Source: a virus. Taken from it: a stretch of DNA of 45,655 bases. Made by a program: the position numbers and the translations under genes. Each line of letters starts with the position of its first letter. The first letter of the stretch is position 1. Positions 1 through 45,655 of the stretch are shown piece after piece. The DNA lies in IMG/VR virus record IMGVR_UViG_3300009609_000031, positions 1 through 45,655 of that record. One strand, written 5' to 3'. Below the pieces are notes generated by a model. That model did not search any database, was not told the origin of the DNA, and was given only the letters and a program-made list of their open reading frames with translations.

Positions 1-123
1 GCCCGAGCGGGTCCGATCATGTCGTTACGGTTGCAGCGGCGACGACAGCGGATCTGAAGTCAGGTGCGTACGACTGGCAGGCGCGCGTTGCGTTGATTGC
101 GACACCGACCACGGTCGAGACGC
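1..123. repeat. Terminal direct repeat (left copy), circular closure
   Basis: The first 123 bases are identical to 45533-45655. Joining the two copies gives one continuous reading frame across the junction (the gpW-like gene), so this is the overlap of a circular assembly. It is not a biological repeat. The real genome unit is 45,532 bp, and the physical virion ends are probably at the cos site near 42407. Confidence 0.95.
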
Positions 124-392
124 TGGCGGTCGGCCGGTTAACGGTGGCCGCGAATCTTGCGAATCCGGCTGTCGATCACCGTAGTTTCAACATTCGAGTG
201 ACGGAAGCGCTGCAGGCTACCATCGAAGGCCGAGCGAGCACGGATCAACTGGCGATGTCGATTGCCGGAAGGAGCCTGAGTCGTATGTCGTGGGATGAAC
301 TACTCGGGGCGTACGACCGGTTCAAAGCGTTGGCCGCATCCGAGATGGGTGTCGCGCCGACGCGCACATACATCAGGTTCGAGCGGGCATGA
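1..392 (+). CDS. gpW-like head-tail joining protein, 3' part (5' part at 45400-45532)
   Basis: The frame is open from base 3 and continues from the other end of the contig, where it starts at TTG 45400, 4 nt after the large terminase stop. The whole protein would be 174 aa. It lies between terminase and portal, where lambda has the head-completion protein gpW. The N-terminal half is beta-rich and Trp/Thr-containing. The C-terminal part (SIAGRSLSRMSWDELLGAYD) has the helix-forming pattern I associate with small gpW-type proteins in this position. The stop overlaps the portal start (ATGA at 389-392). The role is inferred from position and a weak motif. A TTG at 93 is inside the frame and is not the true start. 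Confidence 0.7.
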   Translation, partial: PSGSDHVVTVAAATTADLKSGAYDWQARVALIATPTTVETLAVGRLTVAANLANPAVDHRSFNIRVTEALQATIEGRASTDQLAMSIAGRSLSRMSWDELLGAYDRFKALAASEMGVAPTRTYIRFERA

Positions 393-2044
393 ATATCCTC
401 GATTGGTTCCGATCCGTTTCACCGCGGAGGGGAGCGGCTGCGCCTGATATTCAGCAGCAGATTCAGGTTGCGTTCGACACGTCGATCACGATGCCGGCTA
501 TGCCTGTTGCTCGTTCTTTGTCGCCGGTTCCGGTTCAGCGCATGTATCAGGCCGCGCAGAACTCGCGCCTGACGAGTGGATGGGTTGCTGGCACGACGAG
601 CTCCGACACGGAGATCCGCAGCAGCCTTACGAACCTTCGTGCTCGATCGCGGCAGTTGTCCCGTGACAACCCGTACGCAAAGCGCTTGCGCGTTCTGACG
701 ATGAACAACATCATCGGCAGCGGTATCGGACTCCAGGCTCAGGTGAAGGCGAGCCGCACTAATCTGCGGAAAAGCGTCAACGATGCGATCGAAGATGCGT
801 GGTGGCGCTGGTCTTGTGCTGAATATTGCCACACCGGCGGCACACTGAATTTCCCCGACTTCGAGCGGGCGCTGGTCAGCGAAATGTTCGAGGCTGGCGA
901 AGCGTTCGTGCGGATGCACATGAGTGCGTTCGGCGGCTCAGATATTCCGTTCGCGCTCGAACTGATCGAGTCGGAGCGCGTGCCGCACGAGTTTCAGTCG
1001 ATCGCGACCGGCGACCGTGCGCGCATGGGCGTCGAGGTTGATCAGTACTTCCGACCGATTCGGTACTGGGTTCGTGATCGCCATCCGTCCGACGTTCAGC
1101 CTGGTGGAATGGCCACGGACAACATCCGAGCGGTCTCTGCATCCGAGATCATCCACCTACGACTGGTGGAGCGTTGGCCGCAGACGCGCGGTGTGCCGTG
1201 GCTCCATGCCGTCGCCGGGACGCTCAACAACATGGGCGGGTACACCGAGGCTGAGATCGTCGCGGCTCGGGCGAGTGCGCAGCCGATCGGTTGGGAGGAG
1301 CCGTCCGACTTCCCGAATCCGGAAGCGGAGCAGCAAGAGGACGGAACGTTCGAAACGCCCTACGCGCCAGGCTTCGTGCATCACGGCAAGAAGCTGAACT
1401 TCTACTCGCCGAATCGCCCGAACACGGCGCTGCCGCAGTTCATCAGCCACCTACTGAAAGAGGTTGGTGTCGGCGCTGGATACGGCGTCCGTTACTCGGC
1501 GCTCTCTGGCGACTACTCGGACGCGAACTACAGCTCCGAGCGAGCGGCACAGCTTGATGACCGCGACGGTTGGAAAGCACTGCAGCAGATTTTCATCCGC
1601 GGCTTTCGCCTGCGCATCCATCAAATGTGGATGCAGCAGGCGGTTTTCGCTCGACGGATTCCCGGTATCTCCGTCGAGGAGTACATGGCGGACCGCGAGA
1701 AGTTCGAGGCCGTCAAGTTCAAGCCGCGCGGCTGGGGTTGGGTCGATCCGACGAAGGAAGTCGCGGCCTACAAGGAAGCGATCAAGGCAAATCTCACGAC
1801 GCAGACGCGGGTGATATCTATGACCGGTGGCGGCGACGACATCGAGGAAGTGCTCGAGGAACGCCGCAGCGAGCTCGATCTCGCCGAGTCACTCGATCTC
1901 ACGTCGGACGTCGATCCGGGCGCCGATCAGCCAGTGGCAGAAACACCGCCGGTTCCGGAGGCGGGAGAAGAAGCGCCGCCGAAAGACGAGGAAGTCGACG
2001 ACGAGCAGCAACAGGAGCAACAGCGCATGAGGGTCGTGAAATGA
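389..2044 (+). CDS. Portal protein, lambda family
   Basis: This 551-aa protein is the predicted dodecameric portal, the DNA entry and exit vertex to which the terminase docks. The lambda/GpB-type signature is seen in the N-terminal third, with a run of basic residues and 'RDNPYAKRLRVLTMNNIIGS', followed by a conserved segment on residues important in head size and tail joining ('ELIESERVPHEF', 'EIIHLRLVERWPQTRGVPWL'). The C-terminus is an acidic, Gln/Glu/Pro-rich tail. Length is normal for the family (about 500-550 aa). It overlaps both neighbours by ATGA, so it is translationally coupled to the gpW-like gene upstream and the protease-capsid gene downstream. Confidence 0.93.
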   Translation: MNILDWFRSVSPRRGAAAPDIQQQIQVAFDTSITMPAMPVARSLSPVPVQRMYQAAQNSRLTSGWVAGTTSSDTEIRSSLTNLRARSRQLSRDNPYAKRLRVLTMNNIIGSGIGLQAQVKASRTNLRKSVNDAIEDAWWRWSCAEYCHTGGTLNFPDFERALVSEMFEAGEAFVRMHMSAFGGSDIPFALELIESERVPHEFQSIATGDRARMGVEVDQYFRPIRYWVRDRHPSDVQPGGMATDNIRAVSASEIIHLRLVERWPQTRGVPWLHAVAGTLNNMGGYTEAEIVAARASAQPIGWEEPSDFPNPEAEQQEDGTFETPYAPGFVHHGKKLNFYSPNRPNTALPQFISHLLKEVGVGAGYGVRYSALSGDYSDANYSSERAAQLDDRDGWKALQQIFIRGFRLRIHQMWMQQAVFARRIPGISVEEYMADREKFEAVKFKPRGWGWVDPTKEVAAYKEAIKANLTTQTRVISMTGGGDDIEEVLEERRSELDLAESLDLTSDVDPGADQPVAETPPVPEAGEEAPPKDEEVDDEQQQEQQRMRVVK

Positions 2045-3978
2045 AGCCGATTCAACGCGACAAGGAACGTGACGAGAGCCATGTCTCGCGCGCGTTCTCG
2101 ATCGAACGCCTCCGCGAGAAGGTCGACGACAAGGACGTCACCGTCTATCGCGTCTCGCTCTCGAGCGAGAACCCGGTCCGTGATTGGCCGTGGGCGCCGC
2201 CGAACGTGCTATCGCACGATAGGTCTGCGGTGGATCTCGACGGGATCAGCGAGCGCGGCTTGCCGTTGTTCGTGAATCACCGCGCGCGCGAGATCGGCAG
2301 CCTGGTAGGTCGCATCGTGAACGTGAAGCTCGCGAACAAGCGACTCGTGGGAGATCTGAAATTCTCGGAGGCTAATCCTGAGGCGGCGATGGTCCGCGGG
2401 ATGGTCGACGAGGGAACCCTGACCGATATGTCGATCAGGGCCGAGCCGATCAAGGTGCAGCGCAACGAAGGCGCGAACGGTGAGGTCGAGTCGGTGAAGT
2501 GGTTGCGATGGCGCCCGCTGGAGGCGTCAGTCGTCGGAATTGGTGCCGATCAATCGATCGGCATCGGTCGTAGTGGTCCGGAAGTAGTCAACAAGTCGGC
2601 GGACGCCGAAGGAGCAGGTATGGACGAGCAAGAGAAGCTTGCGGCGGAAGCCAAGGCGAAGGCCGAGCGCGACGCTGCTGCGAAGATCGAGTCTAGCAAA
2701 CAGCAGCACGATGCTGCGTTCGCCGAGCGGGTGGAGCGCGAGAAGATCGCGACGATTCGCAAGTACGGCCAGATGAACGGCATCAGCGAGGACGTCGTGC
2801 AAGCGTGGATCTCGCGCGGCGCGTCGTTCGATCAGATCGCTGACGACATTCTGAAGATCCAGAAGGCTCGAGGCGAGACCAGCGGCAACGCTGTGTCGGC
2901 TCTCGATCTGACGGATAAGCAGAAGAAGCAGTACAGCCTGACGCGCGCGATTCTCGCCGCGAACACGGAGAACTGGAAGGAAGCCGGCTTCGAGCTCGAG
3001 TGTCACACCGCGATTGCGGAGCGCTTGAACAAGATCCCGGAGAAGGGCCATTTCTTCGTGCCGCAGGACATTCAGCGCCGCCAGATGGACGTCGACATGC
3101 GAGCTTTGGCTCAGCGCATGGGCTTGCCGTTCCTCTCGCGCGATCTGAACACGTCCGACGCCGGCGCGGGCGGCTTCCTCGTTCAGACGAGCGTGATGGG
3201 CTTCGACGAGATCATGCGCAATACGTCGGTGTTGATGCGCATGGGCGCGACGTCGCTCCCTGGGCTTCGTGACAACGTCACGATTCCGCGTCAGAGCGCA
3301 TCGGCCACGGCGGAATGGCTCGCGACGGAAACGGCCGGAGCTACGGAAAGCCAGCAGGCGTTCGTCCAGCTCGCACTGTCGCCGAAAACCGTTTCTGCCT
3401 ACACGGAGGTTTCACGGAAGTTGTTGCTGCAGTCGTCCATCGGCGTCGAGTCAATGGTCAACTCCGACCTCGGCGCGGTCGTCGGTCTCGCTGCGGACTT
3501 GGCCGGACTCTCTGGGACCGGTGCTTCGGGGCAGCCGCTCGGCATCGACAACGTGTCGGGCATTGGCTCGGTCACGGGTACGTCGCTGGCGTTCGATGAC
3601 ATCCTGGAGTTCCAGACGGACGTCGCCGGCGGCAACATCATGCCGTCTCGCGGCGGTTACGTGACGACTCCGGCTGTCGCCTCGCTGTGCATTCAGCGAG
3701 TGAAGTACGCGAGCACGGCGTCGCCTCTCTGGGAGGGCAACATCTGGAACGGGACCATGCAAGGGTTCCCAGCCATGTCGTCCAACCAAGTCGCGACGGC
3801 CGTCATGTACTTCGGCGATTGGTCGAAGGTTGTCGTGGCCGAGTGGGGCACGCTGGAGATCGACACGAACCCTTATGCCAGCTTCGCGGCCGGCATTATC
3901 GGCGTTCGCGCGATGTACAGCCTCGACATCGGTGTTCGCTACCCGGCAGCGTTCTCCCGCGCGGCCTCCATCACCTAA
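2041..3978 (+). CDS. Fused prohead protease and HK97-fold major capsid protein
   Basis: This 645-aa protein joins two usually separate genes. Residues 1-185 look like an HK97-type (U35) prohead maturation protease, with the candidate catalytic His80 in 'GLPLFVNHRAREIGS' and Ser131 in 'GTLTDMSIRAEP'. Residues 195-260 are a charged coiled coil that could act as the scaffolding (delta) domain. Residues 290-645 are an HK97-fold major capsid protein, with 'SATAEWLATETAGA' and the C-terminal 'YSLDIGVRYPAAF'. The gene begins at ATG 2041, overlapping the portal stop. The protease is expected to clip itself and the delta domain after assembly. A nested start at 2620 would supply capsid protein without protease. 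Confidence 0.9.
   Translation: MKPIQRDKERDESHVSRAFSIERLREKVDDKDVTVYRVSLSSENPVRDWPWAPPNVLSHDRSAVDLDGISERGLPLFVNHRAREIGSLVGRIVNVKLANKRLVGDLKFSEANPEAAMVRGMVDEGTLTDMSIRAEPIKVQRNEGANGEVESVKWLRWRPLEASVVGIGADQSIGIGRSGPEVVNKSADAEGAGMDEQEKLAAEAKAKAERDAAAKIESSKQQHDAAFAERVEREKIATIRKYGQMNGISEDVVQAWISRGASFDQIADDILKIQKARGETSGNAVSALDLTDKQKKQYSLTRAILAANTENWKEAGFELECHTAIAERLNKIPEKGHFFVPQDIQRRQMDVDMRALAQRMGLPFLSRDLNTSDAGAGGFLVQTSVMGFDEIMRNTSVLMRMGATSLPGLRDNVTIPRQSASATAEWLATETAGATESQQAFVQLALSPKTVSAYTEVSRKLLLQSSIGVESMVNSDLGAVVGLAADLAGLSGTGASGQPLGIDNVSGIGSVTGTSLAFDDILEFQTDVAGGNIMPSRGGYVTTPAVASLCIQRVKYASTASPLWEGNIWNGTMQGFPAMSSNQVATAVMYFGDWSKVVVAEWGTLEIDTNPYASFAAGIIGVRAMYSLDIGVRYPAAFSRAASIT
2620..3978 (+). CDS. Nested in-frame start: major capsid protein without protease
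   Basis: ATG 2620 is in frame with the 2041 gene and is preceded by AAGGAG at 2609-2614, 5 nt upstream, one of the best ribosome sites in the operon. Translation from here gives 452 aa beginning with the coiled-coil delta domain and containing the whole capsid fold, about the size of ordinary HK97-type capsid precursors. Nested starts that set protease, scaffold and capsid ratios are known from lambda C/Nu3. That this one is used is inferred from the ribosome site and the product size. Confidence 0.55.
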   Translation: MDEQEKLAAEAKAKAERDAAAKIESSKQQHDAAFAERVEREKIATIRKYGQMNGISEDVVQAWISRGASFDQIADDILKIQKARGETSGNAVSALDLTDKQKKQYSLTRAILAANTENWKEAGFELECHTAIAERLNKIPEKGHFFVPQDIQRRQMDVDMRALAQRMGLPFLSRDLNTSDAGAGGFLVQTSVMGFDEIMRNTSVLMRMGATSLPGLRDNVTIPRQSASATAEWLATETAGATESQQAFVQLALSPKTVSAYTEVSRKLLLQSSIGVESMVNSDLGAVVGLAADLAGLSGTGASGQPLGIDNVSGIGSVTGTSLAFDDILEFQTDVAGGNIMPSRGGYVTTPAVASLCIQRVKYASTASPLWEGNIWNGTMQGFPAMSSNQVATAVMYFGDWSKVVVAEWGTLEIDTNPYASFAAGIIGVRAMYSLDIGVRYPAAFSRAASIT

Positions 3979-3993
3979 TCGGAGCAAGGACAC

Positions 3994-4293
3994 ATGGCTC
4001 TCAAGCAACAGGCCGTTCAGGTCACAAAAGCTTTTCGCCACCGCGGCGAGGACCTGGGCGTTGGTTCGGTAGTCGTGCTCGACGCGGCGCTCGCGCAGGA
4101 ATTGCGCAACGCCAAAAAGTGCGAGTTCGCGGCTGCTGGGGCAACACCCAAGGTCGTGCCACTCGCGGCGAAGGTTCGGCCACCGGTCGTCGATACCGTC
4201 AGTCTCGCGGCGCAAGTCGCGGCGCTGACGGCGCAAGTTCAGCAACTCACGGCCGAGAAGTCGGCGAAGGGCAAGGAGAAGGCAAGTGCTTAA
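3994..4293 (+). CDS. Small head-module protein, unknown role
   Basis: This 99-aa protein follows the capsid gene by 15 nt, with an upstream 'ggagcaagg' ribosome site. Residues 1-50 are compact and mixed. Residues 60-99 contain a heptad-like stretch (SLAAQVAALTAQVQQLTAEK), a short coiled coil, and a Lys-rich tail. Small proteins in this position are often head-tail connectors or head fibre stems, but I do not recognise the family. It overlaps the next gene by 8 nt. Confidence 0.7.
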   Translation: MALKQQAVQVTKAFRHRGEDLGVGSVVVLDAALAQELRNAKKCEFAAAGATPKVVPLAAKVRPPVVDTVSLAAQVAALTAQVQQLTAEKSAKGKEKASA

Positions 4294-4669
4294 TCACGCA
4301 TTGGAATCCGCCGCAGTCACGAAGATCGCGGCTTCGGTGTCAGCCGCAAACACGGCCGCGGCGTCGTTCTGGACGGCGGTACCCGCGAGCGAGGGTATCG
4401 TTCTGCTCGTTCTGAGCGTCGGTATCATCACGGGCACGCTGGACTTCACGTTCACGACGAACACTGCGGCCAGCGACTCCGGCGCAACGGCGGTGGTTCC
4501 GATCGGCGGCACGATCGCGCAGATCACGACGTCGAACGATGATGCTGTGTACGTTGCGGCCTTCCCGGCCACGGCGTTGCGTGGCTTCGTTAAGGTCATT
4601 GGCACGATCGTCACGGGGCCGGCGCTGATCAGCTACACCATGATCAGCCATCCGAAGTACGCGTCCTAG
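4286..4669 (+). CDS. Putative capsid decoration or head-surface protein
   Basis: This 127-aa protein starts at GTG 4286, with GGAG in the upstream gene as ribosome site. It is Ala/Thr/Val-rich, has no charged clusters, and reads as alternating beta strands, as small capsid-decoration proteins do. It sits directly after the capsid and coiled-coil genes in the head module. No family is recognised. The structural role is inferred from position and composition only. Confidence 0.6.
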   Translation: MLNHALESAAVTKIAASVSAANTAAASFWTAVPASEGIVLLVLSVGIITGTLDFTFTTNTAASDSGATAVVPIGGTIAQITTSNDDAVYVAAFPATALRGFVKVIGTIVTGPALISYTMISHPKYAS

Positions 4670-4672
4670 TCC

Positions 4673-4972
4673 GTGACGTTCGAGTCTGACGCCGACCGCC
4701 TGGCGATGATCCAGGCGGTCGGCGAACAGCTAGACACCGGCAAGCCCACACGGATGTGGGCGATCTTCGACGAGGCGTATCTAGCAAGAGATCTCGATCG
4801 GTTCACGGTCGCGAATCGTGAGCCGGTGCTCATGTGCCGAACGGCCGATGTGGTGGCGCATGAGCTCGTGAAGCAGTCGAAGGTCACCCGGGCCGACCGG
4901 TCCGTGTACTTCGTGAAGGATTTCGAGCCGGATGGGATGGGCATGACGTTGCTGAGATTGAGCAGTTCCTAA
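4673..4972 (+). CDS. Head-tail joining protein (gpFII-like)
   Basis: This 99-aa protein starts at GTG 4673, 3 nt after the previous stop. Its size, its position immediately before the tail terminator, and its C-terminal pattern ('SVYFVKDFEPDGMGMTLLRLS') resemble the FII/head-tail attachment proteins of lambda-like phages, which close the head and bind the tail. The stop overlaps the next start (TAATG at 4970-4974). The assignment rests on order and a short motif. Confidence 0.6.
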   Translation: MTFESDADRLAMIQAVGEQLDTGKPTRMWAIFDEAYLARDLDRFTVANREPVLMCRTADVVAHELVKQSKVTRADRSVYFVKDFEPDGMGMTLLRLSSS

Positions 4973-5427
4973 TGCACCGTGGCTACCGCGTATTCAAGGC
5001 AGCCGTCGCCGCGATCACCGCGCGTGTTCAGCCGTCTGGCACGCATGTCTACGAGCATCGCGTACTGTCGGTCGACGAACAGCAGGACGAGCTGCCGGCG
5101 ATCTCGGTCGACTACGGCGAGGATCGGCCCGCGACCTACGAGACGATCAATATTTTCGACAGCATGCTTTCGATCGATGCTGCCGTGATGACGCGTGCTC
5201 CGACCGAAAGTGAGCTGCACGAGAAGCTGTGGGAGCTGCGCGAGGAAGCACACATCGCGCTGATGGAGACGAACGGCACTCTCGGGCTCGATTTCGTCAT
5301 CACGACCGTCTACGGCCCGGTCAGTGCTCCGGAGGTCAGCGCTCGCGGTGAGCAGCTAGTCGGCGTCCTTCGCTCCAACTGGCTGGTCCACTACCGGATG
5401 AACCGAACAGATCCAGGAGATCCATAA
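4972..5427 (+). CDS. Tail terminator protein (gpU-like)
   Basis: This 151-aa protein lies between the head-tail joiner and the tail tube, where lambda has gpU, which caps the tail tube and sets the joining surface. The mix fits gpU-type proteins: a short N-terminal helix ('HRGYRVFKAAVAAITARV'), 'LPAISVDYGED', then beta strands with 'IDAAVMTRAPTESELHEKLWELREEAHIALM'. It overlaps the upstream stop (TAATG). Confidence comes from both position and motif pattern. Confidence 0.75.
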   Translation: MHRGYRVFKAAVAAITARVQPSGTHVYEHRVLSVDEQQDELPAISVDYGEDRPATYETINIFDSMLSIDAAVMTRAPTESELHEKLWELREEAHIALMETNGTLGLDFVITTVYGPVSAPEVSARGEQLVGVLRSNWLVHYRMNRTDPGDP

Positions 5428-5429
5428 CC

Positions 5430-6371
5430 ATGTCGATTTCACGCCGCAACCGCGCGATCTTCGTCGAGCTCGAGGCGACGGCCGGGACAGCCGAGACGCT
5501 GGTCAACGTCGACGTCGTGCAGGTCCAGGATCTGCAGGTGAATGTCGCGGAATCGCTGCGCATGAACGAGCGCGAGATCATTCGATCGTCGCTGAATCCG
5601 GAGAAGGCCGTCTACGGCGGCGCGAAGATCGGGTTTCAGTTCACCGTCGAGCTCAAGGGATCCGGCTCCGCCGGCACGGCCCCGCGCATCGGCGACTTGC
5701 TGCAGGCGTGCTCACTCTCGGAGACGGTTGTCGGCGCCACGTCGGTGACGTACGCCCCACAGTCTGATCTGACGCTCCACAAGACCGTGACGATCGGCTA
5801 CATGGAGGGCGGCAACTACCGCATCGCGAAAGGCTGCCGCGGGACGTTCTCGATCGACCTGACGGCCGGCCAGTACGGCAAGGTCACGTTCAACCTTCGC
5901 GGCAGGATCCACAGCGAGAGCGTCGCGGCGGCGCCGACACCGTCCTTCGAGTCGACGGTTCCGCCCGCGTTTGTCGGTGCCACCTTTGTGGTGGGTGCCT
6001 ACGCGGCCGTCATCGAGAAGTTGACGATGGACATCGCCAACAACCTCGTCGACGGCACGAACCCCAACAACTCGGACGGCTTCGGCGCGTTGACCACGAT
6101 TACCGGGCGAGCGACTCGCGGCACGATCAATCCGGAAGTCGAGCTGATCTCCGCAAAGGACTTCGTCGGAATCTTCCGGGCTGGGACCGACCAGGCGATC
6201 GGCACCGGCGTAATCGGCGGCACAGCCGGCAACCGGTTCGCACTCAGCGTGCCGAACGCCTACTTCCGCAACGTCGGCGACGGCAATCGCGACGAGCTCC
6301 TGACCTACGAGATCGAGTACGGAGCTCGCGACACCAACGGCACCGACGATTTTTCGCTAGCGTTCACCTAG
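5430..6371 (+). CDS. Major tail tube protein
   Basis: This 313-aa protein has AGGAG 11 nt before its ATG. It shows the typical phage tail tube pattern: an N-terminal arm ('RNRAIFVELEATAGTAET'), 'EIIRSSLNPEKAVYGGAKIGFQFTVELKG', and then repeated beta strands. It is followed by the G/GT chaperone pair and the tape measure, which is the canonical order. It should polymerise into the hexameric rings of the non-contractile tail. There is no sheath gene, so the virion is a siphovirus. Confidence 0.88.
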   Translation: MSISRRNRAIFVELEATAGTAETLVNVDVVQVQDLQVNVAESLRMNEREIIRSSLNPEKAVYGGAKIGFQFTVELKGSGSAGTAPRIGDLLQACSLSETVVGATSVTYAPQSDLTLHKTVTIGYMEGGNYRIAKGCRGTFSIDLTAGQYGKVTFNLRGRIHSESVAAAPTPSFESTVPPAFVGATFVVGAYAAVIEKLTMDIANNLVDGTNPNNSDGFGALTTITGRATRGTINPEVELISAKDFVGIFRAGTDQAIGTGVIGGTAGNRFALSVPNAYFRNVGDGNRDELLTYEIEYGARDTNGTDDFSLAFT

Positions 6372-6378
6372 GAGCCAC

Positions 6379-6771
6379 ATGCAGCTCGCACCCAAGCTTC
6401 TGCCGTTCTGGTTCACGCCGGAGTTTCAGGAAGGAACGGCTCCGGTCAAGTTTCGGCTTCGTCCGCTGACGCAAGCCGAGATGATCGAGGTCGAGGAGCT
6501 GTACGGCGAGCATGGGTGGACCCGCGCTGCACAGTTCCGCGCGGGAATGCTGTCGATCATCGCGTGCGAGAACATTGTCGCGGCCGACGGTAAGCCGGTT
6601 CGCTGGCCCGACGGAATCGAAGTGCCTGGCACCGCGCTGCGCGGCCTGATTGCGCACTGCGGGATGCGGATCATTGTCGAGATGAACGGCAACGATTGGT
6701 CGGAGATCATCGGCCTCGTCGAAAGCCGCGCCGACAAGCAGCCGGCGGAAGCCAGCCCGGAAAAAACCTAG
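6379..6771 (+). CDS. Tail assembly chaperone, short form (gpG-like)
   Basis: This 130-aa protein lies between tail tube and tape measure, with AGGAG just upstream. Residues 20-60 ('VKFRLRPLTQAEMIEVEELYGE') match the pattern of siphoviral tail chaperones, which coat the tape measure and recruit tube subunits. It ends within an A-run at 6761-6766, just before its TAG, where a -1 slip would fuse it to the T-like frame. Like lambda gpG, it should not be in the mature virion. Confidence 0.8.
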   Translation: MQLAPKLLPFWFTPEFQEGTAPVKFRLRPLTQAEMIEVEELYGEHGWTRAAQFRAGMLSIIACENIVAADGKPVRWPDGIEVPGTALRGLIAHCGMRIIVEMNGNDWSEIIGLVESRADKQPAEASPEKT

Positions 6772-7103
6772 CCCTCGCCGTCGTCGTCTCTCGCGAGACG
6801 AAGAAATACCCGTGCGGTCGATGTGAATGTGACGGCGAGGGCCGATCGCTAGACGGTCAAACCTGGACAGTCGCCGACGGCGACGTCGTCCTCCTCGAGG
6901 ATTCCCCGATCTGCCCACGCAAGCTCGTTTCAACGCGCTCGTGGTACTGGCTCGATCTCTATCGCCATTACAAGAACGGGATTCTCCCGCTCGCCGGCGG
7001 CCTTCTAGATCAGCCGTCCTCGTACACGCACTCCATGGCCGTTGTAGACGAATGGGAAGCACGCTGTGACAGATCCGCGCTCAACACTGCTCCTCGCCGC
7101 TGA
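6379..7103 (+). CDS. Tail assembly chaperone, frameshifted long form (gpGT-like)
   Basis: A -1 slip at the end of the G-like frame continues into a second frame open to 7103. The product would be about 241 aa. The T-like part begins NLALAVVVSRETKKYPCGRC and carries closely spaced cysteines (YPCGRCECDGEG, later SPICPRKL), which could form a metal-binding knuckle. The T frame has no convincing start of its own, and its protein-like sequence begins exactly at the A-run. These facts favour programmed frameshifting over a separate gene. It overlaps the tape measure start by 38 nt. Confidence 0.7.
6760..6771 (+). promoter_or_regulatory. Probable -1 ribosomal frameshift site
   Basis: In the G-like frame the codons are GAA AAA ACC TAG, with six consecutive A residues at 6761-6766. 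A -1 slip on AAA gives AAC CTA GCC and enters the T-like frame. This is not a textbook X-XXY-YYZ heptamer, so the exact slip codon is uncertain. The lambda G-GT precedent and the frame arrangement support it. Confidence 0.6.
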
Positions 7104-8541
7104 AGACATTTCAGGGCCGGCGTTCGCGAGCCAGAACGCGAAGCTGCGCGATCTCGATCGGGCAGCTGGCAACACGTCGCGATCGATGGTTGGCGGTTTC
7201 AACAACGTGGGTCGCGCTGCGATCGGTGTGCGCAACGTGCTCGCCGGATTCGGTGTCGTTCTGAGCGCTCGCGCGCTTGGGAATTGGATCGAGGCGGCTA
7301 TCCAAGCGAAGAACGTCACGGAAGATCAGCGCGCCGCGCTGAATGCGGCCGGTGCTGCCATGACACGCCTCAACACCGAGGCGCAGGCGCTAGCCGCGAC
7401 GATTGCAACCGAGCTGGCGCCGTCTATCGAGAGTGCCGCGATATGGTGGCGTCGGTTCCTGTTCCCGACTGAGGGCGAGCAGGTCGACGAGGAACTGAAG
7501 CGCCGAGCGGATCGGATAAAAGAGATCACGCAGGCGATCGACAATTTCGAGAAAGGGCGCAGCGCGCCGGGTCGTCCGACCGATATTGCAAACCTTCGTG
7601 CCGAGGCGCAGCGCTTGGGCGACGAAGTTCGCGAAATCATGTCACGCAGGGAGCAGATCAAGGACAAGGAAGATGCCCCGAAGGACAGTCTCCAGCTATT
7701 CGATCTGGAGTCGATCGGTCGTCAGGCGCTGCCGCAGGTGCGTGACTTCTGGAGGGAGATCCAGGCCGCGCAGGACGAGGCAGCAGACAAGAGGGCGCAG
7801 CAGCAGAAGGAACGGGCCGTTCGTGAAGAAGAACAGCTTCGCGAGCAACTGCTGCGCGAGGTCGAGTTCGTGCGCGAGGGAACGCTCACGCGCGAGGAGG
7901 CGGAGCGCGAGGCGATCACACGCCGCCTCGACATTCTTCGCGATGCCCACGAACGCGGCCTGATCGATCAACAGCGCTTCTACGAGATCTCCGCGGGTGT
8001 CGCGGTCGCCGGCCAGCAGCGGCTCACCGAGATCGAGAAGGCCGGGCTCACGGCGCGGCAGAGATTCGAAGCACTGAGCGGCCGGCAGAAGGCCGCCACG
8101 GTGATCGGGACGCTGGCCAACATCACGGCCGGAACGGCCCAGTACAACAAGCGAATTTTCCAGCTCAACAAGATGTTCGGCATCGCCGATGCGATCATTT
8201 CGACGTATCAGGGCGCCGCTCGAGCGTTGAAGGACTATCCGGCACCGTGGTCGTACGTCGTCGCCGCGGCCACGGTGGCTGCAGGCCTCGCCCAGGTTCA
8301 AGCCATCCGGTCGGCGTCGTTCGAGGGTGGCGGTGGCGGTACGACGCCGTCGTTGGCCGGATCCATGGGGACGGTCAATGGCGACCCGGTCGATTCCGGT
8401 TTCTCCGCGCCCCGCGACCCGTCACGGAAAGAACCCATGCAGGTGGTCTACATCGTGACGGGCGCGGTTGGTCGCGTGGAGCGCGCTGATGCAGAGCGCA
8501 TCGTGCGAGCCATTCGCGAAGTCGAGAAAGAGGACTTCTGA
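7066..8541 (+). CDS. Tape measure protein
   Basis: This 491-aa protein starts at GTG 7066 inside the end of the T-like frame. The N-terminal region (residues 1-75) has the usual small-residue helix pattern. Residues 130-300 are highly charged coiled coil ('REEEQLREQLLREVEFVREGTLTREEAEREA'). Residues 335-415 are hydrophobic and Ala/Gly-rich ('AAATVAAGLAQVQAIRSASFEGGGGG'), as in tail proteins that enter the membrane. At about 1.5 angstrom per residue this predicts a short tail of roughly 75 nm. The position after G/GT is diagnostic. Confidence 0.88.
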   Translation: MTDPRSTLLLAAEDISGPAFASQNAKLRDLDRAAGNTSRSMVGGFNNVGRAAIGVRNVLAGFGVVLSARALGNWIEAAIQAKNVTEDQRAALNAAGAAMTRLNTEAQALAATIATELAPSIESAAIWWRRFLFPTEGEQVDEELKRRADRIKEITQAIDNFEKGRSAPGRPTDIANLRAEAQRLGDEVREIMSRREQIKDKEDAPKDSLQLFDLESIGRQALPQVRDFWREIQAAQDEAADKRAQQQKERAVREEEQLREQLLREVEFVREGTLTREEAEREAITRRLDILRDAHERGLIDQQRFYEISAGVAVAGQQRLTEIEKAGLTARQRFEALSGRQKAATVIGTLANITAGTAQYNKRIFQLNKMFGIADAIISTYQGAARALKDYPAPWSYVVAAATVAAGLAQVQAIRSASFEGGGGGTTPSLAGSMGTVNGDPVDSGFSAPRDPSRKEPMQVVYIVTGAVGRVERADAERIVRAIREVEKEDF

Positions 8542-8951
8542 TGCCGACGGTGACCTATGTAGCGGTGAATCGCGGCGAGCTGTACAGCGGGCACACCGCC
8601 GGCAACACCTACCAGATCCAGTTTGAGCTTGAAGCCTACCCACGCACTCGCGACGCGCGCGGCTCGATGGAGGAGACGAACGACGGCACGCCCGAGGGCT
8701 GGCTCGCGGCCAACGTGATCTCCTGGCAGCTCGACACCGACCTCGTGCTGGAGTCGAACGTCGGCCAGTGGGAGGAGTTCTTCACCTCCGTGATGAACGG
8801 TGAGCCGTGGACGCTCGACCTCACCGGCACGATCGCGGTGCCAGTAGCGGCTACGACGTACAGCGTGTGGATGCCAGATCGCCGCGTCACGCGACAGCAG
8901 GTGCTACCGCGCAACGCTAAGTACTCGTTCAGGGCGCAGAAGCTACCGTGA
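8541..8951 (+). CDS. Minor tail protein
   Basis: This 136-aa protein overlaps the tape measure stop (TGATG at 8539-8543). It is mostly beta strand, with 'NVISWQLDTDLVLESNVGQWEEFFTSVMNGEPWTLDL' reading like tail-tip collar proteins. It sits where lambda has gpM, at the distal tail. The function is inferred from gene order, and the family was not identified. Its stop overlaps the start of the hub gene (GTGA at 8948). Confidence 0.65.
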   Translation: MPTVTYVAVNRGELYSGHTAGNTYQIQFELEAYPRTRDARGSMEETNDGTPEGWLAANVISWQLDTDLVLESNVGQWEEFFTSVMNGEPWTLDLTGTIAVPVAATTYSVWMPDRRVTRQQVLPRNAKYSFRAQKLP

Positions 8952-11900
8952 GAGAGGACCCGGCTGGTTCGAGACTCACACAGCCGCGACGCGACCCGCG
9001 CGTGGTGGTGCAGCTCGTCTACCCGACGGCGTCGATCTACATCACGAATCGCAGCGGCATCGCGAACGTGCCGGGGACGGCGCTGCACGGGTGCCTCACG
9101 AAGTGCTCGAGCACGAGCCAGCGATTACAACCGCTGGAGGGTCGCACGCAGTTCGGCTCGCTGGAGTTCACCGTCACCGACGTTGACGGTCAGCTCACCG
9201 ACGCGATCCGCGACCAGCTCACCGACGAGGACGAGGGATGGCGGCGTCGAGAGGTTCGGATCTTCACTGGCGACACCGACGACTTCACGCACGCGACGTG
9301 GCGGCGCGTGGCGACCTACATCATCGACGGCCGCGTCGGGCTCGACGCCAGCAAGTACACGTTCAAGTGCTACGACCTCAATCGCGAGCTGCGCAAGGAT
9401 GTGTTCGACTTCAAGAGGACACGTCTCGCGGTAGCTCTCGGCGATGCGGACACAACCGTCGTCGTGACGAACGCGAGCGAGTTCGAGCTGGTGCAGCACA
9501 CGGCGACGTTCACGGATGCGCCGCTGCAACTGGTCGGCTACCTGCATCTCCCCAAGACCGGCGAGATCATTCGGTACACCAGCAAGGTCGACAACGGCAA
9601 CGGCACGTGGTCGTTCCTAGGCTGCGTGCGCGAGGTCGGCAACACGATCGCGGTCGAGGTTGAGCTCGAAGGAGTCGACAGCGAGCAGTGGCCCGAGGTT
9701 CAGGAGGTCATCTACCTGGAGATGTCGGTCGCCGACCACGCCTACGTGATCGCGACCGGCGAGGACCTCGCCGGCACGATGACGGTGCCCGATCACTGGC
9801 ACCTGGGCATCTCGACGACGCTGATCGAGGACGCCTCGCTGGAGAACATCGGCACCGACCTTCACGATCCCGCTAGCGCGGACGCTGGATTGATCCTGCG
9901 CCTGCTGCATCTATCGCGTGTCGACGGCAAGAAGTTCTTGGAGGAGCAGGTCTGCCGGCCGGCGTGGATGAATTGGATGGTCACGCCCGAGGGCAAGCTG
10001 CGATTCCGGCGCATCACGAGCATGTTGAGCACGTCGAGCAGCATTCGCGTGCTGAACGAGGGCAGGGATCTCATCGGCCTGGCGTCGATCAACCACGACG
10101 GCGACGCGCTCGTCAACGAGATGGTGATCCGCTGGAACAAGACGGGCGACGGGCTCTCGCGCACCACGCGCCTGTATAACCTCGCGTCGCAGCAGAAGCA
10201 CAAGATCAGCGAGGCGGTGGAGCTGGAGTTCGAGGGTCTCACGGTGAATCGCCACCAGACCGGCGCGGTCATCGCGAGAATCATGGACACGTACACCGAT
10301 CGGCTCGGATCGCCGCCGATCACGTTCACTCAGAAGCTCTCGCGGCGTCACAACGACCTGGAGGTCGGCGACGTCGTGCGATGCGTGATGCCGAGCGTGC
10401 GCGACTTCGCAGGGCAGGCGTCGTTCGATCGCGCGTGCGAGGTGCAGGCGATCTCGGTCAACTGGCTGACGGGCGATACGGTCGGCGAGTTCTTCGCGAC
10501 GACGTCGAAGTACTACGCGAATCAGCCGGTGCCATATCCGCGCCCGCTGCCCGACACGTGGTACAGCTCGGCCGGCGCGCTCGTGTCGAGCGCGCTGACC
10601 GTGGTCGACAACCACGTCACGGCGAACGGCACGCTCACCGGCAACGACGACATGCGACTCGGGGTGTTCTATCACCTCGGTGACCTCACGATCGACGCGA
10701 GCGTGACGGTGAACTTCACGCAGAACGTCCAGCTCCGCGTGCGCGGCAATCTGCACATCTCGGGTCGCCTCGACGGCGTCGGTCGCGGCCACGCGGGCGT
10801 CACCGACCCGAACGTAGTGAGTAGTCCGTTCGTCGTGTTCACGCCGTGGACGTTGCCGACCGGCGGCTCGACGCGCTCTGGTGGCGGCATCTTCTACACG
10901 CACGGCGGCAACTTCTATTCTGGCAACGGCTCACCGGCGCTCGTAGGAATTGCCGCGACGCCGCCGCTCGCGATTCAGGTAGAGAACGGCGAGCTATTGG
11001 GCCTGCCGAGCGAGTGTCGCGGCACGCCCGGTCTGTACGGTGGTCCGATCGTAAGCTCTGATCTCGTCGTGCGCGGTCTGGGCGGCAACGGAGGCGACGG
11101 CGGCGCAGGGCTATTGATCATCGCGGACAGCGTCACCTTCGGCGTGAGCGGCGAGATCGACACGTCCGGAGGTCCAGGCGACACCGGAACTGCTGGCGAC
11201 GTCTCGCACGGCGGGCACCTCCTTCGCCCTGGCACTGGTGGCGGCGGTGCGCCTGGTTTCTGCTACGCGCTGCTCGCGCTGCCGACGTCGGCGATACCCG
11301 ACTTCGCGGGGCACGTCGTCGCCGATAGCGGCGCAACCGCGCTCTCTGGCAACACCATCGGCATAATCCCGCCCGACCCGGAGCCAGCTGCGCCGTGGAC
11401 GGGCATCGAGGGAGTGGGCGCGACAGATCACTGGGAGGCGTTCAGCCACGCTCAGTACATACCGATCGAGCAGGTGTTAGGAGAGGGAGCCGACGAGGTC
11501 GTGCCCGCGCCCGTGATCGTCTCGGCCGAAAGTGCGGCATTCGGCGTCGCGCTCACGTTCGGTGGAGTACCTGACGGCGAGTTCGGCTTGATCCAGCTGT
11601 TCTCGTCGATCACGAACAACATCGAGGACGCCACGCGCGTCGCGAACATCAAGGCGCCCTACTACAACCACAACTTCGACGGCATCCAGACGCGCTACTA
11701 CTGGGCGCGCGCGGTGCAGGGTGCGGTCAGATCGGCGTGGAGTTCTGGCCCGACCGACGGCGTGCAGGCGACCGGCGGCCGACACATCGAGGTCGTGACG
11801 TGGCTCGACACGTTCGATCCCTACTTGAGCCAGGCGGGCTTCGAGGACAACTGGGAGATCACCGGCGGCAGCACACCGACGATCACGTTCCCGACTAACG

Positions 11901-12970
11901 GCGTGAACGGCGGCAGAGTGCTGCGCGTCGAGGGCGCGATGCGAGCGCACTTCAAGCGAAACCTCGCCTACGATCCCAACGTGATGTGGTTGGTCGAGGC
12001 GCGTATCCGATACATCACGCCGCAGTCGGGTCAGGACGCGATCACGATCGGCTTCCTCGGCGTGAAGCCCGACGGCGTGACGCTGATCGACCGCGTGGGC
12101 GGCACGTCAGAGGCGCTACCGAATCGCACGCTCTACTCAGCCTACGCCGCAGCAATGTTGCCGCCGGGGTGGAACCGCGTACAGGCGTGGTTCACCGGGT
12201 CATTCAATAGCAACTCGTTCACAGACCAGGGCACGCATCACTTCAGCGACGGCAGAGCGCGAGGGCTTCCGACGCACATTCGAGCGGCGTCGGACGGAAC
12301 CAAGGCGGTGTTCATTCGGCCGGCGATTCAACTCGGTCAGCCGAGCGGAACGACGATCGTGATGGAGATCGACACGCTCAGGATCGCTCGCGTCGAGACG
12401 TTGGTGCCGGCAGACCCGAATGTCACGGAGACCAACTTCGGCTCGACGCTGGACCCCGACTACTGGTGCATTGGAGCCATCTCCAACGGCGTGTTCCCTA
12501 CGCTCGTCGCTGGAGCCGGAATCAACGGCGGCAACGCCGCTCAATTTCAGGCGCTGGCCGGAGATGGCGACGGATTCTTCTCGGAGCTGGTGCATCGGCA
12601 ATTCATCCCGATCCCTGACACGTTGAAGGTGGCGATCACCTATCGCTTCGTCGAGATCACCACCATCACCAACACCGCGACGCTCGAAGTGCGGTTGCAG
12701 GGCTACAAGCTCGACACGGCTGCGAGCGCGCTCGGTCTGAATAGCTACATCGCCAACACTACCGGCGCTCGGCCAGAGGCGACCGCCGCGTTCAGTACGC
12801 TCACTCAGAGCGGCGCGTGGACCACCGTGACGTTCACTCTCACGGGAGTTCTCGCGAACACCAACATGGCGGACTCGGACTATGCGCGCCTGGTGATCGA
12901 CGTCGACGGCGAGGGATCGAGCGACGTCTGGAAGCTACAGATCGGGCGCGTCAAGGTGGTGCCGTCATGA
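8948..12970 (+). CDS. Large tail hub/tip protein with glycine-rich and carbohydrate-binding-like modules
   Basis: This 1340-aa protein starts at GTG 8948. Residues 1-480 read as a tail hub: beta-rich, with 'RTQFGSLEFTVTDVDGQLTDAIRDQL', 'WRRVATYIIDGRV' and later 'SSIRVLNEGRDLIGLASINHDGDALVNEMVIRW'. Residues 560-790 are Gly/Ser-rich beta structure ('VRGLGGNGGDGGAGLLIIAD'). From about 850, Ig or FnIII-like strands and then two jelly-roll-like modules (from 'VVTWLDTFDP' and from 'VTETNFGSTLDP') suggest sugar binding. I infer a hub that also carries receptor-binding domains, taking the place of lambda L to J. No separate lambda-J homologue was seen. Confidence 0.78.
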   Translation: MREDPAGSRLTQPRRDPRVVVQLVYPTASIYITNRSGIANVPGTALHGCLTKCSSTSQRLQPLEGRTQFGSLEFTVTDVDGQLTDAIRDQLTDEDEGWRRREVRIFTGDTDDFTHATWRRVATYIIDGRVGLDASKYTFKCYDLNRELRKDVFDFKRTRLAVALGDADTTVVVTNASEFELVQHTATFTDAPLQLVGYLHLPKTGEIIRYTSKVDNGNGTWSFLGCVREVGNTIAVEVELEGVDSEQWPEVQEVIYLEMSVADHAYVIATGEDLAGTMTVPDHWHLGISTTLIEDASLENIGTDLHDPASADAGLILRLLHLSRVDGKKFLEEQVCRPAWMNWMVTPEGKLRFRRITSMLSTSSSIRVLNEGRDLIGLASINHDGDALVNEMVIRWNKTGDGLSRTTRLYNLASQQKHKISEAVELEFEGLTVNRHQTGAVIARIMDTYTDRLGSPPITFTQKLSRRHNDLEVGDVVRCVMPSVRDFAGQASFDRACEVQAISVNWLTGDTVGEFFATTSKYYANQPVPYPRPLPDTWYSSAGALVSSALTVVDNHVTANGTLTGNDDMRLGVFYHLGDLTIDASVTVNFTQNVQLRVRGNLHISGRLDGVGRGHAGVTDPNVVSSPFVVFTPWTLPTGGSTRSGGGIFYTHGGNFYSGNGSPALVGIAATPPLAIQVENGELLGLPSECRGTPGLYGGPIVSSDLVVRGLGGNGGDGGAGLLIIADSVTFGVSGEIDTSGGPGDTGTAGDVSHGGHLLRPGTGGGGAPGFCYALLALPTSAIPDFAGHVVADSGATALSGNTIGIIPPDPEPAAPWTGIEGVGATDHWEAFSHAQYIPIEQVLGEGADEVVPAPVIVSAESAAFGVALTFGGVPDGEFGLIQLFSSITNNIEDATRVANIKAPYYNHNFDGIQTRYYWARAVQGAVRSAWSSGPTDGVQATGGRHIEVVTWLDTFDPYLSQAGFEDNWEITGGSTPTITFPTNGVNGGRVLRVEGAMRAHFKRNLAYDPNVMWLVEARIRYITPQSGQDAITIGFLGVKPDGVTLIDRVGGTSEALPNRTLYSAYAAAMLPPGWNRVQAWFTGSFNSNSFTDQGTHHFSDGRARGLPTHIRAASDGTKAVFIRPAIQLGQPSGTTIVMEIDTLRIARVETLVPADPNVTETNFGSTLDPDYWCIGAISNGVFPTLVAGAGINGGNAAQFQALAGDGDGFFSELVHRQFIPIPDTLKVAITYRFVEITTITNTATLEVRLQGYKLDTAASALGLNSYIANTTGARPEATAAFSTLTQSGAWTTVTFTLTGVLANTNMADSDYARLVIDVDGEGSSDVWKLQIGRVKVVPS

Positions 12971-13932
12971 GCGTCCCGACGACCGTCGGCACGATCACGA
13001 CTCAGAACAACGCGCCGAGCGCGGTGATCTCGTTCTCGATCGCCGAGTTTTTCAACGACGCCGACGCCACGGCGACGAAGTCCTACGGCGCGACCGGACT
13101 TCCGACCGGTCTGTCGATCAGCTCGACGACGGGCGCGATCACTGGAACGCCGAGCGCCGCCGGCGGCACCTACTCGGTGGTGTTGACCTGCACGCCGAGC
13201 AGCGGCACGCCAGAGTCGAGGTCGTTCAGTTGGATCATCGCGGGCGCGCCGACGGCTGCGCAGAACTACTACATCAACGGCGGCACCGGCAACGACTCGT
13301 GGGACGGACTGAGCGCGACGTTCGTCAGCGGCACCAATGGGCCGTGGGCGACGATCACGCGCGCGAACAACGTGCAGCCGCACGCGAGCGGTCACGTCGA
13401 CATCAACATCGCGCCCGGCACGTATCGCAATCAAGTTTATGTTCCGGCCTACAGCGGCACCGACGACTCGCACCGCATTCGCTTGCGCGTGACGAGCGAC
13501 GGCATCGTCGACTGGATGGGTCCGTCGAGCGGTAGCCTCCAGCAGGCTTTCTGGATTGGGGATGCTTGGGACAGCCTTGGTGGTGGAGTCTACCAACGCA
13601 ACTACATCAGCATCTTGCAGACGAGCGCGACGCAGTTCTTCAGATGGGACGGCGAGATGGTGTTCGGCTTCGGCGGCGGCGAGGCCGCGAAGGGTGAGGA
13701 CGTGACGGCGTTCGGGCACTTGCAGAAGCTTGGGCACGTCAACGGCGTTGGCATCGTGCTCGAGGGCGTGGTGCGCAGAACCGTCGGGTGGTCGGGCCTG
13801 TCGATGGGAGCGGCCATCGACAACTACGTGCAGCGGCTCGATTGGGAGCAGCACGGAACGAGTCACCATTCCGATGGCAACGACTTCGGGGATTCTCTGT
13901 GGATCGATCACACCATTCCGGTGGGTAGCTAA
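12967..13932 (+). CDS. Tail spike part 1: Ig-like domain plus beta-helix start
   Basis: This 321-aa protein starts at ATG 12967, overlapping the hub stop. Residues 1-95 form a putative Ig domain of the He_PIG type ('GLPTGLSISSTTGAITGTPS'). The remainder looks like the beginning of a right-handed beta-helix ('YYINGGTGNDSWDGLSATFV', 'VDINIAPGTYRNQVYVPAYS'), the fold of polysaccharide-cleaving tail spikes. The frame stops at TAA 13930-13932, and ATG 13932 begins the next beta-helix-like frame (TAATG). The two products may be halves of one ancestral spike. Confidence 0.72.
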   Translation: MSVPTTVGTITTQNNAPSAVISFSIAEFFNDADATATKSYGATGLPTGLSISSTTGAITGTPSAAGGTYSVVLTCTPSSGTPESRSFSWIIAGAPTAAQNYYINGGTGNDSWDGLSATFVSGTNGPWATITRANNVQPHASGHVDINIAPGTYRNQVYVPAYSGTDDSHRIRLRVTSDGIVDWMGPSSGSLQQAFWIGDAWDSLGGGVYQRNYISILQTSATQFFRWDGEMVFGFGGGEAAKGEDVTAFGHLQKLGHVNGVGIVLEGVVRRTVGWSGLSMGAAIDNYVQRLDWEQHGTSHHSDGNDFGDSLWIDHTIPVGS

Positions 13933-15050
13933 TGGGCAGCATGTTCCTCGACGGTGGGTCACTCGGGCGCTCTCTGAATCGGGGCGGTCACGGCGTGGGA
14001 AATATGTTCGGCGGGCGCGGAGAAATCTACAACCACGACTTCGATGGCTCGTACGGCGCTATCCCCACGTTCAGCAACGGCCCGCCTCCTGACGGGAACC
14101 GCTGCCTCACGTACACGTCGCGCAACGCGCAGCACTGGCGAATGCGCAAGTGCGTGTTGAATCGCAACGGCGTGCCTCCTGATACGTCGCCCTCTGGCAC
14201 GTCAGAGATGTGCAAGCTGGAGGGCACGGACAATTCGATCGTCGACTCCGTGATCCGCAACTCGGTGTCGCACGGTCACGCGATCGACTCTGGATCGTGG
14301 TCGTGGTTCGCGCGCGGTGGTCGCGTCGCGCACAGCGTCTATCAGAATTTCAACGGACCGATCGCAGTCATGCGCGATTGGCTCGACGACGGCGCCCCCG
14401 GCTCGGCCCGCTTGAACGATTACAAGTGGCTCAACTGCATCTTCGATCAGGTCGCGCTGAACCCGTACTCGAGTTGGATCGATCACCTGCTGGTGTCCTA
14501 CCTCTCGGCCGGCGTTGATTGGACGAACGTGATCCAGATGCACGGCATCACCGTGCGCGACTCCGCTGGCAGAGACGGCGATGACTTCGAGGTCACGATC
14601 TCCAGAGGTAACGGTCCTGGTACGCGATCGATCAACTACATGCTCGCGAACTACCCGGCGAACTTCTCCAACTGGACGTTCGTTACCGCGAATCCGTTCA
14701 CCGCTTCGCTGAGCGCTGCGACGAACATCAAGGGTCCGGACATCCCGACATGGTACACGCCGGGCACCACAGCGAACGGGGTGGCGTTGACGACGGTCGC
14801 GGCCGGCGACTCGGGCAGCGGCACGTCGCTGGTCGTCAACGATTCGCGATGCTTTCCTGATCCGCGTTATGTATCGAGCGATGGCTCGATCAAAGAGCTG
14901 CACTGCAACGGAGCCAATCGGCAGTTCACGGCGGTGAACTTCTCGACGCACACGTTCACGATGGCGACTGGCTTCTCGCGCAGCGCTGGTATGGCGGTGA
15001 ATCTGCCAATCACCAGCGGCTCGACGCCGAATCGTGGGGCGGTGCGCTAA
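13932..15050 (+). CDS. Tail spike part 2: right-handed beta-helix protein
   Basis: This 372-aa protein overlaps the preceding stop by 1 nt (TAATG) and lies in the -1 frame relative to it. Repeated 'NSIVDSVIRNSVSHGHAID' and 'YKWLNCIFDQVALNP' strands are typical of beta-helix turns seen in spikes and pectate-lyase-like proteins. The Gly-rich start ('LDGGSLGRSLNRGGHGVGNM') looks like the middle of a helix and not a fresh N-terminus. Either the spike is made from two coupled chains or an intact gene was split. A direct role in surface glycan recognition is inferred. Confidence 0.72.
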   Translation: MGSMFLDGGSLGRSLNRGGHGVGNMFGGRGEIYNHDFDGSYGAIPTFSNGPPPDGNRCLTYTSRNAQHWRMRKCVLNRNGVPPDTSPSGTSEMCKLEGTDNSIVDSVIRNSVSHGHAIDSGSWSWFARGGRVAHSVYQNFNGPIAVMRDWLDDGAPGSARLNDYKWLNCIFDQVALNPYSSWIDHLLVSYLSAGVDWTNVIQMHGITVRDSAGRDGDDFEVTISRGNGPGTRSINYMLANYPANFSNWTFVTANPFTASLSAATNIKGPDIPTWYTPGTTANGVALTTVAAGDSGSGTSLVVNDSRCFPDPRYVSSDGSIKELHCNGANRQFTAVNFSTHTFTMATGFSRSAGMAVNLPITSGSTPNRGAVR

Positions 15051-16447
15051 TGGCAATCGGAGACGCACTCGTATTCCCAGGTAACTCCAGCGATCGCGCG
15101 TATCTCAGCGCGATGGCGCAGACCTGGCGCACGAACAACGGCACGGCGTGGTTCTTCGGCGCGTTCGTTCGTCTCGACTCACTCGACCCTGGTGAGAACG
15201 GGTGGATCGCCGACTCGCGGCGCGCATCGAACAACGCGGTGTCCTCGGGGCTCCAGTATCGGGACTCCAACAATCGCTTCCGAGGGACATACAACGCCAG
15301 CCCGATCGGAGAGATCACGACGAGCCCGAGTGCAACGACGTGGTACTTCGTGACCATGAGCAACACGGGCGCGAGCCTCGCGAACGTGATCCGCTATCAC
15401 TCGCTGGCGGGCTCGCAGGTCGACACGGTCACGACGAGCAACACCAGCTCGACGACCGACGACGGCAACACTCAGGAGGTGACGCTCGGCGCGCGCTACA
15501 ACGGCACGAGCACGTCGGACGAGTGGCGCGGCCGGATGTGGTTGCCGATATTCGTCTGGACTGCCGTGCCGTCGCAGTCGGAGCAGGAAGAATTCGCGGC
15601 CGATCCTCTGAACAAGCTCGTCGAGTGGATCGCCACGTATGGTGCGGCGAACGTCGTCGCCCTGCTCGCTCGCGACGGGTCGGGGCACGTCGACCAGGGC
15701 TCGAACGGCGAGACGATCACGCTGACCGGCGGCGTCACGCTCGGCTCGGCCAACGGCCCGACCGTTCCCGACCTCGTGGGCAGTGGAGGCACCAACCCGG
15801 CGCTCACTTCGCTCGGCAAGAAGTCGCTGGCGTTCTACGATCTTGAGCTCGCGGTGCCGTATTCGGGCACGAACCTCGGCGAAGATCCGCTGATCGAGTT
15901 GACTTCTGACTCGCTCGGCTTAAGCAACCTCGTGGCGCAGACCGTTCGCACGAGCAGCGACACGGGCGGCACCTTCGATTGCGCGATCGGCAGCCTCACT
16001 CCTGGCGCCATGTACTTGAAGCTCACCAACGCAGAGGTCGGTCACGCGTCGGAGGGACTCTCGACCCTCGTCGGGGTGGAGGTGCGCGCGGACTCCGGTG
16101 CCGGCGTCGTCGTCGCGCGTCGCACGATCCCGACTCAGAACAACCTCATCAACGTCGCGATCCCGACGTTCGACGGTGCCGGCGAGTTCCACTGTCGCAA
16201 CGCGCAGGAGTCACTCACGTACAGCGTGGCGTCGGGAGATCTGCCGGACGGACTCTCGCTGAGTGGCTCGACGATCTCCGGCACGATCGACTCGGGAGCA
16301 GCCGCCGGCTCGCCGTATACCTCGAACATCAGAGCGACGGACTCCAACGGCGACTGGGTCGAGCAAGTGCTGTCGTGGATCGTCACGGTGGCGGTGGCGA
16401 CCGGCAAGGCCGTCGGTTCGTGGGGCCGGAGAGGGCGCCGCCCTTGA
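15050..16447 (+). CDS. Tail fibre-like protein with LamG-like and Ig-like domains
   Basis: This 465-aa protein starts at ATG 15050 (TAATG overlap). Residues 1-190 resemble a concanavalin A/LamG-like jelly roll ('TAWFFGAFVRLDS', 'TTWYFVTMSNTGAS', 'EWRGRMWLPIFVWTAVPS'). Residues 350-450 form a putative Ig domain ('GDLPDGLSLSGSTISGTIDS'), the same type as in the 12967 gene. The C-terminus is short and basic (GSWGRRGRRP). It is probably another adhesin or receptor-binding component of the tail tip. Its stop overlaps the next start (TTGA). Confidence 0.68.
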   Translation: MAIGDALVFPGNSSDRAYLSAMAQTWRTNNGTAWFFGAFVRLDSLDPGENGWIADSRRASNNAVSSGLQYRDSNNRFRGTYNASPIGEITTSPSATTWYFVTMSNTGASLANVIRYHSLAGSQVDTVTTSNTSSTTDDGNTQEVTLGARYNGTSTSDEWRGRMWLPIFVWTAVPSQSEQEEFAADPLNKLVEWIATYGAANVVALLARDGSGHVDQGSNGETITLTGGVTLGSANGPTVPDLVGSGGTNPALTSLGKKSLAFYDLELAVPYSGTNLGEDPLIELTSDSLGLSNLVAQTVRTSSDTGGTFDCAIGSLTPGAMYLKLTNAEVGHASEGLSTLVGVEVRADSGAGVVVARRTIPTQNNLINVAIPTFDGAGEFHCRNAQESLTYSVASGDLPDGLSLSGSTISGTIDSGAAAGSPYTSNIRATDSNGDWVEQVLSWIVTVAVATGKAVGSWGRRGRRP

Positions 16448-16725
16448 AATTCCGCGCGTTGCTCATCGCCGCGATCGCCGCGGCGGTGTCCGGCTGCGCG
16501 GTCGAGCTGCGCGTCGGCTGCGGCCCGCGGCAAGTCATCCAGCCCGGCTCGAGCCAGATCGAGGGCGCGTGTGAGCTCGTGCTCACGCAGCGATTCGGCG
16601 AGCACGTCTACTGCTCAGCCGGCCACACGAGCGAGCCGCAGGACGGCCGCGGCGGGGATCCGCGCGAGGCCGACGTCAGCATCACGCAGGGAACGTGCGG
16701 GCTGTTATTCGGGGGACGGCAATGA
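16444..16725 (+). CDS. Small lipoprotein in the lysis region
   Basis: This 93-aa protein starts at TTG 16444, overlapping the preceding stop. Residues 1-18 form a lipoprotein signal: basic start, an Ala/Ile-rich core and a lipobox VSGC with Cys18. The mature part has five further cysteines and no recognised domain. It overlaps the lysin candidate (ATGA at 16722-16725). It could be an outer-membrane spanin, but it lacks the Pro-rich composition usual for Rz1. Otherwise it is an unknown envelope lipoprotein. Confidence 0.65.
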   Translation: MKFRALLIAAIAAAVSGCAVELRVGCGPRQVIQPGSSQIEGACELVLTQRFGEHVYCSAGHTSEPQDGRGGDPREADVSITQGTCGLLFGGRQ

Positions 16726-17156
16726 AGCTACGGCTGCGACGCTTTGCTCACCTGCGGGAAGCGACGATCGGCGCGCTCGACGTCGACGGCGCGTTCGAGT
16801 GCTTCACGCTCGAGGACCAGGCACAGAACGTGAAGGTACCAGGCGAGACCCGCATCCCGGCCGGCGCATATCCGATTCAACTGCGCCGCGTCGGATCGAT
16901 GCACGACAAGTACGCGCAAAGGTTCCCCGAGCACCAAGGCATGCTCGAGCTCGCCGCCGTTCCGGGCTTCACCGCCGTGTTGATTCACCCCGGCAACACG
17001 GAGAAGCACACCGAGGGATGCGTGCTCGTCGGCGACGGGGCGATTGTCGCAGGAGAACTGACCAACTCGGTTCAGGCATATCGCCGCCTTTACATGCGTG
17101 TGGTTGAGTCGTTGTTCGCGCTTGACGAGGTGAGCTTGGAGGTCGTCGACATATGA
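16722..17156 (+). CDS. DUF5675-family protein, candidate lysin
   Basis: This 144-aa protein starts at ATG 16722, chosen because it overlaps the lipoprotein stop (ATGA). It has the DUF5675 pattern: 'IGALDVDGAFECFTLED' near the start and 'IHPGNTEKHTEGCVLVGDG', with the His and Cys arrangement that recalls L,D-transpeptidase-like active sites. The family is common in phage lysis cassettes. No muramidase, amidase or transglycosylase was found elsewhere in the genome, so this is the best candidate for the wall-cutting enzyme. The catalytic activity is inferred. Confidence 0.7.
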   Translation: MKLRLRRFAHLREATIGALDVDGAFECFTLEDQAQNVKVPGETRIPAGAYPIQLRRVGSMHDKYAQRFPEHQGMLELAAVPGFTAVLIHPGNTEKHTEGCVLVGDGAIVAGELTNSVQAYRRLYMRVVESLFALDEVSLEVVDI

Positions 17157-17500
17157 GCACCGTGATTCTGATCGTCCTGCTGTCACCGCCCGTGATTGTG
17201 ATCGGGTTCATCGTTGCGATGACGGTGCAGAAGCTGATCGACTCGGGCATCTGGTGCCCGTGGTGGATCAAGGCGATCGCGTACCTGCTGATCCCGATCG
17301 CATATCCAGCGGACGCCATCATGAATCTCATCTTCGGCTGGGCGATCTTCCGCGAGGCGCCCTGGAAGTGGCGCGGGTTGATGTTCTCGTCGCGTGTCCA
17401 ATATCACCGACGACACTCGACGTCGGGCAAGCGTTACCCCATCGCGCTGCGGTGGACCGCGCTGCTGAACTTCATCGGGCCCGGGCACATAAAGGAGTAG
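17153..17500 (+). CDS. Membrane protein of the lysis region
   Basis: This 115-aa protein overlaps the lysin stop (ATGA). Residues 1-28 form one strong membrane helix, and residues 40-70 contain a second ('WWIKAIAYLLIPIAYPADAIMNLIFGWAIF'). The C-terminal third is basic. A small two-helix protein between a lysin and a holin could be an antiholin or pinholin, but no family was recognised. Similar short membrane proteins with an FRE-P-W motif occur near lysis genes in other phages, from memory. Confidence 0.65.
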   Translation: MSTVILIVLLSPPVIVIGFIVAMTVQKLIDSGIWCPWWIKAIAYLLIPIAYPADAIMNLIFGWAIFREAPWKWRGLMFSSRVQYHRRHSTSGKRYPIALRWTALLNFIGPGHIKE

Positions 17501-17502
17501 CG

Positions 17503-17946
17503 ATGTCCATCCTCGACAAGCTCACCGGCTTCCTGACCGGCGGCATCGGTTCGCAGATTGCGGAGATCATCAACAAGCGCGTCCCGGATCGGGATCTCGC
17601 GACGAAGCTGCAGCACGAGATTCAGGTCATGCTCGGGACGCAGCAGCACGAGCTCGCGAAGATCGCTGCGGAGACCGAGCGCACGATCATCGCGGGCCAG
17701 ATCGAGGTCAACAAGATCGAGGCCGAGTCGGACTCTCTGTTCAAGAGCGGATGGCGACCGGCAGTCGGCTGGGTCTGCGTGAGTGGGTTGCTGTACCAGC
17801 TCCTGCTGCAACCGCTGCTCGAGTGGCTGTCGACCATCTACGCATGGATGCCGCCGCCGACGCTCGCGATGGACACGTTGCTGACGCTGCTGTTCGGCAT
17901 CCTCGGCCTCGGCGCGTACCGGACCTACGAAAAGACACGAGGATGA
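17503..17946 (+). CDS. Holin, three-helix type (Phage_holin_3 / 3TM family)
   Basis: This 147-aa protein has AAAGGAG 5-6 nt before ATG 17503. Residues 1-75 are amphipathic and charged, with 'ELAKIAAETERTIIAGQIEVNK'. The motif 'DSLFKSGWRPAVGWVCVSGLLYQLL' followed by two more hydrophobic stretches is characteristic of the 3TM holin family found in phages and gene transfer agents. It should open the inner membrane to end the lytic cycle. It follows the lysin candidate closely. Confidence 0.82.
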   Translation: MSILDKLTGFLTGGIGSQIAEIINKRVPDRDLATKLQHEIQVMLGTQQHELAKIAAETERTIIAGQIEVNKIEAESDSLFKSGWRPAVGWVCVSGLLYQLLLQPLLEWLSTIYAWMPPPTLAMDTLLTLLFGILGLGAYRTYEKTRG

Positions 17947-17950
17947 AGGC

Positions 17951-18364
17951 ATGCAGCAACTTGCAAAGCTCCTCAGCTTTCTGAGCCGGTTCGCGCTCGC
18001 CTTCGAGCCGCCGATCGATGATCTGGACCTCAACACCCCGGAGGGTAGACGCATGGCTCAGTGGCGAACCAATCTGGCGACGGTGACCACGCTGCAGCTG
18101 TACGTGATGGTGGTGCTGATCGTCTGGATGTTCGGCTTCGTGCCGTACTTCGGCAGCGGGTTCGCGCGCGCCGGCGAGCTCACGGAGGTTCGCGCCGAGC
18201 AACTCGCCGAGAAGATCGAGTCGGTCGAGGCCGCGCTCTGCATGGATCAGTCAGACGCGCAGCTCGTCAGCTATCGCCGCGAGCTTCGGCGCGAATACCG
18301 TGACCTCAAGGGTCACGAGTACGATTCGCCGCCCTGCGAAGTGCTGCTGAAGCTTCGGCGCTGA
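17951..18364 (+). CDS. Membrane-anchored protein, possible inner-membrane spanin
   Basis: This 137-aa protein starts 4 nt after the holin stop. Residues 40-72 contain one membrane segment ('LQLYVMVVLIVWMFGFVPYFG'). Residues 76-125 are charged and helical ('ELTEVRAEQLAEKIESVEAAL'). One anchor followed by a periplasmic coil is the general plan of inner-membrane spanins, and it is the last gene of the lysis block. No partner protein is certain, so this is a structural suggestion. The gene converges on the leftward genes that begin at 18394. Confidence 0.6.
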   Translation: MQQLAKLLSFLSRFALAFEPPIDDLDLNTPEGRRMAQWRTNLATVTTLQLYVMVVLIVWMFGFVPYFGSGFARAGELTEVRAEQLAEKIESVEAALCMDQSDAQLVSYRRELRREYRDLKGHEYDSPPCEVLLKLRR

Positions 18365-18393
18365 TCCGACCGCGCCGGGAGCGGCATTGGTAT

Positions 18394-18582
18394 TTACACA
18401 TTCCGTAAAGGTGTAACAGGCTGTGTGGCCCGCGGCAGCTCCGCCACGTCGACCCACTCATATTCATATAGCTGGCCGCCGGGCTTCAGGCGCCACTGTT
18501 GCAGCCAGCGCCGGCCATCGCGCTCGATCACGCGGATCTCGTTGGTCGTAGGCGTGGTGCCGGGCCGGTAATTACTGGACAC
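18394..18582 (-). CDS. Small hypothetical protein
   Basis: A 62-aa frame starting at GTG 18582, 23 nt downstream of the preceding gene, read leftward. The sequence (NEIRVIERDGRRWLQQWRLK, YEYEWVDVAEL) looks like a real small phage protein, with a beta-hairpin pattern. No family is recognised. It is the last gene of the leftward transcript before the convergent lysis operon. The start is uncertain, because the frame is open further upstream. Confidence 0.45.
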   Translation of the reverse strand: MSSNYRPGTTPTTNEIRVIERDGRRWLQQWRLKPGGQLYEYEWVDVAELPRATQPVTPLRNV

Positions 18583-18605
18583 CCATCCAGTATACCCAGC
18601 GAGCG

Positions 18606-18845
18606 CTACACGAGGCTGAGACGGGGCTGGCTGGCGACGAACTCGCCGCACCACTCGGTCGGCTGCACCATTGCCCAGACAGAGATGTTGCCGAAGTGCG
18701 GCGGCGCCGCGCTCGGATGCAGCTGCGGCCCAAAGATAGGCGAGGGCGCCGGCGGGTAGCGCCGACACAGCAACGGTGACTTCGGAATCGGCTTGCCGTC
18801 CCGGTCTAGTTGAGGTGAGGAGAACTTGCAGTCGGCACACGTCAT
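18606..18845 (-). CDS. Small cysteine-containing protein, putative metal-binding
   Basis: This 79-aa protein starts at ATG 18845 and begins MTCADCKFSS, with later 'LCRRYPP' and 'PTEWCGEF'. This spacing (CxxC, CRRYPP, WCGEF) is a pattern I associate with a widespread family of small phage proteins that probably bind one zinc ion. Function is unknown. A larger overlapping frame at 18394-18840 is a shadow over this part. Confidence 0.65.
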   Translation of the reverse strand: MTCADCKFSSPQLDRDGKPIPKSPLLCRRYPPAPSPIFGPQLHPSAAPPHFGNISVWAMVQPTEWCGEFVASQPRLSLV

Positions 18846-18857
18846 TGGCAGAACCTC

Positions 18858-19466
18858 TCAGGCGAGCACGAAGGTCGTCGTCGATGTCGACGTTCCACCG
18901 AGCAGCTGCTGCTCGACGTCTTCGAAGGCGGAAAGCATCTCGCTGGCGCGTGCGGCCACGGCGATCGCGCGGGTCGCGCCGTCGATCGTCACTCGATTCT
19001 TCTCGACCTGGTTGTCGAGGATAGCGGCGAGAAAATTCTCACCATTGCGGCATCTGAAGCGCAGCTTCACGGCCGCGATCCGTTTGTTGATCGCTTCGCC
19101 TTCGCGAACCGTTGCCTTGTTCTTTTGAACGATGACTTTGAGGGCCGTGTGCATCCGTGCGACGACGTGGTCGCCGGCGCCGCCCGAGAGGACCTCGAGG
19201 AACACCTGCGTCAACATCGAGTGGGCCGAGACGTCTAGGTTCGCGGGCCGCTGCGTTTCGCCGTTGGTGTCGTAGGCCTTACGTCTCGCGGCGTCGCTCA
19301 GGATCTCGTATGCCTCCTGGACCTGCTGAGCTTTGGCGGACGCGAACGGATCGTCGGGATTCTTGTCGGGGTGGACCTCGGCGATTCGCCGGCGGTATGC
19401 GCGCTTGATCTCCGCCGCGCTCGCGCCGCGCTGTACTCGGAGCTCTAGATACGGGTCAAGCGCCAC
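18858..19466 (-). CDS. J-domain (DnaJ-like) protein
   Basis: This 202-aa protein starts at GTG 19466, a better start than the upstream in-frame candidate because the J-domain begins right there (ALDPYLELRVQRGASAAEIK). Residues 1-65 form a full J-domain with the HPD triad at 32-34, followed by a 'YEILSDAARRKAYD' helix IV. There is no Gly/Phe region or zinc module, so it is a class C co-chaperone. Residues 75-202 are helical, Ala/Glu/Lys-rich and unrecognised. It should stimulate a host DnaK-type Hsp70. It lies on the far side of attP from the integrase, so in the prophage it sits at the opposite end. Confidence 0.85.
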   Translation of the reverse strand: MALDPYLELRVQRGASAAEIKRAYRRRIAEVHPDKNPDDPFASAKAQQVQEAYEILSDAARRKAYDTNGETQRPANLDVSAHSMLTQVFLEVLSGGAGDHVVARMHTALKVIVQKNKATVREGEAINKRIAAVKLRFRCRNGENFLAAILDNQVEKNRVTIDGATRAIAVAARASEMLSAFEDVEQQLLGGTSTSTTTFVLA

Positions 19467-19483
19467 GGCGCACCGCCCGATGA

Positions 19484-19691
<208 letters not shown>

Positions 19692-19906
19692 CGAGGATTG
19701 CTCACGTATCGCCGTCCTGATCTTCTCAACAAGCAACCTGCCATCGTAGCTTGATCTATAGAGTCCCTTGCGCCGAGCCGTGTTGAAGAGGATCTGGTGG
19801 ACTCTGTTGATTGAGATGCCCATAGTCCGAGCCGCCTCTGACTGCGAGATACCGTCATCGATAACCAGACGCCAGATGATGGCGTTTCTATCGGACAGCT
19901 CTTTCG

Positions 19907-21064
19907 TCATTTGACCACCGTCAGATGCCGCTTCGGCGTCGGCGCGGGCGCGATCGGACGGATGAGCTCGCGCTTCACGAGCGGCTGGAGCTCGTTCATA
20001 TAGTCGTCGATCGCCGCGGCCGCCTGGCCCAGGTAGTCGGGCGCGTACTTCGCGTAGGTCTCGGACGTGCCGCCGGTGCGGTGGCCGAGCATGCCCGCGA
20101 TCTCCCACTGCGGCACGCCACGCCGGCGGAGCTCCGTCGCCATCGTGTGCCGGATCGTGTACGGGACGACGTCGCCGAGGCCTCCGTGCTGCGGGTCGGC
20201 CTTCTTCAGCAACGCAGCGGCCCGCGGCCGTAGCTTTCGCCACGTCGTCTTGATGCTGTCCATTGGCGTCGTCTGCCCGTCGAACCACTGCACGTAATAG
20301 CGGCTCGAGGACCAATCGCGCAGCCACGGCAGCAGCGTGTCGGTGACGGGCACCGTCGGCCGGTGCTTCTTCGTTTGCACGCGGCCGGGCGCATTCAGGG
20401 CGAGTAGCCGGCGCTCGAGGTCGGTCTGGAACGGCTGCAGCTCGAGCAGCGCCTCGGGCCGTGACAGCGTGTTGAACGCGAGCAGCAGGAACCGGAACAG
20501 GTGTTCGGGCGGATCCGCGTTGAAGAGGGCGGCCGCCTCCGGCAGTGCGAGCAGCCGATCGCGCGAGGCCTTGCTCGATGCGACGCGGATGTAGGGTACC
20601 GACGCGAGCTCGTGGTTCTCGTGACTGCGGTTCAGCGCGGCCTTCAGCGTCGTCTGGATCCTCCCTATGTACGCGTCGGCGTAGCCCTTGGCTCGCAGAT
20701 AGCGCTCGAATTCGTTCTGTCTATCAAGTGTGAGCTCGGCCACGGTGTCGTCGACGAAGAACGCCTTCAGCTTCTTCACGGCGCGCGCGATCGCGTCGGC
20801 GCTCGCCACATCCTTGCCGTGCTTGTCGAGGTATCGCTCGAGCGCGACGCCGACTGGAATGTCGGCCGGGCGCTCCTGGTCGAGCTCCTGCTCGAGCACG
20901 TACCACTTCGCCAGCGCGATCACTGCGCTCTGGAGATCCGGTGCGCCGACTGCAACGCGTCGAGTCTGCCGCGTCGCTGCGTCGAACCACGTGCGGCACC
21001 ACGTGCCGTGCCGGTTGCGGCTGAGCCAGTACTCCCCGATCTGGCCGGGTTTTTGCCTGGACAT
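19907..21064 (-). CDS. int: Tyrosine integrase
   Basis: This 385-aa protein is the site-specific recombinase for integration into tRNA-Gly. The catalytic residues can be placed: Arg202 (LSRPEALLELQ), Arg305 in box II (PYTIRHTMATEL), His328 (GMLGHRTGG) and nucleophile Tyr337 (SETYAKYAPDYL). The usual box II His is replaced by Tyr302, a variation known in some members. The N-terminal 60 residues are the arm-binding region, and residues 70-150 are the core-binding domain. It is read leftward toward attP, only 272 bp away. The start ATG 21064 overlaps the excisionase-like frame. Confidence 0.93.
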   Translation of the reverse strand: MSRQKPGQIGEYWLSRNRHGTWCRTWFDAATRQTRRVAVGAPDLQSAVIALAKWYVLEQELDQERPADIPVGVALERYLDKHGKDVASADAIARAVKKLKAFFVDDTVAELTLDRQNEFERYLRAKGYADAYIGRIQTTLKAALNRSHENHELASVPYIRVASSKASRDRLLALPEAAALFNADPPEHLFRFLLLAFNTLSRPEALLELQPFQTDLERRLLALNAPGRVQTKKHRPTVPVTDTLLPWLRDWSSSRYYVQWFDGQTTPMDSIKTTWRKLRPRAAALLKKADPQHGGLGDVVPYTIRHTMATELRRRGVPQWEIAGMLGHRTGGTSETYAKYAPDYLGQAAAAIDDYMNELQPLVKRELIRPIAPAPTPKRHLTVVK

Positions 21065-21252
21065 GGAGCCCCCTGCTGTCGTTCTAGATATTGTCGGACG
21101 TGCTCGTGCGTGAATCTAAGGCGGCGGCCGACACGCGTAAAGGGTAGGCGGCCGCGCTGCACCTCGCGCGCGATCGTTTGTTCGGACACGCGAAGGTATG
21201 CGGCAACGCCGGCGACGTCGAGGAGCTCCGGCAGGGCGGCTGTGTTCGTCAC
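20920..21252 (-). CDS. Excisionase-like HTH protein
   Basis: GTG 21252 is chosen because it overlaps the upstream DUF3850 stop (GTGA at 21249-21252). The 110-aa product has a MerR/excisionase-type winged helix in residues 5-60 ('LLDVAGVAAYLRVSEQTIAREVQRGRLPFTRVGRRLRFTHEHVRQYL'). It runs 145 nt into the integrase gene in another frame. The last 45 residues are low-complexity and probably not conserved. The position immediately before int fits Xis, which would bend attR/attL DNA and direct excision. Confidence 0.72.
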   Translation of the reverse strand: MTNTAALPELLDVAGVAAYLRVSEQTIAREVQRGRLPFTRVGRRLRFTHEHVRQYLERQQGAPCPGKNPARSGSTGSAATGTARGAARGSTQRRGRLDALQSAHRISRAQ

Positions 21253-21530
21253 CTCGGTACAAGACCAACAGGTGAAACGAGCGTCCGCCAATCCGGTCGT
21301 ATCGACATGCAGCACCAGCCTTCGGGAACGCCGAAGCCAACCGTGAGCCACGTGACGATGCACAGCACCCGCCGGCCGGTCTCCTTTTGCACCGATGGAT
21401 CCCACTCGACCAGCACGAGTTCGTCGCCCGCAGCGAAGTCGCGGTCGTTGCGGCGCCACTCGTGGAGCTTCTTGCGATCGACGACGCCCTGAAACTGAGT
21501 AGGCCAAGTCTTGAGCGTGTGCGACTTCAT
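21249..21530 (-). CDS. DUF3850 (ASCH/PUA-like) protein
   Basis: This 93-aa protein starts at ATG 21530, overlapping the stop of the small membrane protein gene (ATGA). It shows the DUF3850 pattern: 'SHTLKTWPTQFQGVVDRKKLHEWRRNDRDFAAGDELVLVEWDP', then 'RRVLCIVTWL' and 'PEGWCCMSI'. The family has a PUA-like fold thought to bind RNA or modified nucleotides. Its phage role is unknown. It is part of the early leftward operon. Confidence 0.8.
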   Translation of the reverse strand: MKSHTLKTWPTQFQGVVDRKKLHEWRRNDRDFAAGDELVLVEWDPSVQKETGRRVLCIVTWLTVGFGVPEGWCCMSIRPDWRTLVSPVGLVPR

Positions 21531-21658
21531 GCGCCGCCGCCCACCACGATCACCCACACAGCCGCAGCTGCCAGAACGAACCAGATCAGCGGGCGCCACG
21601 TCGACGGGCCGTGCTCGGCAGGGCGGTCGGTGGAGCGGCGGTTTGGGGTGGCCTGCAT
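21527..21658 (-). CDS. Tiny membrane protein
   Basis: This 43-aa frame starts at ATG 21658. Residues 1-22 are basic and Pro/Arg-rich, and residues 23-41 form one membrane helix (PLIWFVLAAAAVWVIVVGGG). It starts 1 nt after the HerA-like gene stop and ends overlapping the DUF3850 start. Tight coupling on both sides makes a real gene likely. Function unknown. Confidence 0.55.
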   Translation of the reverse strand: MQATPNRRSTDRPAEHGPSTWRPLIWFVLAAAAVWVIVVGGGA

Positions 21659-21659
21659 G

Positions 21660-23459
21660 TCAGACGCCGTCGAAAAAGACTTCAGCCGCTTTCGTGCCAC
21701 CATCCTTCGCGTAACCTTGCGCGGCACCAATCGAGCGCAACCGCCCAACCGAATTACCGAATGAGCTGCTCGTGATGGAGTAGCCGGCGCGCTCGCACAA
21801 CGTCTCGTCGTCGAGGCGTTGGCCATTGACGTCTATCAGGGCGTCCAGGAAAGAGTTCTCCGCCTTGGTCAGTTTTGGACGCACCCACTCGCGGAGCTCG
21901 CGCCCGGTCGGCTTCTCGCCCGCCACGGGCGCAATGATTTTCTCGCCCTCGAACGTGATGCCGAGCGCTTGCACCAATCCGGCAGAGCGCAGCGCGCCAA
22001 GTGAGTTACCGAACGAGCTGCTCGTCACGCTGTAGCCGGCGTAGAACGCAACCTTCTCCGGCGTGCGCTCCTCGTCGCGGAGCCACCACAGTGCGCGAAG
22101 GAATGCGAACTCAGGTTTGGATAGCCCGTCCGGTTTTGCGTCCCCGTTCGTGAATAGCTTTGGTGCCGGTCGGGGCGCAGCCGATACCGTGAACGGCTCG
22201 TTGTGCGTGACGCTGACAGCGACCTTCACGTCGTCGATCTCGGTGAGCTTCTTGATCCGCTCGATGAGCCGTTTGCCCTCGGTCTGGAGCGCGGACACTT
22301 CGCGGTTTCGTGTGTCGAGCTTCTGCTCGATCAGCTTCGTTGCACGATCCACCGCAGCTTGCACAGCCGCCGTCATCGCAGCTTCGTCGACGCCGGCCTT
22401 GGCCGTGAAGTCTCTTGCGTTAATCTCGATGACGAACTTCATCAGCGTCTCCACCGCGGCGCGAAGCCGTTCGATTTGTTTGAGATAGGCGCGGACGTCG
22501 ACCTTCGGTGCCGTAGCCGCGACTGGCTGCGCTTTCTCCGCGAGAGTGAGTTGTCGGCGCAGGTTCGAGACTTCGCGCTTCGCGTCCTCGAGCGTCCGGA
22601 TCTCGGACTCGGCTTGTTGCGGCAGGTCGGCGAGCTCGGCCGAGATGAGCCCCTTGATCTTTGCCGACGGCGCCGGCGGCGCCTGCATCAATCGGTCGCC
22701 GGCCCTCGGGTGCGTCGTCACGACGTCGCCGATTTTTACCTTCGTGGGCACCAGCGATAAGGCCGGTCCAAAAACGTAGAACTCGCCTGGATCGAGCGGA
22801 CGGAGCTGGTCGAATGCCTGCCCCTTCGTGAGCCCGAGCTCGGCGGCCGCGCGAATGACGTCGACGTCGAGTCCAGTGCGCCCGATCATCTTGTTCAGCA
22901 TCTCGGCGGCCACGTCCTTGTGCAGCTTCGCCAACCGCTGCGTCGCGACGATGAGGCTCTGCCCGCGCTTGCGGCCACGGGTTGCAACATCGATCACGGC
23001 GCCGGTGCTCTCGGCCTTGCCAGCCTCGGGCGCGAAGATGTGCGCCTCGTCGAGCACGATCAGCACCGGTCGCCATAGCGCTTTCGGTGCGTTGACGAGT
23101 GTTGTCAGGAACTTCTCGACGAACGCCTGCCGCTCGTGAGCCTTCAGGTCGTAGATGTCGAGGATGGCGCTCACGCCGGTTTCGAGTAGTCGGCGAGCGA
23201 GCAGGGCGGCAGTGCGTGGTGTCGCGATCGCGTCTGCATCGTGCGGCGCGCAGATCACATAGTCGAAGCGCTCGCGGAGCGTGGCGAACTCGCCCTCGGG
23301 ATCGATGACGAGCTGCTGCACCTTCGGCGCGGTCTGCTCGAGGATGCGGCGTAGCGCCCACGACTTGCCGCCGCCGCTGTTCGCTTGGACGAGTAGCCGC
23401 GTCTCGAGGAGGCGCGCGAGATCTAGAGGTGCGCCGGCGGCAAGAGACGGCTTGCTCAC
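21660..23459 (-). CDS. HerA/FtsK-like ATPase with duplicated C-terminal winged helices
   Basis: This 599-aa protein starts at GTG 23459, overlapping the MarR-like stop (GTGA). Residues 15-260 form a HerA/DUF87-type P-loop ATPase with Walker A ANSGGGKS (26-33) and Walker B VLIVLDEAH (132-140), plus 'GRKRGQSLIVATQRLAKLHKDV' typical of HerA. Residues 300-430 are coiled coil. Near the C-terminus two copies of a winged-helix unit occur, each with the core SSSFGNSLGALRS or SSSFGNSVGRLRS. HerA ATPases move along or pack DNA, often with a nuclease. The duplicated DNA-binding tail suggests a specific target. Its role in this phage is unknown. Confidence 0.82.
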   Translation of the reverse strand: MSKPSLAAGAPLDLARLLETRLLVQANSGGGKSWALRRILEQTAPKVQQLVIDPEGEFATLRERFDYVICAPHDADAIATPRTAALLARRLLETGVSAILDIYDLKAHERQAFVEKFLTTLVNAPKALWRPVLIVLDEAHIFAPEAGKAESTGAVIDVATRGRKRGQSLIVATQRLAKLHKDVAAEMLNKMIGRTGLDVDVIRAAAELGLTKGQAFDQLRPLDPGEFYVFGPALSLVPTKVKIGDVVTTHPRAGDRLMQAPPAPSAKIKGLISAELADLPQQAESEIRTLEDAKREVSNLRRQLTLAEKAQPVAATAPKVDVRAYLKQIERLRAAVETLMKFVIEINARDFTAKAGVDEAAMTAAVQAAVDRATKLIEQKLDTRNREVSALQTEGKRLIERIKKLTEIDDVKVAVSVTHNEPFTVSAAPRPAPKLFTNGDAKPDGLSKPEFAFLRALWWLRDEERTPEKVAFYAGYSVTSSSFGNSLGALRSAGLVQALGITFEGEKIIAPVAGEKPTGRELREWVRPKLTKAENSFLDALIDVNGQRLDDETLCERAGYSITSSSFGNSVGRLRSIGAAQGYAKDGGTKAAEVFFDGV

Positions 23460-23773
23460 CTCAGCGCCTCGACGTTGGCGCGGATCACCTTGCGCCGGCG
23501 ATCGCTCGCATGGCTTTCGTACGACAGGAGGCCCCGCTCGACCAGGCCCCATGCGAGACGAGATGCGCTGCTGAATGGCATCTTGAGCGACCTGACGATA
23601 TCGCTGAGGCCGACCGGTTTGCCGTCCACATGCGCGATCGCAGCGGTGGAGAAGACGGCTGCTTCACCCAGCGAATCGAAACCGTTAGCGCGGAGCATTG
23701 TGATCGCCGCGTGGATCTGGTGAACGGCCGTGGCAATCACGGCCGGGTCAGGCTTCTGTCGGTTCGTCGGCAT
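23456..23773 (-). CDS. MarR-like winged-helix protein
   Basis: This 105-aa protein starts at ATG 23773 inside the end of the Gp37-like gene (26-nt overlap). It has a winged-helix pattern: 'LGEAAVFSTAAIAHVDGKPVGLSDIVRSLKMPFSSASRLAWGLVERGLLSYE', ending with a basic wing (DRRRKVIRANVEALR). This resembles MarR-family regulators. It is coupled to the HerA-like ATPase, so it may be its DNA-targeting partner or regulate the operon. No ligand-binding residues can be assigned. Confidence 0.68.
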   Translation of the reverse strand: MPTNRQKPDPAVIATAVHQIHAAITMLRANGFDSLGEAAVFSTAAIAHVDGKPVGLSDIVRSLKMPFSSASRLAWGLVERGLLSYESHASDRRRKVIRANVEALR

Positions 23774-24743
23774 CGTTGGGCACCTTTGGGAATTGGCGGA
23801 CACGTAGATCGTCGGGCCACTCGAGCGGATTGCCGCCCTTGCGATCGCGCGGGCGGAGCTCGCGATGCCTGGACGGATCATTGGGGTGGGTGTCGTAAGG
23901 GCGCGCGCCGATCTGCTTCACGAAGACCGGCACGTACGCGGCTGCGCATTGGTCGACGATTGCGCGGATCCAGGCGAGATCAAGGGATCGCGCGCGCTGC
24001 CCGGACTCGCCGCCAACAATGACCCAGTCGAGCGCGCTCCCGAGCCGTCTGGTGACCACGTCGCCGAAAGGATCCTCGCGACGGCCGCTGAGTGCGTTCA
24101 GATTCTCACACGCGTCGCTGAGCGCGTTGAAGTCGATCGGCCCGAGCAACGGCTCGCACGAAACAAAGCGCACGGCCGCCGGCGTATTGAGCAGTAGCGG
24201 GATCCTCTCGTCTGCTCGGTCCTGATCCTCCGCGCTAACGCCGAGCCATACGTTCGGCAGGTGGAAGCCGGGCAGCCCGTCGTCGACGTGCGTGACGTAT
24301 GCGCTGCCGAGGTTATGCGCGAGCCTCGCCACGATCGCGGCGATTCGGCCCATGGTGTCGGTGCTCGAGCAGTACTCGAGCATCCGCTCCGGGCGCTTCG
24401 TGAGTACCTGGAACACGTGCCAGCGGCAGACCGACATGATCGCGAACATCATGTCGATGAACTCGGTCGGCACATCAGCGTGGAAGGTGTCCGACTGCGA
24501 GTTGACGAACACGAGCCGCGGCGTGCGCCAGCCGAGCGGTAGCGTCATCAGTGCGTCGATCGTCCGGACTTCGCCGGTCCACACCATGCCGTTCGGGCCC
24601 GGACGCGTGAGCCTGCCGAACTGCGGCCAGCGGTGCGCCTGCGTCATCGCGTAGCAGTTGGTACAGCCGGGCGAGACCATCGAGCAGCCGCGCACGGGCG
24701 ACCACGTCGCGTCGGTCCACTGAATTTTCGACTCGCCGCCCAC
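23748..24743 (-). CDS. Phage Gp37/Gp68-family protein (DUF5131)
   Basis: This 331-aa protein starts at GTG 24743. It begins GGESKIQWTDATWSPVRGCS and carries the cysteine motif CSMVSPGCTNCYAM, the family signature and reminiscent of radical-SAM iron-sulfur binding. Other family features are 'VFVNSQSDTFHADVP', 'WHVFQVLTKRPERML', 'NVWLGVSAEDQ' and 'WVIVGGESGQRAR'. The family is common in temperate phages and integrative elements, but its reaction is not established. It lies 2 nt downstream of a small hypothetical gene in the leftward operon. Confidence 0.86.
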   Translation of the reverse strand: MGGESKIQWTDATWSPVRGCSMVSPGCTNCYAMTQAHRWPQFGRLTRPGPNGMVWTGEVRTIDALMTLPLGWRTPRLVFVNSQSDTFHADVPTEFIDMMFAIMSVCRWHVFQVLTKRPERMLEYCSSTDTMGRIAAIVARLAHNLGSAYVTHVDDGLPGFHLPNVWLGVSAEDQDRADERIPLLLNTPAAVRFVSCEPLLGPIDFNALSDACENLNALSGRREDPFGDVVTRRLGSALDWVIVGGESGQRARSLDLAWIRAIVDQCAAAYVPVFVKQIGARPYDTHPNDPSRHRELRPRDRKGGNPLEWPDDLRVRQFPKVPNDADEPTEA

Positions 24744-24745
24744 GC

Positions 24746-24997
24746 TTATCCGCGCGGTCGAGCGTGCTCGGCCTCGAGGAACTGGCCGATCGTCAGCGTC
24801 GACGTGTCGAGCTCGTCGAGAACCGACGCCCACTCGGTCGGCGTCCACGACTCGCCGGGCGGCTTTCGCTTGAGCACGACCCCGAACAGGGCCGCGGCGT
24901 AACGGCTGCTCTCGCCGGCGACAGTTCGCACCAGCCGCTGCGAGATCGTCGCGAGCAGAGCGCGGTTGTCGACAATGCGTGGTGCCGCGGCTCTCAT
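24746..24997 (-). CDS. Hypothetical 83-aa protein
   Basis: It starts at ATG 24997, overlapping the ParB-like stop (ATGA), and is followed 2 nt later by the Gp37-like gene. The sequence is helical with 'NRALLATISQRLVRTVAGESSRYAAALFG' and 'PTEWASVLDELD'. No signal, membrane segment or known motif was seen. Tight coupling supports a real gene. Confidence 0.6.
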   Translation of the reverse strand: MRAAAPRIVDNRALLATISQRLVRTVAGESSRYAAALFGVVLKRKPPGESWTPTEWASVLDELDTSTLTIGQFLEAEHARPRG

Positions 24998-26634
24998 CGC
25001 TTTCCCTTCTTCTTTTTCGCGTCCGCCTTCGGCTTCTTCTCTTCCTTCGGCGCGAGATCGCGGCGGATCTTCTTCGTGTCGACGCCGAGGTGCTTGGCGA
25101 GGCGTTCGAGGTGCTCGGCCTTGCCATAGTCCTGCGTCACGTCTTCGAGCACCGTTATGGCGAGCGCCAGCTGAGCGAGCTCCGCTTCGCTACGCTCTGC
25201 GAGCTGCGCGAGTATCCAGTTCTCTTGGTTGCCGTTCGGGGGCTTGTCCCAGCCCAAGACCTCACAGTCCTCGTCCTGTAGATAGATCTGCCCGAACGCG
25301 TGAAAGATCAGCGCCGTCGTGCCGTAGCGATCCAACTTCTTCGGTGCGGCCGCTACGACTGCACGGAAGATGGCGGCGCGCGCAGCGATCTCGCGCTTAC
25401 GATCCTGCTCGACTCGCTCGCGGTCGATCTCGCGCACCTCCTCGCGATCCTTGCCGACCTTGGCGGTGACGCCTTTGTCCTTCATGCGATCGCGGATGTC
25501 GTCGAGTTTGAACACCTTCTCGACGCGGCCGGTTTCTGGGTTCTGCAGCAGTACCTTCGGCGCGTCCTTGCCGGCGAGTTCCGCGTACGTGCGTTTCTTC
25601 GGATCGTCCAGACACTTGTCGCTCGGTCGGGCATACCCGTTGCGAAGCTGCTTGTGCGCACCGTCGCTGCCGTATGCGTACATGGTGTAACGAGAGTCGG
25701 GTAGGATCCGCTTCGCGGCATTGCCGCGGATGACTTCCGTGCCGTCGGCCTTCGCCTTGTCCAGCTCGCGTTTGACGTGCGCCGCTTTCTTCGCTTTGAA
25801 GCACGTCGGGTTCGTGCAGACGTCTGCACTCGTCACGTCGCCGAAGAGCTCGCGCGCATTGCCGCTACGCATCGGGCACGGGCCGCAGGCACCGGCGCTG
25901 GGGACCAGGGTTGCGTCGTCGCGCGGGAATGGCGCGGTCGAAAGCTTCAGCATGAATGTGTCATGGACGTACCGCTGGGCCTCGCGGTAGCTCATCCGGA
26001 GCCCGTCACCGTCCCAACGCTTCTCGGTGATTTGCTTGAGAGCCCGTTCCTGTTGATCGTCGCCCGGGATCCGGGCGATCAGCAGCGCCGTGGAGGGGTT
26101 CAGGTCGCCTTTGTAGAAGGCCTCGCGCGCCGCGGCGCAGAGGGCGAGCAGCTTGATACGTGCATACACGTAGCTGCGCGACTTGCCGAGTTTGCCCGGG
26201 AGCTCGTCGACGCTGTGCCCGTGCGTTTCAACGAGCTCGTGATAGCCCTCGGCCTCCTGCATCGGGTGGACGTCCTCGCGCTGCAGGTTCTCGATGAGCT
26301 GGACCTCGATGACCTCCTCGTCGGTGAGCTCAAGCACGACAGCCGGAATCGTCTCGCGCTTCGCGAGCTGCGATGCGAGGAAGCGCCGTTCGCCGGCGAC
26401 GATCTCGTAGTAGCCCGGGACGGTGACGCCGGCGGCCTTCTCGCCGTTCACCTTGCGAACGACTATCGGTTGCACGATGCCGCGTGCAGCGACGCTCTCG
26501 ACGAGCTCGTCGAGCTTGATCTTGTCGAAGTACTTCCGGCGCTGCGTTTGCGCTTCAGTCGTCGATGGACGTAGCTGCTCGAGCGGAAGAGAGCGAAACT
26601 CAACATCAACAGTGACGCGGGATTCGGTGTCCAT
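24994..26634 (-). CDS. ParB/RepB/Spo0J-family protein
   Basis: This 546-aa protein has an N-terminal ParB domain: 'QPIVVRKVNGEKAAGVTVPGYYEIVAGERRFLASQLA', with the GERR motif that binds CTP in ParB proteins, and 'EVIEVQLIENLQREDVHPMQEAEGYHELVE'. An HTH follows (GKLGKSRSYVYARIKLLAL). Around residues 255-290 there is a cysteine cluster ('CGPCPMRSGN', 'CTNPTCFKAKK'), probably a zinc site. The C-terminus is Lys-rich. It is much longer than a partition ParB and has no ParA partner here, so plasmid-type partition is unlikely. It starts 18 nt after the DGR target 1 stop. Confidence 0.82.
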   Translation of the reverse strand: MDTESRVTVDVEFRSLPLEQLRPSTTEAQTQRRKYFDKIKLDELVESVAARGIVQPIVVRKVNGEKAAGVTVPGYYEIVAGERRFLASQLAKRETIPAVVLELTDEEVIEVQLIENLQREDVHPMQEAEGYHELVETHGHSVDELPGKLGKSRSYVYARIKLLALCAAAREAFYKGDLNPSTALLIARIPGDDQQERALKQITEKRWDGDGLRMSYREAQRYVHDTFMLKLSTAPFPRDDATLVPSAGACGPCPMRSGNARELFGDVTSADVCTNPTCFKAKKAAHVKRELDKAKADGTEVIRGNAAKRILPDSRYTMYAYGSDGAHKQLRNGYARPSDKCLDDPKKRTYAELAGKDAPKVLLQNPETGRVEKVFKLDDIRDRMKDKGVTAKVGKDREEVREIDRERVEQDRKREIAARAAIFRAVVAAAPKKLDRYGTTALIFHAFGQIYLQDEDCEVLGWDKPPNGNQENWILAQLAERSEAELAQLALAITVLEDVTQDYGKAEHLERLAKHLGVDTKKIRRDLAPKEEKKPKADAKKKKGKR

Positions 26635-26652
26635 CAGTCTCTCCCCAATGGC

Positions 26653-27093
26653 CTATGACTGACGGGCGCGCACGGCGCGGACGAACCCGCCGTAGTAGCG
26701 GTAGCTCCAGCCCGCGCTGCCGTTGCAGAAGTAGACGTGCCACGCGCAATCGCCGGGCGAGGGCGCGTACGTCGTCGATGTCCAGAACCAATCGCTCGGG
26801 CAGTCTGGGAAGAACGTCACGTCGATCGCCGGCCGCTCCGTGCGCGTACGATCAGCGAGCAAGAACAGCTCCTCGACCGTCGGGATCCTCCATCCGCTCT
26901 TGCCCGCGACCTTCGATGCCTTGAGTTCCTTCGCGACTCTTTTCTCGGTTGCGGACTTCCAATCGTCGACGATCACCGGCTCGGCGGCCCACATGAGCTT
27001 CGTCTGCGTATCGAGCACCGCGACCCAGGCCTTCGCGGACGGCGTGAGTTGCTTGCCGTTCTCGCCGATCTTGATGAACCGAGCTGTCGTCAT
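26653..27093 (-). CDS. DGR target protein 1 (DUF1566/Lcl-type), contains VR1
   Basis: This 146-aa protein starts at ATG 27093, with GGGGGAGG just upstream and overlap with the preceding stop. Residues 65-146 have the DUF1566/Lcl C-terminal pattern ('GWRIPTVEELFLLAD', 'WFWTSTTYAPSPGDCAWHVYF', 'GGFVRAVRA'), a C-type-lectin-like fold used by many DGR target proteins. The last 35 codons before RAxQS come from VR1. There is no signal peptide or membrane segment, so it appears cytoplasmic or carried by another structure. It is a paralogue of the 29080 gene. Diversified residues are mainly the AAC-derived Tyr, Ser, His, Cys and Gly positions. Confidence 0.9.
   Translation of the reverse strand: MTTARFIKIGENGKQLTPSAKAWVAVLDTQTKLMWAAEPVIVDDWKSATEKRVAKELKASKVAGKSGWRIPTVEELFLLADRTRTERPAIDVTFFPDCPSDWFWTSTTYAPSPGDCAWHVYFCNGSAGWSYRYYGGFVRAVRARQS
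26662..26766 (-). repeat. DGR variable repeat 1 (VR1)
   Basis: Aligned to the TR (28469-28573), 13 of 105 positions differ. All 13 correspond to adenines in the coding-strand TR, and all 82 non-adenine positions are identical. In TR coordinates the changed positions are 28471, 28498, 28501, 28504, 28510, 28512, 28518, 28519, 28524, 28533, 28534, 28540 and 28546. Just beyond it (26650-26661) a 12-nt sequence shared with VR2 but not with the TR is the likely IMH (initiation of mutagenic homing). Confidence 0.95.
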
Positions 27094-27284
27094 GGGGCCT
27101 CCCCCGATTTCGTTGGTTGGTAAAGACACGACACGGCGTGCGATGCGCCGTTGTCCGGATCCGTTACGCGGCATGGATAGAGCTGCTCAAGCACGTTGGC
27201 GGCGAGCGCAATCGCATACATGACGAATGCGACGAACAGGCCGCCGGCGACGAGCCTAAGTGCCGAGAGGGCGCGCTCTCTCAT
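27090..27284 (-). CDS. Small membrane protein between RT and target 1
   Basis: This 64-aa protein starts at ATG 27284, overlapping the RT stop (ATGA), and its stop overlaps the target 1 start. Residues 8-33 form one membrane helix ('LVAGGLFVAFVMYAIALAANVLE'), followed by 'YPCRVTDP' and 'HAVSCLYQ', with two cysteines that could pair outside the membrane. It is not a usual DGR component. Its placement inside the cassette makes an accessory role possible, for example anchoring a target protein, but nothing shows this directly. Confidence 0.65.
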   Translation of the reverse strand: MRERALSALRLVAGGLFVAFVMYAIALAANVLEQLYPCRVTDPDNGASHAVSCLYQPTKSGEAP

Positions 27285-28630
27285 GCGGTGTGCTCCAGAA
27301 GCGGAAGAGACAACCGCCGGCCCTCACAGCGGTAGTCGATCGAGCGCGGCCGTAGTGCGGTGCCGAGCCACGGGAATTCGTCGTGTAAACGCTGCTCGAG
27401 CCGGCGGCTAGCGGCGTGGCGGAAGTGTCCGACGTAGCTCATCCAGACGGACTTCAGCTCGCGCAGCTGCCGCGGCGTAGCCCGAATCCCGCGGCGGCTC
27501 ACACAGCCGCGCTGCCACGCGGCGAGCTTTTCGCGTGCGTGCGTTACGACGCGCCGGCGCACGAGCCGATGCGTCGGTCGAATGATGTAGCCGAGGAAAT
27601 CGACGCCGGCGTCGAGCCGCTGCAGCTTGACCTCGGGCTTGAGCCGCAGCTGCAGGCGCTCCTCGAGGAAGCGCGCGATCTCCACCTGCCAGGCCACGAG
27701 TTGCCCGCGGGCGCGATGCACGAGCACGAAGTCGTCGACGTACCGGACATAGCGACGCGCCCGCAGCGCGTGCTTCACAAACTGATCGAGCTCGTTCAGA
27801 TAGACGTTTGCGAAGAACTGCGAGGAGAGGTTGCCGATAGAGATCCCGCAGTCTTGCGCGGCTTCGGCGAGCCGCTTGTGCGGCGGGACCGCGGCGAGCT
27901 CGGCCGGTGTGCCGATGTAGCGGACACCGTCGGCGATCGGTGAGCGCTCGAGCAGCGCTCGTACGGTGGCGCGCTCGACCAACGGAGCTGCCGTCCGAGC
28001 AAGGCGCGTGTCCAGTAGCCGGAGTAGCGTCGGCCGATGAATCGAGTTGAAGAAGTTGTGGACGTCGAGCTGCAGAAACCAGCCGCCGCCCTCGCCGGAT
28101 TCGACTTCGCAGCTGAAGCGCTGCAGTCGTTCGACGGCCGCGTGCGTGCCCCTGCCGCGGCGATTGCTGTAGGCGTCGTGAATGAAGATCGGCTCGTACA
28201 CACGCTCGCTCCGCGGCACGAGCCAGTGGTGAACAACGCGATCGCGGAACTCGGGCGCGTGTATCTCGCGCGCTTTTGGGAGTTGCGCGACGAAGCATGT
28301 CGGCGGCCCGGGCCGCCATGTGCCGGCGTTGAGCTCGGTCTGTAGCTCGAGCAAGTGGTCGAGCCAGTAGGCCTCGAACGCGAGCTGGCTCGCGCTCGGT
28401 TTCTTGCCACGGCGCGCCTCGCGCCAGGCAGCGTGGAGCTCGCGGAAGGAGACGGTGTCCGGACACTCACTGGCGCGCACGGCGCGGACGAACCCGCTGT
28501 TGTTGCGGTTGTTCCAGTTCGCGTTGCCGTTGTTGAAGTTGACGTTCCACGCGCAATCGCCGGGCGAGGGCGCTAACCCGCTCGCTTGCGACCCGGCCGT
28601 CCATCCGTCGCGGTAGGGCGGCTTCGTCAT
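27281..28630 (-). CDS. DGR reverse transcriptase with TR translated at its N-terminus
   Basis: ATG 28630 is chosen because it overlaps the avd stop (ATGA at 28627-28630), giving 449 aa. Residues 20-54 are the TR read in frame (an Asn-rich stretch from AAC codons). The RT proper follows: 'RPGPPTCFV', 'FRDRVVHHWLVP', motif A 'LQLDVHNFFNSI' (Asp189), the DGR-type motif 'ISIGNLSSQFFANVYLNELD' (GNLSSQ, 266-271), and the catalytic YVDD (297-300). It would copy the TR RNA with adenine-specific errors and drive replacement of VR. A GTG at 28480, at the end of the TR, is an alternative start giving 399 aa. Confidence 0.93.
   Translation of the reverse strand: MTKPPYRDGWTAGSQASGLAPSPGDCAWNVNFNNGNANWNNRNNSGFVRAVRASECPDTVSFRELHAAWREARRGKKPSASQLAFEAYWLDHLLELQTELNAGTWRPGPPTCFVAQLPKAREIHAPEFRDRVVHHWLVPRSERVYEPIFIHDAYSNRRGRGTHAAVERLQRFSCEVESGEGGGWFLQLDVHNFFNSIHRPTLLRLLDTRLARTAAPLVERATVRALLERSPIADGVRYIGTPAELAAVPPHKRLAEAAQDCGISIGNLSSQFFANVYLNELDQFVKHALRARRYVRYVDDFVLVHRARGQLVAWQVEIARFLEERLQLRLKPEVKLQRLDAGVDFLGYIIRPTHRLVRRRVVTHAREKLAAWQRGCVSRRGIRATPRQLRELKSVWMSYVGHFRHAASRRLEQRLHDEFPWLGTALRPRSIDYRCEGRRLSLPLLEHTA
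28469..28573 (-). repeat. DGR template repeat (TR)
   Basis: This 105-nt unit is matched by VR1 and VR2, and contains 23 adenines on the coding strand, most in AAC codons (Asn), the typical hypervariable design. Across the two VRs, 19 of 23 adenine positions are changed and none of the 82 other positions is. The 3' flank (28457-28468) differs from the 12 nt shared by VR1 and VR2, as expected for IMH* versus IMH. It lies inside the RT frame. Confidence 0.95.
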
Positions 28631-29061
28631 ACGTGAGCCTCGTGTGAGGCGGAGCGGGCACTCAGTATCTCGGCACGCCCGGCTTGGGCTGATCCCATCC
28701 GGTTCTGGCCGCTCGGACGCCGTAGCTGCTTCTGCCAGCCTCCACACTGCCGACCGAGGTCGGAAACGATCCGGACAAGAGCTTCGAACTGCGCGAAGCT
28801 CTTGAACGCTCGCACGTCCTTGGCGAGTTGGATCGTGAACTTGAGATCGTCGACGGCGAAGACTAGACGGCCCACCCAATCAGCGCGCGCGCCCTGGTCA
28901 CGCCACGCGCGATGTGCGCAGCGCGTGACAGTGCGTGCGATCGCACGGAGCTCGCCGCCGACCGCGTACTTGTGGTAGCGCGGGAAGCTGCGAACGATCT
29001 CCTCGAGCTCGCGGAGAACGCGACCCGCGAGTTGAACGATCGGTGGTGCCGATTGCGTCAT
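28627..29061 (-). CDS. avd: Avd, accessory variability determinant
   Basis: This 144-aa protein lies between target 2 and the RT, overlapping the RT start. It is all-helical and basic ('LAGRVLRELEEIVRSFPRYHKYAVGGELRAIARTVTRCAHRAWRD', 'WVGRLVFAVDDLKFTIQLAKDVRAFKSFAQFEALVRIVSDLGRQ'), matching the bAvd/S23-like four-helix bundle that forms a pentameric barrel and binds the RT and the TR RNA. The size is close to the usual 120-130 aa. The C-terminal 25 residues (after RRPSGQNR) look variable. Assignment is by motif and position together. Confidence 0.9.
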   Translation of the reverse strand: MTQSAPPIVQLAGRVLRELEEIVRSFPRYHKYAVGGELRAIARTVTRCAHRAWRDQGARADWVGRLVFAVDDLKFTIQLAKDVRAFKSFAQFEALVRIVSDLGRQCGGWQKQLRRPSGQNRMGSAQAGRAEILSARSASHEAHV

Positions 29062-29079
29062 CGCCCTAACCCGATGGGC

Positions 29080-29502
29080 CTATGACTGACTGGCGCGCAC
29101 GGCGCGGACGAACCCGCCGTTGAGGCGGTAGTCCCAGTTCGCGTCGCCGCTGTAGAAGTAGACGACCCACGCGCAAACGCCGGGCGAGGGCGCCGCCGGC
29201 GTCGACGTCCAATACCAATCGTCGGTCGGGCATTCGGTGAAGAACGCTGTGTCGATCGCCGGGTTGTAGCGCGTGTCGTCGACGAGCGTGAGGAGTTCCT
29301 TGCGCGTCGGCAGGCGACCGAGCAGACCGGCGATGGTCGTGCTCTTTGCGATCTCGTCGGCGTGCTGCCAACTCTTCGCCTTCGCAGCAGCCAAAGACCA
29401 GATGAGCTTGGTGTCGTTGTCGAGCACGGCCACCCATTCGGCGGCCTCGGCAGGGAGCTGAGCGCCGGCGGCGCCGATCTTCACGAAACGCGATGAGGTC
29501 AT
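29080..29502 (-). CDS. DGR target protein 2 (DUF1566/Lcl-type), contains VR2
   Basis: This 140-aa protein is first in the leftward operon, starting at ATG 29502 with GGAG upstream. It is a paralogue of target 1 along its whole length ('SSRFVKIGAAGAQLPAEAAEWVAVLDNDTKLIWS', 'LLGRLPTRKELLTLVDD', 'DWYWTSTPAAPSPGVCAWVVYFY', 'GGFVRAVRASQS'). The C-terminal part is the lectin-like fold displaying the variable residues. No signal peptide is seen from this start. Its promoter is the operator-covered PL-like promoter at 29551-29579. It ends 18 nt before avd. Confidence 0.9.
   Translation of the reverse strand: MTSSRFVKIGAAGAQLPAEAAEWVAVLDNDTKLIWSLAAAKAKSWQHADEIAKSTTIAGLLGRLPTRKELLTLVDDTRYNPAIDTAFFTECPTDDWYWTSTPAAPSPGVCAWVVYFYSGDANWDYRLNGGFVRAVRASQS
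29089..29193 (-). repeat. DGR variable repeat 2 (VR2)
   Basis: Aligned to the TR, 12 of 105 positions differ, all at coding-strand adenines of the TR (in TR coordinates 28498, 28503, 28504, 28510, 28513, 28525, 28530, 28534, 28540, 28545, 28546, 28557). The changes are not the same as those in VR1. The 12 nt immediately beyond (29077-29088) are identical to VR1's flank and differ from the TR's, so they are the likely IMH. Confidence 0.95.
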
Positions 29503-29528
29503 CGGTAGGTCTCCAGTGGATCCCAGGG

Positions 29529-29594
29529 GATAGGAATGGGCTGGAGTGTGAATATAGGAAAAGCCTATAAACAGGTCAATAGGCAAAACCTATA
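29529..29594 (-). promoter_or_regulatory. PL-like promoter with operators (OL)
   Basis: Reading leftward, TTGACC (29574-29579) and TATATT (29551-29556) are 17 nt apart, a near-consensus sigma-70 promoter for the DGR/int operon. Two palindromes overlie it: TATAGG-AAAAG-CCTATA at 29553-29569 (covering the -10 and spacer) and AATAGG-CAAAA-CCTATA at 29578-29594 (at the -35). A weaker site, GATAGG-AATGG-GCTGGA, lies at 29529-29545. Centres are 24-25 bp apart. The same site type occurs at the repressor/cro promoter, so both promoters should answer to the same repressor. Confidence 0.82.
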
Positions 29595-29638
29595 TTCTGG
29601 AGCCGGATGACCCCAGTGGCACGTTCTCGGGAAGGAAA

Positions 29639-30001
29639 CTACTTAGCCTGTTCGGTCTTGGCGCTGATGCCGTTCCACGGTCCGCCGTCGTTATAGATGA
29701 CGTCCGCGATGACCCCGCCGATCAGGACGTAGGTGTAGGACTTTCGGGTGAAGGGGCTGTCGGCGCTTGAGACAACATACATCCAGTGCTCGGCGTCGCC
29801 GACAGTGAGACGTTCCGCCGGGAGCCCGAGCTTCCGGATGAGCTCGTCCTGGGTGATGGTACCGAGGGGCAGCTCGCGGAAGTAGCGCTTCGGATTGGGC
29901 GCGAGCTTCAGGTCGAACGCCATCCCGTCGCCGCTGAGCAGCAGCGTGAAGACGGCGGCGCCGGCGAGCACGGAAGCTTTGTTCGGTTGTCGTCGTCGCA
30001 T
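29639..30001 (-). CDS. Secreted protein in the rexAB position
   Basis: This 120-aa protein lies between the repressor gene and the left operators, so it can be co-transcribed with the repressor in a lysogen. Residues 1-28 form a signal peptide (basic MRRRQPNK, hydrophobic core, cleavage near GMAF). The mature part ('LGTITQDELIRKLGLPAERLTVGDAEHWMYVV', 'YTYVLIGGVIADVIYND') has the alternating strand and helix pattern of small SmpA/BamE-like envelope proteins, but this is a weak match. A role in prophage-specific surface change or superinfection exclusion is inferred from position. The frame is open upstream to about 30150 without a usable start codon. Confidence 0.7.
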   Translation of the reverse strand: MRRRQPNKASVLAGAAVFTLLLSGDGMAFDLKLAPNPKRYFRELPLGTITQDELIRKLGLPAERLTVGDAEHWMYVVSSADSPFTRKSYTYVLIGGVIADVIYNDGGPWNGISAKTEQAK

Positions 30002-30114
30002 GCGTCGTAGAACCTCCGCTAGCAGACCAATGACTTGTCGAAGCTCCGCGGGCAGCCGCCCAAAGTCTTCGATCCTCCCTGCGCGCCACAGTAACTCGTC
30101 GATCTGGCGCGGAC

Positions 30115-30489
30115 TTATTTCCCTCGTTGTCGTGCTGCCCGCGTAGTAGGGTGGGCCTTAGCCTTTGCGAACCCGAGTATCTCACTACGGTCGTCCGCTG
30201 AGATGCGTCCCCACGCATCCCACAGCTCCCGCGCTGTCTTCTCCATGGGTGGCCCCGGGCGCTTCGGTCCACGCTCAGTGAGGATCCACTCCACGCATAC
30301 GTTCAGCTTTAGGCCGATCGCGATCGCGTTCGGCAGGCTTGGGCTGCCGCCGACTTTGTTCCAGCCGGATACGGAGCCTTGCTTGATCTCAATGACGGAC
30401 TCGACTTCTTTCTGCGTCCCTTCATAGCCGGCGTCGATGAGGGCTTCTTGAATGCGCTCCCACGCGGTGCGCTCTGGAAGTTTCGACAT
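30115..30489 (-). CDS. Prophage repressor (CI-like, HTH only)
   Basis: This 124-aa protein starts at ATG 30489 next to the right operators and is divergent from the Cro-like gene. Residues 10-70 form an HTH ('WERIQEALIDAGYEGTQKEVESVIEIKQGSVSGWNKVGGSPSLPNAIAIGLKLNV'). Residues 75-124 are a short helical tail ('ARELWDAWGRISADDRSEILGFAKAKA') without the Ser/Lys LexA-type peptidase. It therefore lacks the usual RecA-stimulated self-cleavage, and induction must work another way, for example through an antirepressor. It is expected to bind the TATAGG-N5-CCTATA sites. Confidence 0.8.
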   Translation of the reverse strand: MSKLPERTAWERIQEALIDAGYEGTQKEVESVIEIKQGSVSGWNKVGGSPSLPNAIAIGLKLNVCVEWILTERGPKRPGPPMEKTARELWDAWGRISADDRSEILGFAKAKAHPTTRAARQRGK

Positions 30490-30512
30490 CTGTCGATACT
30501 GCAACGGGATCG

Positions 30513-30555
30513 CATAGGTCTCGCCTGTTGACTCTGTATAGGAATGACCTATATT
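30513..30555 (+). promoter_or_regulatory. PR-like promoter and right operators (OR)
   Basis: TTGACT (30528-30533) and TATATT (30550-30555), 16 nt apart, form a strong rightward promoter. The palindrome TATAGG-AATGA-CCTATA (30537-30553) sits between and on the -10. A weaker copy, CATAGG-TCTCG-CCTGTT, lies at 30513-30529, 24 bp away centre to centre. The predicted transcript starts at about 30561-30563, so the GTG of the Cro-like gene at 30563 would be leaderless or nearly so. Confidence 0.8.
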
Positions 30556-30562
30556 TAGGTCC

Positions 30563-30757
30563 GTGGAAGCACTACGCGAGTTCATGACCGAGCGCGGCCT
30601 GACGCAGGCCGATCTCGCCAAAATGTTCAAAGTTTCACAGGCCACGGTCAGCGACTACCTCGCCGGTCGCATCACGCCTCGCAAGAAGCGCTTGCTGATG
30701 ATCAGCGAAAAGACCGGGCTTTCTGTCGACACGCTGCTGAAGGGACCTGCGCACTGA
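30563..30757 (+). CDS. Cro-like regulator
   Basis: This 64-aa protein starts at GTG 30563 directly downstream of the PR-like -10. It is a single HTH_3-type domain ('LREFMTERGLTQADLAKMFKVSQATVSDYLAGRITPRKKRLLMISEKTGL'). Size, orientation opposite to the repressor and location over the shared operators make it the Cro-type early switch protein. No Shine-Dalgarno precedes it, consistent with leaderless translation. Confidence 0.84.
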   Translation: MEALREFMTERGLTQADLAKMFKVSQATVSDYLAGRITPRKKRLLMISEKTGLSVDTLLKGPAH

Positions 30758-30815
30758 ATTGTTCGCTCTGGCAGTAAGGGCCGGCCGCTATTTGGCCGAA
30801 AGGGGATGTACGAAC

Positions 30816-31280
30816 GTGTCCGAATCGCCACAACCTCAATTCGCATCGCTTCGTACAGGTCAGCAGTCGCTGTTCATCGACTCCATCGAGGAGGCGATCG
30901 AGGCGACCGCGGCCGCGTGCGGCGGGAAGAAGGCGTTCGCGGTGAAGCTTCGGCCCGACCTCGCCGAGGATCCGGAGCGAGCTCACCGCTGGCTGCTAGA
31001 CGCACTGAACCCGGACCGCCGCATCGAGATCCACGCAGAACATTTGCGCCGCGCGTGCGTGGTCGCACGCGAGCACGGCTGCCACATCCTGAAGCATTGG
31101 TTCGATCTCGCGTCCGGCTATGCACCGACTGACCCGGTGCCGTTGCGGACGGAGAAACAGAAGATCGCGGCACGGCGTAAGGAACTAGCGAACGCACTCG
31201 CTGACCTCGCCGACGAGGAGGCCGCGCTCGAGCGCAAGGAAGTCATGGGAGAGATTCGCGCGTTACGTTCGAGAGAGTAG
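30816..31280 (+). CDS. CII-like phage regulator (CP76-type)
   Basis: GTG 30816 is preferred because AGGGG lies about 10 nt before it and the conserved region follows. An in-frame start at 30759 would add 19 residues. The 154-aa product resembles the phage regulatory CII/CP76 family: 'SIEEAIEATAAACGGKKAFAVKLRPDLAEDPERAHRWLLDALNPDRR' followed by 'HLRRACVVAREHGCHILKHWFDLASGYAP', then a coiled C-terminus (QKIAARRKELANALADLADEE). It is second after the Cro-like gene, matching cII in lambda. It probably activates lysogeny promoters. Confidence 0.72.
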   Translation: MSESPQPQFASLRTGQQSLFIDSIEEAIEATAAACGGKKAFAVKLRPDLAEDPERAHRWLLDALNPDRRIEIHAEHLRRACVVAREHGCHILKHWFDLASGYAPTDPVPLRTEKQKIAARRKELANALADLADEEAALERKEVMGEIRALRSRE

Positions 31281-31309
31281 GGGCACATCTCGAGGGAGTT
31301 AGTGGGGTC

Positions 31310-31835
31310 ATGGTCAAGCGCTATGAGCGCACGACTGATGAGGTCGTGCGCAAGATCGCGTCGCTGCGCGAGCAATACTACGGCGGCAAGAAAGATCCGT
31401 TCGAGATCGTGACGATCGGCGCGATGTTCGTCTTCGACTGGGACGCCCCCGACGAACCCATCCTTACCCATCGTGGCTACCCGGCCGTCGCGGTCGCGCG
31501 TGTTGTCAGGTTGCGTGACCGCGCGGCCGGGCTGCCAGATGCACAGATCATCATCGATCGCGCGACGTGGGCGTCGCTCACCGCCCCGCAACAGATCGCC
31601 GTGCTCGATCACGAGCTGTATCACTTCGAGCTCGTGTACGACAACAAGGGCAACTTGAAGTACGACTCGCACGCGCGGCCGAAGCTGCGGATCCGCAAAC
31701 ACGATTGGGAATTCGGGCTGGTTCAACGAGATTGTGCAGCGGCATGGTGCCGACGCGATCGAGAGAATGCAGGCCAAGCAGCTCGTCGACGCGACGGGCC
31801 AGCTCTACTTCGACTTCATGAGGGCTGCCGCCTAG
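31310..31835 (+). CDS. Putative phage metallopeptidase, interrupted by a frameshift
   Basis: ATG 31310 opens a frame with the metallopeptidase pattern: 'LREQYYGGKKDPFEIVTIGAMFVFDWD', 'AQIIIDRATWASLTAPQQIAVLDHELYHFELV' (zinc-binding HELYH) and 'LRIRKHDWEFG'. At GGG 31715-31717 the conserved continuation (GWFNEIVQRHGADAIERMQA and on to FDFMRAAA) is in the next frame and ends at TAG 31833-31835, just before AGGAGG of the next gene. Without correction the frame runs to 31930 with unrelated sequence. It is either a one-base insertion (true mutation or sequencing error at a G-run) or a frameshift. Substrate unknown. Confidence 0.72.
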
Positions 31836-31845
31836 GAGGCAACCG

Positions 31846-32178
31846 ATGTTGCGACTACTCGCACGCGTCCCGTCCCAGGAAGTGGAAGACGAGGACCACT
31901 CACCGCATACCACAGCGCGACCTGAGCTAAGTCCTGGGAGCGAAAGAAGCCGAGAGGTTTGCCGCCCGTACTCAGCGGATAACGGGCATTCGAAGGCAGT
32001 AGCCGCTGCCGGCCGCTCCCAGGCCTGTGCCGATCTCGTCGCGCTGTACGAAGAGTTGCGACGAGCACCAACCGGATCCGAAGACTTCGAGCTGCTCATG
32101 GCGGCATTCAATCGCGCGTGTGCAGACGATCCGAAAGCCGTTCTCCGCGCGTTGCAGATGGAGGCGTTCACAGCTTGA
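31846..32178 (+). CDS. Hypothetical 110-aa protein
   Basis: It has a strong AGGAGG ribosome site (31834-31839), 6 nt before ATG 31846. The first 55 residues are polar and low in order. Residues 60-110 are helical ('ACADLVALYEELRRAPTGSEDFELLMAAFNRACADDPKAVLRALQMEAF'). It overlaps the O-like gene start (TTGA). The position just before the initiator recalls small replication or regulatory genes, but the family is not recognised. Confidence 0.6.
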   Translation: MLRLLARVPSQEVEDEDHSPHTTARPELSPGSERSREVCRPYSADNGHSKAVAAAGRSQACADLVALYEELRRAPTGSEDFELLMAAFNRACADDPKAVLRALQMEAFTA

Positions 32179-32933
32179 GCAGCTCACGCGCGAAGCACTG
32201 GGCATGGAGTCAGCTCGACATCTCGCGCAGCGAGTTACTGCTCCTTTTGGCAATGGCCGACAACGTCGGTGAATCGTTGATGTGCTACGCGTCCGTGACG
32301 ACGCTCCGCACGATGGCACGGATGTCGGAGCGTACCGCGCAGCGCACGCTCGACAGTCTGCGGGCTGTCGGCAAGGTCGCACGCGTCGATCGGCCGGGTC
32401 GCACGACGCTGTTTCAGCTGCTGATCCCGCCCGATTTCGGCAGGACGTCGAGCGCGAGAAAGGGCTCGCAGACCCCCGACAAAATGACGGGGGTAGACGG
32501 TCAACTGCCTCTGGGAGCCACCCCCGACACGGTGGAGGGGGTTACCCCCGACAAAATGACGGGGGTAGAACCCCCGTCAGATTGGCACCCACCCCCGTCA
32601 AAACGGCGGGGGACCCCCGCCAATTTGGCACCCAATTCTTCTCTTAACTCTTCTCTACCTAATCCTTCTTCGCACGCGCGCGCGCCCGACGGAGCGGGCG
32701 CGCTCACGCGCGAACAAGACCGCAAGCTCGGGCAGCTGCGACACCGCGCCATGGTCGTCGGCGTATCGCCGCCAACTGAGAGCGAAGTGATCGATCTCAT
32801 CGACGGCGGCCGCACGGCCGAGCGTCGGATCGAGGAAGCGGAGACGCGCAGCGTGCAGGCGAGGGCCGAGCAGATGCGCCGTGAGCGTGAACAACCACCG
32901 GCGCCACCCACGCCGGCAGAGGAGTGCGCATGA
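32175..32933 (+). CDS. Replication initiator-like protein (O-type) with winged helix
   Basis: This 252-aa protein starts at TTG 32175, overlapping the previous stop. Residues 15-85 form an HTH_36-type winged helix ('SRSELLLLLAMADNVGESLMCYASVTTLRTMARMSERTAQRTLDSLRAVGKVARV'), the fold used by phage O-type initiators. Residues 95-155 are encoded by the iteron array (PDKMTGV appears twice) and are low-complexity, Pro/Ser/Thr-rich. The C-terminus is charged and helical ('LTREQDRKLGQLRHRAMVVG'). The arrangement with an origin inside the initiator gene matches lambda O. No helicase loader (P-type) was recognised. Confidence 0.72.
   Translation: MSSSRAKHWAWSQLDISRSELLLLLAMADNVGESLMCYASVTTLRTMARMSERTAQRTLDSLRAVGKVARVDRPGRTTLFQLLIPPDFGRTSSARKGSQTPDKMTGVDGQLPLGATPDTVEGVTPDKMTGVEPPSDWHPPPSKRRGTPANLAPNSSLNSSLPNPSSHARAPDGAGALTREQDRKLGQLRHRAMVVGVSPPTESEVIDLIDGGRTAERRIEEAETRSVQARAEQMRREREQPPAPPTPAEECA
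32472..32633 (+). repeat. Iteron array, predicted replication origin
   Basis: Six repeats begin with ACCCCCG at 32472, 32520, 32544, 32570, 32591 and 32613, i.e. 48 (2x24), 24, 26, 21 and 22 bp apart. Two are identical and palindromic (ACCCCCG-N9-CGGGGGT, 32472-32494 and 32544-32566). The 32520 and 32591 copies keep most of the palindrome. The 32570 and 32613 copies instead end in a shared TTGGCACCC. Immediately after comes an A/T- and pyrimidine-rich stretch (32634-32672), suitable as an unwinding region. Origin function is inferred. Confidence 0.7.
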
Positions 32934-33397
32934 CCAACGTCGCCGAACTCAAGCGCGCTGCCACGACGCCGCGCGCGGAGTACTTCGAGGAAGTCATCAC
33001 GCCGGCGATCGCCCGCGGCTACCTCGAGGCGAACCGCTCGAATCGTCCCGTTTCGCGCTGGATCGTGAAGGAATACGTCAGCGCAATGATCGAGGGCGAG
33101 TGGCTCTACAACGGCGAAGCGATCAAGTTCGATCGCGACGGTCGGCTCGTCGATGGCCAGCATCGGTTGGAGGCCGTCGTCAAAGCGAACAAGCCAATAG
33201 CGTTCCTCGTGATCCGAGGGCTCGACCCCGAGGTGTTCAAGACGATCGACACTGGGAAGAAGCGCAGCGCCGGCGACGTACTCGCGATCAAAGGCGTGAA
33301 GAATCCGAACGCGGTCGGCGCGGCGATGCGCCTGTTGCATCGCACACTCGCGGACGAGTTCGGCTTGAAGAAGCGCATCAGCAACACGCAGCTCTGA
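32930..33397 (+). CDS. ParB-fold phage protein, N-terminal part of a split gene
   Basis: ATG 32930 overlaps the O-like stop (ATGA), giving 155 aa. The sequence ('NRPVSRWIVKEYVSAMIEGEWLYNGEAIKFDRDGRLVDGQHRLEAVVKANKPIAFLVIRGLDPEVFKTIDTGKKRSAGDVLAI') matches a common phage family, with the ParB-like DGQHRL core, from memory. In that family 'SNTQL' continues for a further 100 or more residues. Here it stops at 33395-33397, and the C-terminal part is a separate frame. A short internal deletion with frame loss is likely. Function of the family is unknown. Confidence 0.72.
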   Translation: MTNVAELKRAATTPRAEYFEEVITPAIARGYLEANRSNRPVSRWIVKEYVSAMIEGEWLYNGEAIKFDRDGRLVDGQHRLEAVVKANKPIAFLVIRGLDPEVFKTIDTGKKRSAGDVLAIKGVKNPNAVGAAMRLLHRTLADEFGLKKRISNTQL

Positions 33398-33684
33398 TGT
33401 TCGCGTTCTACATGGCGGTACACGTCAACGAGAAGAAGGCGCGCGCGTTCTTCCGTGCGCTGTCGGGCCGACGTCAACCAGACGATCCGCTGCAGCCCCA
33501 GGCAACGCGTTTACGCGAGCGACTCACGTCGACGATGGACGAACTCGTCAAGCCGTCACCGAAAGTGCGGCTGGCCTGGGTGATCGAGGCGTGGAATCGC
33601 GCGCTAGAGGGCAAGCCCGCGGAGCGCTTCTCGCGGATCCTCACCGAGCTCCCGAAGTGGGAACCGATGCCGAGGTTCGAGTAG
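33397..33684 (+). CDS. C-terminal part of the split ParB-fold protein
   Basis: ATG 33397 overlaps the preceding stop (TGATG). The 95-aa product ('FYMAVHVNEKKARAFFRALSG', 'QATRLRERLTS', 'KVRLAWVIEAWNRALEGKPAE') reads as the C-terminus typical of the same family, whose 'LVIKAWNA' motif I recall. It is coupled to the N-terminal part, so the two pieces could still be made together and associate. The start of this piece falls inside what should be the middle of the protein. Confidence 0.65.
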   Translation: MFAFYMAVHVNEKKARAFFRALSGRRQPDDPLQPQATRLRERLTSTMDELVKPSPKVRLAWVIEAWNRALEGKPAERFSRILTELPKWEPMPRFE

Positions 33685-34142
33685 TGCGCCACCTCGAGGA
33701 CGCCGAGCAGCAGGCGCTGCTGCAGCGGGCTGCGTACACGACTGTGCCGGTCGCCGATGGAAGCAGTCGCCCGCTGATTGACCTGCTGATCGCGATACCG
33801 AACGGCGCGCATCTCGCCGGCGACGAGAAACAGCGCGGGATCCAGATGCGCCGACTCAAAGCCGTTGGGCTCAAGCCGGGCGTCGCTGACTTGCTGCTCG
33901 CGTTGCCGCGCGGTTCGTGGCACGGGCTGTGGGTCGAGATGAAGAAACGGCGAGAGGACTTCCGCGGCGTCGCGGAGATTCAATCCGCGGTCAGCGATGA
34001 CCAGCGGCGGTTCGGCGAGCTCATGACGCTCGTCGGTTATCGACACGCCGTCTGCTACGGCTTCGACGAAGCGTGGCCGGTGATCACCTCGTACGTGGAG
34101 GGCCGGGACATGTTCCTGCAGGGCGACGATGGATCTCGGTGA
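33684..34142 (+). CDS. VRR-NUC nuclease
   Basis: GTG 33684 overlaps the stop of the previous gene (TAGTG), giving 152 aa. It has the VRR-NUC restriction-like core: 'LIAIPNGAHLAGDEKQRGIQMRRLKAVGLKPGVADLLLALP' (Asp69) and 'GLWVEMKKR' (Glu85, Lys87), followed by 'SDDQRRFGELMTLVGYRHAVCYGFDEAW'. Stand-alone VRR-NUC proteins occur in many phages and probably resolve recombination or replication intermediates. It overlaps the next gene by 14 nt. Confidence 0.87.
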   Translation: MRHLEDAEQQALLQRAAYTTVPVADGSSRPLIDLLIAIPNGAHLAGDEKQRGIQMRRLKAVGLKPGVADLLLALPRGSWHGLWVEMKKRREDFRGVAEIQSAVSDDQRRFGELMTLVGYRHAVCYGFDEAWPVITSYVEGRDMFLQGDDGSR

Positions 34143-34791
34143 GCGGCTCGAACAGGCGATCGCGCGGGCGAGCGCGCGGGGAATTCCGTTGGTTATCGGC
34201 AAGCCGTCTCCTGCGTATCGCAACTACAAACCGCACACGGATCCGCCGCGACGTCGCGACGTCGTTCCAGCAACTGACGACGATCTTGGCAATCCGGGGA
34301 TCCCGGGAGTGCTCACGGCCGAGGGGCGGCAAACGCGCTCACGCGTCGTTCGCGGGTTTACACACGAGGAGCTCGGCTTCGCCGCAGCGCGGATCCACCC
34401 GCTCGAGCTCGCCACGGTGCTGTGGTGTTTGAACGCCGACGAGTTCTCACGCCCGACGGTGAAAGCTCAGCTGTTGATCCTGGCCGTCGAGCTGCGCGAG
34501 ACAATGTGCTGGCCGAGGGAGATACGCCGGGCGGACTGCGAGATCACCGGGCTCGCGCGGGAGCGCCGGCACTACTGCAAGGATCTGTGCACGCTCGCGT
34601 TGAAGGAAGGTGCGGATCCGCACGTGTTCGGCTCGGAGGATGCGCGGGCCCGGTTCTTCGGCCTGTCCGACAAGCACTGGCGACGCCTGGGGCTTGCCAA
34701 TGGCTACGCCATGATGATCGCTCACCTGACGCGGTGGTTCGACGACGGCGTCCGAGATCTCCGCCAGGGGCTGATTGCGCGACCCACCTAG
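34129..34791 (+). CDS. Hypothetical protein at the end of the early rightward operon
   Basis: This 220-aa protein begins at ATG 34129, inside the end of the VRR-NUC gene. Its first 80 residues are Pro/Arg-rich. The rest is helical, with 'ELATVLWCLNADEFSRPTVKAQLLILAVELRETMCWPREIRRADCEITGLARERR' and 'CKDLCTLALKEG'. Position, last before two terminators and the late-type genes, is that of late regulators such as antiterminator Q, but I see no motif proving it. No family recognised. Confidence 0.6.
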   Translation: MDLGERLEQAIARASARGIPLVIGKPSPAYRNYKPHTDPPRRRDVVPATDDDLGNPGIPGVLTAEGRQTRSRVVRGFTHEELGFAAARIHPLELATVLWCLNADEFSRPTVKAQLLILAVELRETMCWPREIRRADCEITGLARERRHYCKDLCTLALKEGADPHVFGSEDARARFFGLSDKHWRRLGLANGYAMMIAHLTRWFDDGVRDLRQGLIARPT

Positions 34792-34875
34792 CAACGGCGC
34801 GGCCCGGTGGCAAATGTCCTGCGATTCGCGTACATTCCGCTACTCAGAGAGCCTAGCTCTGCGAAACCAGGCACC

Positions 34876-34899
34876 AAGCCCGCCACGAGCGGGCTTTTT
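34876..34899 (+). terminator. Rho-independent terminator after the early rightward operon
   Basis: AAGCCCGC (34876-34883), loop CACGA, GCGGGCTT (34889-34896), then a T-run to 34899. An 8-bp stem followed by T residues is a good intrinsic terminator. It ends the early rightward transcript after 34791. A hairpin without T-run lies downstream at 34921-34940 (GACAGTTC-GAGT-GAACTGTC), role unknown. Confidence 0.82.
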
Positions 34900-34947
34900 C
34901 TTGCCCGCCGTTCCCCCCCTGACAGTTCGAGTGAACTGTCGTTTGCA

Positions 34948-34981
34948 CGCGCCGATGGTTCGCGCTGTCGGCGCGCTTTTT
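34948..34981 (+). terminator. Second rho-independent terminator
   Basis: CGCGCCGA (34948-34955) pairs with TCGGCGCG (34968-34975), followed by C and five T residues. Two terminators in tandem separate the early genes from the second structural cluster. A Q-type antiterminator would be needed to read through, or a promoter downstream. No consensus promoter was seen between 34982 and 35059. Confidence 0.65.
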
Positions 34982-34994
34982 ACTGGAGACCCCG

Positions 34995-35060
34995 TTGACG
35001 AAGCTCGGCGCAGTGGTGGTGCGCGACGACTACGGGCGTGACGTCGAGGTCTGTCGCTGA
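34995..35060 (+). CDS. 21-aa coupled small open frame
   Basis: TTG 34995, preceded by GGAG (34985-34988), encodes MTKLGAVVVRDDYGRDVEVCR and stops at TGA 35058-35060, which overlaps ATG 35060 of the spike gene (TGATG). The overlap and ribosome site suggest a leader peptide that couples translation to the spike gene. Its short length keeps confidence low. Confidence 0.4.
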   Translation: MTKLGAVVVRDDYGRDVEVCR

Positions 35061-36511
35061 TGGGGGGCTTCTTCCAAGCGCGCAGCGTCGGGGGATTCTC
35101 GTCTGCTGTGACTGGTGCTTCTGTTGTGTCCGGCGCTTTCCACGTCGATCCCGACAACCTCTCGGGGTCAAACGGCGGCAACGGAATCCTGATAGGAGAG
35201 GTGGGTCGCATTGGCGGGTCGGCCTCTGGCGTCAACGGAACTGGGCCGTGGGACCTTTCGCAGTGGTTCACGAAGTGCTCGGCCGATACTTACATCCCAG
35301 GCGACCTGACCTACTGCTGGACGGCTAACTATCTACCTGCGTCGGTAGTTGAGTTTCGTGGCGGCGGAAGTGCTGCGACAGCCTTTGACGAAGCTGGCTC
35401 CAATAAAATTATTTTTCGCGCCTATCCTGGACACACGCCGCGCATCGACGCCACTGGTACAACTGAACCGATAAACGGTGGAGGAGATGGGCCGTTTTGG
35501 ATGCGCGAGGGGAATTTCAGGTGGGATCACTGGACGATCCTGACGCAGATTTCTTGCTGGTCAGTCAATAGCGGCGACACGTGCGGTGGGCTGGAGTGGT
35601 TTGATATAAGGGCCGGCAAGGTCGGTACGACACACGCTGGGGACAACTCTGGCCGAATAAAGCTCGGCGGAGCCTCTCCGACGTTCCGCATTCGCGGCTA
35701 CCAGACAATCCCCGGAATGCACGAGACAGGCACCAACGCAAACGCCGCCGAAATCTACATGATCAACACCGACGACGGCATCATCGAGAACTGTCTGCTT
35801 CGTTGGGACGGCTCGGGGGGTGCGGTCCACCACAAGCGCAATCTCGGCACGACCAACATCACGATACGCGACAGCCTGTTCTACTCAGGCACCGATGGCA
35901 CTCCAGCATGGAAGGCTGTTGCCGCGCAGAACCACCACTGGGAGAATTGCATTCTCGCCACGCTGGAGCGCGCAGTGATGGTTCATTTCTTCTCCGACTA
36001 CCAAGCAGGAGGACAAGACCCTACTGGTTACCAATGCACGTTTGACCACTGCACGCTGGCGAGGGTGGGAACGAAGTTGGGAGATGGAGTCGCGATAGGA
36101 CCTTGCACACAGTTCAGTGACGGGGGGTTCGGCGGCAAGGACGGGCGTTTGAAGAACTGCATCCTTGAGGACTCTGCGATCCTGATGTACGGCGGCACCC
36201 CCAACACGCTGTTCGCTCACAACACCGACTGCGACTGGAATCACTACGGCGCAACCGCGCCTGTTGCCATGTATGGACGAGACGGGTCCAACGAGTACAA
36301 CACGCTCGCGGCATGGCAGGCCGAGACCACTTACTCCAACAGTGGGCATGACGCCAACTCGGTGGAGGGCGCGATTCCGTGGGACACCACTCGGGACCCA
36401 GAGGACCCGTTGACGTTCTCTGCGTCTACTGCAGACGGGAGCGACGGCGAGCCAATAGGCGCTAACGTTTCGATTGTCGGGCCTGTTGGTGCTGGGTACC
36501 CGCTCGGTTGA
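35060..36511 (+). CDS. Second beta-helix tail spike-like protein
   Basis: This 483-aa protein starts at ATG 35060. The N-terminus is Gly/Ser-rich. From about residue 85, successive strands such as 'NKIIFRAYPGHTPRIDATG', 'IIENCLLRWDGSG', 'NITIRDSLFYSG', 'HHWENCILATLERAVMVHFF' and 'CTFDHCTLARVG' mark a right-handed beta-helix. It begins a second adhesin cluster located between replication genes and cos. It resembles the 12967/13932 spike in plan, and the two may be alternative spikes. Glycan cleavage is not provable from sequence. Confidence 0.75.
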   Translation: MGGFFQARSVGGFSSAVTGASVVSGAFHVDPDNLSGSNGGNGILIGEVGRIGGSASGVNGTGPWDLSQWFTKCSADTYIPGDLTYCWTANYLPASVVEFRGGGSAATAFDEAGSNKIIFRAYPGHTPRIDATGTTEPINGGGDGPFWMREGNFRWDHWTILTQISCWSVNSGDTCGGLEWFDIRAGKVGTTHAGDNSGRIKLGGASPTFRIRGYQTIPGMHETGTNANAAEIYMINTDDGIIENCLLRWDGSGGAVHHKRNLGTTNITIRDSLFYSGTDGTPAWKAVAAQNHHWENCILATLERAVMVHFFSDYQAGGQDPTGYQCTFDHCTLARVGTKLGDGVAIGPCTQFSDGGFGGKDGRLKNCILEDSAILMYGGTPNTLFAHNTDCDWNHYGATAPVAMYGRDGSNEYNTLAAWQAETTYSNSGHDANSVEGAIPWDTTRDPEDPLTFSASTADGSDGEPIGANVSIVGPVGAGYPLG

Positions 36512-36515
36512 TGCC

Positions 36516-36938
36516 ATGAGAATAAACACTGGATTGCTCGATAAGAGAGCGCGGGTCGTCGGGGCTTACGCTATTCCCGCCGTATCAATTCCGGCGGGTG
36601 CTGGGAGCGTCACCCTGTCAGTAGAGCGGGACGCTTGGCCGATCAAGATGGGCTCTGGGGTGCGCGGCGATGAGCGTGTGCGCGATGCTGAGGTTGCCCG
36701 GCTGCGTGTTGAGATTTCGTATGACGGTGGAGCCTCGTGGCCGAGGTCCTACACGGTAGGGATGCCGGGGGGAGACGTGATGATCCCTGATCCGGCTGAT
36801 GAGGGAAGTCAGATCGTCTCGCCGGAGTCATCGATCACCATCTCTCTGCGCCAACCGGAAAGCGATGAGCGCATGGTGCGTGCAGAGCTGTTGCTGCGCG
36901 AAGGACTTTCCACGCAGGTACACGTGGACGTTGACTAA
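36516..36938 (+). CDS. Hypothetical beta-rich protein
   Basis: ATG 36516, 4 nt after the spike stop, gives 140 aa. 'GAYAIPAVSIPAGAGSVTLSVERDAWP', 'RLRVEISYDGGASW' and 'SITISLRQPESDERMVRAEL' indicate a beta sandwich like small phage fibre or decoration proteins. No family recognised. Operon spacing supports translation with the spike. Confidence 0.6.
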   Translation: MRINTGLLDKRARVVGAYAIPAVSIPAGAGSVTLSVERDAWPIKMGSGVRGDERVRDAEVARLRVEISYDGGASWPRSYTVGMPGGDVMIPDPADEGSQIVSPESSITISLRQPESDERMVRAELLLREGLSTQVHVDVD

Positions 36939-36941
36939 CCT

Positions 36942-37637
36942 ATGTTTGAGGACTCAGACGCAGTTTCTACCGGTTCTGCCACCAGCCTCACGATCTCAGC
37001 CTTGTCTGTGCCGAATGCGAATCGGGCTGTCGTCGCTTGGTACGGCGAGCGTAACGGTGCTGACGTATTCACGTCGATGACATGCGACGGCAACGCGATG
37101 ACGTTGTGGAGTGTTGGCGAGTTAGTCACGACGTTCCTGCGGTCGAGGGCATACTACCTCACCGAGGGAGGGCTCAACGCTGGAACGACTCAGGACATAG
37201 TCTGTACGGTGTCGTCGGCGCAAAACTTCTGTCTAGGTGCGGCGTCAGTGTCGGATGTGGCCGACCAAGCGCCGGAGTCGGTCGCCAGTGCTTCGACCAA
37301 CAACGCCACATCACAGACCGCCAACGACGACACGATCACTGACGATGCGGTGGGAGTCTGCTTCTTCCACAAGCGCAACACGGAAGCGCACAACGCGACT
37401 GGCGACTTCACCGCGCGCCAGGAGATTTTCGCAAACAACATCAGCCTGTACGTGGGGACTGTCGAGGGCACTGGCGCTGCTCCGAACAACCTCTCCGAGT
37501 CGTTCTCGTGGGTGTCTGGTCGCGATGCTCACGAAGGGATATTCATATTCGAGGCCGGAGGCGGAGGGGGCGGCGGCTCGCCGCTGCTCGCCCTGCCTGG
37601 CGGTCGTCGCTTCTTCTTGCGTGGCCTGCGCCGCTAA
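36942..37637 (+). CDS. Hypothetical adhesin-like protein
   Basis: This 231-aa protein starts at ATG 36942. It is rich in Ala/Thr/Ser strands ('ANRAVVAWYGERNG', 'TTQDIVCTVSSAQNFCLGAASVSDV') and ends with a Gly-rich linker and 'SPLLALPGGRRFFLRGLRR', a basic hydrophobic tail. The composition is that of fibre or head-surface proteins in other phages. No family is recognised. A weak hairpin (TTTAGC-N6-GCTAAA, 37656-37673) lies in the 79-nt gap that follows. Confidence 0.6.
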   Translation: MFEDSDAVSTGSATSLTISALSVPNANRAVVAWYGERNGADVFTSMTCDGNAMTLWSVGELVTTFLRSRAYYLTEGGLNAGTTQDIVCTVSSAQNFCLGAASVSDVADQAPESVASASTNNATSQTANDDTITDDAVGVCFFHKRNTEAHNATGDFTARQEIFANNISLYVGTVEGTGAAPNNLSESFSWVSGRDAHEGIFIFEAGGGGGGGSPLLALPGGRRFFLRGLRR

Positions 37638-37716
37638 ATAGTTTTCGCAAAAGAGTTTAGCGCCCGAGCTAAATCGGCTTGGGGTGGATTTCATTTTCTC
37701 AAAGTACAGGTGACAC

Positions 37717-38259
37717 ATGAGTGGAGTTCGATTTCTCGAACCGTTGATCGAGCAACAAATTGACGGCACGGCGCTATCGAACACGACGACGCCGACGAGC
37801 ATCATCGCGGCGGCGGCGAAGTTCACGCTGCCGGCTAACTTTTTCGTGATCGGTCGCGAGCTGTGCGTGCGTGCCTCCGGCCGGATCTCAACGCACGCGT
37901 CGTCGCCGGGCACTCTGACGCTGGACCTGCGCATCGGCTCGGTCACGGTGTTCACCGGAGGCGCGAGCCCGACGCTTGCGACGAGCGCGAGCAACGTGAC
38001 GTGGGTCTACGACGCGACGGTGACGTGCCGCTCGATCGGCGCGAGCACGAGCGCTACGCTGCTCGGGACCGGTACCCTGATCACTGCGGCTCTGTCGACC
38101 ACGACGCCGATACAGCTCCTGCCGGCGTCCTCGCCTGCGGTCGGCACCGGGTTCGATTCGACGGCGGCGGCGGTGCTCGACCTGTTCGCCACGTGGTCAG
38201 CCGCTCAAACCGGTAACTCGATCCGCTGCGACCAATTCCAGTGCTGGGCGCCAAATTAA
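37717..38259 (+). CDS. Virion beta-sandwich protein
   Basis: ATG 37717 begins a 180-aa protein with no charged clusters and many short strands ('AKFTLPANFFVIGRELCVRASGRIS', 'GTLTDLDLRIGS'-like 'LTLDLRIGSVTVFTGG'). The upstream 'acaggtgac' is a fair ribosome site. Proteins of this composition and size in late phage operons are usually decoration or fibre proteins. The family is not named here. Confidence 0.6.
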   Translation: MSGVRFLEPLIEQQIDGTALSNTTTPTSIIAAAAKFTLPANFFVIGRELCVRASGRISTHASSPGTLTLDLRIGSVTVFTGGASPTLATSASNVTWVYDATVTCRSIGASTSATLLGTGTLITAALSTTTPIQLLPASSPAVGTGFDSTAAAVLDLFATWSAAQTGNSIRCDQFQCWAPN

Positions 38260-38271
38260 GGAGCGTGAGTC

Positions 38272-38718
38272 ATGGCTGCAAGTATCACGTTCTACAACAA
38301 CTGGCGCGAGGCGATCGGCAGAGCGATCGACTTGTCGTCTCCCCCCACGGTCAACGTCACGCTGCACACGTCGACCTACACGCCGGATGCCGAGGCGCAC
38401 GTCGTCCTCGCCGACCTCACGAACCAGCTCTCGACGGCGAACGGCTACACGAGCGGCGGTCAGGCGCTGTCGAGCGTCACGTGGACGCAATCGACGACGG
38501 TCGCGATCTTCGACGCTGCGGACACCGTGTGGACGGCGAGCGGTGGTTCGATCACGGCGAGGTACGCGATCCTACGCGCAGTCGGCACGTTCAACTCGCA
38601 GGTGGATCCGCTGATTGCGTACATCCTGCTCGATACGACGCCGGCCGACGTCACGGCTACCGACGGGAACACGTTTACCCTTCAGTGGCACGCAAATGGG
38701 ATCTTCAGGGTTACGTAG
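38272..38718 (+). CDS. Small structural phage protein, common late-operon family
   Basis: This 148-aa protein starts at ATG 38272 with GGAG before it. The pattern 'TVNVTLHTSTYTPDAEAHVVLADLTNQLSTANGYTSGGQAL' followed by 'ARYAILRAVG' and 'TFTLQWHANGIFRVT' is one I have seen in a family of small proteins from many tailed phages (roughly 130-150 aa). They are thought to be structural, but the exact position in the virion is not known to me. Confidence 0.72.
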   Translation: MAASITFYNNWREAIGRAIDLSSPPTVNVTLHTSTYTPDAEAHVVLADLTNQLSTANGYTSGGQALSSVTWTQSTTVAIFDAADTVWTASGGSITARYAILRAVGTFNSQVDPLIAYILLDTTPADVTATDGNTFTLQWHANGIFRVT

Positions 38719-38776
38719 TGCCGCCACTGTAGCGTGATACTGGTAGTCGCCGCCGCGCGGCGAGCGGAGGGGTCGC

Positions 38777-39742
38777 GTGCCATTCACCATACCTGACCAG
38801 GGCGAGGGCGATAGCGACATTCAAAGCATTTTGTTCCAGGAAGACCTGGGAATTCTTGCTGCCGGCATAGCCGGTATCGATTGCGTTCTGTCGGGCGGCG
38901 TGATCACGGGCGGCGCCGACATGACGCCGGCCGTAGAGAAGTGTGCGGTGCTCTCGAATCGCACGATGTTCGCGGTCGCAGCCGCGGACGTTACGATCGG
39001 CACAGCGCACGCGTCGCTGCCGCGCATTGACCTGATCGTCGTGAACAGCTCGGGCGCTCTCCAGGTGCGCGCTGGGACCGCCGCCGCCGCGCCGAAGCCG
39101 CCAGTGCGCAGTACGAATGATGTCGTACTCGCCTTCGTCTACGTTCCTGCGAACGACACGACCATAGGTACGTCGCAGATCATCGACAAGCGGGTATTCC
39201 CACCGTATCCGGTGTGCATCCACCGCGTGACGACGGCGAGAACCGTCAACACCACCTCTTCTGCGATCAGCTTTTGGGCGACGCCGCCGGTGATCCCGAG
39301 CGGGTTATTCGTCGCCACTCGCATCCTGCGCGTGCGGATCGGTGGGAACATTCTGGTCAACTCCGGCACGCCGACGGTGCGTCTGATCGTGTCCTATGGC
39401 GGTTCGACGATGTACTCGTTTATCAGCGCGGCCAGTGTGGCGGACGCCGACCGCTGCGCGTATCACCTTGAGTTCGACATCGTGGCGCAGGCCAACAACG
39501 ATCAGGCGATGGCCGGCAAGTTTATCTGTAGCGATCTCGTTGCTGCTCGACCTACGCCAACGACCGGCATCGGCTCTTGGCAAACGAATACGGCGACGGC
39601 AGAGGGTCCGCCGGCTATCGCGGGATCTGCGGCCGTGGACTCGGACGCAGGAGATAGGACGCTTGACGCGTCGATCACGTTCAGTGTGTCGAACGCGGCG
39701 AACGAGCTTGTAGTGGAGTACGCCACAGTAGAGCTGATGTGA
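38777..39742 (+). CDS. Tail fibre-like protein
   Basis: This 321-aa protein starts at GTG 38777 with GGAGGGG upstream. Residues 1-140 ('CVLSGGVITGGADMTPAVEKCAVLSNRTMFAVAAADVTI', 'LPRIDLIVVNSSGALQVRAGTAAAAPKPPV') have the base-attachment pattern of fibre N-termini. The rest is beta-rich. It precedes the repeat protein at 39744 by 1 nt. Which head or tail vertex it joins cannot be told from sequence. Confidence 0.62.
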   Translation: MPFTIPDQGEGDSDIQSILFQEDLGILAAGIAGIDCVLSGGVITGGADMTPAVEKCAVLSNRTMFAVAAADVTIGTAHASLPRIDLIVVNSSGALQVRAGTAAAAPKPPVRSTNDVVLAFVYVPANDTTIGTSQIIDKRVFPPYPVCIHRVTTARTVNTTSSAISFWATPPVIPSGLFVATRILRVRIGGNILVNSGTPTVRLIVSYGGSTMYSFISAASVADADRCAYHLEFDIVAQANNDQAMAGKFICSDLVAARPTPTTGIGSWQTNTATAEGPPAIAGSAAVDSDAGDRTLDASITFSVSNAANELVVEYATVELM

Positions 39743-39743
39743 C

Positions 39744-41282
39744 ATGGCCACGCTGGTCGTCGGCCATGCAGGGCGGTATGTAGGCCGAGACGTTGTCGGC
39801 GGTCCGACGGTCGTCGTCGAGGTTCCTGAAAGCTCGCTCGCGCTGACTGGCTATGCCCCGACTGTCATAGCAGTCACCACTGCTGCCGTAGTGCAGAGTT
39901 CGTTGCCGACGCGGCTTGGGCCGTTTCTACCGCCGCAGCGTGGGACCGGTAGCGCTAAGCTACCGCCGCCACGGGTTGACGTTCCGCTCGGCTCGCTGAC
40001 GCTGGCGGGATTCTCGCCAACGGTACTCACGCCGCGCGTCGTGGCGGTGCCGACAGGATCACTGCCACTGTCGGCCTTTGCGCCGACCGTGTTGACGCCG
40101 CTGCTGGTCGCGGCTCCGAGTGGCTCGTTGCCGCTCGTCGGGTACGCGCCGACCGTTGCCGTCCCGAAGGTGGTGCAGCCGCCCTCTGGGTCGCTGCCGT
40201 TGGTCGGGTATGCGCCCACGGTCGTAACGTTGCTGACGGTCGCGGTGCCCGTTGGCTCGCTGCCGCTGACCGGCTTCGCACCGGTAGTGCTGACGCCGCG
40301 AGTGGTCGCGCCGCCCTCTGGCAGTCTGCCGCTTGTTGGATACGAGCCCGCAGTCCTTGCGTCGAGCGCTCCGGGAGTCGTTCGCAGCTCGCTGCCTACG
40401 AGGCTCGGTCCGTTCCTGCCGCCACGCAGGGGAACGGGGAGTCAGCAGACGGTTGGGCTGACGTTCAGCGTCACGGTTCCGCTCGGGACTCTGCCGCTCG
40501 CAGGCTTTGCGCCTACGGTGCTAGCGTCCGTCGTCGTAGCGCCGCCGAGTGGATCGCTAGCGCTGACGGGGTACGCGCCGACCGTCTCGGTGTCGCAGAC
40601 GTTGGTGCTGGTAGGTCGACGTCGGCCGGACTTTGGTCCGTTCCGGCGCTTGCTGCGCACTCGAACGGGCTCGACGCGCAACCCGTCGGTTGGCACGACT
40701 ACGGCGGTGCCGAGCGGAACGCTGCCGCTCGCCGGCTTCGCACCGAACGTCTTGGCTTCCACGGTCGTTCAGCCGCCCGCAGGCGCGCTGACGATGATCG
40801 GGTACGCCCCCGGCATACTGTTGCCGAGACGAGTCAGCCCGCCTTCGGGCACGCTGACGCTCGCCGGCTATGCGCCGACCGTGCTCGCTGGCCGTATTGT
40901 CCAGGTGCCGCAAGGTGCCATGCCGCTGGTCGCGTATGCGCCGACCGTCGCTGCGCAGCAGGTCATAGCGGTCCCGTCCGGCACGATTACGCTGCAAGGC
41001 TTCGCGCCGATCGTGCTCATCGGGCAGCGCGTGAGCCCGCCGCTCGCGGTGCTGACGCTGACGGCGTATGCGCCGGTCGTGAGCGTGATAGCGACTGTAG
41101 CCGTGCCAGTGGCGTCATTGGTGCTGGCGGGGTTCGCGCCTGAGTTTGCATCTCTCTCGCCTGCTAGGCCGACGCTCAAGAAGACGCTACGGCTGAGCCG
41201 ATCGAATCGCGTGGACGTGGCAAAACGTAGCAACCGTACGCTGGTCGTGAAGCGGACACATAGGACCGACGATGGAGCTTGA
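39744..41282 (+). CDS. Tandem-repeat protein with sixteen 22-aa units
   Basis: This 512-aa protein is almost entirely sixteen copies of a 22-aa unit with consensus VVxxPSGSLPLxGYAPTVLxP. A spacer with SSLPTRLGPFLPPxRGTGS occurs after units 1 and 7, and a diverged form (RRPDFGPFRRLLRTRTGS) after unit 9. The C-terminus is basic (LKKTLRLSRSNR, KRSNRTLVVKRTHR). No Cys, few charges. The pattern suggests a solenoid or fibrous rod. I do not know a named family. It overlaps the next gene by 11 nt and lies in the fibre cluster, so a virion fibre is the working idea. Confidence 0.82.
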   Translation: MATLVVGHAGRYVGRDVVGGPTVVVEVPESSLALTGYAPTVIAVTTAAVVQSSLPTRLGPFLPPQRGTGSAKLPPPRVDVPLGSLTLAGFSPTVLTPRVVAVPTGSLPLSAFAPTVLTPLLVAAPSGSLPLVGYAPTVAVPKVVQPPSGSLPLVGYAPTVVTLLTVAVPVGSLPLTGFAPVVLTPRVVAPPSGSLPLVGYEPAVLASSAPGVVRSSLPTRLGPFLPPRRGTGSQQTVGLTFSVTVPLGTLPLAGFAPTVLASVVVAPPSGSLALTGYAPTVSVSQTLVLVGRRRPDFGPFRRLLRTRTGSTRNPSVGTTTAVPSGTLPLAGFAPNVLASTVVQPPAGALTMIGYAPGILLPRRVSPPSGTLTLAGYAPTVLAGRIVQVPQGAMPLVAYAPTVAAQQVIAVPSGTITLQGFAPIVLIGQRVSPPLAVLTLTAYAPVVSVIATVAVPVASLVLAGFAPEFASLSPARPTLKKTLRLSRSNRVDVAKRSNRTLVVKRTHRTDDGA

Positions 41283-41733
41283 CCCGAAAGACCCGAACGT
41301 CGCAGCCACGTACACGATCGACTGGCACGACGAGCTCGTGCTCGAGGCGTTGCGAGAACACGCGTTCACTGCCGGAGCGTTTGTGCAGGCTCAACGGGAC
41401 ACGGGCTTCTACTACGAATGCACCACGGCAGGCAGAACGGCGACGAACTATCCGCGTACGTGGCCTAGGGCAGCAGGCGAGACGGTCCTCGACGGCTCTG
41501 TCGTGTGGACGTGTCGACATCCGAGCACGGCAACTGTTGCGCTGGTGTCGAGTGTCGTGTGGACGGTGCCGACCGGTATCACGAAGGACTCGCAGTCCGA
41601 GAGTGGAGCACTGGCGAATATCGTGCTATCCGGCGGTACGGATGGCGTCGACTACGAGATCTTGTGCCGCATGACCCCGACGATCGGCTCGGTCATGGAG
41701 AAGACGATCACCGTGCAGGTGCGGGCGCAGTGA
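41272..41733 (+). CDS. Small beta-rich virion protein
   Basis: This 153-aa protein begins 'ELDPKDPNVAATYTIDWHDEL' and ends 'VWTVPTGITKDSQSESGALANIVLSGGTDGVDYEILCRM', a pattern I recall from late phage genes whose products resemble an Ig-like fold. It overlaps the repeat protein at its start and the gpZ-like gene at its end. Probably structural. Exact role unknown. Confidence 0.65.
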   Translation: MELDPKDPNVAATYTIDWHDELVLEALREHAFTAGAFVQAQRDTGFYYECTTAGRTATNYPRTWPRAAGETVLDGSVVWTCRHPSTATVALVSSVVWTVPTGITKDSQSESGALANIVLSGGTDGVDYEILCRMTPTIGSVMEKTITVQVRAQ

Positions 41734-42347
41734 TCAACATCAGCGTCAAGGCCGACGTGCGGCAGGCGCAACGCTACCTCACGAGGTTGCGAAAAGACGG
41801 CGTGAAGATGGCTGCAGCTCGAGCCATCAACGACACGCTGATCACGGTGCGTGCCGAAGGGGCACGGATGATCAAGGCCGACCACTCGGCGCTGAAGATC
41901 GGCGACATCAAAGAGAACATCCGCATGAAGCGGGCGTTCAAGTACAACCTCGTAGGCTCGGTTTCCATGTCGGGTCGCCCGCAGACGCTGTTGCTGTTTG
42001 CGCCTGCAGGGGGTGAGGGGCATCGACGTACCAAGGGCCCACGAGGCCAGACGATCCTGGTCCGCACACGCAAGCCGATCACCGCAGTGATCGGTAAGCA
42101 GCGTGCGGTGATGCAGCTGCAGGGACGCAAGGCGTTCCGTGTGCTGGCATACGGCAACGAGATCTTCGTGCGGCGCCATGGGAAGGGGCGGCAGATACGA
42201 CGCTTGCGCGGCCCCTCGCTGCCCGGTGTGTTCAGGGCCAAGGGTGGGCCGATGCAGGCCATTGCTGCTCGGCGCTGGAAGCAAGCGTTCAAGAGCCGCT
42301 TGCAGTACGAGATCGAGCTCGCGGTAAAGGGCAGCGCCGCGCAGTGA
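41730..42347 (+). CDS. Minor tail protein Z-like (gpZ)
   Basis: GTG 41730 overlaps the previous stop (GTGA), giving 205 aa. The basic, helical N-terminus ('RQAQRYLTRLRKDGVKMAAARAINDTLITVRAEGARMIK') and 'LRGPSLPGVF' are typical of lambda gpZ/prophage minor tail protein Z, which completes the tail before joining to the head. In lambda, gpZ lies with the head-tail genes. Here it is at the far end of the linear map, just left of cos, separated from the main tail module by the early region. Confidence 0.76.
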   Translation: MINISVKADVRQAQRYLTRLRKDGVKMAAARAINDTLITVRAEGARMIKADHSALKIGDIKENIRMKRAFKYNLVGSVSMSGRPQTLLLFAPAGGEGHRRTKGPRGQTILVRTRKPITAVIGKQRAVMQLQGRKAFRVLAYGNEIFVRRHGKGRQIRRLRGPSLPGVFRAKGGPMQAIAARRWKQAFKSRLQYEIELAVKGSAAQ

Positions 42348-42378
42348 AGACGGTCAAGGCTGTCGACGCATGGCATCA

Positions 42379-42450
42379 CGGGTCCTTCCAGGCCGGCCCC
42401 ACCCCCCGCGGCACCGCGTGCGGCGGTTTTCGACAGTTTTCCGGGCCTCT
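42379..42450 (+). other. Predicted cos site
   Basis: The 72 nt between the gpZ-like gene and the small terminase repeat the order of lambda's cos region as I recall it: CGGGTCCTTCC at 42379-42389, then a GC-rich centre with the near-perfect dyad CGCGG-CA-CCGCG (42407-42418), then GGCGGTTTTCG (42422-42432) and TTTTCCGG (42437-42444). In lambda, a GGGTCCTTTCC element lies left of the nick, and GGTTTTCG and TTTTCCGG lie right. The staggered cut probably falls within 42402-42420. Position before terminase supports it. Confidence 0.7.
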
Positions 42451-42510
42451 AAGTGTGTGACGAATCAAGCACTTACGAGTCCATTGTGCTCCCAGTTTTG
42501 GAACGAATAG

Positions 42511-43308
42511 GTGAGCAAGGACCAGGACGAAATGTTCCCGGGCGGGCACGTCGTCAGCATGGACGACGGCGGAATCGTCGCATCGCTCTCCGCATGGGCC
42601 CGTGAATTCGGTGTGCACTACGAGACGGTGCGCCGCGGCCTGATGGAACGTGGTGCGAAGCCCGTCGGCAAGCACCGCGGCCACGATCAGTTTCTCTGCC
42701 GCGACGTTGTCGCAGCATTGTCCGGATCCGCAACGGCCGTCGATCCCGAGAAGCTGTCGCCGTTCAATCGCCGCGCGTGGTACCAGGCCGAGCTCGATCA
42801 ACTCAAGCTGCAGCAGAACCGCGGCGAGCTCATCCCGCGCCTGGAGGTTGAGCAGGAGCTCGCGTCGGTGCTGAAGATCATGAGCGAGGTGTTCGACACC
42901 TTGCCCGACATCGTTGAGCGTGACGCCGGGGCGACGCCGGCGCAGCTCGCAAGGCTCGAGCAGGCGCTCGATCGCGCGCGCGAGGAGATGCACGCGCGGC
43001 TCACGGAGCAGACGGCCGAGGAGCAAGCGGCGGCGCCGACCGGTACGCCACCGCAGAAGCCGGCGGCCGCGCCGCGCGCGGCCGCCTCGAGCGGCGCGCT
43101 GGACGCCGCCGGCGCGTACCTTAGCGAAGCGCTCGGCGCGGGCCCGCGGCTCGCCGCCGAGCTCATCGCGGAGTCGGCCGCGCGGCACATATCGGAGACG
43201 TCGCTGCGCCGCGCGAAGGCGAAGCTCGGGATCCTCGCGCGGCGCGCGGGAAAAGGCTGGGAATGGCTCGTCGCCGATCAAAACGTTCAAGACGGTCAGG
43301 CGAGCTGA
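42511..43308 (+). CDS. Terminase small subunit with extra C-terminal winged helix
   Basis: This 265-aa protein starts at GTG 42511. Residues 20-65 form the Nu1/DUF1441-type HTH ('IVASLSAWAREFGVHYETVRRGLMERGAKPV'), followed by the helical segment 'FNRRAWYQAELDQLKLQQNRGELIPRLEVEQELASVLKIM'. Residues 160-205 are Ala/Pro-rich linker. Residues 205-260 hold a second winged-helix-like unit ('HISETSLRRAKAKLGILARRAGKGWEWLVAD') like that found at the C-terminus of primases and RepA proteins. The first HTH should bind cos. The second is unusual for this family. Confidence 0.8.
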   Translation: MSKDQDEMFPGGHVVSMDDGGIVASLSAWAREFGVHYETVRRGLMERGAKPVGKHRGHDQFLCRDVVAALSGSATAVDPEKLSPFNRRAWYQAELDQLKLQQNRGELIPRLEVEQELASVLKIMSEVFDTLPDIVERDAGATPAQLARLEQALDRAREEMHARLTEQTAEEQAAAPTGTPPQKPAAAPRAAASSGALDAAGAYLSEALGAGPRLAAELIAESAARHISETSLRRAKAKLGILARRAGKGWEWLVADQNVQDGQAS

Positions 43309-43337
43309 CTGCCTTGGCAGCCTTCGAGACGACCTGA

Positions 43338-45395
43338 GTGTTCAGCGCACCGTTCGCCCGCGCGCGTGAAGTGACGCGCGGTGTCGCCGAGCTCGTGCGC
43401 CCGCCGCGACGTATGAAGCCGAGCGAGGCCGCGGCCGCGTACCTGCGCAACGAGAAGGGCGCCTGGTCCGCGGATCTCGCGCCGATGATGCTCGAGCCAC
43501 TCGATCTCCTCGGCGGGCGCGACTACACCGGCATCGTGTTCGTCGGCCCGCAGCGGACCGGCAAGACCTTCAGCCTAATCCACGCGGGCGTGACGTACAT
43601 CGTGACGTGCGCGCCCGGGGACACGCTGATCACGCAGATGTCGCAGGACACGGCCCGCGACTTCTCGCGCATGGAAGTTGATCGCGTGATTCGGCACAGC
43701 CCGGCGCTCGACGAGCGGCTGTCGCCACGAGCTCGCGACGACAACACGTTCGACAAGTTCTTCCGCTCCGGCATGGTGCTGAAGATCGGCTGGCCGGCGA
43801 TCAGCCAGCTCTCGAGCAAGACGATGAAGTACGTCTTGATGACCGACTACGACCGGCCGGAGAACCGGGACAACGTAGGCGGCGAGGGCACGATGTGGGA
43901 CCTCGGGCATAAGCGCGTGCAGACGTACATGAGCCGCGGTAAGTGCCTCGCCGAGAGCTCGCCCGGCGATCCCTACGACGACCCGCGGTGGATGCCGCGC
44001 ACACCGCATGAAGCGCCGCCGGCGCTCGGGATCCTCGAGCTGTACAACCGCGGCACCCGCGCACGCTGGTATTGGCGCTGCCTGCACTGCCGGGCATTCT
44101 GGGAGCCGAAGCCGGGCGTCGCGGTGTTCGGGGTGCCTGACCACGACGAAGTCGAGAAGCTCGTCGTCGCCGAGGACCCGATGACGCTGGCGGCACGCTT
44201 CGCGCACGCGGTCTGCCCACACTGCGGCGCACTTCACGACATGGAACAGCGCCGTGAGCTCAACAGCTCCGGCCGCTGGGTCCACGAAGGGCAGACGATC
44301 GACGAGCACGGTAACGTCAGCGGCGATCGCCGCGAGACGCCCTATGCGAGCTTTTGGCTAGGTGGTGCTGCGGCGCCGTATCAGCGCTGGGACGGGCTGC
44401 TCTATCAGTACTTCCAGGCTGTGCTCACGTACGTCCGCACCGGCGACGAGAAGCCGCTCCAGACGACCACGAGCTCGGATCAGGGCGCGGCCTATCTGCC
44501 GCGCGCGGCCGGCAAGCGTCGGACCCCGGAGGAGCTCGTGAGTCGACTCGAAGAGTGGGAGCGCGGCGTGGTACCAGACGGCGTGCGGTTCCTGACCGCC
44601 GCGGTCGACGTGCAGGCGCACCGATTCGTCGTACAGGTGCACGGCTGGGGTGTCGGGCTCGAGTCCTGGCTAGTCGACCGATTCACGATCACGGCGAGCC
44701 ACCGGCCCGAAGGGGATCGCTTCGCGGGTGTCGATCCGGCGGCGTACGCCGAAGACTGGAACGTGCTGATCGAGCAAGTCATCGAGCGCAGTTACCGCGC
44801 CGGCGAGAGGGATCTCAAGCCGCTCGTTGTGTTCTGCGACTCCGGTGGCCGCGAAGGAGTCACCGACAAAGCGTACGAGTTCTGGCGCGTGATGCGGGCG
44901 AGAAGGCTCGGTAAGCGGTTCATGCTCGTGAAGGGCGTCGGCAACTTGAACGCGCCGCGCGTGCAGCAGACGTGGCCGGACGCTCGAGCGAGGAAGGACC
45001 GCAAAGCCGGTCGCGGCGACGTGCCGGTCTGGTTGCTCAACGTGAACGTGCTCAAAGACGGTGTCTACGGAGATCTCGCTCGCGATGTGCCTGGTCCGGG
45101 CTACGTCCACCTTCCGCAGTGGGTCGATCAGGACTACTTCAACGAGCTCACGGCGGAGACGCGGACGGCAAAGGGATGGGAGCGAACGAATGCGCACTCG
45201 CCGAACGAGGCCTTCGACTTGCATGCCTACAACCGCGCCGCGTGCATCGTGCTACAGGCCGAGGCGATCAACTGGCAGGCGCCTCCGGAGTGGGCGGCGG
45301 CTTTTACCGATCGAGCGAAAGCAGCCGAGGCGCGTGAGACAACGAGACAGCAACGCGCTGCAACTCCGCCGCGCAACTGGGTGACGCAATGGTGA
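43338..45395 (+). CDS. Terminase large subunit (GpA family)
   Basis: This 685-aa protein starts at GTG 43338, 29 nt after the small subunit stop. Residues 70-78 hold the Walker A-type loop (GPQRTGKTF), and residues 165-180 'YVLMTDYDRPENRDNVGG' are a GpA-type signature. A zinc-like pair of CxxC motifs follows (CLHCRAFWEP, CPHCGALHD). The nuclease domain begins at 'LTAAVDVQAHRFVVQVHGWG' and continues to 'LVVFCDSGGREG'. Length matches GpA terminases (about 640-690 aa). It cuts cos and drives packaging through the portal. Confidence 0.92.
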   Translation: MFSAPFARAREVTRGVAELVRPPRRMKPSEAAAAYLRNEKGAWSADLAPMMLEPLDLLGGRDYTGIVFVGPQRTGKTFSLIHAGVTYIVTCAPGDTLITQMSQDTARDFSRMEVDRVIRHSPALDERLSPRARDDNTFDKFFRSGMVLKIGWPAISQLSSKTMKYVLMTDYDRPENRDNVGGEGTMWDLGHKRVQTYMSRGKCLAESSPGDPYDDPRWMPRTPHEAPPALGILELYNRGTRARWYWRCLHCRAFWEPKPGVAVFGVPDHDEVEKLVVAEDPMTLAARFAHAVCPHCGALHDMEQRRELNSSGRWVHEGQTIDEHGNVSGDRRETPYASFWLGGAAAPYQRWDGLLYQYFQAVLTYVRTGDEKPLQTTTSSDQGAAYLPRAAGKRRTPEELVSRLEEWERGVVPDGVRFLTAAVDVQAHRFVVQVHGWGVGLESWLVDRFTITASHRPEGDRFAGVDPAAYAEDWNVLIEQVIERSYRAGERDLKPLVVFCDSGGREGVTDKAYEFWRVMRARRLGKRFMLVKGVGNLNAPRVQQTWPDARARKDRKAGRGDVPVWLLNVNVLKDGVYGDLARDVPGPGYVHLPQWVDQDYFNELTAETRTAKGWERTNAHSPNEAFDLHAYNRAACIVLQAEAINWQAPPEWAAAFTDRAKAAEARETTRQQRAATPPRNWVTQW

Positions 45396-45399
45396 ACCG

Positions 45400-45655
45400 T
45401 TGAACATTCCGCTGACGCTCACCGCCGGGGATCGCTGGGCGTGGACAGACTCGTTGTCCGACCACCCAGCGACGTTATGGACGCTGACGTACTACTTCCG
45501 CGGGCCATCGACGCTCGCGGGTGCAGTTGGTAGCCCGAGCGGGTCCGATCATGTCGTTACGGTTGCAGCGGCGACGACAGCGGATCTGAAGTCAGGTGCG
45601 TACGACTGGCAGGCGCGCGTTGCGTTGATTGCGACACCGACCACGGTCGAGACGC
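45400..45655 (+). CDS. gpW-like head-tail joining protein, 5' part (continues at base 1)
   Basis: The frame starts at TTG 45400, 4 nt after the large terminase stop, reading (M)NIPLTLTAGDRWAWTDSLS, and runs off the contig end. Bases 45533-45655 are the second copy of bases 1-123, so on the circle the gene continues to 392 (174 aa in total). No ATG or GTG was seen nearby in frame before the conserved-looking start. Confidence 0.7.
   Translation, partial: MNIPLTLTAGDRWAWTDSLSDHPATLWTLTYYFRGPSTLAGAVGSPSGSDHVVTVAAATTADLKSGAYDWQARVALIATPTTVET
45533..45655. repeat. Terminal direct repeat (right copy), circular closure
   Basis: Exact copy of 1-123. See the left copy. It should be counted once when the genome is treated as a circle. 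Confidence 0.95.

Follow-up and report, generated by a model that had tools for sequence, protein, structure and literature searches.

We report a diversity-generating retroelement (DGR) of a temperate phage, a system that randomises two of the phage's own proteins, in which the template repeat (TR) lies in frame within the beginning of the reverse transcriptase (RT) gene, and in which the 3' boundary of the TR pairs with a short arm lying 5' of the template, at the end of the avd gene. The pairing covaries across a clade of related loci. As a whole, the results are best explained by a DGR RNA with its priming domain on the 5' side of the template, where avd and RT over-print it, and we consider this explanation probable, though well short of certain. 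The window (the whole stretch of viral DNA analysed, an IMG/VR record) is 45,655 bases long.

A two-target DGR and its relatives

The four genes of the cassette lie on the minus strand in the order target 2, avd, RT, target 1, with the following genes and repeats:

29080..29502, minus strand: target gene 2, 140 aa, Lcl_C/DUF1566 (Pfam PF07603, 2.4e-22), VR2 at the C-terminal end
29089-29193, minus strand: VR2, 12 differences from the TR, all at TR adenines
28627..29061, minus strand: avd, 144 aa (PHROG 3206, 6e-17), last ~16 codons constrained at the nucleotide level
27281..28630, minus strand: RT gene, 449 aa; residues 1-57 are a predicted disordered leader that includes the translated TR, the remainder has the DGR RT fold
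28469-28573, minus strand: TR, 105 nt, in frame within the RT ORF and in the same frame as in the VRs
26653..27093, minus strand: target gene 1, 146 aa, Lcl_C/DUF1566 (Pfam PF07603, 1.5e-24), VR1 at the C-terminal end
26662-26766, minus strand: VR1, 13 differences from the TR, all at TR adenines

The cassette is a real DGR. The coordinates and counts of the repeats given in a first-pass annotation, made from the sequence alone, were all correct, and the TR and the two VRs align without gaps across the 105 nt. Substitution is restricted to adenines, as had been proposed: all 25 differences (13 in VR1 and 12 in VR2) fall at a TR adenine, 19 of the 23 TR adenines are changed in at least one VR, and the remaining 82 positions are identical. 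The chance of every difference falling on an A is 8e-11 for VR1 and 7e-10 for VR2. The two VRs carry different changes, with only six TR adenines changed in both. The flank shared by the VRs, CAGTCATAGGCC, is indeed not present at the TR, which there reads GAGTGTCCGG. We did not find any further TR/VR pair in the surrounding 12 kb (all offsets, both strands).

A search of the RT against DGR RT profiles, which had been suggested as a check, matched PHROG 1423 at 2e-94. The best sequence match in PDB is 8ub7, the Bordetella DGR RT (2e-35), which is also the best fold match (TM 0.86 over the target), and the motifs GNLSSQ and YVDD are both present. The placement of avd and a DGR-type RT between the VRs was thus confirmed by PHROG profiles for both genes, and by fold for the RT; Avd scores under the cut-offs of Pfam bAvd and NCBIfam DivGenRetAVD (1.9e-9 with the latter). 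RT models of retrons and group II introns scored far below their cut-offs, and Rfam gave no significant match between 26500 and 29600 (no msr/msd RNA or intron ribozyme). Both target proteins belong to Lcl_C/DUF1566, a known kind of DGR target (PMC6642488), and carry the VR at their C-terminus, supporting the claim that the system serves two genes. Elsewhere the window encodes an integrase, a ParB-like protein, a portal protein, a tape measure protein and a large terminase. No match to the avd protein or the target proteins turned up among named phages.

A short palindrome recurs near the cassette:

29554..29594: upstream of the DGR operon, two palindromes ATAGGN5CCTATA that resemble operators
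30538-30553: third copy

The motif thus occurs at three places in the window, against 0.06 matches expected. The palindromes at the operon promoter also occur in the repressor region. Since they are shared with that region, expression of the operon may follow the lytic switch, and it would then be regulated by the phage repressor.

For comparison we used 160 related loci. The in-frame TR arrangement is shared by 41 distinct loci, which form a monophyletic clade with a single origin (SH-aLRT 100); most of the named hosts belong to Lysobacterales (Dokdonella, Lysobacter, Arenimonas, Rhodanobacter, Rudaea). Between close relatives, VRs differ at A sites and hardly elsewhere: the orthologous VRs of loci L029 and L037 differ at 19 of 26 A sites and at 0 of 67 other positions, and VR1 of our phage differs from its L004 orthologue at 15 of 23 A sites and at 4 of 82 others. 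This pattern suggests that the system was recently active in its clade. The system had been described as active or recently active; it is recent activity, at the level of the clade, that the divergence of the VRs supports, indirectly. It is very improbable that the cassette is instead a decayed, inactive relic, both because of this A-site-specific divergence and because the RT, avd, the TR and both targets are all intact.

The TR as the probable N-terminus of the RT

The RT ORF is coupled to avd by a four-nucleotide overlap:

28627..28630, minus strand: ATGA, joining the avd stop and the RT start, in 39 of 41 clade loci

From the ATG at 28630 the frame is open through the TR, which lies entirely inside the RT ORF, and into the RT domain. 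The end of the TR is ~10 nt from the conserved RT domain here, and about 10-36 nt across the clade. The two loci without an exact ATGA are L031, which has TGATG, and L034, in which the frame is broken between the ATG and the TR. In every clade locus where a TR was found, the TR is entirely in an open frame. The distance from the ATG to the RT domain takes 17 different values, every one a multiple of three. In 11 clade loci there is no in-frame ATG, GTG or TTG between the TR end and the RT domain, so that the start of translation must lie within the TR or ahead of it. A Shine-Dalgarno-like motif (GAGG or GGGG) precedes the ATG in nearly all clade loci. The ATGA is the conserved candidate for the RT start, from which translation would run through the TR.

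The arrangement could be an accident of annotation, with the RT truly starting at a GTG in the TR tail and the ATGA reflecting chance or a relic of coupling. An in-frame GTG does occur near the TR end in the window, the leader is predicted to be disordered, and the TR peptide is not conserved, its frame being changed in four loci. We nevertheless regard this as quite unlikely, given the 11 clade members that have no in-frame start after the TR, an ATGA that stays in frame across 17 different leader lengths, the Shine-Dalgarno-like motif ahead of it, and the absence from the TR of the stop that is kept by the TRs of the sister group. A start at the ATGA also fits the four loci with a changed frame (L008, L009, L027 and L088): they read the TR in another frame and the ORF is still open, which suggests that it is the open path that has been kept, rather than the peptide. 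At the boundary itself, the usual VR sequence is CAG and then a stop codon and the TRs have GAG-TNT, and the RT frame therefore stays open. The peptide encoded before the TR has a pN/pS of 0.65; since protein-level selection on it is weak, we ascribe its conservation mainly to the RNA.

The sister group consists of 13 loci (L094-L096, L099-L107 and L109) from Desulfobacterota, Nitrospirota and other proteobacteria. Its DGRs resemble those of the clade in having the same 5' element, a covarying stem between arm and boundary, and a TR that abuts the RT domain. They differ in that the 5' element is mostly intergenic, between avd and the TR, in that most TRs retain a stop (TGA) in the VR frame, and in lacking an ATGA-coupled RT start that reads in frame through the TR.

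Most TRs are intergenic (PMC8144416). A TR overlapping the RT ORF, as in our phage, was classed as "group 3" in 2012 (PMC3521204). In its section on cassette classes, that paper treats the overlap as one such class, infers that the arrangement is irrelevant to mechanism, and reports neither the frame, nor the coupling of avd to RT, nor an RNA element.

An RNA element 5' of the template

The features of the element, in transcript order, are:

28662..28669, minus strand: 5' arm GATACTGA, within the 3'-terminal part of avd; partner of the TR 3' boundary in the stem, and complementary to the VR boundary
28638..28651, minus strand: hairpin GCCTC(ACAC)GAGGC, which includes the Shine-Dalgarno-like GAGG of the RT gene
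28462..28471, minus strand: TR 3' boundary (IMH*) AGTGAGTGTC, the 3' side of the covarying stem; shares 3 nt with the end of the TR repeat

The difference at fourfold sites is ~0.6 in the avd body and 0.26-0.27 over the final 16 codons of the gene (from codon 129). It is 0.32-0.35 for RT codons 1-30 and rises again to about 0.55-0.65 beyond RT codon 60, with no synonymous constraint in RT codons 61-110. Since the differences drop only upstream, the constraint acts at the nucleotide level and lies 5', not 3', of the TR.

Consensus folding indicated base pairs between the end of avd and the 3' boundary of the TR. Across the clade the arm follows the pattern G[AG]NACT(GA) and the boundary AGTN[TC]C. 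Pairing is complete in each of the 37 distinct arm-boundary combinations (100% of 222 cells), with 17 two-sided changes; four of the six pairs of the stem are invariant, and in controls with slid partners at most 50% is paired. In this phage one mismatch lies beyond the 6-bp stem. In the 13 sister loci the homologous arm, NNNACTGTGC, pairs at 100% of variable cells, versus 78% with shuffled partners. These comparisons establish the geometry of the stem and its covariation. The GAGG hairpin sits between the arm and the ATG in most members, and 72% of clade members have a stem of at least 5 bp there, versus 29% of shuffles. A second candidate hairpin in the first RT codons (CCC-N3-GGG) was no better than shuffles and was dropped.

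The arm also faces the boundary of the targets. The 3' boundaries of VRs (IMH) and TRs (IMH*) are distinct in the clade, with TCAGT in 82 of 87 VRs and TGAGT in all 41 TRs. The clade arm, ACTGA, complements TCAGT over five bases, and is thus perfect to the VR and mismatched to the TR at the distinguishing base. In our phage the arm base that matches the VR and not the TR is 28663. In the sister group an arm ACTGT stands opposite VR ACAGT, and in a third group ACTGG opposite CCAGT. The match is only 5-6 nt, and by length it is near chance (5.4 vs 4.7-4.9 in shuffles); its weight comes from its fixed position, its conservation and the parallel with BPP-1 described below. The variable base of the arm tracks the TR strictly and the VR only in part.

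BPP-1 (avd-TR-Sp-brt; NC_005357) resembles our phage in its A-specific TR/VR differences, its upstream avd, its DGR RT fold and a VR at the C-terminus of the target. It also has an RNA segment that is complementary to one boundary, that of the VR, and mismatched to the other: in this control, the 9-nt stretch AGGTGGTCA of Sp complements the VR boundary TGACCACCT (P=0.0035 by shuffling) and is mismatched to the TR, TGCCCATCA. This segment ends at Sp nucleotide 56 (A56), which we take to be the priming adenosine; sister-group arms lack the A that would match it. Nothing comparable to the Sp complement occurs 5' of the BPP-1 TR, and downstream of the TR in the clade we found no VR-boundary complement above chance. 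The complementary segment lies 3' of the TR, in Sp, in BPP-1 and 5' of the TR, in avd, in our phage. With dual complementarity on the 3' side there and on the 5' side here, the same design appears on opposite sides of the template in two lineages. Two further differences set the systems apart. In BPP-1 a 144-nt intergenic Sp follows the TR and brt starts after it, whereas our phage has no Sp and its TR is inside the RT ORF. After the VR, BPP-1 has a canonical 8-bp GAAA hairpin, and our phage has none of at least 7 bp. A canonical GC-rich hairpin of 7-10 bp with a 4-nt GRNA loop was found after 0 of the 87 clade VRs, and was found in BPP-1 as positive control. A CC-N3-5-GG repeat, considered as a replacement hairpin after VRs, is in only 17 of the 87 and was rejected.

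The clade could still use an RNA of the BPP-1 type, with a primer spacer 3' of the TR that overlaps RT coding sequence and a 5' element that only stops the cDNA or controls RT translation. Reverse transcription in BPP-1 is primed at the TR 3' junction by an internal adenine of the 3' spacer, and ends at a terminating motif in the 3'-terminal part of avd (PMC12875486). This alternative seems unlikely to us: the gap between the TR end and the conserved RT domain is just about 10-36 nt, RT codons 61-110 are free of synonymous constraint, and the clade shows no above-chance complement of the VR boundary downstream.

A proposed permuted template RNA

Under the explanation that we prefer, with the priming domain 5' of the template, a single transcript (target 2, avd, TR-RT, target 1) would probably be both mRNA and template. 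Avd and RT would bind an RNA domain to which the 3' end of avd, the opening codons of RT and the TR all contribute. There the arm, just upstream of the RT start, would pair with the TR 3' boundary and mark or prime the start of a cDNA, which would be miscopied at adenines; judging from the sequence comparisons, the arm may act as primer or as guide. The arm, or the adjoining start of the cDNA, is perfectly complementary to the VR boundary, and the two targets would in this way be favoured over the TR. Translation of the RT would begin at the ATGA and continue through the TR, so that the RT would carry a disordered, probably dispensable, peptide copy of the template. Since the RT start codon is part of the fold, one would expect folding to compete with RT translation, and the transcript would then switch between the roles of mRNA and template.

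More broadly, we see an even balance for and against a major DGR lineage with a permuted template RNA, in which the domain for priming and guiding is placed 5' of the TR, with an arm that complements the target boundary. In one clade (mostly phages of Lysobacterales, where the host is known) this RNA would be over-printed by the avd end and the RT start. One region would there be structural RNA, cDNA template and mRNA, and each RT would be made only by reading through its own template. We found no account of the in-frame, avd-coupled form, the 5' arm or the dual complementarity in the part of the literature covered, and we regard their novelty as provisional.

To our knowledge, BPP-1 is the only system in which it is known in detail how a DGR RNA starts copying; there the RNA domain is on the 3' side of the template. 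The arrangement described here breaks the common assumption that the TR is intergenic, and suggests, for design, a compact cassette with template and RT combined in a single gene. If this lineage does start copying from the 5' side, the mechanism would be more plastic than the BPP-1 model, and a segment mismatched to the TR and matched to the VR, seen in both systems, may be the general principle by which target is discriminated from template.

Genes beside the DGR and in the structural half

Two genes lie on the downstream side of target gene 1:

24994-26634, minus strand: large ParB-like protein (546 aa), adjoining target gene 1 and oriented like it
23748-25127, minus strand: DUF5131 protein (PF07505, 1.5e-76), neighbour of the ParB-like gene

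The half of the phage that carries the structural genes includes a plus-strand gene at 15050-16447 whose product has a putative Ig domain (He_PIG match, 1.4e-8).

Operator-like palindromes

The palindrome ATAGGN5CCTATA has three matches in the window, against 0.06 expected:

29554-29594: two copies, at the DGR operon promoter
30538-30553: third copy, between a divergent ORF and a Cro/CI-type HTH gene (30563-30757, plus strand; HTH_3 match, 1.2e-12)

Since the palindrome is common to the DGR promoter and the HTH gene region, the sequence suggests that the DGR is under control of the phage repressor.

Related DGR loci

In L034, a member of the clade with the TR in frame inside the RT ORF, the reading frame breaks after the ATGA start and before the TR is reached, reflecting either sequencing error or decay. 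Among other DGR loci, we found long complements of the locus's own VR boundary upstream of the TR in L070 (11 nt) and L161 (9 nt), and downstream in L157 (9 nt), at a distance like that in the Bordetella phage BPP-1. Judging from these sequences, the side of the TR bearing the element may vary among DGR lineages.
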